Shown here: positions 1 through 64,000 of the stretch, in pieces | Layout of the letters: each line of letters opens with the position of its first letter | Numbering within the stretch: the stretch's first letter is position 1 | Origin: Cladorhizidae sp. MBARI D1340-BT2 | Taxonomy: Eukaryota; Porifera; Demospongiae; Poecilosclerida; Cladorhizidae | Direction of reading: 5' to 3' | Length of the DNA stretch: 64,000 bases | NCBI GenBank assembly: GCA_028752905.1 | Contig: JAQNBH010000132.1 | Coordinates: forward strand, 124,001 to 188,000 | Made by a program: the position numbers and the translations under genes | Notes under the pieces: generated by a model | Database searches by the model: none | Seen by the model: only the letters and a program-made list of their open reading frames with translations | Told to the model about the DNA's origin: nothing

Positions 1-1110
1 ACTCTGTATCTGACATCTATTGCCATTTTGCTAAATATTGTTTGGCTATAACTACAGAGTAGCTGACTTCTCATGCCTTAGCACTAAATAATGTTAGGAC
101 TATGTACTATGTAGCTAAGTTCTGTTGCCTTGGTGTCGACATTACTAATTAAAGTTAGGACTAGGTAATTTATGTTTACTTGGGATGCCTTTACTTAGGT
201 CTAGGAATATACTGTTAACCTAATTTCTGTTGGTTAGGTGTGGACTTTACTAAATATAGTTAGGAATAGAAATATATATAAATTTCTCTTCCCTTGGCAT
301 TGACTTTTTTGTAAATATAGTTAGGACTATGTAGCTATAGCTTTGGGGGTGGATTTTACTAAATAAAGTTTGTCATAGGAATATATACTCTGAAGTAACT
401 TCTTTTGCCTTAGAGTTAACTTTACTAAATAATGTTTGGACTAGGAATATATCCCATACAGCTAACTTTTGTTTAATAGTGGTGAATTTACTAAATAAGT
501 TTCATAGTAGGAATAACAGTTTACCTAACTTTAGTTGACAAGGATTAGACTACACTAAATATAGTTTGGCCTTGAAATATATACAATATAGTTGACTTCT
601 GTTGCCATGTGGTTGACTTCACTGAATAAAGGTAGGACCAAATAGTGGTGAATTTTACTAAATAGAGAAATATATCTGTAGCCGACTTCTTTTGCCTTGG
701 GGGTGACTTTACTAAATAAAGTTAGGACTATGAATATAAAGTATGTAACTAACTTCTTTACATTACTAAATAATGTTTGAACTTGGAATATACTAGAACC
801 TAACTACTGTTGCCCAGGATTGAACTCAACTAAATTTAGTTAGGACTAGAAATATATATTGTGTAACTGACCTCTATACCCTGAGGAATTCATTTTAATA
901 AGTAAAATTAGGCCTAGAAATATAATATACTGCTTTTTCTGTTGCCTTGCGATTGACTTCACTAAATATAGTTAGGACTAAGAATCTATACTCTGTAGCT
1001 GCCTTTGTGGTGGATTTTACTAAATATATTTAGGCCTATATAGAAAATATTCATGGAGCAGTGTTCTATTGCAGGATTTTACAAAATACAGTTAGGCCAA
1101 GAAATAATAA
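1..1110. repeat. Degenerate ~68-bp AT-rich minisatellite
   Basis: The stretch is about 16 diverged copies of a unit of roughly 68 bp. Recurrent landmarks are ACTAAATA, GTTAGGACTA, GGAATATATA, AGCTGACTTCTGTTGCCTT and a following GACTTTACTAAATA. Copies differ by many substitutions and small indels, so the array is old compared with the near-identical arrays further right. It is cut by the window start. No coding potential is seen. Confidence 0.8.
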
Positions 1111-1740
1111 TATAGCTATGCTGAAAAATTGTCACAGCTATAATTATAAATAAATATATATAAGATTATGCTGAAAGAATGTTACAGCTATAATTATAAT
1201 TGAAGATGTAAAAGATTGTTCTGGAGCTATAATTTTTTCCCCATTAACACCTAATTAACACATGTTATATAGTTATCATTACAAAAATACCAAAATAACA
1301 AAATAACAATAAATACATAAATAAATAACTAAAAAGGTAATACGTTCAACTCCCGACCGACCCCAAAACAGACAAGGCATTCCCCCGCTTGACTGCCACT
1401 GAGAGACGCTGAAGGAGGTAATCACTGGCTTCACCTCCCCAAGTTCTTTGCCTTGATTTAAAAGATTATCCTGAAGTAAAGATAGACCTATAATATAAAT
1501 GAAGATGTAAAAGAAGGATGGTTACAACTATAATTACATATAAAAGATTGTCCTGAAAGGAATTTAGAGTATAAATGCAGATAATTTTAAATAAAGATAT
1601 AATAAAAGATTGTGTCTAATGTAAGCTACAGCTATAATATTTTCCAAAAGGAATGATACATAATTATAAATTAAAATTGTCCTTTAGAGCTATAATTATA
1701 AATGAAAAGATTTATATGATTTGTTATTATTAACATTGTT
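1111..1740. repeat. Degenerate AT-rich repeat (~45 bp) with a unique insert
   Basis: Loose copies of a unit built on GCTATAATTATAAATGAAG and TAAAAGATTGTCCTGAA. Between about 1326 and 1455 the repeat is interrupted by a GC-richer, non-repetitive stretch containing CCCGACCGACCCC and CACTGAGAGACGCTG. It could be a fragment of an inserted element, but it is too short to identify. Confidence 0.55.
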
Positions 1741-1985
1741 GTGGAAATATCATTTGCTATATATGATGTCACTCTTATTTAGTGTACATTATAAAATACC
1801 ATGTTTTCATTGACAAGTAGTTCAGTGCTTGTGGTAATGTATTGTAAGTTCAATAACAAGTTGACTTTACATTGCGTGCAGTACTAGTACTAACATAGAC
1901 TAGTACAGTATACTAGCTAAGACGGTACATCTGGCAACAGAGATACATCTGGCAAAGAGGACTAACCCTCCAGTTAGAAGGGAGA

Positions 1986-2500
1986 ATGGCTTCCATCCAC
2001 AGATGCATCTCAGACTTCTTCCGCGAAAAGGATAACTGGACCTCGTACATCAATAGGTTGCATCATTATTTGGTGTCATAACTGAGCAGAAGAAGTGAGC
2101 CATCCTCCTTTTGGCATGTGGAGAGGCAACTTTCAAGCTGGTTAGGACACTAGAGGACAGTGCTGAATTACCAGCTACACTCACATGGTGCAGGTCAGTA
2201 AAGGACCACTACCATCCTATTCCATCCTGCATGGTACAATGTTTCAAATTTAATAGTCTTATGAGGGCATCAGCGGAGCACTGACAGCTCAAGATACTCT
2301 GAAGGAAATGCTAGTGATGGTTTGGTTTGCGGAGTCAACCAAGATGGAATATAGCAGTCAGTGTTTTTTGACTGCAAAAAGGACTTGCCTTTGTAAAGGC
2401 ACCTGAGTTAGCTTTGGCTATTGACTGAGCACAAAAGGCCACTCAAGCAATCAGGACAAACTGTGTGAGGCCACCTTCAGTCATGGAGGTGCATGAGCTC
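1986..2500 (+). pseudogene. Decayed Ty3/gypsy-type Gag remnant
   Basis: A reading frame starts at ATG 1986 and holds from there to about 2310 apart from in-frame stops. It carries a Gag-like series: KDNWTSYINRLHHYL near residue 15, then AILLLACGEATFKLVRTL, then HYHPIPSCMVQCFKFNSLM. After about 2310 the frame changes: SDGLVCGVNQDGI is followed by KAPELALAI and AQKATQAIRTN. This order (W-x-x-Y-x-x-R-L, CGxxTxKLxRxL, HYxPxPSxxVQxFKFN, LVCGxNQ) is what I recall of Gag of Ty3-like elements in invertebrates. At least five in-frame stops and two frame changes show it is dead. No LTRs, CCHC knuckle or pol were seen nearby. Confidence 0.6.
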
Positions 2501-3896
2501 CATATTCCATGGAGGGGCATGACAGGAAAGAAAAACCTACTCACTCCTCAAAACAAATAGATATAAATATTTAATATATATAGCAGAACATGGAGAGTGT
2601 AAATTTTGTGTTGTTATTATTTAGTTATAATGTCATGTCAAGGCTGCTATTCCTTATTAGCAGGCCTGCAGGGCATGAGTCCTCTCTTCTGGTCCCCCAT
2701 TATCTGCAGTAATAAAGGACTAGAGAATAAGCCAATGCAAGAGATTATTTAATGCGACCGAAATAAAGATTCCCTGCGACGACAAGGGTCCGAAGTTCTG
2801 CCTCCATCAGCACTTGGCACAGGCTTTAATTATAATATTATAGTAGAAAATAAAACAACAACCAAAACCACAACACATTAACACTCTCTCCTCCTTATCG
2901 CGCATGCCTCCTTCGCGCGTGCAAATAGTAATCCGCGTCGTCGTCCACATCGGGATCGCACCAATTTACGAATCCACTGACCGTCCTAGTTTTGACTCCC
3001 TTCAAAGTGATGGATATCTACCCAAGGAAACGAAGGAAACTAGCAGTATATTTGACCTCTGAAGGTGAGCCTGATGCGTAGAGGCCTGACCTCGGAGCCA
3101 TTTAATCTTAGCGTTGTTACTTCGTTGTGGTTGCCGTAAAAAATCTTTGTCACTAACAGTTGTACAGGCCACAAGGTGAAACTTAACGCTACATGGGTTA
3201 GTGATGGCCTACTCTCCTGCAATGCTGGTGAAGAAGCAAGTCTGTGATGGAGTTCATCTCATACTGGTAAAAGGTGGTTAAAGTAGTGACTTGTTGGTTG
3301 ATGTGTTGCTCTAGGCACTCCAGCCTACCTCTCAATATGCACACATGGAGAGGGTCTGGGCAAACTGGCAGCATAGCTTTGTGCTGCACAATGCACAGAA
3401 TCCATGATCATGCACTACCCACATTTGCTGCCTGCAACACGGGCACCTTCTTCATGACTACATTTAGTTACAAAACTAATGCTATCCCATAGCTTATGGT
3501 TGCTAGGGACATCTCTGATGGTTGCAACTCTCATAAGATGGGGGTCCTTCTCATTGACCTTGCACCTTGTCTCTTGCTACCTGTCAACTTGGGAAATGAT
3601 TATGTCCAGGGCACCTAATTTAGACCTTAACATTTGACAGTATTACGAGTTATTTTGTTCACACTCTCACACACACCCACACACACAGAGCGTATAAGAC
3701 TTGGGTGAAGAGGTGTGGTCAGTGTGTGACTATGTTGATAGGTGCTTCCGAGTCCCATTGGGACAACCTGTCTGACCAGTCCTTAGCTTCAAGCAATGGT
3801 TTCCTAGTCCAGTCCCTTTAGCTTGAGTTCTCAGATTAAATAAGCTTAGAATGATTATTACGATCAAGAACCTCTTCAGCCTCTGACAAGTCTCCT
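2501..3896. other. Unassigned intergenic sequence
   Basis: No gene could be supported. A minus-strand reading around 3198-3470 gives a protein-like stretch (HKAMLPVCPDPLHVCILRGR and following), interrupted by a stop upstream, which might be a remnant of an unidentified element. A (CA)n-rich run lies at 3661-3690. The part from 2640 to 3000 is mixed sequence with CGCGCATG-type GC-rich patches and no recognisable feature. Confidence 0.4.
3661..3690. repeat. CA-rich microsatellite
   Basis: Imperfect run of CA dinucleotides (ACACTCTCACACACACCC and CACACACACAGAG) in unassigned sequence. Confidence 0.8.
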
Positions 3897-3900
3897 TTAA

Positions 3901-4853
3901 CCTTTTCACTGCACACACCTGGTAGTACCGGGTATGTGAAAATAATCCTTTTTAAAAATGCGCCTGTACTGCACGTGCCATCTATCATTTTTTCTATGAA
4001 CTAGAGGTGATTTCCACGTGGAAAGTCGTGTTTCCCAGCGGTACACAGAAAAATGGCGTGAGCGCAGCCTCATCTTTGCTGATACGGACAGCGAGGACAA
4101 CTTTGATTTGGACGATACAAGTAATTCGTTTGCAACAGTTGCCTATGATAATGCCGACAGTGATTGGGAGTATTCCATAGATGAGGCCGATGATTTGCTC
4201 GACTTGGGCGGCCCTGCACAGGGCCAAGGTGACAATGCTATGTCTGTAGATTGAAACGACATCAATGTGACCAAAATATATGGCTGCTAAGGGTTACATA
4301 ACCAGATAAATGTTGAAAACCATTAGAAAATATGCATCTGAACTTCAAATACCTGCATTCCATGATCCCAGAAGGTTGTGTCTGGATTATATATGACTAA
4401 TTGTTAGAAAAAACACAGTTACAGTGATTTTTTTGAGAATTTCATGTTTTTTCACGATTCTGCCGACAAACGTTGATTTCAGACAAAAATAATTCTGTTT
4501 TTATTCATTTTATGTATCTTCATCATTATCCAGTTTAAAAAAAACAGCATCCCATGAGAATTTCTTGGGAGAAAAAGTAGTTTTTATCACAGATTTGATG
4601 AAAAAAGGGAAATCCAATATGGCCGCCATGAGGTCAAATGACCACCTAATTATGCAAAATACCAAATTTCAATTTACCCCCATAGGCCAACCTCTTGCCC
4701 ACCGAAACACAAAAAAGAACCACAAAAAAGAAACACAAAAAATAATTTCAAAATAACCTTTTTAGTATTTTTTTGGCATTAATTTCAAAATCACCTTTTT
4801 TCTTCAAAAAAAGGCCCAGCACAGGGGGGGATTTACCTGCAGCAGTGAAAGGG
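3901..4853 (+). mobile_element. Non-autonomous piggyBac-type element with TTAA flanks
   Basis: The element is 953 bp, bounded on both sides by TTAA (3897-3900 and 4854-4857). Its ends are inverted repeats: CCTTTTCACTGC at the left and, read on the other strand, CCCTTTCACTGC at the right (11 of 12 match). TTAA target duplication and termini of the CCCTTTnnCTGC type are hallmarks of the piggyBac superfamily. It holds one short acidic reading frame (4018-4254) matching the usual N-terminal part of piggyBac transposases, followed by AT-rich filler with runs of A and T. There is no room for the DDE catalytic domain, so it must depend on a transposase from elsewhere. Confidence 0.82.
4018..4254 (+). 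pseudogene. Truncated piggyBac transposase N-terminus (acidic)
   Basis: An open frame of 78 codons ends in TGA. It is strongly acidic, with the patches FADTDSEDNFDLDD and YSIDEADDLLDLGG, preceded by a basic start region (QRYTEKWRERS). PiggyBac transposases typically begin with such an Asp/Glu/Ser-rich tail before the catalytic domain. The first codon of the open stretch is GTG and no in-frame ATG lies between it and the stop at 3997-3999, so the original start is mutated or lay in another exon. Nothing of the catalytic domain remains. Its position inside a TTAA-flanked element supports the assignment. It is probably not translated. Confidence 0.6.
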
Positions 4854-4972
4854 TTAAAGCAAAATAAGTATAATATATTTTTCAAACAATTATCACAAAA
4901 TATTCCCCTTAATTGCACCACACACAATTTCCTGTTTTATGGTGTGGTTTAATATCTTGTTAATTAGGTCAT

Positions 4973-5271
4973 TCTCTCTCTCTCTCTCTCTATGAGCTCT
5001 AGCTGCTCACATAGCTGGTAGCACTTTAACAACACCTACCAGCTACCTCTCTATGGTGTCCTTGAGCTCTAGCTGCTCACATGGCTGGCAGCACTTTAAC
5101 AACACCCTACCAGCCACCTCTCTATGGTGTCCTTGAGCTCTAGCTGCTCACATGGCTGGCAGCACTTTAACAACACCTTACCACTACCTCTCTATGGTGT
5201 CCTTGAGCTCTAGCTGCTCACATGGCTGGCAGCACTTTAACAACACCCTACCAGCTACGGTGCCCTTGAAT
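4973..5271. repeat. (TC)n run followed by a 70-71 bp minisatellite, 4 copies
   Basis: A pure TC run (4973-4991) leads into four copies of a 70-71 bp unit. Units start at TGAGCTCTAGCTGCTCACAT (4993, 5063, 5134 and 5204) and contain GGCAGCACTTTAACAACACC and CCTCTCTATGGTGTCC. The last copy is truncated near 5271. No coding signal was found. Confidence 0.9.
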
Positions 5272-6885
5272 ACTAGGAAACCCACCTAGCCCCATGCTTG
5301 AGGACCTTCCTCGCAGAAATACTTATGGAAGCCCGATGGAACCTTGCATTTTATTATAGTTATATTACGCTGGTGAAGTGTATGAAAGTACATGTATTCC
5401 ATAACAAAAAACAGCAACTATATATGTAGCTATTCTTTTTGTGGGCTCGTCTGCACTAAAATTGCTATTGACGCCAATTGACATCAACCTCCAATCAAAG
5501 TTTGTGCGCGCATGACACCAATTGGCATCTATAGGGTTAATCGGTCAAATCCATGCCGAACCAGAGATGGCTGAGGGCTGAGGTGAGGTATTAGTAGATA
5601 TCAGAAAGTTAAACTTGGAAGAGTATTTTGGAGCAATTTGATCACTTTCCGAGATATATTTACATATATATATATTTATACACAGATATATACACATAAA
5701 TGATATATATATATACTGCTTCAGCAAAGTGCCGAGACATTAATATTTACTTTTTGAATCGGCTGAAATCCTGTTTAGGATACTTGGATGAAACGGCCAA
5801 AATTATTTTAGCTAAGATACAAACTTTATTTTTCGTGTTGTTGGGTGACCTCCATTTAAAGAACCCACACAGGGATGCCACTGCACTCTCTCTCTTGGCC
5901 AAACACACTGCCAAGCATGGTTGTTAGTTGCTAGTTGTTGTTGTCTTTGTCTTTGAAGAGTGCCATCGCCAGAGCTAGGGGGGCTATGTCCACCTCCAGG
6001 TACTTTTAATCGTAGGCAGCAAATCATGCTTCCTAGGGATACTCGTCAATGCATAATTATAACCACCTCAGCTGCGGATTAAAAAATAGGCCTTGCTCTC
6101 ATAGCAATATGTAAAAAAATACGTAATAGGATTTCTATTGACAGGCATTGTGGTTAGTGTTTGTTTGTTGTACAAATTAAACCTCAATACCACAATGAGG
6201 TGAATCTGATTTGAACTTTGTACTTCTTGTTTTGTTGTGTTGAGTAGCCAGTGCATAGCAAGCAAACCAATATCTCTTGGATTATTCAGTGGCCACCACA
6301 GCAATATATAGGAGAGCTAGCAACTATAGCAAGTGTCACTGAAGCTGATGGAGCTCTGCCCAATCCTCGCTTCATGCATTAAACATAAAGATTTAGAAAA
6401 TTGCTCTGCTCTGCACCATGTGAGGGCATGAGAGGTGTCACATTCCTCCTCTCTAATAGTCCCACTATGATTATATGTGGGTGAGCTGGATATTACAGGT
6501 CTTGGAACATTAAAGTATGTGGTGTAATTAATTGCGGAAAAATGTGCAGTCATAAACTTATAACATATCCCATTAATGTGAAGCCAAAAAAACACTCCCA
6601 GGCAACAGTTTGCTTCCGAGTTCTGGTCCATTTTCTCGGTTTTCAAATCTAGGCATCAGTGATTATTCCTTTGTGAACATATGCCAGGTCTAGTCATCAT
6701 TTGAGGGATTTTCTTAACCATTTCAATAGCTTCTGATGTTCAAGCTACACTCAAGTAAGAGTGTACTCCATAATCTGAATCACCATTGGCATCTGATGAA
6801 GCTTCCGACTGATACAACTGCTGTGTCAAAATGGTTGCTATAGGTTCAAGCTATGCACAAATGAGTTAGTACTATATGGGAGGCA
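5272..6885. other. Unassigned sequence with an AT microsatellite
   Basis: An AT dinucleotide-rich patch (about 5655-5716) is the only clear structure. A minus-strand open stretch around 6317-6640 (just over 100 codons, true ATG at an MDQNSEANCC start) has no motif I recognise and no supporting splice or repeat context. I do not call it a gene. Confidence 0.4.
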
Positions 6886-9407
6886 GATTATTAGGAGGAT
6901 ACACTACATTGCTCCAGCATTGCTGATTATTAGGAGGATACACTGCATTGCTCCAGCATTGCTGATTATTAGGAGGATACACTGCATTGCTCCAGCATTG
7001 CTGATTATTAGGAGGATACACTACATTGCTCCAGCATTGCTGATTATTAGGGAGGATACACTACATTGCTCCAGCATTGCTGATTATTAGGGAGGATACA
7101 CTGCATTGCTCCAGCATTGCTGATTATTAGGGAGGATACACTGCATTGCTCCAGCATTGCTGATTATTAGGAGGATACACTGCATTGCTCCAGCATTGCT
7201 GATTATTAGGGAGGATACACTGCATTGCTCCAGCATTGCTGATTATTAGGGAGGATACACTGCATTGCTCCAGCATTGCTGATTATTAGGAGGATACACT
7301 ACATTGCTCCAGCATTGCTGATTATTAGGAGGATACACTGCATTGCTCCAGCATTGCTGATTATTAGGAGGATACACTGCATTGCTCCAGCATTGCTGAT
7401 TATTAGGGAGGATACACTGCATTGCTCCAGCATTGCTGATTATTAGGGAGGATACACTGCATTGCTCCAGCATTGCTGATTATTAGGAGGATACCTGCAT
7501 TGCTCCCTCATTGCTGATTATTAGGAGGATACACTGCATTGCTCCAGCATTGCTGATTATTAGGAGGATACACTACATTGCTCCAGCATTGCTGATTATT
7601 AGGAGGATACACTGCATTGCTCCAGCATTGCTGATTATTAGGGAGGATACACTGCATTGCTCCAGCATTGCTGATTATTAGGAGGATACACTGCATTGCT
7701 CCAGCATTGCTGATTATTAGGGAGGATACACTACATTGCTCCAGCATTGCTGATTATTAGGAGGATACACTGCATTGCTCCAGCATTGCTGATTATTAGG
7801 AGGATACACTGCATTGCTCCAGCATTGCTGATTATTAGGGAGGATACACTACATTGCTCCAGCATTGCTGATTATTAGGAGGATACACTGCATTGCTCCA
7901 GCATTGCTGATTATTAGGAGGATACACTACATTGCTCCAGCATTGCTGATTATTAGGAGGATACACTGCATTGCTCCAGCATTGCTGATTATTAGGAGGA
8001 TACACTGCATTGCTCCAGCATTGCTGATTATTAGGAGGATACACTGCATTGCTCCAGCATTGCTGATTATTAGGAGGATACACTACATTGCTCCAGCATT
8101 GCTGATTATTAGGAGGATACACTACATTGCTCCAGCATTGCTGATTATTAGGGAGGATACTGCATTGCTCCAGCATTGCTGATTATTCACTGCATTGCTC
8201 CAGCATTGCTGATTATTAGGGAGGATACACTGCATTGCTCCAGCATTGCTGATTATTAGGGAGGATACACTGCATTGCTCCAGCATTGCTGATTATTAGG
8301 AGGATACACTGCATTGCTCCAGCATTGCTGATTAGAGGATACACTGCATTGCTCCAGCATTGCTGATTATTAGGGAGGATACACTGCATTGCTCCAGCAT
8401 TGCTGATTATTAGGAGGATACACTGCATTGCTCCAGCTTTGCTGATTATTAGGGAGGATACACTGCATTGCTCCAGCATTGCTGATTATTAGGAGGATAC
8501 ACTGCATTGCTCCAGCATTGCTGATTATTAGGGAGGATACACTGCATTGCTCCAGCATTGCTGATTATTAGGGAGGATACACTGCATTGCTCCAGCATTG
8601 CTGATTATTAGGAGGATACACTGCATTGCTCCAGCATTGCTGATTATTAGGAGGATACACTACATTGCTCCAGCATTGCTGATTATTAGGAGGATACACT
8701 GCATTGCTCCAGCATTGCTGATTATTAGGAGGATACACTGCATTGCTCCAGCATTGCTGATTATTAGGGAGGATACACTGCATTGCTCCAGCATTGCTGA
8801 TTATTAGGGAGGATACACTGCATTGCTCCAGCATTGCTGATTATTAGGGAGGATACACTGCATTGCTCCAGCATTGCTGATTATTAGGAGGATACACTGC
8901 ATTGCTCCAGCATTGCTGATTATTAGGAGGATACACTGCATTGCTCCAGCATTGCTGATTATTAGGAGGATACACTGCATTGCTCCAGCATTGCTGATTA
9001 TTAGGAGGATACACTGCATTGCTCCAGCATTGCTGATTATTAGGAGGATACACTACATTGCTCCAGCATTGCTGATTATTAGGAGGATACACTGCATTGC
9101 TCCAGCATTGCTGATTATTAGGGAGGATACACTGCATTGCTCCAGCATTGCTGATTATTAGGAGGATACACTGCATTGCTCCAGCATTGCTGATTATTAG
9201 GAGGATACACTGCATTGCTCCAGCATTGCTGATTATTAGGAGGATACACTACATTGCTCCAGCATTGCTGATTATTAGGAGGATACACTGCATTGCTCCA
9301 GCATTGCTGATTATTAGGGAGGATACACTGCATTGCTCCAGCATTGCTGATTATTAGGGAGGATACACTGCATTGCTCCAGCATTGCTGTTATTAGGGAG
9401 GATACAC
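6886..9407. repeat. 39/40-bp tandem array, about 64 copies
   Basis: The unit begins GATTATTAGGAGGATACACT and ends GCATTGCTCCAGCATTGCT. It contains an internal direct repeat of GCATTGCT separated by CCA. Two kinds of variant occur: GGAGG versus GGGAGG (39 versus 40 bp), and ACTGCATT versus ACTACATT. Deletion variants are rare (near 7493, 8160 and 8330). Since 39 is a multiple of three, runs of 39-bp units stay open on both strands (13-residue periods such as IRRIHCIAPALLI), and each 40-bp unit shifts the frame. I see no evidence that any of these frames is translated. Confidence 0.95.
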
Positions 9408-9477
9408 CCCCCTCCCCAGAATTTGTTGATTTTCCCCCTCCCCCAAATCTGCTGTTTTCCTCGTACCTAAAAGAACT

Positions 9478-9508
9478 TGTGTGTCTGTATGTATGTGTGT
9501 GTGTGTGC
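9478..9508. repeat. GT-rich microsatellite
   Basis: An imperfect TGTG/TATG run ends in GTGTGTGTGTGCAG, just before the start of the 37-bp array. The final pyrimidine-poor GTGTGCAG could in principle act as a 3' splice site, but nothing upstream supports an exon. Confidence 0.8.
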
Positions 9509-9631
9509 AGCTCTCCCTGTGAGCATCGCTGCTGATGGCCGTCTTCCTGCCCAGTGCCCCCACGGAGGCCTGATGGTGGAAGGAGAACTCAAGACCAAAG
9601 GTGCGAGACAAAAAGTGCGTGCGCCATGCTT

Positions 9632-11108
9632 GCCTGGACTCAAGGAGGAGAGCAGCCTCTGCATGCATGCCTGGACTCAAGGAGGAGAGCAGCCTCTGCA
9701 TGCATGCCTGGACTCAAGGAGGAGAGCAGCCTCTGCATGCATGCCTGGACTCAAGGAGGAGAGCAGCCTCTGCATGCATGCCTGGACTCAAGGAGGAGGG
9801 CGGCCTCTGCATGCTTGCCTGGACTCAAGGAGGAGAGCAGCCTCTGCATGCATGCCTGGACTCAAGGAGGAGAGCAGCCTCTGCATGCATGCCTGGACTC
9901 AAGGAGGAGGGCAGACTCTGCATGCTTGCCTGGACTCAAGGAGGAGAGCAGCCTCTGCATGCATGCCTGGACTCAAGGAGGAGAGCAGCCTCTGCATGCA
10001 TGCCTGGACTCAAGGAGGAGGGCGGCCTCTGCATGCTTGCCTGGACTCAAGGAGGAGGGCGGCCTCTGCATGCATGCCTGGACTCAAGGAGGAGGGCGGC
10101 CTCTGCATGCTTGCCTGGACTCAAGGAGGAGAGCAGCCTCTGCATGCATGCCTGGACTCAAGGAGGAGAGCAGCCTCTGCATGCATGCCTGGACTCAAGG
10201 AGGAGGGCGGCCTCTGCATGCATGCCTGGACTCAAGGAGGAGAGCAGCCTCTGCATGCATGCCTGGACTCAAGGAGGAGAGCAGCCTCTGCATGCATGCC
10301 TGGACTCAAGGAGGAGGGCAGCCTCTGCATGCTTGCCTGGACTCAAGGAGGAGGGCGGCCTCTGCATGCATGCCTGGACTCAAGGAGGAGAGCAGCCTCT
10401 GCATGCTTGCCTGGACTCAAGGAGGAGAGCAGCCTCTGCATGCATGCCTGGACTCAAGGAGGAGAGCAGCCTCTGCATGCATGCCTGGACTCAAGGAGGA
10501 GAGCAGCCTCTGCATGCATGCCTGGACTCAAGGAGGAGGGCGGCCTCTGCATGCATGCCTGGACTCAAGGAGGAGGGCGGCCTCTGCATGCATGCCTGGA
10601 CTCAAGGAGGAGGGCGGCCTCTGCATGCATGCCTGGACTCAAGGAGGAGGGCGGCCTCTGCATGCATGCCTGGACTCAAGGAGGAGGGCGGCCTCTGCAT
10701 GCTTGCCTGGACTCAAGGAGGAGAGCAGCCTCTGCATGCATGCCTGGACTCAAGGAGGAGGGCGGCCTCTGCATGCATGCCTGGACTCAAGGAGGAGGGC
10801 AGCCTCTGCATGCGTGCCTGGACTCAAGGAGGAGAGCAGCCTCTGCATGCATGCCTGGACTCAAGGAGGAGAGCAGCCTCTGCATGCATGCCTGGACTCA
10901 AGGAGGAGAGCAGCCTCTGCATGCATGCCTGGACTCAAGGAGGAGAGCAGCCTCTGCATGCGTGCCTGGACTCAAGGAGGAGAGCAGCCTCTGCATGCAT
11001 GCCTGGACTCAAGGAGGAGAGCAGCCTCTGCATGCATGCCTGGACTCAAGGAGGAGAGCAGCCTCTGCATGCATGCCTGAACTCAAGGAGGAGGGCAGCC
11101 TCTGCATG
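9632..11108 (+). repeat. 37-bp tandem array, about 40 copies, open in all three + frames
   Basis: The unit starts GCCTGGACTCAAGGAGGAG and continues AGCAGCCTCTGCATGCAT. Copies differ only by substitutions (GAGAGCAG/GAGGGCGG, GCATGCATGCC/GCATGCTTGCC/GCATGCGTGCC). The spacing stays at 37 bp throughout, with no indel seen. The unit contains no stop codon on the + strand. All three + frames therefore run through almost the whole array (about 508 to 551 codons), each encoding the same 37-residue repeat with parts such as PGLKEESSLCMHAWTQGG and LHACLDSRRRAAS. One frame can be extended back to an ATG at 9573. The openness follows from the unit sequence, so it is not evidence of a protein; a translated repeat cannot be excluded. 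Confidence 0.95.
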
Positions 11109-11308
11109 GAAGACACTGCACAGCAGCTGTGAGTGGTAGTGCAGATCATGACCCCTTTACTAGGGGCCTCTTTATGGCCCAAGGAACTAATCATTTTTAC
11201 TGGACGTGCAGTGCACCTGCATTATTATGAACCACATGTCGCCGAGTTTGAAATGGGCGTGGCTCCCAGGATTCTCAAAGCATATGATGTCATAATTGGT
11301 GTATTACA

Positions 11309-11417
11309 TTTCCCTCCGGCTGCTCTGGTAATTCACACCTGCAGTGTGTAGCAGAGGAGAGCTTTCCCTCCGGCTGCTCTGGTAATTCACACCAGCAGTG
11401 TGTAGCAGAGGAGAGCT
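11309..11417 (+). repeat. 54-bp direct duplication
   Basis: The sequence starting TTTCCCTCCGGCTGCTCTGG and ending GTGTAGCAGAGGAGAGC is present twice in tandem, at 11309 and 11363. The copies are almost identical (ACCTGCAGTG versus ACCAGCAGTG). Confidence 0.9.
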
Positions 11418-12237
11418 GTTGTATGAACTTGGCAATTAAGTAAACATTTCTAAAATTGCACTAAAATCCACTGAAGTGAGTTTAGGCTCTTCAATTGCGA
11501 TTCCCATAAGCCTAGCACTTAGTCACGTGTGAAAACACTTCTTCAATCTTAATCCCACTAAAAGTCAGGCCAGCTAGTTCAGCAAGGTGACCCTCTAATC
11601 ATGTCAGTTGAGCTCTTGGTATAAAATGGAGATTTCCCGCTACACTGCATGGGCCCATAGTGCACGTGCTAATAGAGTAATGCACGTGCTCCAGCATATA
11701 TCACTAAGTAACAGTGTACCAGGAAATCTTGATTTTACATGATTAGAGAGTTGGCTCGCAGAACTGTTGTGCCTCGGTGGCCGAGGAAGAGAAGAAAGGA
11801 AGGTGGATGAGAAGGTGCAGGAAGGAAGAGGCCCAAGCAGTGCAGCTGAACGTGCGAGTGCCCCCAGGCTGCAGCAAAGAAGAGGAAACAGCCCACCAGC
11901 ACTTTCCACACCGAGACAAAATTGGTTTATTTTCTCTCCACCCCTTACCTTCGCTGGCCAAACACTGCGCTACGTTCCTTACTAGGCCAGCCCCTTCACT
12001 GATGCAGAAGGTGCTGGACGTGGCCCATACGATTGTTCTAGTGGAATTTCACTGCAGCCAATCAGAATAGAATGTGATTTCTCAGTTGATGGTGGCAGGT
12101 CAGACTCCAAACAGTCTTCTGGTGGGAATAGCATAGACATGAACAAGTGCATCGTCACTCAAGAGTGAGTGAAATATGTGCAAGACTGGGAAGTAGAAAT
12201 ATTCCAAGCTACACACATTTCACCCGCCGCGCTCCCC

Positions 12238-12306
12238 AATCCACACTCCACACACTCCATACTCCACACACTCCACAATCCACACTCCCCAATCCACACT
12301 CCACAC
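12238..12306. repeat. CCACACTCCA-type simple repeat
   Basis: Short array of CCACACTCCA/CAATCCACACTCC variants directly next to the TTAA that begins the following transposon. It may be the substrate into which that element inserted. Confidence 0.75.
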
Positions 12307-12585
12307 TTAAAGGGAGGCTTGCACCAAAAAAAAACTAATTTTTTTTGGCTATTAACTGCTCAATAGGATGTACTGAGTGTGTATAAATTTTAGCTTCTAC
12401 AAACAAACTCTTGTTGAGCTAGAGAGCCTGCTTTGGCCTCATTTTGACAGCCAACAGGTCACTTCCTGTTTGTGGGCATGGCCTCATGATGATGTCACCA
12501 GGAGACTGATTTCGATGGCTTATACACTGGAAACAGAAGGACTCTGTCTCTGGCAGCCTGCACCTCTCCTTTTCTTCTTCAGCAA

Positions 12586-13211
12586 TTGAAAGTTCATCTG
12601 AAATATCAGATATATACAGGCCTAGCTGAAGAGTGTGGAACAGTAGAGCCTTATGCTCTATGAACCTTCAGAAGCTGAGGATAGTAGTGTAGGCATTGTT
12701 GAAAGTGATAATTCATTGCAACACAGACTAGAGAACACTGACTGGTAAGGATTTGGCTAGCTCTAGCTAGATTTACTGAATTTACTCCACAGGTGAAACT
12801 GTGGTCATTGCCAGGTGATGCCTACTGGTCTTGAGTGTATTTGCTGCCATGAAATTGACAGAAGGGTGAAAATGTGGTCAGCTGTATCATAGATCATGAG
12901 GGATTTGATCCAGTGTGCCTCAATACATGGGTCCTTCAAGCAGCCTATTTCACTTATCGGCAGCAAGTATGGCACTGGTGATGTTCATCACATTCCCTTA
13001 CATGATAAGTTGTCAAATTAACCAACAAATCAAATACCATTTTTATTGTTATAGGCGCTACAGATTTATTTCATATTGCCAATTAACTAGCTGGTGATGG
13101 AGGTGGCTTGGAAGAAGGGTCAGGGTTGTTCTTCCAAGCTGTGCAGTTACAAAGATCAGACAAACATTTCCACCAGAAAACTGCAGTGGATTCAAGTACC
13201 CTGATATTTGA
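12586..13211 (+). pseudogene. P2RX7_C-like zinc-binding protein remnant
   Basis: Read in pieces on the + strand, the sequence follows the pattern I recall from the P2X7 intracellular (P2RX7_C) domain proteins that are numerous in cnidarians and sponges. The pieces are YEPSEAEDSS, HRLENTDW, NCGHCQVMPTGLECICCHEI, CIIDHEGFDPVCLNTWVLQ, AAYFTYRQQ, RYRFISYCQLTSW and RVRVVLPSCAVTKIRQTFP, then a TGA at 13209-13211. A 48-bp intron with GTAAGG...CACAG (12745-12792) fits between NTDW and NCGHC. Breaks: the first cysteine codon after NTDW is TGA, the frame shifts near 12650, after CCHEID and after the TYRQQ motif, and TAG/TGA codons interrupt the C-terminal part. In the human receptor this domain is a cytoplasmic zinc-binding ballast. 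Its role in invertebrate transposon-linked copies is unknown to me. Confidence 0.6.
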
Positions 13212-13276
13212 CTTATGTTGTGAACGGATTGATTTAGTAATAGAGCTATGGTAATATTCAATTATTGTTGTACAAG

Positions 13277-14535
13277 TTAAAGCGACTTCTGTGGCTCTGC
13301 ACTGCTTCCAGGCCTTTCATAATCACTGCAAAGAGGTTTAGGCATATCCTCTGCATGAGCATCTTTGCTTCCCACTCCACTCTGATAAACTAACACAGTT
13401 TCATCGATGACGTCATCTACGTATCCTGTAATGAGAAGACAATCATATAATTAAATATGTGTGTGCTGTGAGGAGTGTTGTGTATGTATGTAGGTAGCAT
13501 GTGGCAGGAGCATGTATTGTGTGTTGTGCATGTACAGCTACAGTGTTGGGGAGTGGCCATATCTTACCATAAGTTGGGTTCACTGTAACCTTCTTCACTA
13601 TGTAGCAACCCTTTTTGTGCTTCGGGAAAACGACATCATAACGCTCATCACCCTGACTTGTTACAGCTTGCTCCCGACCAGCATTTTCATTATCATTACA
13701 AAGCATAGTTTTAGTCAGTAACTCTGTTAACTTCTCTCTTGCTGTAGTATCTAATGAAATAGTTAGTAAAGTATCAATACAAAATAATGATAAAGGCAAA
13801 CAGTCACTTACACCTTTTAAACCATTTTTTCTTTTGTCCCCTTCCAGTAAGTGGCTGATGGGCACACAGAGGAAACTTCTCACCATGGTTGGTTTTGATG
13901 CACATTTTGAATGTGATTTACCAGAGACAACCACTTAGCTTTGATCATTTCTCCATCACCGATTGGTGTTGACGATGCACACCAGTAAAGCTGATTGATG
14001 ATCTCTTGCTCGCATTCAGCCACTAATTTGCATTATTTGTTCTTAGCTAAAGCTGCACTTTCTTCCTCACACCGAGAAGAAATAGTAACTAGTAATAATT
14101 AATGCTGCATATAGTATAAGTATTAGTACTAGTAATACTTTTTGCTACGTGCCAGACATCAAGTAATGCTTGATGTCTGGGAAGTTATCCCGCAACCATT
14201 TGGCTATTTGTCGATGTCTGTCTGTCTGTGATCAGTGAAAACAGTAAATGAATTTTCACTCAGAAACTGCATCACTTGAGAAAGACCTTCCTTCTCCATG
14301 TGATAAGATCCTCCAACTTCATTACTCTGCACCAGCACTAATCAGCACTAATCACCATAAATCCCTCAACAATTTCTTTAGTTACACTCACCTGAACAAT
14401 TTTGAAATTCAATACTTTGTTGTTCATTAATTCAATAAAGGAGTACGTTCCAAAATTGGCGCTGTGACCAGGACTGTCTGCTCTTCCATCACTTGCAACA
14501 ATCAAACCTTGATTCTCTTCTTTCAGCTGGGCAAA
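13277..14535 (-). pseudogene. DDE transposase pseudogene (SDGRxDSPGHSA family)
   Basis: The gene runs right to left in several exons. The first visible exon (down to 14392) contains GLIVASDGRADSPGHSANFG and NNKVLNFKIVQ, then a CAG|GTGAGT donor. The next begins at 14326 with SNEVGGSYHMEKEGL and reaches KHY..DVWHVAK through two frameshifts; one lies at a GACA expansion where TDRHRQIAKW is expected. A further exon gives EIINQLYWCASSTPIGDGEM and AKWLSLVNHIQNVH, a one-base insertion, then GEKFPLCAHQPL and KKWFK. After a 70-bp intron, 13741-13568 gives REKLTELL, NENAGREQAV and FPKHKKGCYIVKKV. After a 142-bp intron, 13425-13277 gives YVDDVIDETVLVYQSG and the stop. This order matches a transposase-like family I recall from fishes, cnidarians and sponges. 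An in-frame TAA near the LAKNK motif and an apparent internal deletion before NENAG confirm decay. Confidence 0.65.
14152..14180. repeat. Perfect 12-bp hairpin inside the transposase pseudogene
   Basis: CCAGACATCAAG (14152-14163) and CTTGATGTCTGG (14169-14180) are exact reverse complements around a 5-base loop. On the minus strand this segment encodes the PDIK...DVW part of the transposase. The symmetry may be a by-product of the codons for those residues. Confidence 0.85.
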
Positions 14536-14588
14536 TAACCTTCTCTGGTGCTTCACCCAAACAAGTATTGCTAACAGCTGGTTGTAAG

Positions 14589-17500
14589 TAACCTTCTCTG
14601 GTGCTTCACCCAAACAAGTATTGCTAACAGCTGGTTGTAAGTAATCTTCTCTGGTGCTTCACCCAAACAAGTATTGCTAACAGCTGGTTGTAAGTAACCT
14701 TCTCTGGTGCTTCACCCAAACAAGTATTGCTAACAGCTGGTTGTAAGTAATCTTCTCTGGTGCTTCACCCAAACAAGTATTGCTAACAGCTGGTTGTAAG
14801 TAACCTTCTCTGGTGCTTCACCCAAGTATTGCTAACAGCTGGTTGTAAGTAATCTTCTCTGGTGCTTCACCCAAACAAGTATTGCTAACAGCTGGTTGTA
14901 AGTAACCTTCTCTGGTGCTTCACCCAAACAAGTATTGCTAACAGCTGGTTGTAAGTAATCTTCTCTGGTGCTTCACCCAAACAAGTATTGCTAACAGCTG
15001 GTTGTAAGTAACCTTCTCTGGTGCTTCACCCAAACAAGTATTGCTAACAGCTGGTTGTAAGTAATCTTCTCTGGTACTTCACCCAAACAAGTATTGCTAA
15101 CAGCTGGTTGTAAGTAACCTTCTCTGGTGCTTCACCCAAACAAGTATTGCTAACAGCTGGTTGCAAGTAACCTTCTCTGGTGCTTCACCCAAACAAGTAT
15201 TGCTAACAGCTGGTTGTAAGTAACCTTCTCTGGTGCTTCACCCAAACAAGTATTGCTAACAGCTGGTTGTAAGTAATCTTCTCTGGTGCTTCACCCAAAC
15301 AAGTATTGCTAACAGCTGGTTGTAAGTAACCTTCTCTGGTGCTTCACCCAAACAAGTATTGCTAACAGCTGGTTGTAAGTAATCTTCTCTGGTGCTTCAC
15401 CCAAACAAGTATTGCTAACAGCTGGTTGTAGGTTGTAAGTAACCTTCTCTGGTGCTTCACCCAAACAAGTATTGCTAACAGCTGGTTGTAAGTAATCTTC
15501 TCTGGTGCTTCACCCAAACAAGTATTGCTAACAGCTGGTTGTAAGTAATCTTCTCTGGTGCTTCATCCAAACAAGTATTGCTAACAGCTGGTTGTAAGTA
15601 ACCTTCTCTGGTGCTTCACCCAAACAAGTATTGCTAACAGCTGGTTGTAAGTAACCTTCTCTGGTGCTTCACCCAAACAAGTATTGCTAACAGCTGGTTG
15701 TAAGTAATCTTCTCTGGTGCTTCACCCAAACAAGTATTGCTAACAGCTGGTTGTAAGTAACCTTCTCTGGTGCTTCACCCAAACAAGTATTGCTAACAGC
15801 TGGTTGTAAGTAATCTTCTCTGGTGCTTCACCCAAACAAGTATTGCTAACAGCTGGTTGTAAGTAACCTTCTCTGGTGCTTCACCCAAACAAGTATTGCT
15901 AACAGCTGGTTGCAAGTAACCTTCTCTGGTGCTTCACCCAAACAAGTATTGCTAACAGCTGGTTGTAAGTAACCTTCTCTGGTGCTTCACCCAAACAAGT
16001 ATTGCTAACAGCTGGTTGTAAGTAACCTTCTCTGGTGCTTCACCCAAACAAGTATTGCTAACAGCTGGTTGTAAGTAATCTTCTCTGGTGCTTCACCCAA
16101 ACAAGTATTGCTAACAGCTGGTTGTAAGTAACCTTCTCTGGTGCTTCACCCAAACAAGTATTGCTAACAGCTGGTTGTAAGTAACCTTCTCTGGTGCTTC
16201 ACCCAAACAAGTATTGCTAACAAGTAGCTGGTTGCAAGTAACCTTCTCTGGTGCTTCACCCAAACAAGTATTGCTAACAGCTGGTTGTAAGTAACCTTCT
16301 CTGGTGCTTCACCCAAACAAGTATTGCTAACAGCTGGTTGTAAGTAATCTTCTCTGGTGCTTCACCCAAACAAGTATTGCTAACAGCTGGTTGTAAGTAA
16401 CCTTCTCTGGTGCTTCACCCAAACAAGTATTGCTAACAGCTGGTTGTAAGTAATCTTCACTGGTGCTTCACCCAAACAAGTATTGCTAACAGCTGGTTGT
16501 AAGTAACTTTCTCTGGTGCTTCACCCAAGTATTGCTAACAGCTGGTTGTAAGTAATCTTCTCTGGTGCTTCACCCAAACAAGTATTGCTAACAGCTGGTT
16601 GTAAGTAATCTTCTCTGGTGCTTCATCCAAACAAGTATTGCTAACAGCTGGTTGTAAGTAACCTTCTCTGGTGCTTCACCCAAACAAGTATTGCTAACAG
16701 CTGGTTGTAAGTAACCTTCTCTGGTGCTTCACCCAAGTATTGCTAACAGCTGGTTGTAAGTAATCTTCTCTGGTGCTTCACCCAAACAAGTATTGCTAAC
16801 AGCTGGTTGTAAGTAACCTTCTCTGGTGCTTCACCCAAACAAGTATTGCTACCAGCTGGTTGTAAGTAACCTTCTCTGGTGCTTCACCCAAACAAGTATT
16901 GCTACCAGCTGGTTGTAAGTAACCTTCTCTGGTGCTTCACCCAAACAAGTATTGCTAACAGCTGGTTGTAAGTAATCTTCTCTGGTGCTTCATCCAAACA
17001 AGTATTGCTAACAGCTGGTTGTAAGTAACCTTCTCTGGTGCTTCACCCAAACAAGTATTGCTAACAGCTGGTTGTAAGTAACCTTCTCTGGTGCTTCACC
17101 CAAACAAGTATTGCTAACAGCTGGTTGTAGGTTGTAAGTAATCTTCTCTGGTGCTTCACCCAAACAAGTATTGCTAACAGCTGGTTGTAAGTAACCTTCT
17201 CTGGTGCTTCACCCAAACAAGTATTGCTAACAGCTGGTTGTAAGTAATCTTCTCTGGTGCTTCACCCAAACAAGTATTGCTAACAGCTGGTTGTAAGTAA
17301 CCTTCTCTGGTGCTTCACCCAAACAAGTATTGCTAACAGCTGGTTGCAAGTAACCTTCTCTGGTGCTTCACCCAAACAAGTATTGCTAACAGCTGGTTGT
17401 AAGTAACCTTCTCTGGTGCTTCACCCAAACAAGTATTGCTAACAAGTAGCTGGTTGCAAGTAACCTTCTCTGGTGCTTCACCCAAACAAGTATTGCTAAC

Positions 17501-18800
17501 AGCTGGTTGTAAGTAACCTTCTCTGGTGCTTCACCCAAACAAGTATTGCTAACAGCTGGTTGTAAGTAATCTTCTCTGGTGCTTCACCCAAACAAGTATT
17601 GCTAACAGCTGGTTGTAAGTAACCTTCTCTGGTGCTTCACCCAAACAAGTATTGCTAACAGCTGGTTGTAAGTAATCTTCTCTGGTGCTTCACCCAAACA
17701 AGTATTGCTAACAGCTGGTTGTAAGTAACCTTCTCTGGTGCTTCACCCAAGTATTGCTAACAGCTGGTTGTAAGTAATCTTCTCTGGTGCTTCACCCAAA
17801 CAAGTATTGCTAACAGCTGGTTGTAAGTAATCTTCTCTGGTGCTTCATCCAAACAAGTATTGCTAACAGCTGGTTGTAAGTAACCTTCTCTGGTGCTTCA
17901 CCCAAACAAGTATTGCTAACAGCTGGTTGTAAGTAACCTTCTCTGGTGCTTCACCCAAACAAGTATTGCTAACAGCTGGTTGTAAGTAATCTTCTCTGGT
18001 GCTTCACCCAAACAAGTATTGCTAACAGCTGGTTGTAAGTAACCTTCTCTGGTGCTTCACCCAAACAAGTATTGCTAACAGCTGGTTGTAAGTAATCTTC
18101 TCTGGTGCTTCACCCAAACAAGTATTGCTAACAGCTGGTTGTAAGTAACCTTCTCTGGTGCTTCACCCAAGTATTGCTAACAGCTGGTTGTAAGTAATCT
18201 TCTCTGGTGCTTCACCCAAGTATTGCTAACAGCTGGTTGTAAGTAATCTTCTCTGGTGCTTCACCCAAACAAGTATTGCTAACAGCTGGTTGTAAGTAAC
18301 CTTCTCTGGTGCTTCACCCAAACAAGTATTGCTAACAGCTGGTTGTAAGTAATCTTCTCTTGTGCTTCACCCAAACAAGTATTGCTAACAGCTGGTTGTA
18401 AGTACATGTAACCTTCTCTGGTGCTTCACCCAAACAAGTATTGCTAACAGCTAGTTGTAAGTAATCTTCTCTGGTGCTTCACCCAAACAAGTATTGCTAA
18501 CAGCTGGTTGTAAGTAATCTTCTCTGGTGCTTCACCCAAGTATTGCTAACAGCTGGTTGTAAGTAATCTTCTCTGGTGCTTCATCCAAACAAGTATTGCT
18601 AACAGCTGGTTGTAAGTAACCTTCTCTGGTGCTTCACCCAAACAAGTATTGCTAACAGCTAGTTGTAAGTAATCTTCTCTGGTGCTTCACCCAAACAAGT
18701 ATTGCTAACAGCTGGTTGTAAGTAACCTTCTCTGGTGCTTCACCCAAACAAGTATTGCTAACAAGTAGCTGGTTGCAAGTAACCTTCTCTGGTGCTTCAC
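14589..18800. repeat. Left part of the 53-bp array with alternating AACC/AATC units
   Basis: Units carrying GTAACCTTC and GTAATCTTC alternate with fair regularity, so the working repeat here is largely a 106-bp dimer. Right of about 18800 nearly all units carry AACC, with AATC units only sporadic. Confidence 0.7.
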
Positions 18801-19269
18801 CCAAACAAGTATTGCTAACAGCTGGTTGTAAGTAACCTTCTCTGGTGCTTCACCCAAACAAGTATTGCTAACAGCTGGTTGTAAGTAACCTGCTCTGGTG
18901 CTTCACCCAAACAAGTATTGCTAACAGCTGGTTGTAAGTAACCTTCTCTGGTGCTTCACCCAAACAAGTATTGCTAACAGCTGGTTGTAAGTAACCTTCT
19001 CTGGTGCTTCAGCCAAACAAGTATTGCTAACAGCTGGTTGTAAGTAACCTTCTCTGGTGCTTCACCCAAACAAGTATTGCTAACAGCTGGTTGTAAGTAA
19101 CCTTCTCTGGTGCTTCACCCAAACAAGTATTGCTAACAGCTGGTTGTAAGTAACCTTCTCTGGTGCTTCACCCAAACAAGTATTGCTAACAGCTGGTTGT
19201 AAGTAACCTTCTCTGGTGCTTCACCCAAACAAGTATTGCTAACAGCTGGTTGTAAGTAACCTTCTCTGG

Positions 19270-22200
19270 TGCTTCACCCAAGTATTGCTAACAGCTGGTT
19301 GTAAGTAACCTTCTCTGGTGCTTCACCCAAACAAGTATTGCTAACAGCTGGTTGTAAGTAACCTTCTCTGGTGCTTCACCCAAACAAGTATTGCTAACAG
19401 CTGGTTGTAAGTAACCTTCTCTGGTGCTTCACCCAAACAAGTATTGCTAACAGCTGGTTGTAAGTAACCTTCTCTGGTACTTCACCCAAACAAGTATTGC
19501 TAACAGCTGGTTGTAAGTAACCTTCTCTGGTGCTTCACCCAAGTATTGCTAACAGCTGGTTGTAAGTAACCTTCTCTGGTGCTTCACCCAAACAAGTATT
19601 GCTAACAGCTGGTTGTAAGTAGAACTTCTCTGGTGCTTCACCCAAACAAGTATTGCTAACAGCTGGTTGTAAGTAACCTTCTCTGGTGCTTCACCCAAAC
19701 AAGTATTGCTAACAGTTGGTTGTAAGTAACCTTCTCTGGTTCTTCATCCAAACAAGTATTGCTAACAGCTGGTTGTAAGTAACCTTCTCTGGTGCTTTAC
19801 CCAAAAAAGTATTGCTAACAGCTGGTTGTAAGTAACCTTCTCTGGTGCTTCACCCAAACAAGTATTGCTAACAGCTGGTTGTAAGTAACCTTCTCTGGTG
19901 CTTCACCCAAACAAGTATTGCTAACAGCTGGTTGTAAGTAACCTTCTCTGGTGCTTCACCCAAACTAGTATTGCTAACAGCTGGTTGTAAGTAGAACTTC
20001 TCTGGTGCTTCACCCAAACAAGTATTGCTAACAGCTGGTTGTAAGTAACCTTCTCTGGTGCTTCACCCAAACAAGTATTGCTAACAGCTGGTTGTAAGTA
20101 ACCTTCTCTGGTGCTTCACCCAAACAAGTATTGCTAACAGCTGGTTGTAAGTAACCTTCTCTGGTGCTTCACCCAAGTATTGCTAACAGCTGGTTGTAAG
20201 TAACCTTCTCTGGTGCTTCACCCAAGTATTGCTAACAGCTGGTTGTAAGTAACCTTCTCTGGTGCTTCACCCAAACAAGTATTGCTAACAGCTGGTTGTA
20301 AGTAACCTTCTCTGGTGCTTCACCCAAACAAGTATTGCTAACAGCTGGTTGTAAGTAACCTTCTCTGGTGCTTCACCCAAACAAGTATTGCTAACAGCTG
20401 GTTGTAAGTAACCTTCTCTGGTGCTTCACCCAAACAAGTATTGCTAACAGTTGGTTGTAAGTAACCTTCTCTGGTGCTTCACCCAAACAAGTATTGCTAA
20501 CAGCTTCTCTAGTGCTTCACCCAAACAAGTATTGCTAACAGCTGGTTGTAAGTAACCTTCTCTGGTGCTTCACCCAAACAAGTATTGCTAACAGCTGGTT
20601 GTAAGTAACCTTCTCTGGTGCTTCACCCAAACAAGTATTGCTAACAGCTGGTTGTAAGTAACCTTCTCTGGTGCTTCACCCAAACAAGTATTGCTAACAG
20701 CTGGTTGTAAGTAGAACTTCTCTGGTGCTTCACCCAAACAAGTATTGCTAACAGCTGGTTGTAAGTAACCTTCTCTGGTGCTTCACCCAAACAAGTATTG
20801 CTAACAGCTGGTTGTAAGTAACCTTCTCTGGTGCTTCACCCAAACAAGTATTGCTAACAGCTGGTTGTAAGTAACCTTCTCTGGTGCTTCACCCAAACAA
20901 GTATTGCTAACAGCTGGTTGTGAGTAACCTTCTCTGGTGCTTCACCCAAACAAGTATTGCTAACAGCTGGTTGTAAGTAATCTTCTCTGGTGCTTCACCC
21001 AAACAAGTATTGCTAACAGCTGGTTGTAAGTAACCTTCTCTGGTGCTTCACCCAAAAAACTATTGCTAACAGCTGGTTGTAAGTAACCTTCTCTGGTGCT
21101 TCACCCAAGTATTGCTAACAGCTGGTTGTAAGTAACCTTCTCTGGTGCTTCACCCAAACAAGTATTGCTAACAGCTGGTTGTAAGTAACCTTCTCTGGTG
21201 CTTCACCCAAGTATTGCTAACAGCTGGTTGTAAGTAACCTTCTCTGGTGCTTCACCCAAACAAGTATTGCTAACAGCTGGTTGTAAGTAATCTTCTCTGG
21301 TGCTTCACCCAAACAAGTATTGCTAACAGCTGGTTGTAAGTAACCTTCTCTGGTGCTTCACCCAAACAAGTATTGCTAACAGCTGGTTGTAAGTAACCTT
21401 CTCTGGTGCTTCAGCCAAACAAGTATTGCTAACAGCTGGTTGTAAGTAACCTTCTCTGGTGCTTCACCCAAACAAGTATTGCTAACAGCTGGTTGTAAGT
21501 AACCTTCTCTGGTGCTTCACCCAAACAAGTATTGCTAACAGCTGGTTGTAAGTAACCTGCTCTGGTGCTTCACCCAAACAAGTATTGCTAACAGCTGGTT
21601 GTAAGTAACCTTCTCTGGTGCTTCACCCAAACAAGTATTGCTAACAGCTGGTTGTAAGTAACCTTCTCTGGTGCTTCAGCCAAACAAGTATTGCTAACAG
21701 CTGGTTGTAAGTAACCTTCTCTGGTGCTTCACCCAAACAAGTATTGCTAACAGCTGGTTGTAAGTAACCTTCTCTGGTGCTTCACCCAAACAAGTATTGC
21801 TAACAGCTGGTTGTAAGTAACCTTCTCTGGTGCTTCACTCAAACAAGTATTGCTAACAGCTGGTTGTAAGTAACCTTCTCTGGTGCTTCACCCAAACAAG
21901 TATTGCTAACAGCTGGTTGTAAGTAACCTTCTCTGGTGCTTCACCCAAACAAGTATTGCTAACAGCTGGTTGTAAGTAACCTTCTCTGGTGCTTCACCCA
22001 AACAAGTATTGCTAACAGCTGGTTGTAAGTAACCTTCTCTGGTGCTTCACCCAAACAAGTATTGCTAACAGCTGGTTGTAAGTAACCTTCTCTGGTGCTT
22101 CACCCAAACAAGTATTGCTAACAGCTGGTTGTAAGTAACCTTCTCTGGTGCTTCACCCAAACAAGTATTGCTAACAAGTAGCTGGTTGTAAGTAACCTTC

Positions 22201-25200
22201 TCTGGTGCTTCACCCAAACAAGTATTGCTAACAGCTGGTTGTAAGTAACCTTCTCTGGTGCTTCACCCAAACAAGTATTGCTAACAGCTTGTTGTAAGTA
22301 ATCTTCTCTGGTGCTTCACCCAAACAAGTATTGCTAAAGGCTGGTTGTAAGTAATCTTCTCTGGTGCTTCACCCAAACAAGTATTGCTAACAGCTGGTTG
22401 TAAGTAACCTTCTCTGGTGCTTCACCCAAACAAGTATTGCTAACAGCTGGTTGTAAGTAATCTTCTCTGGTGCTTCATCCAAACAAGTATTGCTAACAGC
22501 TGGTTGTAAGTAACCTTCTCTGGTGCTTCACCCAAACAAGTATTGCTAACAGCTGGTTGTAAGTAACATTCTCTGGTGCTTCACCCAAACAAGTATTGCT
22601 AACAGCTGGTTGTAAGTTTCCTTCTCTGGTGCTTCACCCAAACAAGTATTGCTAACAGCTGGTTGTAAGTAACCTTCTCTGGTGCTTCACCCAAACAAGT
22701 ATTGCTAACAGCTGATTGTAAGTAACCTTCTCTGGTGCTTCACCCAAACAAGTATTGCTAACAGCTGGTTGTAAGTAACCTTCTCTGGTGCTTCACCCAA
22801 ACAAGTATTGCTAACAGCTGGTTGTAAGTAACCTTCTCTGGTGCTTCACCCAAACAAGTATTGCTAACAGCTGGTTGTAAGTAACCTTCTCTGGTGCTTC
22901 ACCCAAACAAGTATTGCTAACAGCTGGTTGTAAGTAACCTTCTCTGGTGCTTCACCCAAACAAGTATTGCTAACAGCTGGTTGTAAGTAACCTTCTCTGG
23001 TGCTTCACCCAAACAAGTATTGCTAACAGCTGGTTGTAAGTAACCTTCTCTGGTGCTTCACCCAAACAAGTATTGCTAACAGCTGGTTGTAAGTAACCTT
23101 CTCTGGTGCTTCACCCAAACAAGTATTGCTAACAGCTGGTTGTAAGTAACCTTCTCTGGTGCTTCACCCAAACAAGTATTGCTAACAAGTAGCTGGTTGT
23201 AAGTAACCTTCTCTGGTGCTTCACCCAAACAAGTATTGCTAACAGCTGGTTGTAAGTAACCTTCTCTGGTGCTTCACCCAAACAAGTATTGCTAACAAGT
23301 AGCTGGTTGTAAGTAACCTTCTCTGGTGCTTCACCCAAACGAGTATTGCTAACAGCTGGTTGTAAATAACCTTCTCTGGTGCTTCACCCAAACAAGTATT
23401 GCTAACAGCTGGTTGTAAGTAACCTTCTCTGGTGCTTCACCCAAACAAGTATTGCTAACAGCTGGTTGTAAGTAACCTTCTCTGGTGCTTCACCCAAACA
23501 AGTATTGCTAACAGCTGGTTGTAAGTAACCTTCTCTGGTGCTTCAGCCAAACAAGTATTGCTAACAGCTGGTTGTAAGTAACCTTCTCTGGTGCTTCACC
23601 CAAACAAGTATTGCTAACAGCTGGTTGTAAGTAACCTTCTCTGGTGCTTCGCCCAAACAAGTATTGCTAACAGCTGGTTGTAAGTAACCTTCTCTGGTGC
23701 TTCACCCAAGTATTGCTAACAGCTGGTTGTAAGTAACCTTCTCTGGTGCTTCACCCAAACAAGTATTGCTAACAGCTGGTTGTAAGTAACCTTCTCTGGT
23801 GCTTCACCCAAACAAGTATTGCTAACAGCTGGTTGTAAGTAACCTTCTCTGGTGCTTCACCCAAACAAGTATTGCTAACAGCTGGTTGTAAGTAACCTTC
23901 TCTGGTACTTCACCCAAACAAGTATTGCTAACAGCTGGTTGTAAGTAACCTTCTCTGGTGCTTCACCCAAGTATTGCTAACAGCTGGTTGTAAGTAACCT
24001 TCTCTGGTGCTTCACCCAAACAAGTATTGCTAACAGCTGGTTGTAAGTAGAACTTCTCTGGTGCTTCACCCAAACAAGTATTGCTAACAGCTGGTTGTAA
24101 GTAACCTTCTCTGGTGCTTCACCCAAACAAGTATTGCTAACAGTTGGTTGTAAGTAACCTTCTCTGGTTCTTCATCCAAACAAGTATTGCTAACAGCTGG
24201 TTGTAAGTAACCTTCTCTGGTGCTTTACCCAAAAAAGTATTGCTAACAGCTGGTTGTAAGTAACCTTCTCTGGTGCTTCACCCAAACAAGTATTGCTAAC
24301 AGCTGGTTGTAAGTAACCTTCTCTGGTGCTTCACCCAAACAAGTATTGCTAACAGCTGGTTGTAAGTAACCTTCTCTGGTGCTTCACCCAAACTAGTATT
24401 GCTAACAGCTGGTTGTAAGTAGAACTTCTCTGGTGCTTCACCCAAACAAGTATTGCTAACAGCTGGTTGTAAGTAACCTTCTCTGGTGCTTCACCCAAAC
24501 AAGTATTGCTAACAGCTGGTTGTAAGTAACCTTCTCTGGTGCTTCACCCAAACAAGTATTGCTAACAGCTGGTTGTAAGTAACCTTCTCTGGTGCTTCAC
24601 CCTAGTATTGCTAACAGCTGGTTGTAAGTAACCTTCTCTGGTGCTTCACCCAAGTATTGCTAACAGCTGGTTGTAAGTAACCTTCTCTGGTGCTTCACCC
24701 AAACAAGTATTGCTAACAGCTGGTTGTAAGTAACCTTCTCTGGTGCTTCACCCAAACAAGTATTGCTAACAGCTGGTTGTAAGTAACCTTCTCTGGTGCT
24801 TCACCCAAACAAGTATTGCTAACAGCTGGTTGTAAGTAACCTTCTCTGGTGCTTCACCCAAACAAGTATTGCTAACAGTTGGTTGTAAGTAACCTTCTCT
24901 GGTGCTTCACCCAAACAAGTATTGCTAACAGCTGGTTGTAAGTAACCTTCTCTAGTGCTTCACCCAAACAAGTATTGCTAACAGCTGGTTGTAAGTAACC
25001 TTCTCTGGTGCTTCACCCAAACAAGTATTGCTAACAGCTGGTTGTAAGTAACCTTCTCTGGTGCTTCACCCAAACAAGTATTGCTAACAGCTGGTTGTAA
25101 GTAACCTTCTCTGGTGCTTCACCCAAACAAGTATTGCTAACAGCTGGTTGTAAGTAGAACTTCTCTGGTGCTTCACCCAAACAAGTATTGCTAACAGCTG

Positions 25201-28100
25201 GTTGTAAGTAACCTTCTCTGGTGCTTCACCCAAACAAGTATTGCTAACAGCTGGTTGTAAGTAACCTTCTCTGGTGCTTCACCCAAACAAGTATTGCTAA
25301 CAGCTGGTTGTAAGTAACTTTCTCTGGTGCTTCACCCAAACAAGTATTGCTAACAGCTGGTTGTAAGTAACCTTCTCTGGTGCTTCACCCAAACAAGTAT
25401 TGCTAACAGCTGGTTGTAAGTAATCTTCTCTGGTGCTTCACCCAAACAAGTATTGCTAACAGCTGGTTGTAAGTAACCTTCTCTGGTGCTTCACCCAAAC
25501 AAGTATTGCTAACAGCTGGTTGTAAGTAACCTTCTCTGGTGCTTCACCCAAGTATTGCTAACAGCTGGTTGTAAGTAACCTTCTCTGGTGCTTCACCCAA
25601 ACAAGTATTGCTAACAGCTGGTTGTAAGTAACCTTCTCTGGTGCTTCACCCAAGTATTGCTAACAGCTGGTTGTAAGTAACCTTCTCTGGTGCTTCACCC
25701 AAACAAGTATTGCTAACAGCTGGTTGTAAGTAATCTTCTCTGATGCTTCACCCAAACAAGTATTGCTAACAGCTGGTTGTAAGTAACCTTCTCTGGTGCT
25801 TCACCCAAACAAGTATTGCTAACAGCTGGTTGTAAGTAACCTTCTCTGGTGCTTCAGCCAAACAAGTATTGCTAACAGCTGGTTGTAAGTAACCTTCTCT
25901 GGTGCTTCACCCAAACAAGTATTGCTAACAGCTGGTTGTAAGTAACCTTCTCTGGTGCTTCACCCAAACAAGTATTGCTAACAGCTGGTTGTAAGTAACC
26001 TGCTCTGGTGCTTCACCCAAACAAGTATTGCTAACAGCTGGTTGTAAGTAACCTTCTCTGGTGCTTCACCCAAACAAGTATTGCTAACAGCTGGTTGTAA
26101 GTAACCTTCTCTGGTGCTTCAGCCAAACAAGTATTGCTAACAGCTGGTTGTAAGTAACCTTCTCTGGTGCTTCACCCAAACAAGTATTGCTAACAGCTGG
26201 TTGTAAGTAACCTTCTCTGGTGCTTCACCCAAACAAGTATTGCTAACAGCTGGTTGTAAGTAACCTTCTCTGGTGCTTCACCCAAACAAGTATTGCTAAC
26301 AGCTGGTTGTAAGTAACCTTCTCTGGTGCTTCACCCAAACAAGTATTGCTAACAGCTGGTTGTAAGTAACCTTCTCTGGTGCTTCACCCAAACAAGTATT
26401 GCTAACAGCTGGTTGTAAGTAACCTTCTCTGGTGCTTCACCCAAACAAGTATTGCTAACAGCTGGTTGTAAGTAACCTTCTCTGGTGCTTCACCCAAACA
26501 AGTATTGCTAACAGCTGGTTGTAAGTAACCTTCTCTGGTGCTTCACCCAAACAAGTATTGCTAACAGCTGGTTGTAAGTAACCTTCTCTGGTGCTTCACC
26601 CAAACAAGTATTGCTAACAGCTGGTTGTAAGTAACCTTCTCTGGTGCTTCACCCAAACAAGTATTGCTAACAGCTGGTTGTAAGTAACCTTCTCTGGTGC
26701 TTCACCCAAACAAGTATTGCTAACAGCTGGTTGTAAGTAACCTTCTCTGGTGCTTCACCCAAACAAGTATTGCTAACAGCTGGTTGTAAGTAACCTTCTC
26801 TGGTGCTTCACTCAAACAAGTATTGCTAACAAGTAGCTGGTTGTAAGTAACCTTCTCTGGTGCTTCACCCAAACAAGTATTGCTAACAGCTGGTTGTAAG
26901 TAACCTTCTCTGGTGCTTCACCCAAACAAGTATTGCTAACAGCTTGTTGTAAGTAATCTTCTCTGGTGCTTCACCCAAACAAGTATTGCTAACGGCTGGT
27001 TGTAAGTAATCTTCTCTGGTGCTTCACCCAAACAAGTATTGCTAACAGCTGGTTGTAAGTAACCTTCTCTGGTGCTTCACCCAAACAAGTATTGCTAACA
27101 GCTGGTTGTAAGTAATCTTCTCTGGTGCTTCATCCTAACAAGTATTGCTAACAGCTGGTTGTAAGTAACCTTCTCTGGTGCTTCACCCAAACAAGTATTG
27201 CTAACAGCTGGTTGTAAGTAACATTCTCTGGTGCTTCACCCAAACAAGTATTGCTAACAGCTGGTTGTAAGTAACCTTCTCTGGTGCTTCACCCAAACAA
27301 GTATTGCTAACAGCTGGTTGTAAGTAACCTTCTCTGGTGCTTCACCCAAACAAGTATTGCTAACAGCTGATTGTAAGTAACCTTCTCTGGTGCTTCACCC
27401 AAACAAGTATTGCTAACAGCTGGTTGTAAGTAACCTTCTCTGGTGCTTCACCCAAACAAGTATTGCTAACAGCTGGTTGTAAGTAACCTTCTCTGGTGCT
27501 TCACCCAAACAAGTATTGCTAACAGCTGGTTGTAAGTAACCTTCTCTGGTGCTTCACCCAAACAAGTATTGCTAACAGCTGGTTGTAAGTAACCTTCTCT
27601 GGTGCTTCACCCAAACAAGTATTGCTAACAGCTGGTTGTAAGTAACCTTCTCTGGTGCTTCACCCAAACAAGTATTGCTAACAGCTGGTTGTAAGTAACC
27701 TTCTCTGGTGCTTCAACCAAACAAGTATTGCTAACAGCTGGTTGTAAGTAACCTTCTCTGGTGCTTCACCCAAACAAGTATTGCTAACAGCTGGTTGTAA
27801 GTAACCTTCTCTGGTGCTTCACCCAAACAAGTATTGCTAACAAGTAGCTGGTTGTAAGTAACCTTCTCTGGTGCTTCACCCAAACAAGTATTGCTAACAG
27901 CTGGTTGTAAGTAACCTTCTCTGGTGCTTCACCCAAACAAGTATTGCTAACAAGTAGCTGGTTGTAAGTAACCTTCTCTGGTGCTTCACCCAAACAAGTA
28001 TTGCTAACAGCTGGTTGTAAATAACCTTCTCTGGTGCTTCACCCAAACAAGTATTGCTAACAGCTGGTTGTAAGTAACCTTCTCTGGTGCTTCACCCAAA
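19270..28100. repeat. Higher-order duplication of about 4.4-4.7 kb inside the 53-bp array
   Basis: Rare unit variants recur in the same order at near-constant offset. GTACTTCACCC is at about 19479 and 23905, AGAACTTCTC at 19621 and 24049, and GGTTCTTCATCC near 19740 and 24167. CCTGCTCTGG is at 21556 and 25999, AACATTCTCTGG near 22567 and 27221, GCTGATTGTAAG near 22711 and 27368, and GTTGTAAATAACC near 23363 and 28018. The offset grows from about 4428 to 4657 bp through gains of whole units. Copy one is about 19.3-23.4 kb and copy two about 23.7-28.1 kb. Confidence 0.85.
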
Positions 28101-28319
28101 CAAGTATTGCTAACAGCTGGTTGTAAGTAACCTTCTCTGGTGCTTCACCCAAACAAGTATTGCTAACAGCTGGTTGTAAGTAGAACTTCTCTGGTGCTTC
28201 ACCCAAACAAGTATTGCTAACAGCTGGTTGTAAGTAACCTTCTCTGGTGCTTCAGCCAAACAAGTATTGCTAACAGCTGGTTGTAAGTAACCTTCTCTGG
28301 TGCTTCACCCAAACAAGTA

Positions 28320-31300
28320 TTGCTAACAGCTTGTTGTAAGTAATCTTCTCTGGTCTTCACCCAAACAAGTATTGCTAACGGCTGGTTGTAAGTAATCTTC
28401 TCTGGTGCTTCACCCAAACAAGTATTGCTAACAGCTGGTTGTAAGTAACCTTCTCTGGTGCTTCACCCAAACAAGTATTGCTAACAGCTGGTTGTAAGTA
28501 ATCTTCTCTGGTGCTTCACCCAAACAAGTATTGCTAACAGCTGGTTGTAAGTAACCTTCTCTGGTGCTTCACCCAAACAAGTATTGCTAACAGCTGGTTG
28601 TAAGTAACCTTCTCTGGTGCTTCACCCAAACAAGTATTGCTAACAGCTGGTTGTAAGTAACCTTCTCTGGTGCTTCACCCAAACAAGTATTGCTAACAAG
28701 TAGCTGGTTGTAAGTAACCTTCTCTGGTGCTTCACCCAAACAAGTATTGCTAACAGCTGGTTGTAAGTAACCTTCTCTGGTGCTTCACCCAAACAAGTAT
28801 TGCTAACAGCTGATTGTAAGTAACCTTCTCTGGTGCCTCACCCAAACAAGTATTGCTAACAGCTGGTTGTAAGTAACCTTCTCTGGTGCTTCACCCAAAC
28901 AAGTATTGCTAACAGCTGGTTGTAAGTAACCTTCTCTGGTGCTTCACCCAAACAAGTATTGCTAACAGCTGGTTGTAAGTAACCTTCTCTGGTGCTTCAC
29001 CCAAACAAGTATTGCTAACAGCTGGTTGTAAGTAACCTTCTCTGGTGCTTCACCCAAACAAGTATTGCTAACAGCTGGTTGTAAGTAACCTTCTCTGGTG
29101 CTTCACCCAAACAAGTATTGCTAACAGCTGGTTGTAAGTAACCTTCTCTGGTGCTTCACCCAAACAAGTATTGCTAACAAGTAGCTGGTTGTAAGTAACC
29201 TTCTCTGGTGCTTCACCCAAACAAGTATTGCTAACAGCTGGTTGTAAATAACCTTCTCTGGTGCTTCACCCAAACAAGTATTGCTAACAGCTGGTTGTAA
29301 ATAATCTTCTCTGGTGCTTCACCCAAACAAGTATTGCTAACAGCTGGTTGTAAGTAACCTTCTCTGGTGCTTCACCCAAACAAGTATTGCTAACAGCTGG
29401 TTGTAAGTAACCTTCTCTGGTGCTTCACCCAAGTATTACTAACAGCTGGTTGTAAGTAACCTTCTCTGGTGCTTCACCCAAACAAGTATTGCTAACAGCT
29501 GGTTGTAAATAACCTTCTCTGGTGCTTCACCCAAACAAGTATTGCTAACAAGTAGCTGGTTGTAAGTAACCTTCTCTGGTGCTTCACCCAAACAAGTATT
29601 GCTAACAGCTGGTTGTAAGTAACCTTCTCTGGTGCTTCACCCAAACAAGTATTGCTAACAGCTGGTTGTAAGTAACCTTCTCTGGTGCTTCAGCCAAACA
29701 AGTATTGCTAACAGCTGGTTGTAAGTAACCTTCTCTGGTGCTTCACCCAAACAAGTATTGCTAACAGCTGGTTGTAAGTAACCTTCTCTGGTGCTTCACC
29801 CAAACAAGTATATATTGCTAACAGCTGGTTGTAAGTAACCTTCTCTGGTGCTTCACCCAAACAAGTATTGCTAACAGCTGGTTGTAAGTAACCTTCTCTG
29901 GTGCTTCACCCAAACAAGTATTGCTAACAGCTGGTTGTAAGAAACCTTCTCTGGTGCTTCACCCAAACAAGTATTGCTAACAGCTGGTTGTAAGTAACCT
30001 TCTCTGGTGCTTCACCCAAACAAGTATTGCTAACAGCTGGTTGTAAGTAACCTTCTCTGGTGCTTCACCCAAACAAGTATTGCTAACAGCTGGTTGTAAG
30101 TAACCTTCTCTGGTGCTTCAGCCAAACAAGTATTGCTAACAAGTAGCTGGTTGTAAGTAACCTTCTCTGGTGCTTCACCCAAACAAGTATTGCTAACAGC
30201 TGGTTGTAAGTAACCTTCTCTGGTGCTTCAGCCAAACAAGTATTGCTAACAGCTGGTTGTAAGTAACCTTCTCTGGTGCTTCACCCAAACAAGTATTGCT
30301 AACAGCTGGTTGTAAGTAACCTTCTCTGGTGCTTCACCCAAACAAGTATTGCTAACAGCTGGTTGTAAGTAACCTTCTCTGGTGCTTCACCCAAACAAGT
30401 ATTGCTAACAGCTGGTTGTAAATAACCTTCTCTGGTGCTTCACCCAAACAAGTATTGCTAACAGCTGGTTGTAAGTAATCTTCTCTGGTGCTTCACCCAA
30501 ACAAGTATTGCTAACAGCTGGTTGTAAGTAACCTTCTCTGGTGCTTCACCCAAACAAGTATTGCTAACAGCTGGTTGTAAGTAACCTTCTCTGGTGCTTC
30601 AACCAAACAAGTATTGCTAACAGCTGGTTGTAAGTAATCTTCTCTGGTGCTTCACCCAAACAAGTATTGCTAACAGCTGGTTGTAAGTAACCTTCTCTGG
30701 TGCTTCACCCAAACAAGTATTGCTAACAGCTGGTTGTAAGTAACCTTCTCTGGTGCTTCAGCCAAACAAGTATTGCTAACAGCTGGTTGTAAGTAACCTT
30801 CTCTGGTGCTTCACCCAAACAAGTATTGCTAACAGCTGGTTGTAAGTAACCTTCTCTGGTGCTTCAGCCAAACAAGTATTGCTAACAGCTGGTTGTAAGT
30901 AACCTTCTCTGGTGCTTCACCCAAACAAGTATTGCTAACAGCTGGTTGTAAGTAACCTTCTCTGGTGCTTCACCCAAACAAGTATTGCTAACAGCTGGTT
31001 GTAAGTAACCTTCTCTGGTGCTTCACCCAAACAAGTATTGCTAACAGCTGGTTGTAAGTAACCTTCTCTGGTGCTTCACCCAAACAAGTATTGCTAACAG
31101 CTGGTTGTAAGTAACCTTCTCTGGTGCTTCACCCAAACAAGTATTGCTAACAGCTGGTTGTAAGTAACCTTCTCTGGTGCTTCACCCAAACAAGTATTGC
31201 TAACAGCTGGTTGTAAGTAACCTTCTCTGGTGCTTCACCCAAACAAGTATTGCTAACAGCTGGTTGTAAGTAACCTTCTCTGGTGCTTCACCCAAACAAG

Positions 31301-33600
31301 TATTGCTAACAGCTGGTTGTAAGTAACCTTCTCTGGTGCTTCACCCAAACAAGTATTGCTAACAGCTGGTTGTAAGTAACCTTCTCTGGTGCTTCACCCA
31401 AACAAGTATTGCTAACAGCTGGTTGTAAGTAACCTTCTCTGGTGCTTCACCCAAACAAGTATTGCTAACAGCTGGTTGTAAGTAACCTTCTCTGGTGCTT
31501 CACCCAAACAAGTATTGCTAACAGCTGGTTGTAAGTAACCTTCTCTGGTGCTTCACCCAAACAAGTATTGCTAACAGCTGGTTGTAAGTAACCTTCTCTG
31601 GTGCTTCACCCAAACAAGTATTGCTAACAAGTAGCTGGTTGTAAGTAACCTTCTCTGGTGCTTCACCCAAACAAGTATTGCTAACAGCTGGTTGTAAGTA
31701 ACCTTCTCTGGTGCTTCACCCAAACAAGTATTGCTAACAGCTTGTTGTAAGTAATCTTCTCTGGTGCTTCACCCAAACAATTATTGCTAACGGCTGGTTG
31801 TAAGTAATCTTCTCTGGTGCTTCACCCAAACAAGTATTGCTAACAGCTGGTTGTAAGTAACCTTCTCTGGTGCTTCACCCAAACAAGTATTGCTAACAGC
31901 TGGTTGTAAGTAATCTTCTCTGGTGCTTCACCCAAACAAGTATTGCTAACAGCTGGTTGTAAGTAACCTCCTCTGGTGCTTCACCCAAACAAGTATTGCT
32001 AACAGCTGGTTGTAAGTAACCTTCTCTGGTGCTTCACCCAAACAAGTATTGCTAACAGCTGGTTGTAAGTAACCTTCTCTGGTGCTTCACCCAAACAAGT
32101 ATTGCTAACAGCTGGTTGTAAGTAACCTTCTCTGGTGCTTCACCCAAACAAGTATTGCTAACAGCTGATTGTAAGTAACCTTCTCTGGTGCTTCACCCAA
32201 ACAAGTATTGCTAACAGCTGGTTGTAAGTAACCTTCTCTGGTGCTTCACCCAAACAAGTATTGCTAACAGCTGGTTGTAAGTAACCTTCTCTGGTGCTTC
32301 ACCCAAACAAGTATTGCTAACAGCTGGTTGTAAGTAACCTTCTCTGGTGCTTCACCCAAACAAGTATTGCTAACAAGTAGCTGGTTGTAAGTAACCTTCT
32401 CTGGTGCTTCACCCAAACAAGTATTGCTAACAGCTGGTTGTAAGTAACCTTCTCTGGTGCTTCACCCAAACAAGTATTGCTAACAGCTGGTTGTAAGTAA
32501 CCTTCTCTGGTGCTTCACCCAAACAAGTATTGCTAACAAGTAGCTGGTTGTAAGTAACCTTCTCTGGTGCTTCACCCAAACAAGTATTGCTAACAGCTGG
32601 TTGTAAATAACCTTCTCTGGTGCTTCACCCAAACAAGTATTGCTAACAGCTGGTTGTAAATAATCTTCTCTGGTGCTTCACCCAAACAAGTATTGCTAAC
32701 AGCTGGTTGTAAGTAACCTTCTCTGGTGCTTCACCCAAACAAGTATTGCTAACAGCTGGTTGTAAGTAACCTTCTCTGGTGCTTCACCCAAGTATTACTA
32801 ACAGCTGGTTGTAAGTAACCTTCTCTGGTGCTTCACCCAAACAAGTATTGCTAACAGCTGGTTGTAAATAACCTTCTCTGGTGCTTCACCCAAACAAGTA
32901 TTGCTAACAGCTGGTTGTAAGTAACCTTCTCTGGTGCTTCACCCAAACAAGTATTGCTAACAGCTGGTTGTAAGTAACCTTCTCTGGTGCTTCACCCAAA
33001 CAAGTATTGCTAACAGCTGGTTGTAAGTAACCTTCTCTGGTGCTTCAGCCAAACAAGTATTGCTAACAGCTGGTTGTAAGTAACCTTCTCTGGTGCTTCA
33101 CCCAAACAAGTATTGCTAACAGCTGGTTGTAAGTAACCTTCTCTGGTGCTTGACCCAAACAAGTATTGCTAACAGCTGGTTGTAAGTAACCTTCTCTGGT
33201 GCTTCACCCAAACAAGTATTGCTAACAGCTGGTTGTAAGTAACCTTCTCTGGTGCTTCACCCAAACAAGTATTGCTAACAGCTGGTTGTAAGTAACCTTC
33301 TCTGGTGCTTCACCCAAACAAGTATTGCTAACAGCTGGTTGTAAGTAACCTTCTCTGGTGCTTCACCCAAACAAGTATTGCTAACAGCTGGTTGTAAGTA
33401 ACCTTCTCTGGTGCTTCACCCAAACAAGTATTGCTAACAGCTGGTTGTAAGTAACCTTCTCTGGTGCTTCAGCCAAACAAGTATTGCTAACAGCTGGTTG
33501 TAAGTAACCTTCTCTGGTGCTTCACCCAAACAAGTATTGCTAACAGCTGGTTGTAAGTAATCTTCTCTGGTGCTTCAACCAAACAAGTATTGCTAACAGC
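28320..33600. repeat. Second higher-order duplication of about 3.36 kb inside the 53-bp array
   Basis: A series of rare variants is repeated. AGCTTGTTGTAAG is near 28329 and 31740, AACGGCTGG near 28378 and 31791, and GCTGATTGTAAG near 28810 and 32165. ATAATCTTC is at 29301 and 32660, CACCCAAGTATTACTAAC at 29426 and 32785, and GCTTCAGCC near 29691 and 33046. The typical offset is about 3359 bp. The same TTGTTG/ACGGC pair also occurs near 22290 and 26942, so this block is related to the larger one. Confidence 0.75.
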
Positions 33601-36600
33601 TGGTTGTAAGTAACCTTCTCTGGTGCTTCACCCAAACAAGTATTGCTAACAGCTGGTTGTAAGTAACCTTCTCTGGTGCTTCACCCAAACAAGTATTGCT
33701 AACAGCTGGTTGTAAGTAACCTTCTCTGGTGCTTCAGCCAAACAAGTATTGCTAACAGCTGGTTGTAAGTAACCTTCTCTGGTGCTTCACCCAAACAAGT
33801 ATTGCTAACAGCTGGTTGTAAGTAACCTTCTCTGGTGCTTCACCCAAACAAGTATTGCTAACAGCTGGTTGTAAGTAACCTTCTCTGGTGCTTCACCCAA
33901 ACAAGTATTGCTAACAGCTGGTTGTAAGTAATCTTCTCTGGTGCTTCACCCAAACAAGTATTGCTAACAGCTGGTTGTAAGTAACCTTCTCTGGTGCTTC
34001 ACCCAAACAAGTATTGCTAACAGCTGGTTGTAAGTAACCTTCTCTGGTGCTTCACCCAAACAAGTATTGCTAACAGATGGTTGTAAGTAACCTTCTCTGG
34101 TGCTTCAGCCAAACAAGTATTGCTAACAGCTGGTTGTAAGTAACCTTCTCTGGTGCTTCACCCAAACAAGTATTGCTAACAGCTGGTTGTAAGTAACCTT
34201 CTCTGGTGCTTCACCCAAACAAGTATTGCTAACAGCTGGTTGTAAGTAAACTGCTCTGGTGCTTCACCCAAACAAGTATTGCTAACAGCAGGTTGTAAGT
34301 AACCTTCTCTGGTGCTTCACCCAAACAAGTATTGCTAACAGCTGGTTGTAAGTAACCTTCTCTGGTGCTTCAGCCAAACAAGTATTGCTAACAGCTGGTT
34401 GTAAGTAACCTTCTCTGGTGCTTCACCCAAACAAGTATTGCTAACAGCTGGTTGTAAGTAACCTTCTCTGGTGCTTCACCCAAACAAGTATTGCTAACAG
34501 CTGGTTGTAAGTAACCTTCTCTGGTGCTTCACCCAAACAAGTATTGCTAACAGCTGGTTGTAAGTAACCTTCTCTGGTGACAAGTATTGCTAACAGCTGG
34601 TTGTAAGTAACCTTCTCTGGTGCTTCAACCAAACAAGTATTGCTAACAGCTGGTTGTAAGTAACCTTCTCTGGTGCTTCACCCAAACAAGTATTGCTAAC
34701 AGCTGGTTGTAAGTAACCTTCTCTGGTGCTTCACCCAAACAAGTATTGCTAACAGCTGGTTGTAAGTAACCTTCTCTGGTGCTTCACCCAAACAAGTATT
34801 GCTAACAGCTGGTTGTAAGTAACCTTCTCTGGTGCTTCACCCAAACAAGTATTGCTAACAGCTGGTTGTAAGTAACCTTCTCTGGTGCTTCACCCAAACA
34901 AGTATTGCTAACAGCTGGTTGTAAGTAACCTTCTCTGGTGCTTCACCCAAACAAGTATTGCTAACAGCTGGTTGTAGGTAACCTTCTCTGGTGCTTCACC
35001 CAAACAAGTATTGCTAACAGCTGGTTGTAAGTAACCTTCTCTGGTGCTTCACCCAAACAAGTATTGCTAACAGCTGGTTGTAAGTAACCTTCTCTGGTGC
35101 TTCACCCAAACAAGTATTGCTAACAGCTGGTTGTAAGTAACCTTCTCTGGTGCTTCACCCAAACAAGTATTGCTAACAGCTGGTTGTAAGTAACCTTCTC
35201 TGGTGCTTCACCCAAACAAGTATTGCTAACAGCTGGTTGTAAGTAACCTTCTCTGGTGCTTCACCCAAACAAGTATTGCTAACAGCTGGTTGTAAGTAAC
35301 CTTCTCTGGTGCTTCACCCAAACAAGTATTGCTAACAGCTGGTTGTAAGTAACCTTCTCTGGTGCTTCACCCAAACAAGTATTGCTAACAGCTGGTTGTA
35401 AGTAACCTTCTCTGGTGCTTCACCCAAACAAGTATTGCTAACAAGTAGCTGGTTGTAAGTAACCTTCTCTGGTGCTTCACCCAAACAAGTATTGCTAACA
35501 GCTGGTTGTAAGTAACCTTCTCTGGTGCTTCACCCAAACAAGTATTGCTAACAGCTGGTTGTAAGTAACCTTCTCTGGTGCTTCACCCAAACAAGTATTG
35601 CTAACAGCTGGTTGTAAGTAACCTTCTCTGGTGCTTCACCCAAACAAGTATTGCTAACAGCTGGTTGTAAGTAACCTTCTCTGGTGCTTCACCCAAACAA
35701 GTATTGCTAACAGCTGGTTGTAAATAACCTTCTCTGGTGCTTCACCCAAACAAGTATTGCTAACAGCTGGTTGTAAGTAACCTTCTCTGGTGCTTCACCC
35801 AAACAAGTATTGCTAACAGCTGGTTGTAAGTAACCTTCTCTGGTGCTTCACCCAAACAAGTATTGCTAACAGCTGGTTGTAAGTAACCTTCTCTGGTGCT
35901 TCACCCAAACAAGTATTGCTAACAGCTGGTTGTAAGTAACCTTCTCTGGTGCTTCACCCAAACAAGTATTGCTAACAGCTGGTTGTAAGTAACCTTCTCT
36001 GGTGCTTCACCCAAACAAGTATTGCTAACAGCTGGTTGTAAGTAACCTTCTCTGGTGCTTCACCCAAACAAGTATTGCTAACAGCTGGTTGTAAGTAACC
36101 TTCTCTGGTGCTTCACCCAAACAAGTATTGCTAACAGCTGGTTGTAAGTAACCTTCTCTGGTGCTTCACCCAAACAAGTATTGCTAACAGCTGGTTGTAA
36201 GTAACCTTCTCTGGTGCTTCACCCAAACAAGTATTGCTAACAAGTAGCTGGTTGTAAGTAACCTTCTCTGGTGCTTCACCCAAACAAGTATTGCTAACAA
36301 GTAGCTGGTTGTAAGTAACCTTCTCTGGAGCTTCACCCAAACAAGTATTGCTAACAGCTGGTTGTAAGTAACCTTCTCTGGTGCTTCACCCAAACAAGTA
36401 TTGCTAACAGCTGGTTGTAAGTAACCTTCTCTGGTGCTTCACCCAAACAAGTTTTGCTAACAGCTGGTTGTAAGTAACCTTCTCTGGTGCTTCACCCAAA
36501 CAAGTATTACTAACAGCTGGTTGTAAGTAACCTTCTCTGGTGCTTCACCCAAACAAGTATTGCTAACAGCTGGTTGTAAATAACCTTCTCTGGTGCTTCA

Positions 36601-36665
36601 CCCAAACAAGTATTGCTAACAGCTGGTTGTAAGTAACCTTCTCTGGTGCTTCACCTAAACTTTAA

Positions 36666-38779
36666 CCCTTTACCTATCAATGTAGACGGGGATACATTTT
36701 CAGGCCCCTTTACCTATCAGTGTAGAGAACAAACATTTACTGGACCCTTTACCTTACAGTCCTTTACCTATCAGTGTAGAGAACAAACATTTACTGGACC
36801 CTTTACCTATCAGTGTAGAGAACAAACATTTACAGGACCCTTTACCTATCAATATATAGAACAAACATTTACAGGACCCTTTACCTATCAATGTAGAGAA
36901 CAAACATTTACAGGACCCTTTACCTATCAGTGTAGAGAACCTATCAGTGTAGAGAACAAACGTTAACAGAACCCTTTACCTATCAGTGTAGAGAACAAAC
37001 ATTTACAGGACCCTTTACCTATCAGTGTAGAGAACAAACATTTACAGGACCCTTTACCTATCAATGTAGAGAATAAACATTTACAGGACCCTTTACCTAT
37101 CAGTGTAGAGAACAAACATTTACAGAACCCTTTACCTATCAATGTAGAGAATAAACATTTACAGGACCATTTACCTATCAGTGTAGAGAACAAATATTTA
37201 CAGGACCCTTTACCTATCAGTGTAGAGAACAAACATTTACAGGACCCTTTACCTATCAGTGTAGAGAACAAACATTTACAGGACCCTTTACCTATCAGTG
37301 TAGAGAACAAACATTTACAGGACCCTTTACCTATCAGTGTAGAGAACCTATCAGTGTAGAGAACAAACATTTACAGGCCCCTTTACCTATCAGTGTAGAG
37401 AACAAACATTTACAGGCCCCTTTACCTATCAGTGTAGAGAACAAACATTTACAGGACCCTTTACCTATCAATATATAGAACAAACATTTACAGGACCCTT
37501 TACCTATCAGTGTAGAGAACAAACGTTAACAGAACCCTTTACCTATCAGTGTAGAGAACAAATATTTACAGGACCCTTTACCTATCAGTGTAGAGAACAA
37601 AATTTACAGGACCCTTTACCTATCAGTGTAGACCTATCAGTGTAGAGAACAAACATTTACAGGCCCCTTTACCTATCAGTGTAGAGAACAAACATTTACA
37701 GGACCCTTTACCTATCAGTGTAGAGAACAAACATTTACAGGACCCTTTACCTATCAGTGTAGAGAACAAATATTTACAGGACCCTTTACCTATCAATATA
37801 TAGAACAAACATTTACAGGACCCTTTACCTATCAGTGTAGAGAACAAACGTTAACAGAACCCTTTACCTATCAGTGTAGAGAACAAACATTTACAGGACC
37901 CTTTACCTATCAATGTAGAGAACAAACATTTACAGGACCCTTTACCTATCAGTGTAGAGAACAAATATTTACAGGACCCTTTACCTATCAGTGTAGAGAA
38001 CAAACATTTACAGGACCCTTTACCTATGTAGAGAACAAACATTTACAGGACCCTTTACCTATCAATATATAGAACAAACATTTACAGGACCCTTTACCTA
38101 TCAGTGTAGAGAACAAACATTTACAGAACCCTTTACCTATCAATGATCAATGTAGAGAATAAACATTTACAGGACCATTTACCTATCAGTGTAGAGAACA
38201 AAAAATATTTACAGGACCCTTTACCTATCAGTGTAGAGAACAAACATTTACAGGACCCTTTACAGTGTAGAGAACAATCGTTTACAGGACCCTTTACCTA
38301 TATATCAGTGTAGAGAATATATCAGTGTAGAGAACAAACATTTACTTGACCCTTTACCTATCAGTGTAGAGAACAAACATTTACAGGACCCTTTACCTAT
38401 CAGTGTAGAGCACAAATATTTACAGGACCCTTTACCTATCAGTGTAGAGAACAAACATTTACTGGACTCTTTACCTATCAGCGTAGAGAACAAATATTTA
38501 CTGGGTCCTTTACCTATCAGTATAGAGAACAAACATTTACAGGACCCTTTACCTATCAGTGTAGAGAACAAACATTTACTGGACCCTTTACCTATCAGTG
38601 TAGAGAACAAATATTTACTGGGTCTCCTTTACCTATCACAAACATTTACAGGACCCTTTATCTATCAGTGTAGAGAACAAACATTTACTGGACCCTTTAC
38701 CTATCAGTGTAGAGAACAAATATTTACTGGGTCCTTTACCTATCAGTATAGAGAACAAACATTTACAGGACCCTTTACA
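36666..38779. repeat. 39-bp array, about 54 copies, with a piggyBac-like first unit
   Basis: The unit is CCCTTTACCTATCAGTGTAG followed by AGAACAAACATTTACAGGA. Common variants are ATATATAGAAC, AAATATTTACAGG, AACGTTAACAG and TTTACTGGACC. The first unit differs (CCCTTTACCTATCAATGTAG then ACGGGGATACATTTTC) and directly follows TTAA at 36662-36665. The array ends in CCCTTTACATAATAC near 38779. Since 39 is a multiple of three, short stretches are open on both strands (13-residue periods: TYQCREQTFTGPF on +, GKGSCKCLFSTLI on -). I treat these as non-coding. Confidence 0.93.
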
Positions 38780-39715
38780 TAATACATCTCGCTGAAATTT
38801 GATGCTGGTGGAGCTTTTATCACCTAACCGAAATGTGAGCTTACCAAGCACTCTACTATTATGCACACAGAGTAGCAAAGGGCAAAGTTACAGCCCTGGA
38901 CATTGAGTTATTCTGAATGTCATATTTATGTTTTAATTTTGCACAAATTTACAATGACATGGTACAATTACTCCAGGCAAGCACTCCATTGATGTGGCTA
39001 TTAGGTAAAGTATCTCTCACTCTGGCTGCTGTCATCAGCCTTCGAGGTCTGTCATGAAAAAGGTGCTGGATGTTTAGAGGAACAACCTTTATATTTAAGA
39101 GGAACTTGTTCTTTATATATATATAAAATATATTATATATGGATTTAAAACTTTCTAACTTACAAACCTTTTGTGCGCTTCACATGCGTATATATACCCA
39201 ATATTTATACATGTGAGGCCATATATATATGAATGTTGCTTAAATAATTACTTATATGTGTCTATTTTATATGCCCTATATACACACCTGATCCCCTAAC
39301 ATACATACATTTACTCTCTACTCAGTATAATGCATATAATGTCTTTACTACTAGTTCATAGATGCAATCATGTATTCTTCTTACATTTTCTAAATGACAT
39401 GTCTCTATAATTACATTCATGACGTCTTATAACCACCTATAATTAGATTTGTGCCTATAACTACATTCACTCCCTTATTTTCACTTTTCACATATCCATG
39501 TCACATATCCATGTAATTATTTCATGCATATTTTTTATAATGTTCCCATATAATTACGTGCACCCGCTTTAATTACATGCATGTATATGTTCCTATAAAA
39601 ATCTAAAATTTACTTAACTTCTAGTGTAAATCCTCATAGTGCTCTCTGAAACATGCATCATAGAACATATACATGCATGTAATGTATATGTCTAAAATTC
39701 TCAACTTCTAGTGAA
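38780..39715. other. Unassigned AT-rich spacer
   Basis: From 38780 to about 39090 there is unique sequence with a short minus-strand open stretch (VLGKLTFRLGDKSS) that I do not recognise. From 39100 on it becomes AT-rich with TATATA runs and loosely repeated TATAATTACATTCA-type words. A single diverged precursor of the following 34-bp unit is present near 39628-39660. Confidence 0.5.
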
Positions 39716-40085
39716 AATCCTCATAGAGCTGTCTGAAACATGCATGCCTAATCCTCCTAGTGCTCTCTGAAACATGCATGCCTAATCCTCCTAGTGCTCT
39801 CTGAAACATGCATGCCTAATCCTCCTAGTTCTGCCTGAAACATGCATGCCTAATCCTCCTAGTGCTCTCTGAAACATGCATGCCTAATCCCCCTAGTGCT
39901 CTCTGAAACATGCATGCCTAATCCTCCTAGTGCTTCCTGAAACATGCATGCCTAATCCTCCTAGTGCTCTCTGAAACATGCATGCCTAATCCTCCTAGTG
40001 CTCTCTGAAACATGCATGCCTAATCCTCCTAGTGGCTGTCTGAAACATGCATGCCTAATCCTCATAGAGCTGTCCGAAACATACA
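39716..40085. repeat. 34-bp tandem array, about 11 copies
   Basis: The unit is CATGCCTAATCCTCCTAGTG followed by CTCTCTGAAACATG, with exact 34-bp spacing (39747, 39781, 39815, 39849). Outer copies carry CATAGAGCTGTC. Confidence 0.93.
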
Positions 40086-40509
40086 TGCTTCAGCAGCAAG
40101 ACTACTACATATTTTAAAATGACCTAGACTTCTATCTCCAACCATGGCAGCATGAAATATTTGAAGAGGAGGAAGATTTAAACCGACAGAAAAGACATGA
40201 AGTAAAACACCATATGAGGCATTGCAAGATAGAACAGATGTCACTAGCTCAACTCTAAGTTTGCAGAAAGATTGGCATATGAGAATAAATTAGCAAGTCA
40301 TTTAATGTGACCTAGATTTACACCACATGAAACAGTTGCTAAAGCAGTACTTCTTTAAGGGGTCCACTATATACAGTACCCCAAATTTTTTGTTGTTTCC
40401 CCCCCCAAAATATGATGACAGTACATGCAAGATGCTGCCTTCCAAATTGGAGAAGATTTGGATGCTACATTCTGGACTTATACTAACTTTAGTACTCCGT
40501 TCAAAGATT
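40086..40509. other. Unassigned unique sequence
   Basis: No gene or element recognised. It contains a C8 run near 40399. A plus-strand open stretch starting at 40327 runs into the 61-bp array and is not supported as a gene. Confidence 0.45.
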
Positions 40510-42992
40510 GACCAATATCATCTAATCACCTTTCCTATGTGCATATATATACACTATCCTATAGACGACTTAAATATCAATATCATCTAATCACCTTTCC
40601 CATGTGCATATACACTGTCCTATAGATGACTTAAATATCAATATCATCTAATCACATTTCCATGTGCATATATATACACTGTCCTATAGACGACTTAAAT
40701 ATCAAATCATCTAATCACCTTTCCCATGTGCATATACACTGTCCTATAGACGACTTAAATATCAATATCCTTTCCCATGTGCATATACACTGTCCTATAG
40801 ACGACTTAAATATCAATATCATCTAATCACCTTTCCCACGTGCATATACACTGTCCTATAGACAATTTAAATATCAATATCATCTAATTACCTTTCCCAT
40901 GTGCATATATATACACTGTCCTATAGACGACTTAAATATCAATATCATCTAATCACCTTTCCCATGTGCATATACACTGTCCTATAGACGACTTAAATAT
41001 CAATATCATCTAATCACCTTTCCCATGTATATACATACACTGTCCTATAGATGACTAAATATCAATATCATCTAATCACCTTTCCATGTGCATATACACT
41101 GTCCTATAGATGACTTAAATATCAATATCATCTAATCACCTTTGCCATGTGCATATACACTGTCCTATAGACGACTTAAATATCAATATCATCTAATCAC
41201 CTTTCCCACGTGCATATACACTGTCCTATAGACGACTTAAATATCAATATCATCTAATCACTTTTCCATGTGCATATACACTGTCCTATAGATGACTTAA
41301 ATATCAATATCATCTAATAACCTTTCCCATGTGCATATATATACACTGTCCTATAGATGACCAATATCATCTAATCACCTTTCCTATGTGCATATAATTA
41401 TATACACTGTCCTATAGACGACTTAAATATCAATATCATCTAATCACCTTTCCCATGTGCATATACACTGTCCTATAGATGACTTAAATATCAATATCAT
41501 CTAATCACCTTTCCCTTGTGTATATACACTGTCCTATAGACGACTTAAATATCAATATCATCTAATCACCTTTCCGATGTGCATATACACTGTCCTATAG
41601 ATGAATTAAATATCAATATCATCTAATCACCTTTCCCATGTGCATATACACTCTCCTATTATACACTGTCCTATAGATGACTTAAATATCAATATCATCT
41701 AATCACCTATCCCATGTGCAAATACACTGTCCTATAGACGACTTAAATATCAATATCATCTAATCATCTTTCCATGTGCATATACACTGTCCTATAGACG
41801 ACTTAAATATCAATATCATCTAATCACCTTTCCATGTGCATATACACTGTCCTATAGACGACTTAAATATCAATATCATCTAATCACCTTTCCCATGTGC
41901 ATATACACTGTCGTATAGACGACTTAAATATCAATATCATCTAATCACCTTTCCCATGTGCATATACACTGTCCTATAGATAACTTAAATATCAATATCA
42001 TCTAATCACCTTTCCATGTGCATATACACTGTCCTATAGACGACTTAAATATCAATAACATCTAATCACCTTTCCCATGTGCATATACACTGTCCTATAG
42101 ATGACTTAAATATCAATATCATCTAATCACCTTTCCCATGTGCATATACACTGTCCTATAGACGACTTAAATATCAATATCATCTAATCACCTTTCCATG
42201 TGCATATACACTGTCCTATAGACGACTTAAATATAAATATCATCTAATCACCTTTCCCATGTGCATATACACTGTCCTATAGACGACTTAAATATCAATA
42301 TCATCTAATCACCTTTCCCATGTGCATATACACTGTCCTATAGATAACTTAAATATCAATATCATCTAATCACCTTTCCATGTGCATATACACTGTCCTA
42401 TAGACGACTTAAATATCAATATCATCTAATCACCTTTCCCACGTGCATATACACTGTCCTATAGACAATTTAAATATCAATATCATGTAATTACCTTTCC
42501 CATGTGCATATATATACACTGTCCTATAGATGACCAATATCATCTAATCACCTTTCCTATGTGCATATATATACACTGTCCTATAGACGACTTAAATATG
42601 AATATCATCTAATCACCTTTCCCATGTGCATATACACTGTCCTATAGACGACTTAAATATCAATATATTCTAATCACCTTTCCCATGTATATACATACAC
42701 TGTCCTATAGATGACTAAATATCAATATCATCTAATCACCTTTCCCTTGTGCATATACACTGTCCTATAGACGACTTAAATATCAATATCATCTAATCAC
42801 TTTTCCATGTGCATATACACTGTCCTATAGATGACTTAAATATAAATATGATCTAATCACCTATCCCATGTGCAAATTCACTGTCCTATAGATGACTTAA
42901 ATATCAATATCATCTAATCACCTTTCCATGTGCATATACACTGTCCTATAGACAACTTAAATATCAATATCATCTAATCACCTTTCCCACGT

Positions 42993-43352
42993 TGTTAGAC
43001 CTTGTCCTACTAATTTGCTTATCCTACCCTTCTCCTGGTCCTAAACCTAGGTACATTGGCAGAGATAAGTTAAAATTATGATTATAGAACTGGTACAGAG
43101 AATCAAAAACAAATGTTACAGAACTGAGCTAACTCGACTGACGATCCCAGAGCGGGCTGCCTTTAAATAGGCTGGCCACACTCCAATGGGCATTTCCGTA
43201 TAAGGTATTAGTATAAGTCATGGGTGCGTGTGGTATAATAATTATAGTTATTTTAGTGCAAACGAGTGTCTGGTAAGTTCAATCGTGGCTTTCACCTTGT
43301 CCCATGGTTGTGGTCCCGGCTGTGGTCACGGCTGTTAGGCTGGGGCCTAACA
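42993..43352. mobile_element. Solo LTR, copy 1
   Basis: The 360-bp sequence begins TGTTAGACCTTG and ends GGGGCCTAACA, so it has TG...CA ends and short inverted termini (TGTTAG/CTAACA). It is flanked by CACGT on both sides (43353-43357 at the right). The same place in other units reads TTTCCCACGTGCATATAC, an intact empty site. A 5-bp duplication with these ends is what recombination between the LTRs of a Ty3-, BEL- or retrovirus-like element leaves. It contains a TTTAAATAGG box near the middle. No internal coding region is present. Confidence 0.8.
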
Positions 43353-44154
43353 CACGTGCATATACACTGTCCTATAGACAACTTAAATATCAATATCATC
43401 TAATCACCTTTCCCATGTGCATATACACTGTCCTATAGATGACTTAAATATCAATATCATCTAATCACCTATCCCATGTGCATATACACTGTCCTATAGA
43501 TAACTTAAATATCAATATCATCTAATCACCTTTCCCGCGTGCATATACACTGTCCTATAGATGACTTAAATATCAATATCATCTAATCACCTTTCCATGT
43601 GCATATACACTGTCCTATAGACGACATAAAAATATCAATATCATCTAATCACCTTTCCCATGTGCATATACACTGTCCTATAGATGACTTAAATATCAAT
43701 ATCATCTAATCACCTATCCCATGTGCATATACACTGTCCTATAGATAACTTAAATATCAATATCATCTAATCACCTTTCCCGCGTGCATATACACTGTCC
43801 TATAGATGACTTAAATATCAATATCATCTAATCACCTTTCCATGTGCATATACACTGTCCTATAGACGACATAAAAATATCAATATCATCTAATCACCTT
43901 TCCCATGTGCATATACACTGTCGTATAGATGATTCAAATATCAATATCATCTAATCACCTTTCCCATGTGCATATACACTGTCCTATAGATAACTTAAAT
44001 ATCAATATCATCTAATCACCTTTCCCGCGTGCATATACACTGTCCTATAGACAATTAAAATATCAATATCATCTAATCACCTTTCCCATGTGCATATATA
44101 TACACTGTCCTATAGATGACCAATATCATCTAATCACCTTTCCTATGTGCATAT

Positions 44155-44189
44155 GTGACAGGATTTGGGAAAAGGGACCTTATCGCGCA
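44155..44189 (+). repeat. Left terminal inverted repeat of the DUF7869 transposon
   Basis: 35 bp starting GTGACAGGATTTGGGAAAAG and ending CCTTATCGCGCA. It is an exact reverse complement of 47250-47284. Confidence 0.95.
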
Positions 44190-44477
44190 AAAATAAATAT
44201 ATGAGTTAGCTATACCATGTTGAAGCCCGATTTATAAGGTTCAAAATAAGCCTTGTATCAAGTCTAGAGCTGCTCTGACACCGAAGATATGAGCGAGAGC
44301 TTCAGGTTTAAGTTACTGGCTAAAACCGTGACTATTTCAATAACTGGGCGTTGTAGTTGACGACGAAAGCTAAAATGTTTACTCCGTAAATTACCGTGTT
44401 ACGAACGGGTGGGGCTACTTTTACCGGGAAAGAAACGACTGTAAATAGCTATAGCTGTTGTCTGACAAAGTGAAACT

Positions 44478-44582
44478 ATGGAACGCTGGCTAACTAAAAC
44501 TATAGAACGCTGGCTAACTAAGACTGTGGACTTCGAAGCAGACGCTGTCGAAAGTGGGGCGGTACTTTCGGGAAAGAAGTGA
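44478..44582 (+). CDS. Small + strand ORF in the DUF7869 transposon, function unknown
   Basis: An ATG-started frame of 34 codons lies on the strand opposite the main gene, in its 3' flank. It begins with an octad in tandem (MERWLTKT, IERWLTKT) followed by VDFEADAVESGAVLSGKK and TGA. A second frame overlapping its end continues GKEVIEDCEFPVIRLK and HPKQSGFVLG up to a GTAAGC that could be a splice donor. This may be a first exon of a second, frameshifted gene or chance. The WLTK-type start resembles the beginning of some transposase proteins, but I would not assign it. Confidence 0.25.
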   Translation: MERWLTKTIERWLTKTVDFEADAVESGAVLSGKK

Positions 44583-44808
44583 TCGAAGACTGTGAATTTC
44601 CAGTCATTCGCTTAAAGATTCATCCAAAACAGTCTGGATTTGTACTGGGAGTAAGCGCTAGCCAGGTCTAGCACTAGGCATAAATAAGTAGAGTATGTAC
44701 AGGCTAGCATTAATAATTATTAGCATACATTAAAAAAGGACAAATTTGCAATGTAGCTTCCTACTGTTAGTTATGTGGTGTGTTTGAGATTGAGATGAGA
44801 TTCATTGT

Positions 44809-46936
44809 TCAGAAGTTGGGGGTACTGCTCCTGCTTGTTGGTTTTGGATTTGGGGGTAATGGACAGGTAGTGTCTTTGTCAGAGTCAGGACAAAATTGCC
44901 TGATATTCTCATACAGGTACCATTGCCGTTCAAGAGTAAGACCCTTGGGATGTATTACAAGTGGCAAACCATTCTGTTGCGGTTTCCAAGTATGTTTGAA
45001 GAGTTTGATCTCCTGTTCCACTGTGTCACATCGGTCCCTCACGAACACACTGCCAGGAACACGGCTATCAAAGAAAAAGTGATGGAGTTTTTTAATGCCA
45101 ATGATCTTCTTGAAGTGAGTTGCAAAAAGAGTACTCCAATCGAATGTTGGTACAATGACTGCTTCATCTTCGGTTGCAACTAACTGAGCGAAGTTACAAT
45201 CTGCAGATAGATTGACAACACTTGCTAGGCCACTCAATGTCCCTATCTTCGTCCTTCTGTATTTCCTCTTCAGAAGACCAAAGCACCAATCTGGTGAGAA
45301 CTTTGTGTGCCCTACCACCAAAAATGACAACGTGATTTTGTTGTGCCTTCCTGTTAGAGTCCTCCACAACAAGTACTGCATCATACAATTGTTCTTGTTC
45401 TGTCCCGTGCAATTATCAGCATGGAGGAACACTTCTGTCTCTCCAAGTCCATGAGTCTCAAGGAAGTGATGAAGCTGGCTCACCACAACATTGGCGCCTT
45501 TGCCACAATCGCTGGCCTCATCAGTCAGGTAGTTCACCTGCCTCGGAATTCCTTCGCAGTGTACACCAAAGATACTGCACTTCCGAGGTACAAGAAAGTA
45601 CATGGGACCTGGCTGGAGAGGATCTGAAGGATAGTGCACCTATCAAAGAAGGTAACAATGTCATGTGAATAAATCTTTATTCCCCTACTATCCAAAGTAT
45701 ATCCAAAGTAGTATGATTTATATTTTTTGTCTCATGCAGTTATCAGTAACACTTCGTCTCTTCTGGGTAATGCATATCCAAGAATTACGGCACATGATTA
45801 AAAGAAACCAAGGAGTGCAGGTAAACCAACATAAATATCCTATGACACTCCCACACTTTTGTCAATAACTGAATGTTAAGGTGCTATTCTAGTGTGATAA
45901 TACTCTCAACACCCAAATAAATGACCCCTCTCTGACATTGTACACATTGTAGATACACAACCATGGGATAAGCTACTTAACACCCTGGTGAACATAGCTA
46001 GCACCTATAGGATTTATAGTAATACACACCATTTGTGTAATACATACCATTTGTGCGTAATCAAAGGAATAATGAGCTTTGATGTCTCTCGAATTTGCAG
46101 GTGTGAGTGCAGACAAAGGAGGTGGCTGGAATGAGCCATTGGTTGTGAAGAGAGATCTGATTGACCTCTTACATTCGTCAGATTTGGTCATGACTTCCTG
46201 TACATGACCCACAGAAAACTGTGCTGAACAGCTCCGTCCCCTCCACTTCAGGCAACCACAACCTGCAGACATGAACATTGTGATTGATTTTTCCTCGTCC
46301 AAGTCAGTCGGCCGATACTCTACTTCTGTATCACAAAGACTGGACAATCGTGCCAAGGCCAAATCGGTCTCTGATGGAGTTCCTGGTTCATCAAACTCGC
46401 CATGCAGATCATCAGTTTCACTATCATCCATTGCATCCATTACTCCCTGCACATCCATCTCATCATCTCTGTCACCCTGCTCATCCATTGCATCCATCTC
46501 ATCTTCTCTGTCACCATGTTCTTTAGATCCTTCCTTGTCAAGTTCTATATCAATTTATTTTATAATAATTATCTAAATCTTAATGAGAAATGAGGTAGCT
46601 ATCCATTGCATCCATTACTCCCTGCACATCCATCTCATCATCTCTGTCACCCTGCTCATCCATTGCATCCATCTCATCTTCTCTGTCACCATGTTCTTTA
46701 GATCCTTCCTTGTCAAGTTCTATATCAATTTATTTTATAATAATTATCTAAATCTTAATGAGAAATGAGGTAGCTACCATTGTCTACTTACCTTCAAATG
46801 GAGGATCATTGTCCTCATCATCCTCATTGGTAAAATACTGCTCAATTACATCTAGCAGTGCCAGCTGGTCTCCTGAGGAATAGCTGCTAAAAGAATTAAT
46901 AGCCTTAGCTGCCTCATTACTACTTATCCAAGCCAT
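44809..46936 (-). CDS. DUF7869-type putative transposase, three exons, ~490 aa
   Basis: Exon 1 is 46936-46792 (ATG; MAWISSNEAAKAIN start; donor GAAG|GTAAGT). Exon 2 is 46544-46048 (acceptor GATATAG|AACTT; donor CAAATG|GTATGT). Exon 3 is 45639-44809 (acceptor TTTGATAG|GTGCAC; stop TGA). The joins keep frame: 145 + 497 bases give 214 codons, then 276 more. Residues 36-90 are acidic with MDAMD-type repeats. A cysteine cluster (CGCLKWRGRSC; C144, C146, C154, C173) may bind zinc. From about residue 206 the DUF7869 pattern follows: AHYSFDYAQM|VHYPSDPLQP, CSIFGVHCEGIPRQVNYL, FLHADNCTGQNKNN, GHTKFSPDWCFGLLKRKYRR, LVATEDEAVIVPTFDW, IKKLHHFFFDSRVPGSVF. D210, D289 and D331 lie where an RNase H-fold transposase would hold its catalytic acids; that is inference. 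Only 37 residues separate C173 from D210, shorter than I recall for relatives, so an internal deletion is possible. Confidence 0.72.
46426..46775 (-). repeat. Exact 175-bp tandem duplication across the exon 2 acceptor
   Basis: 46426-46600 and 46601-46775 appear identical. Each copy contains the 3' splice site and about the first 119 bases of exon 2 (the acidic MDAMDEQGDRDDEM part). The copy nearer exon 1 reads into TAA soon after the junction, so a full protein needs splicing to the farther acceptor at 46544. The identity suggests a very recent event or an assembly artefact. Confidence 0.9.
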
Positions 46937-47249
46937 TGGCAGCTGGCAGTGTTTATTTATGTGGTTCCATAACAACCGCAGTATGCCGCGCCGTATGCTA
47001 ATTGGAGAATGACGTAATGCTAATTGAACTTTTACCGCGAAGTCACTCCGTATACGCGTTATTCTACGCAATGGAAAACTTGACCACAGGTTTTCGAACT
47101 GTTATTTTGACCTGTTCTGGACTGAACCTAGACGCCAAACTTGGCACAGAGGTAAAGGAAAGATTCTAGAGAGTGCTAAAGTAAAAAATATATATATAAG
47201 AAAAAGTGACCCATGCATACTTTTTGTGCTATAACTCAAAATCATTTTC

Positions 47250-47284
47250 TGCGCGATAAGGTCCCTTTTCCCAAATCCTGTCAC
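47250..47284 (-). repeat. Right terminal inverted repeat of the DUF7869 transposon
   Basis: 35 bp ending CCCTTTTCCCAAATCCTGTC plus AC, exact reverse complement of 44155-44189. It lies upstream of the minus-strand gene, so any promoter for that gene should be in or near it. Confidence 0.95.
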
Positions 47285-50200
47285 ATATATATACACTGTC
47301 CTATAGACGACTTAAATATCAATAACATCTAATCACCTTTCCCATGTGCATATACACTGTCCTATCGACGACTTAAATATAAATATCATCTAATCACCTT
47401 TCCCATGTGCATATACACTGTCCTATAGATGACTTAAATATCAATATCATCTAATCACCTATCCCATGTGCATATACACTGTCCTATAGATAACTTAAAT
47501 ATCAATATCATCTAATCACCTTTCCCGCGTGCATATACACTGTCCTATAGATGACTTAAATATCAATATCATAATCACCTTTCCATGTGCATATACACTG
47601 TCCTATAGACGACATAAAAATATCAATATCATCTAATCACCTTTCCCGCGTGCATATACACTGTCCTATAGACAATTAAAATATCAATATCATCTAATCA
47701 CCTTTCCCATGTGCATATATATACACTGTCCTATAGATGACCAATATCATCTAATCACCTTTCCTATGTGCATATATATACACTATCCTATAGACGACTT
47801 AAATATCAATAACATCTAATCACCTTTCCCATGTGCATATACACTGTCCTATCGACGACTTAAATATAAATATCATCTAATCACCTTTCCCATGTGCATA
47901 TACACTGTCCTATAGACGACTTAAATATCAATATCATCTAATCACCTTTCCCATGTGCATATACACTGTCCTATAGATGACTTAAATATCAATATCATCT
48001 AATCACCTTTACCATGTGCATATACACTGTCCTATTATACACCATCCTATAGATGACTTAAATATAAATATCATCTAATCACCTTTCCATGTGCATATAC
48101 ACTGTCCTATAGACAACTTAAATATCAATATCATCTAATCACCTTTCCATGTGCATATATACTGTCCTATAGACGACTTAAATATCAATATCATCTAATC
48201 ACCTTTCCCACGTGCATATACACTGTCCTATAGACAACTTAAATATCAATATCATCTAATCACCTTTCCCATGTGCATATACACTCCTATAGATGACTTA
48301 AATATCAATATCATCTAATCACCTTTCCATGTGCATATACACTGTCCTATAGACGACTTAAATATCAATAACATCTAATCACCTTTCCCATGTGCATATA
48401 CACTCCTATAGATGACTTACATATCAATATCATCTAATCACCTTTCCATGTGCATATATACTGTCCTATAGACGACTTAAATATCAATATAATCTAATCA
48501 CCTTTCCCATGCGCATATATATACACTTTCCTATAGATGACTTAAATATCAATATCATCTAATCACGTTTCCTATGTGGATATACACTGTCCTATAGATG
48601 ACTTAAATATCAATATCATCTAATCACCTTTCCATGTGCATATACACTGTCCTATAGACAACATAATTATCAATATCATCTAATCACCTTTCCCACGTGC
48701 ATATACACTGTCCTATAGACAACTTAAATATCAATATCATCTAATCACCTTTCCATGTACATATACACTGTCCTATAGACAACGTAAATATCAATATCAT
48801 CTAATCACCTTTCCATGTGCATATACACTGTCGTATAGATGACTTAAATATCAATATCATCTAATCACCTTTCCCATGTGCATATACACTTTATTATAGA
48901 TGACTTAAATATCAATATCATCTAATCACCTTTCCATGTGCATATACACTGTCCTATAGACGACTTAAATATCAATATCATCTAATCACCTTTCCAATGT
49001 ATATATGTACACTGTCCTATAGATGACTTAAATATCAATATCATCTAATCGCCTTTCCCATGTGCATATACACTGTCCTATAGATGACTTAAATATCAAT
49101 ATCATCTAATCACCTTTCCATGTGCATATACACTGTCCTATAGGCTACTTAAATAGCAATATAATCTAATCACCTTTCCCATGCACATATATATACACTT
49201 TCCTATAGATGACTTAAATATCAATATCATCTAATCACCTTTCCATGTGCATATACACTGTCCTATAGACAACTTAATTATCAATATCATCTAATCACCT
49301 TTCCCATGTGCATATACACTGTCCTATAGATGACTTAAATATCAATATCATCTAATCACCTTTGCCATGTGCATATACACTGTCCTATAGACGACTTAAA
49401 TATCAATATCATCTAATCACCTTTCCCACGTGCATATACACTGTCCTATAGACGACTTAAATATCAATATCATCTAATCACTTTTCCATGTGCATATACA
49501 CTGTCCTATAGATGACTTAAATATCAATATCATCTAATAACCTTTCCCATGTGCATATATATACACTGTCCTATAGATGACCAATATCATCTAATCACCT
49601 TTCCTATGTGCATATAATTATATACACTGTCCTATAGACGACTTAAATATCAATATCATCTAATCACCTTTCCCATGTGCATATACACTGTCCTATAGAT
49701 GACTTAAATATCAATATCATCTAATCACCTTTCCCACGTGCATATACACTGTCCTATAGACGACTTAAATATCAATATCATCTAATCACTTTTCCATGTG
49801 CATATACACTGTCCTATAGATGACTTAAATATCAATATCATCTAATAACCTTTCCCATGTGCATATATATACACTGTCCTATAGATGACCAATATCATCT
49901 AATCACCTTTCCTATGTGCATATAATTATATACACTGTCCTATAGACGACTTAAATATCAATATCATCTAATCACCTTTCCCATGTGCATATACACTGTC
50001 CTATAGATGACTTAAATATCAATATCATCTAATCACCTTTCCCTTGTGTATATACACTGTCCTATAGACGACTTAAATATCAATATCATCTAATCACCTT
50101 TCCGATGTGCATATACACTGTCCTATAGATGAATTAAATATCAATATCATCTAATCACCTTTCCCATGTGCATATACACTCTCCTATTATACACTGTCCT

Positions 50201-51520
50201 ATAGATGACTTAAATATCAATATCATCTAATCACCTATCCCATGTGCAAATACACTGTCCTATAGACGACTTAAATATCAATATCATCTAATCATCTTTC
50301 CATGTGCATATACACTGTCCTATAGACGACTTAAATATCAATATCATCTAATCACCTTTCCATGTGCATATACACTGTCCTATAGACGACTTAAATATCA
50401 ATATCATCTAATCACCTTTCCCATGTGCATATACACTGTCGTATAGACGACTTAAATATCAATATCATCTAATCACCTTTCCCATGTGCATATACACTGT
50501 CCTATAGATAACTTAAATATCAATATCATCTAATCACCTTTCCATGTGCATATACACTGTCCTATAGACGACTTAAATATCAATAACATCTAATCACCTT
50601 TCCCATGTGCATATACACTGTCCTATAGATGACTTAAATATCAATATCATCTAATCACCTTTCCCATGTGCATATACACTGTCCTATAGACGACTTAAAT
50701 ATCAATATCATCTAATCACCTTTCCATGTGCATATACACTGTCCTATAGACGACTTAAATATAAATATCATCTAATCACCTTTCCCATGTGCATATACAC
50801 TGTCCTATAGACGACTTAAATATCAATATCATCTAATCACCTTTCCCATGTGCATATACACTGTCCTATAGATAACTTAAATATCAATATCATCTAATCA
50901 CCTTTCCATGTGCATATACACTGTCCTATAGACGACTTAAATATCAATATCATCTAATCACCTTTCCCACGTGCATATACACTGTCCTATAGACAATTTA
51001 AATATCAATATCATGTAATTACCTTTCCCATGTGCATATATATACACTGTCCTATAGATGACCAATATCATCTAATCACCTTTCCTATGTGCATATATAT
51101 ACACTGTCCTATAGACGACTTAAATATGAATATCATCTAATCACCTTTCCCATGTGCATATACACTGTCCTATAGACGACTTAAATATCAATATATTCTA
51201 ATCACCTTTCCCATGTATATACATACACTGTCCTATAGATGACTAAATATCAATATCATCTAATCACCTTTCCCTTGTGCATATACACTGTCCTATAGAC
51301 GACTTAAATATCAATATCATCTAATCACTTTTCCATGTGCATATACACTGTCCTATAGATGACTTAAATATAAATATGATCTAATCACCTATCCCATGTG
51401 CAAATTCACTGTCCTATAGATGACTTAAATATCAATATCATCTAATCACCTTTCCATGTGCATATACACTGTCCTATAGACAACTTAAATATCAATATCA
51501 TCTAATCACCTTTCCCACGT

Positions 51521-51880
51521 TGTTAGACCTTGTCCTACTAATTTGCTTATCCTACCCTTCTCCTGGTCCTAAACCTAGGTACATTGGCAGAGATAAGTTA
51601 AAATTATGATTATAGAACTGGTACAGAGAATCAAAAACAAATGTTACAGAACTGAGCTAACTCGACTGACGATCCCAGAGCGGGCTGCCTTTAAATAGGC
51701 TGGCCACACTCCAATGGGCATTTCCGTATAAGGTATTAGTATAAGTCATGGGTGCGTGTGGTATAATAATTATAGTTATTTTAGTGCAAACGAGTGTCTG
51801 GTAAGTTCAATCGTGGCTTTCACCTTGTCCCATGGTTGTGGTCCCGGCTGTGGTCACGGCTGTTAGGCTGGGGCCTAACA
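51521..51880. mobile_element. Solo LTR, copy 2
   Basis: Same 360-bp sequence and same CACGT flanks as the copy at 42993. By eye it is identical. It was duplicated together with the surrounding satellite block, so it is not an independent insertion. Confidence 0.8.
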
Positions 51881-54800
51881 CACGTGCATATACACTGTCC
51901 TATAGACAACTTAAATATCAATATCATCTAATCACCTTTCCCATGTGCATATACACTGTCCTATAGATGACTTAAATATCAATATCATCTAATCACCTAT
52001 CCCATGTGCATATACACTGTCCTATAGATAACTTAAATATCAATATCATCTAATCACCTTTCCCGCGTGCATATACACTGTCCTATAGATGACTTAAATA
52101 TCAATATCATCTAATCACCTTTCCATGTGCATATACACTGTCCTATAGACGACATAAAAATATCAATATCATCTAATCACCTTTCCCATGTGCATATACA
52201 CTGTCCTATAGATGACTTAAATATCAATATCATCTAATCACCTATCCCATGTGCATATACACTGTCCTATAGATAACTTAAATATCAATATCATCTAATC
52301 ACCTTTCCCGCGTGCATATACACTGTCCTATAGATGACTTAAATATCAATATCATCTAATCACCTTTCCATGTGCATATACACTGTCCTATAGACGACAT
52401 AAAAATATCAATATCATCTAATCACCTTTCCCATGTGCATATACACTGTCGTATAGATGATTCAAATATCAATATCATCTAATCACCTTTCCCATGTGCA
52501 TATACACTGTCCTATAGATAACTTAAATATCAATATCATCTAATCACCTTTCCCGCGTGCATATACACTGTCCTATAGACAATTAAAATATCAATATCAT
52601 CTAATCACCTTTCCCATGTGCATATATATACACTGTCCTATAGATGACCAATATCATCTAATCACCTTTCCTATGTGCATATATATACACTGTCCTATAG
52701 ACGACTTAAATATCAATAACATCTAATCACCTTTCCCATGTGCATATACACTGTCCTATCGACGACTTAAATATAAATATCATCTAATCACCTTTCCCAT
52801 GTGCATATACACTGTCCTATAGATGACTTAAATATCAATATCATCTAATCACCTATCCCATGTGCATATACACTGTCCTATAGATAACTTAAATATCAAT
52901 ATCATCTAATCACCTTTCCCGCGTGCATATACACTGTCCTATAGATGACTTAAATATCAATATCATCTAATCACCTTTCCATGTGCATATACACTGTCCT
53001 ATAGACGACATAAAAATATCAATATCATCTAATCACCTTTCCCGCGTGCATATACACTGTCCTATAGACAATTAAAATATCAATATCATCTAATCACCTT
53101 TCCCATGTGCATATATATACACTGTCCTATAGATGACCAATATCATCTAATCACCTTTCCTATGTGCATATATATACACTATCCTATAGACGACTTAAAT
53201 ATCAATAACATCTAATCACCTTTCCCATGTGCATATACACTGTCCTATCGACGACTTAAATATAAATATCATCTAATCACCTTTCCCATGTGCATATACA
53301 CTGTCCTATAGACGACTTAAATATCAATATCATCTAATCACCTTTCCCATGTGCATATACACTGTCCTATAGATGACTTAAATATCAATATCATCTAATC
53401 ACCTTTACCATGTGCATATACACTGTCCTATTATACACCATCCTATAGATGACTTAAATATAAATATCATCTAATCACCTTTCCATGTGCATATACACTG
53501 TCCTATAGACAACTTAAATATCAATATCATCTAATCACCTTTCCATGTGCATATATACTGTCCTATAGACGACTTAAATATCAATATCATCTAATCACCT
53601 TTCCCACGTGCATATACACTGTCCTATAGACAACTTAAATATCAATATCATCTAATCACCTTTCCCATGTGCATATACACTCCTATAGATGACTTAAATA
53701 TCAATATCATCTAATCACCTTTCCATGTGCATATACACTGTCCTATAGACGACTTAAATATCAATAACATCTAATCACCTTTCCCATGTGCATATACACT
53801 CCTATAGATGACTTACATATCAATATCATCTAATCACCTTTCCATGTGCATATATACTGTCCTATAGACGACTTAAATATCAATATAATCTAATCACCTT
53901 TCCCATGCGCATATATATACACTTTCCTATAGATGACTTAAATATCAATATCATCTAATCACGTTTCCTATGTGGATATACACTGTCCTATAGATGACTT
54001 AAATATCAATATCATCTAATCACCTTTCCATGTGCATATACACTGTCCTATAGACAACATAATTATCAATATCATCTAATCACCTTTCCCACGTGCATAT
54101 ACACTGTCCTATAGACAACTTAAATATCAATATCATCTAATCACCTTTCCATGTACATATACACTGTCCTATAGACAACGTAAATATCAATATCATCTAA
54201 TCACCTTTCCATGTGCATATACACTGTCGTATAGATGACTTAAATATCAATATCATCTAATCACCTTTCCCATGTGCATATACACTTTATTATAGATGAC
54301 TTAAATATCAATATCATCTAATCACCTTTCCATGTGCATATACACTGTCCTATAGACGACTTAAATATCAATATCATCTAATCACCTTTCCAATGTATAT
54401 ATGTACACTGTCCTATAGATGACTTAAATATCAATATCATCTAATCGCCTTTCCCATGTGCATATACACTGTCCTATAGATGACTTAAATATCAATATCA
54501 TCTAATCACCTTTCCATGTGCATATACACTGTCCTATAGGCTACTTAAATAGCAATATAATCTAATCACCTTTCCCATGCACATATATATACACTTTCCT
54601 ATAGATGACTTAAATATCAATATCATCTAATCACCTTTCCATGTGCATATACACTGTCCTATAGACAACTTAATTATCAATATCATCTAATCACCTTTCC
54701 CATGTGCATATACACTGTCCTATAGATGACTTAAATATCAATATCATCTAATCACCTTTGCCATGTGCATATACACTGTCCTATAGACGACTTAAATATC

Positions 54801-57297
54801 AATATCATCTAATCACCTTTCCCACGTGCATATACACTGTCCTATAGACGACTTAAATATCAATATCATCTAATCACTTTTCCATGTGCATATACACTGT
54901 CCTATAGATGACTTAAATATCAATATCATCTAATAACCTTTCCCATGTGCATATATATACACTGTCCTATAGATGACCAATATCATCTAATCACCTTTCC
55001 TATGTGCATATAATTATATACACTGTCCTATAGACGACTTAAATATCAATATCATCTAATCACCTTTCCCATGTGCATATACACTGTCCTATAGATGACT
55101 TAAATATCAATATCATCTAATCACCTTTCCCTTGTGCATATACACTGTCCTATAGACGACTTAAATATCAATATCATCTAATCACCTTTCCGATGTGCAT
55201 ATACACTGTCCTATAGATGAATTAAATATCAATATCATCTAATCACCTTTCCCATGTGCATATACACTGTCCTATTATACACTGTCCTATAGATGACTTA
55301 AATATCAATATCATCTAATCACCTTTCCCATGTGCATATACACTGTCCTATAGACGACTTAAATATCAATATCATCTAATCACCTTTCCCATGTATATAC
55401 ATACACTGTCCTATAGATGACTAAATATCAATATCATCTAATCACCTTTCCATGTGCATATACACTGTCCTATAGATGACTTAAATATCAATATCATCTA
55501 ATCACCTTTGCCATGTGCATATACACTGTCCTATAGACGACTTAAATATCAATATCATCTAATCACCTTTCCCACGTGCATATACACTGTCCTATAGACG
55601 ACTTAAATATCAATATCATCTAATCACTTTTCCATGTGCATATACACTGTCCTATAGATGACTTAAATATCAATATCATCTAATAACCTTTCCCATGTGC
55701 ATATATATACACTGTCCTATAGATGACCAATATCATCTAATCACCTTTCCTATGTGCATATAATTATATACACTGTCCTATAGACGACTTAAATATCAAT
55801 ATCATCTAATCACCTTTCCCATGTGCATATACACTGTCCTATAGATGACTTAAATATCAATATCATCTAATCACCTTTCCCTTGTGTATATACACTGTCC
55901 TATAGACGACTTAAATATCAATATCATCTAATCACCTTTCCGATGTGCATATACACTGTCCTATAGATGAATTAAATATCAATATCATCTAATCACCTTT
56001 CCCATGTGCATATACACTCTCCTATTATACACTGTCCTATAGATGACTTAAATATCAATATCATCTAATCACCTATCCCATGTGCAAATACACTGTCCTA
56101 TAGACGACTTAAATATCAATATCATCTAATCATCTTTCCATGTGCATATACACTGTCCTATAGACGACTTAAATATCAATATCATCTAATCACCTTTCCA
56201 TGTGCATATACACTGTCCTATAGACGACTTAAATATCAATATCATCTAATCACCTTTCCCATGTGCATATACACTGTCGTATAGACGACTTAAATATCAA
56301 TATCATCTAATCACCTTTCCCATGTGCATATACACTGTCCTATAGATAACTTAAATATCAATATCATCTAATCACCTTTCCATGTGCATATACACTGTCC
56401 TATAGACGACTTAAATATCAATAACATCTAATCACCTTTCCCATGTGCATATACACTGTCCTATAGATGACTTAAATATCAATATCATCTAATCACCTTT
56501 CCCATGTGCATATACACTGTCCTATAGACGACTTAAATATCAATATCATCTAATCACCTTTCCATGTGCATATACACTGTCCTATAGACGACTTAAATAT
56601 AAATATCATCTAATCACCTTTCCCATGTGCATATACACTGTCCTATAGACGACTTAAATATCAATATCATCTAATCACCTTTCCATGTGCATATACACTG
56701 TCCTATAGACGACTTAAATATCAATATCATCTAATCACCTTTCCCACGTGCATATACACTGTCCTATAGACAATTTAAATATCAATATCATGTAATTACC
56801 TTTCCCATGTGCATATATATACACTGTCCTATAGATGACCAATATCATCTAATCACCTTTCCTATGTGCATATATATACACTGTCCTATAGACGACTTAA
56901 ATATGAATATCATCTAATCACCTTTCCCATGTGCATATACACTGTCCTATAGACGACTTAAATATCAATATATTCTAATCACCTTTCCCATGTATATACA
57001 TACACTGTCTTATAGATGACTAAATATCAATATCATCTAATCACCTTTCCCTTGTGCATATACACTGTCCTATAGACGACTTAAATATCAATATCATCTA
57101 ATCACTTTTCCATGTGCATATACACTGTCCTATAGATGACTTAAATATAAATATGATCTAATCACCTATCCCATGTGCAAATTCACTGTCCTATAGATGA
57201 CTTAAATATCAATATCATCTAATCACCTTTCCATGTGCATATACACTGTCCTATAAACAACTTAAATATCAATATCATCTAATCACCTTTCCCACGT

Positions 57298-57657
57298 TGT
57301 TAGACCTTGTCCTACTAATTTGCTTATCCTACCCTTCTCCTGGTCCTAAACCTAGGTACATTGGCAGAGATAAGTTAAAATTATGATTATAGAACTGGTA
57401 CAGAGAATCAAAAACAAATGTTACAGAACTGAGCTAACTCGACTGACGATCCCAGAGCGGGCTGCCTTTAAATAGGCTGGCCACACTCCAATGGGCATTT
57501 CCGTATAAGGTATTAGTATAAGTCATGGGTGCGTGTGGTATAATAATTATAGTTATTTTAGTGCAAACGAGTGTCTGGTAAGTTCAATCGTGGCTTTCAC
57601 CTTGTCCCATGGTTGTGGTCCCGGCTGTGGTCACGGCTGTTAGGCTGGGGCCTAACA
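57298..57657. mobile_element. Solo LTR, copy 3
   Basis: Same 360 bp with CACGT on both sides. The satellite to its left differs from copy 2 by small changes (CTATAAACAAC just upstream) and by one fewer unit. Confidence 0.8.
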
Positions 57658-57965
57658 CACGTGCATATACACTGTCCTATAGACAACTTAAATATCAATA
57701 TCATCTAATCACCTTTCCCATGTGCATATACACTGTCCTATAGACGACTTAAATATCAATATCATCTAATCACTTTTCCATGTGCATATACACTGTCCTA
57801 TAGATGACTTAAATATAAATATGATCTAATCACCTATCCCATGTGCAAATTCACTGTCCTATAGATGACTTAAATATCAATATCATCTAATCACCTTTCC
57901 ATGTGCATATACACTGTCCTATAGACAACTTAAATATCAATATCATCTAATCACCTTTCCCACGT

Positions 57966-58325
57966 TGTTAGACCTTGTCCTACTAATTTGCTTATCCTAC
58001 CCTTCTCCTGGTCCTAAACCTAGGTACATTGGCAGAGATAAGTTAAAATTATGATTATAGAACTGGTACAGAGAATCAAAAACAAATGTTACAGAACTGA
58101 GCTAACTCGACTGACGATCCCAGAGCGGGCTGCCTTTAAATAGGCTGGCCACACTCCAATGGGCATTTCCGTATAAGGTATTAGTATAAGTCATGGGTGC
58201 GTGTGGTATAATAATTATAGTTATTTTAGTGCAAACGAGTGTCTGGTAAGTTCAATCGTGGCTTTCACCTTGTCCCATGGTTGTGGTCCCGGCTGTGGTC
58301 ACGGCTGTTAGGCTGGGGCCTAACA
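57966..58325. mobile_element. Solo LTR, copy 4 (local 668-bp duplication)
   Basis: Same 360 bp and CACGT flanks, only 668 bp after copy 3. LTR plus about five satellite units were duplicated in tandem, evidence of recent unequal exchange within the array. Confidence 0.8.
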
Positions 58326-61300
58326 CACGTGCATATACACTGTCCTATAGACAACTTAAATATCAATATCATCTAATCACCTTTCCCATGTGCATATACA
58401 CTGTCCTATAGATGACTTAAATATCAATATCATCTAATCACCTATCCCATGTGCATATACACTGTCCTATAGATAACTTAAATATCAATATCATCTAATC
58501 ACCTTTCCCGCGTGCATATACACTGTCCTATAGATGACTTAAATATCAATATCATCTAATCACCTTTCCATGTGCATATACACTGTCCTATAGACGACAT
58601 AAAAATATCAATATCATCTAATCACCTTTCCCATGTGCATATACACTGTCCTATAGATGACTTAAATATCAATATCATCTAATCACCTATCCCATGTGCA
58701 TATACACTGTCCTATAGATAACTTAAATATCAATATCATCTAATCACCTTTCCCGCGTGCATATACACTGTCCTATAGATGACTTAAATATCAATATCAT
58801 CTAATCACCTTTCCATGTGCATATACACTGTCCTATAGACGACATAAAAATATCAATATCATCTAATCACCTTTCCCATGTGCATATACACTGTCGTATA
58901 GATGATTCAAATATCAATATCATCTAATCACCTTTCCCATGTGCATATACACTGTCCTATAGATAACTTAAATATCAATATCATCTAATCACCTTTCCCG
59001 CGTGCATATACACTGTCCTATAGACAATTAAAATATCAATATCATCTAATCACCTTTCCCATGTGCATATATATACACTGTCCTATAGACGACCAATATC
59101 ATCTAATCACCTTTCCTATGTGCATATATATACACTGTCCTATAGACGACTTAAATATCAATAACATCTAATCACCTTTCCCATGTGCATATACACTGTC
59201 CTATCGACGACTTAAATATAAATATCATCTAATCACCTTTCCCATGTGCATATACACTGTCCTATAGATGACTTAAATATCAATATCATCTAATCACCTA
59301 TCCCATGTGCATATACACTGTCCTATAGATAACTTAAATATCAATATCATCTAATCACCTTTCCCGCGTGCATATACACTGTCCTATAGATGACTTAAAT
59401 ATCAATATCATCTAATCACCTTTCCATGTGCATATACACTGTCCTATAGACGACATAAAAATATCAATATCATCTAATCACCTTTCCCGCGTGCATATAC
59501 ACTGTCCTATAGACAATTAAAATATCAATATCATCTAATCACCTTTCCCATGTGCATATATATACACTGTCCTATAGATGACCAATATCATCTAATCACC
59601 TTTCCTATGTGCATATATATACACTATCCTATAGACGACTTAAATATCAATAACATCTAATCACCTTTCCCATGTGCATATACACTGTCCTATCGACGAC
59701 TTAAATATAAATATCATCTAATCACCTTTCCCATGTGCATATACACTGTCCTATAGACGACTTAAATATCAATATCATCTAATCACCTTTTCCATGTGCA
59801 TATACACTGTCCTATAGATGACTTAAATATCAATATCATCTAATCACCTTTACCATGTGCATATACACTGTCCTATTATACACCATCCTATAGATGACTT
59901 AAATATAAATATCATCTAATCACCTTTCCATGTGCATATACACTGTCCTATAGACAACTTAAATATCAATATCATCTAATCACCTTTCCATGTGCATATA
60001 TACTGTCCTATAGACGACTTAAATATCAATATCATCTAATCACCTTTCCCACGTGCATATACACTGTCCTATAGACAACTTAAATATCAATATCATCTAA
60101 TCACCTTTCCCATGTGCATATACACTCCTATAGATGACTTAAATATCAATATCATCTAATCACCTTTCCATGTGCATATACACTGTCCTATAGACGACTT
60201 AAATATCAATAACATCTAATCACCTTTCCCATGTGCATATACACTCCTATAGATGACTTACATATCAATATCATCTAATCACCTTTCCATGTGCATATAT
60301 ACTGTCCTATAGACGACTTAAATATCAATATAATCTAATCACCTTTCCCATGCGCATATATATACACTTTCCTATAGATGACTTAAATATCAATATCATC
60401 TAATCACGTTTCCTATGTGGATATACACTGTCCTATAGATGACTTAAATATCAATATCATCTAATCACCTTTCCATGTGCATATACACTGTCCTATAGAC
60501 AACATAATTATCAATATCATCTAATCACCTTTCCCACGTGCATATACACTGTCCTATAGACAACTTAAATATCAATATCATCTAATCACCTTTCCATGTA
60601 CATATACACTGTCCTATAGACAACGTAAATATCAATATCATCTAATCACCTTTCCATGTGCATATACACTGTCGTATAGATGACTTAAATATCAATATCA
60701 TCTAATCACCTTTCCCATGTGCATATACACTTTATTATAGATGACTTAAATATCAATATCATCTAATCACCTTTCCATGTGCATATACACTGTCCTATAG
60801 ACGACTTAAATATCAATATCATCTAATCACCTTTCCAATGTATATATGTACACTGTCCTATAGATGACTTAAATATCAATATCATCTAATCGCCTTTCCC
60901 ATGTGCATATACACTGTCCTATAGATGACTTAAATATCAATATCATCTAATCACCTTTCCATGTGCATATACACTGTCCTATAGGCTACTTAAATAGCAA
61001 TATAATCTAATCACCTTTCCCATGCACATATATATACACTTTCCTATAGATGACTTAAATATCAATATCATCTAATCACCTTTCCATGTGCATATACACT
61101 GTCCTATAGACAACTTAATTATCAATATCATCTAATCACCTTTCCCATGTGCATATACACTGTCCTATAGATGACTTAAATATCAATATCATCTAATCAC
61201 CTTTGCCATGTGCATATACACTGTCCTATAGACGACTTAAATATCAATATCATCTAATCACCTTTCCCACGTGCATATACACTGTCCTATAGACGACTTA

Positions 61301-64000
61301 AATATCAATATCATCTAATCACTTTTCCATGTGCATATACACTGTCCTATAGATGACTTAAATATCAATATCATCTAATAACCTTTCCCATGTGCATATA
61401 TATACACTGTCCTATAGATGACCAATATCATCTAATCACCTTTCCTATGTGCATATAATTATATACACTGTCCTATAGACGACTTAAATATCAATATCAT
61501 CTAATCACCTTTCCCATGTGCATATACACTGTCCTATAGATGACTTAAATATCAATATCATCTAATCACCTTTCCCTTGTGCATATACACTGTCCTATAG
61601 ACGACTTAAATATCAATATCATCTAATCACCTTTCCGATGTGCATATACACTGTCCTATAGATGAATTAAATATCAATATCATCTAATCACCTTTCCCAT
61701 GTGCATATACACTGTCCTATTATACACTGTCCTATAGATGACTTAAATATCAATATCATCTAATCACCTATCCCATGTGCAAATACACTGTCCTATAGAC
61801 GACTTAAATATCAATATCATCTAATCATCTTTCCATGTGCATATACACTGTCCTATAGACGACTTAAATATCAATATCATCTAATCACCTTTCCATGTGC
61901 ATATACACTGTCCTATAGACGACTTAAATATCAATATCATCTAATCACCTTTCCCATGTGCATATACACTGTCGTATAGATGACTTAAATATCAATATCA
62001 TCTAATCACCTTTCCCATGTGCATATACACTGTCCTATAGATAACTTAAATATCAATATCATCTAATCACCTTTCCATGTGCATATACACTGTCCTATAG
62101 ACGACTTAAATATCAATAACATCTAATCACCTTTCCCATGTGCATATACACTGTCCTATAGATGACTTAAATATCAATATCATCTAATCACCTTTCCCAT
62201 GTGCATATACACTGTCCTATAGACGACTTAAATATAAATATCATCTAATCACCTTTCCCATGTGCATATACACTGTCCTATAGACGACTTAAATATCAAT
62301 ATCATCTAATCACCTTTCCCATGTGCATATACACTGTCCTATAGATAACTTAAATATCAATATCATCTAATCACCTTTCCATGTGCATATACACTGTCCT
62401 ATAGACGACTTAAATATCAATATCATCTAATCACCTTTCCATGTGCATATACACTGTCCTATAGAAGACTTAAATATCAATATCATCTAATCACCTTTCC
62501 CACGTGCATATACACTGTCCTATAGACAATTTAAATATCAATATCATGTAATTACCTTTCCCATGTGCATATATATACACTGTCCTATAGATGACCAATA
62601 TCATCTAATCACCTTTCCTATGTGCATATATATACACTGTCCTATAGACGACTTAAATATCAATATCATCTAATCACCTTTCCCATGTGCATATACACTG
62701 TCCTATAGACGACTTAAATATCAATATATTCTAATCACCTTTCCCATGTATATACATACACTGTCCTATAGATGACTAAATATCAATATCATCTCATCAC
62801 CTTTCCCTTGTGCATATACACTGTCCTATAGACGACTTAAATATCAATATCATCTAATCACTTTTCCATGTGCATATACACTGTCCTATAGATGACTTAA
62901 ATATAAATATCATCTAATCACCTATCCCATGTGCAAATTCACTGTCCTATAGATGACTTAAATATCAATATCATCTAATCACCTTTCCATGTGCATATAC
63001 ACTGTCCTATAGACAACTTAAATATCAATATCATCTAATCACCTTTCCCACGTGCATATACACTGTCCTATCGACGACTTAAATATAAATATCATCTAAT
63101 CACCTTTCCCATGTGCATATACACTGTCCTATAGATGACTTAAATATCAATATCATCTAATCACCTATCCCATGTGCATATACACTGTCCTATAGATAAC
63201 TTAAATATCAATATCATCTAATCACCTTTCCCGCGTGCATATACACTGTCCTATAGATGACTTAAATATCAATATCATCTAATCACCTTTCCATGTGCAT
63301 ATACACTGTCCTATAGACGACATAAAAATATCAATATCATCTAATCACCTTTCCCGCGTGCATATACACTGTCCTATAGACAATTAAAATATCAATATCA
63401 TCTAATCACCTTTCCCATGTGCATATATATACACTGTCCTATAGATGACCAATATCATCTAATCACCTTTCCTATGTGCATATATATACACTGTCCTATA
63501 GACGACTTAAATATCAATAACATCTAATCACCTTTCCCATGTGCATATACACTGTCCTATCGACGACTTAAATATAAATATCATCTAATCACCTTTCCCA
63601 TGTGCATATACACTGTCCTATAGACGACTTAAATATCAATATCATCTAATCACCTTTCCCATGTGCATATACACTGTCCTATAGATGACTTAAATATCAA
63701 TATCATCTAATCACCTTTACCATGTGCATATACACTGTCCTATTATACACCATCCTATAGATGACTTAAATATAAATATCATCTAATCACCTTTCCATGT
63801 GCATATACACTGTCCTATAGACAACTTAAATATCAATATCATCTAATCACCTTTCCATGTGCATATATACTGTCATATAGACGACTTAAATATCAATATC
63901 ATCTAATCACCTTTCCCACGTGCATATACACTGTCCTATAGACAACTTAAATATCAATATCAACTAATCACCTTTCCCATGTGCATATACACTCCTATAG

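Follow-up and report, generated by a model that had tools for sequence, protein, structure and literature searches.

An internally deleted DNA transposon in a cladorhizid sponge points to DUF7869 proteins as DDD transposases, probably of Sola2 type

Results

A 61-bp satellite array in the window (the whole 64,000-nt stretch of DNA analysed) is split by a 3,130-bp unit at 44155..47284, with the pre-insertion target remaining as its left part (40513..44154) and its right part running up to the window end (47289..64000). The unit ends in perfect terminal inverted repeats (TIRs), identical at 35/35 positions as an earlier note on this DNA had read them, the left on the plus strand at 44155..44189, beginning 5'-GTGACAGGATTTGGG..., and the right on the minus strand at 47250..47284; they form the longer of the two inverted repeats of at least 25 bp in the window. 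ATAT stands on each side as the target site duplication (44151..44154 and 47285..47288). Between GTGC and ACACT the satellite carries (AT)2 in 231 units and (AT)4 in 30, with no other number, and an (AT)4 unit together with a 4-bp duplication accounts for the observed flanks. A second array, of more than 400 copies of a 53-bp unit, spans 14536-36660, the two arrays making satellite DNA most of the window. At 9471-11136 one strand stays open over long distances in three of its frames; these lie on a 37-bp tandem repeat and are probably an artefact of it.

Inside the unit lies a minus-strand gene whose three exons, separated by GT/AG introns, join in frame into a 490-amino-acid (aa) protein, in agreement with the earlier note. 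Exon 1 (46936-46792) carries the ATG; exon 2 (46544-46048) encodes a cysteine-rich N-terminal stretch and, after a deletion junction, D210 (in SFDYAQ); exon 3 (45639-44809), which ends in the stop codon, contains most of the DUF7869 match with D289 and D331. The proposed DUF7869 assignment held up against the Pfam profile, the last exon matching PF25273 at E 2e-18 (67.1 bits versus a curated cut-off of 26), and Asp was confirmed at all three named positions. Owing to a 175-bp tandem duplication (two copies, 46426..46775) that spans the last part of intron 1 and the first part of exon 2, the latter exon has two candidate acceptors; the 490-aa frame uses the one nearer exon 3, while the farther one leads to an early stop. 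No second gene was recognised in the element copies read, which hold the DUF7869 gene alone.

The unit had been called complete, a description we do not uphold: besides the tandem duplication, its protein is missing 230 aa in frame within exon 2 (junction at 46183..46189, plus-strand coordinates of the minus-strand gene) when compared with full-length homologues and sister copies of 720 aa. The absent stretch, corresponding to about residues 58-291 of P0018 (a 645-aa protein of Halichondria panicea), is present in the ten homologues read (615-770 aa) and in sister copies. Four sisters with the same deletion lack the 175-bp duplication and are therefore only 2,943-2,955 bp long. Translation of 16 copies with the same splice sites, four further copies lacking a splice landmark having been left out, gave an intact 720-aa frame in three (L012, L020 and L021, the last two with common flanks) and no full frame in 13. 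The 490-aa frame is found in the window copy and L024 (99.9% identity), L011, L017 and L023 carry the same deletion and stop at 405 aa, and the other eight stop earlier, at 81 to 591 aa. Pairwise identity is 98.2-100% among 12 copies aligned and 99.8-100% among the five that bear the deletion. Judged by its sequence, the window copy is an internally deleted derivative of a DUF7869 transposon.

A search of the 857-Mb assembly with a 75-bp element end returned 108 candidates, of which the best 40 were scored and all 40 were identical, so that the TIRs are not confined to this locus. Among 27 copies read (26 plus that of the window), both ends were seen in 20, and in seven the right end was not within the stretch. 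Flanks were ATAT/ATAT in 19 of the 20 two-ended copies (TTAT/ATAT in L012); grouped by eye according to flank, these represent 14 distinct sites, with an exact ATAT duplication at 13. Four copies on contig C2 at 20-30 Mb (L025, L027, L043 and L044) have one flank common to all and probably arose as the DNA around them was duplicated rather than through independent insertions. The flanks of L009, joined by a single ATAT, match empty sites over 180/180 bases at 98-99% in all of the best 40 of 648 candidates; this target, with 648 candidate places, is itself a repeat. The empty sites set the size of the duplication at 4 bp. A chance inverted repeat as the source of the TIRs is ruled out by the satellite break, the genome copies and the empty sites. 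Identity of 99.8-100% between deletion derivatives that occupy distinct sites points to recent movement, and on this sequence evidence the window element is a recently inserted, mobile unit, as its many near-identical copies, exact duplications and empty sites bear out for the mobility first proposed.

Matches to PF25273 are numerous in this genome (the best 150 of 655 candidates were scored, all above the cut-off), and none was found in 14 control genomes. Thirty own-genome DUF7869 loci were examined with 1.5-kb flanks and eight shuffles per locus. Strong inverted repeats, at 46-80 bits versus at most 28 in shuffles, occur at seven (L062, L063 and one group comprising L070 and L072-L075); at L049, L051, L053, L059 and L064 they score only 2-4 bits above their own shuffles, and at the remaining 18 not above them. 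Within these flanks a strong repeat was thus absent at 23 of the 30 loci, four of which had both ends further out: in L049-L052 the outer ends (GTGAACGCC...) are flanked by AATT/AATT once and by ATAT/ATAT three times. At the seven strong loci the ends start with GTGAC and are preceded by AATT, ATAT or AAAT; L074 has a non-palindromic 4-bp duplication (AAAT/AAAT) and L070 reads ATAT/ATGT. A 2-bp TA duplication, which would fit ATAT, is refuted by AAAT/AAAT in L074 and by AATT/AATT in L063 and A1. Three other DUF7869 groups and the one with ends further out therefore have 5'-GTGA TIRs and 4-bp AWWT duplications, exact in 10 of the 11 insertions with both ends seen in these four groups (the exception being L070). 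The proteins of L049, L061 (one end seen) and L063 share 23-37% identity with the window family. TIRs and DUF7869 genes are hence paired in other copies and in other groups.

A scan in which each species was represented by a single genome yielded 11 bacterial loci from 51 pattern matches, at 32-41% identity, in Desulfobacterales, Thiomargarita, a Legionellales MAG, Nitrospirales, Verrucomicrobia and others. Seven of the 11 lie between inverted repeats scoring above all 20 shuffles; of the four without such repeats, L088 begins at the end of its contig, L089 has 382 bases upstream of its first ATG, L090 has a broken frame and the match of L092 is confined to residues 370-604. L090 comes from a MAG of the sponge symbiont Cycloclasticus, reflecting either transfer or assembly contamination. 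The bacterial repeats are GG-ended, with AWWT as the left flank in 7/7; by eye, the two 4-bp flanks agree in full in L085 (AATT), L086 (AAAT) and L093 (ATTT). The other four fall short of an exact match, agreeing at three of four bases (L083, L087 and L091) or two (L084). Six of these bacterial genomes, when searched, gave one match each. In a tree of 31 proteins the seven bacterial proteins cluster (100/98), with own-genome L063 beside them at 88/92, a placement that is unsure. A host gene is ruled out by the TIR-bounded occurrence in several groups and in bacteria.

Named DUF7869 matches, mostly 'uncharacterized protein' or 'hypothetical protein', come from sponges, a coral, a priapulid, a sea urchin, a snail and fish, the closest species-named relatives of the window protein being sponge proteins. 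Among viral contigs none of 13 pattern matches was confirmed as a relative. For six proteins (two eukaryotic-type and four from the 11 bacterial loci), Pfam gave the DUF match only and the best transposase hint in NCBIfam was at E 0.037 (13 bits versus 250). A sequence search of the PDB gave no match up to E 10.

D210, D289 and D331 correspond to three Asp that recur without exception in the 25 bacterial and eukaryotic-type proteins chosen for alignment A3. In the 73-row alignment A2 only the second is invariant, the first and third being kept in at least 90% of rows, with P0092 and P0048 among the exceptions. Two AlphaFold models set the three Asp in an integrase/transposase-like core: the bacterial model was compared by VIA-align and the P0018 model by Foldseek, which gave no PDB match at E <= 1e-3, the best being TnsB at 1.3e-3. 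On these results and the repeat-bounded loci above, DUF7869 very probably forms a DDD transposase core, and the RNase H-like catalytic core that defines DDE/D transposases appears to be present. The models thus favour the RNase H-type core that the earlier note had placed around these residues and, with the TIR pairing in other groups, its suggestion that the protein is a transposase.

Discussion

We consider it likely that the window holds a recently inserted, internally deleted cut-and-paste DNA transposon, that the DUF7869 protein of its family is a DDD transposase and that its features best fit the Sola2 group. The transposon reading follows from the TIRs, exact 4-bp AWWT duplication, near-identical copies, empty sites, DDD residues, predicted integrase-like core and repeat-flanked bacterial relatives. 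The GTG-ended TIRs would be bound by the N-terminal part of the transposase, and the element would be excised by the enzyme's RNase H-type core and joined to AWWT sites through cuts staggered by 4 bp. The window copy, whose own protein is missing much of what precedes the core, was probably moved in trans by transposase from full-length sisters.

The name rests on described features. Sola elements have DDD transposases and 4-bp duplications and are present in bacteria and metazoans (PMC10741241), and Sola2 has AT-rich 4-bp duplications, given as AWWT in Dictyostelium fasciculatum and as ATAT, AAAT and ATTT in Polysphondylium pallidum (PMC3627910, the only paper in the literature searched to bring AWWT and TSD together). 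The elements described here have the same duplication (13/14 family sites and 10/11 insertions elsewhere in the genome), TIRs and, as conserved residues in a predicted fold, the DDD triad; because this combination is the printed Sola/Sola2 description, DUF7869 is probably a Sola2-type transposase, and the superfamily not yet named that had been envisaged is unlikely. DUF7869 elements could instead be a cut-and-paste superfamily of their own across bacteria and animals, Sola2-like only in duplication and triad, as might be read from the lack of any family beyond the DUF in Pfam, of anything near cut-off in NCBIfam and of any paper found naming DUF7869 or PF25273; with both shared traits already in print for Sola2 and Sola, we regard this as rather improbable. 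Doubtful, too, is its fuller form: one superfamily, named in no database, that takes in insertion sequences of bacteria and transposons of animals, has TIRs ending in GTG or GGG, targets AWWT, and whose animal and bacterial lineages were exchanged between domains. The Repbase criterion is PSI-BLAST convergence with known transposases (PMC4455052). Five longer relatives sought for a Sola2-labelled protein included none so labelled, and the string GQNKN matched literature on unrelated subjects only.

Retention of the truncated 490-aa protein to repress the full-length enzyme would suit a deletion common to five near-identical copies and a frame open in two, but three of the five stop at 405 aa and deletion derivatives can spread without any function, making a repressor quite improbable. 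That DUF7869 only accompanies the element, as a passenger or in an accessory role, with other elements supplying the transposase, is most improbable: a deletion derivative like the window copy does not require its own enzyme, but DUF7869 is the sole gene recognised, has the DDD residues and predicted integrase-like fold, and is paired with terminal repeats likewise in bacteria and in several own-genome groups.

If DUF7869 is the transposase, 'uncharacterized' DUF7869 proteins should be read as transposases or remains of them. The repeat-flanked bacterial relatives, without an NCBIfam model in the four of four compared, offer a prokaryotic counterpart for study, and the intact 720-aa frames make an assay feasible.

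Among known systems, the retroviral integrase and Mos1 cores resemble DUF7869 in the predicted RNase H-like core and in three acidic residues that follow the order of the integrase triad; identity is 6-15% among the matches listed, and DUF7869 has DDD rather than DDE. Mariners duplicate TA, unlike the 4-bp AWWT here. Sola3 duplicates TTAA, a trait of Kolobok and piggyBac as well, which was seen at none of the 25 sites read (ATAT, AATT and AAAT instead). With Kolobok and piggyBac a 4-bp AT-rich duplication is shared, which in those two reads TTAA (PMC9587614). With Sola2 the 4-bp AWWT duplication and TIRs are common to both, DDD being a trait of Sola in general; the dictyostelid elements have TIRs of 12-13 bp or 21 bp, encode a transposase of 888 aa and carry Fanzor1 as cargo (PMC3627910), whereas those reported here have 35-bp TIRs, a 720-aa protein and no second recognised gene.
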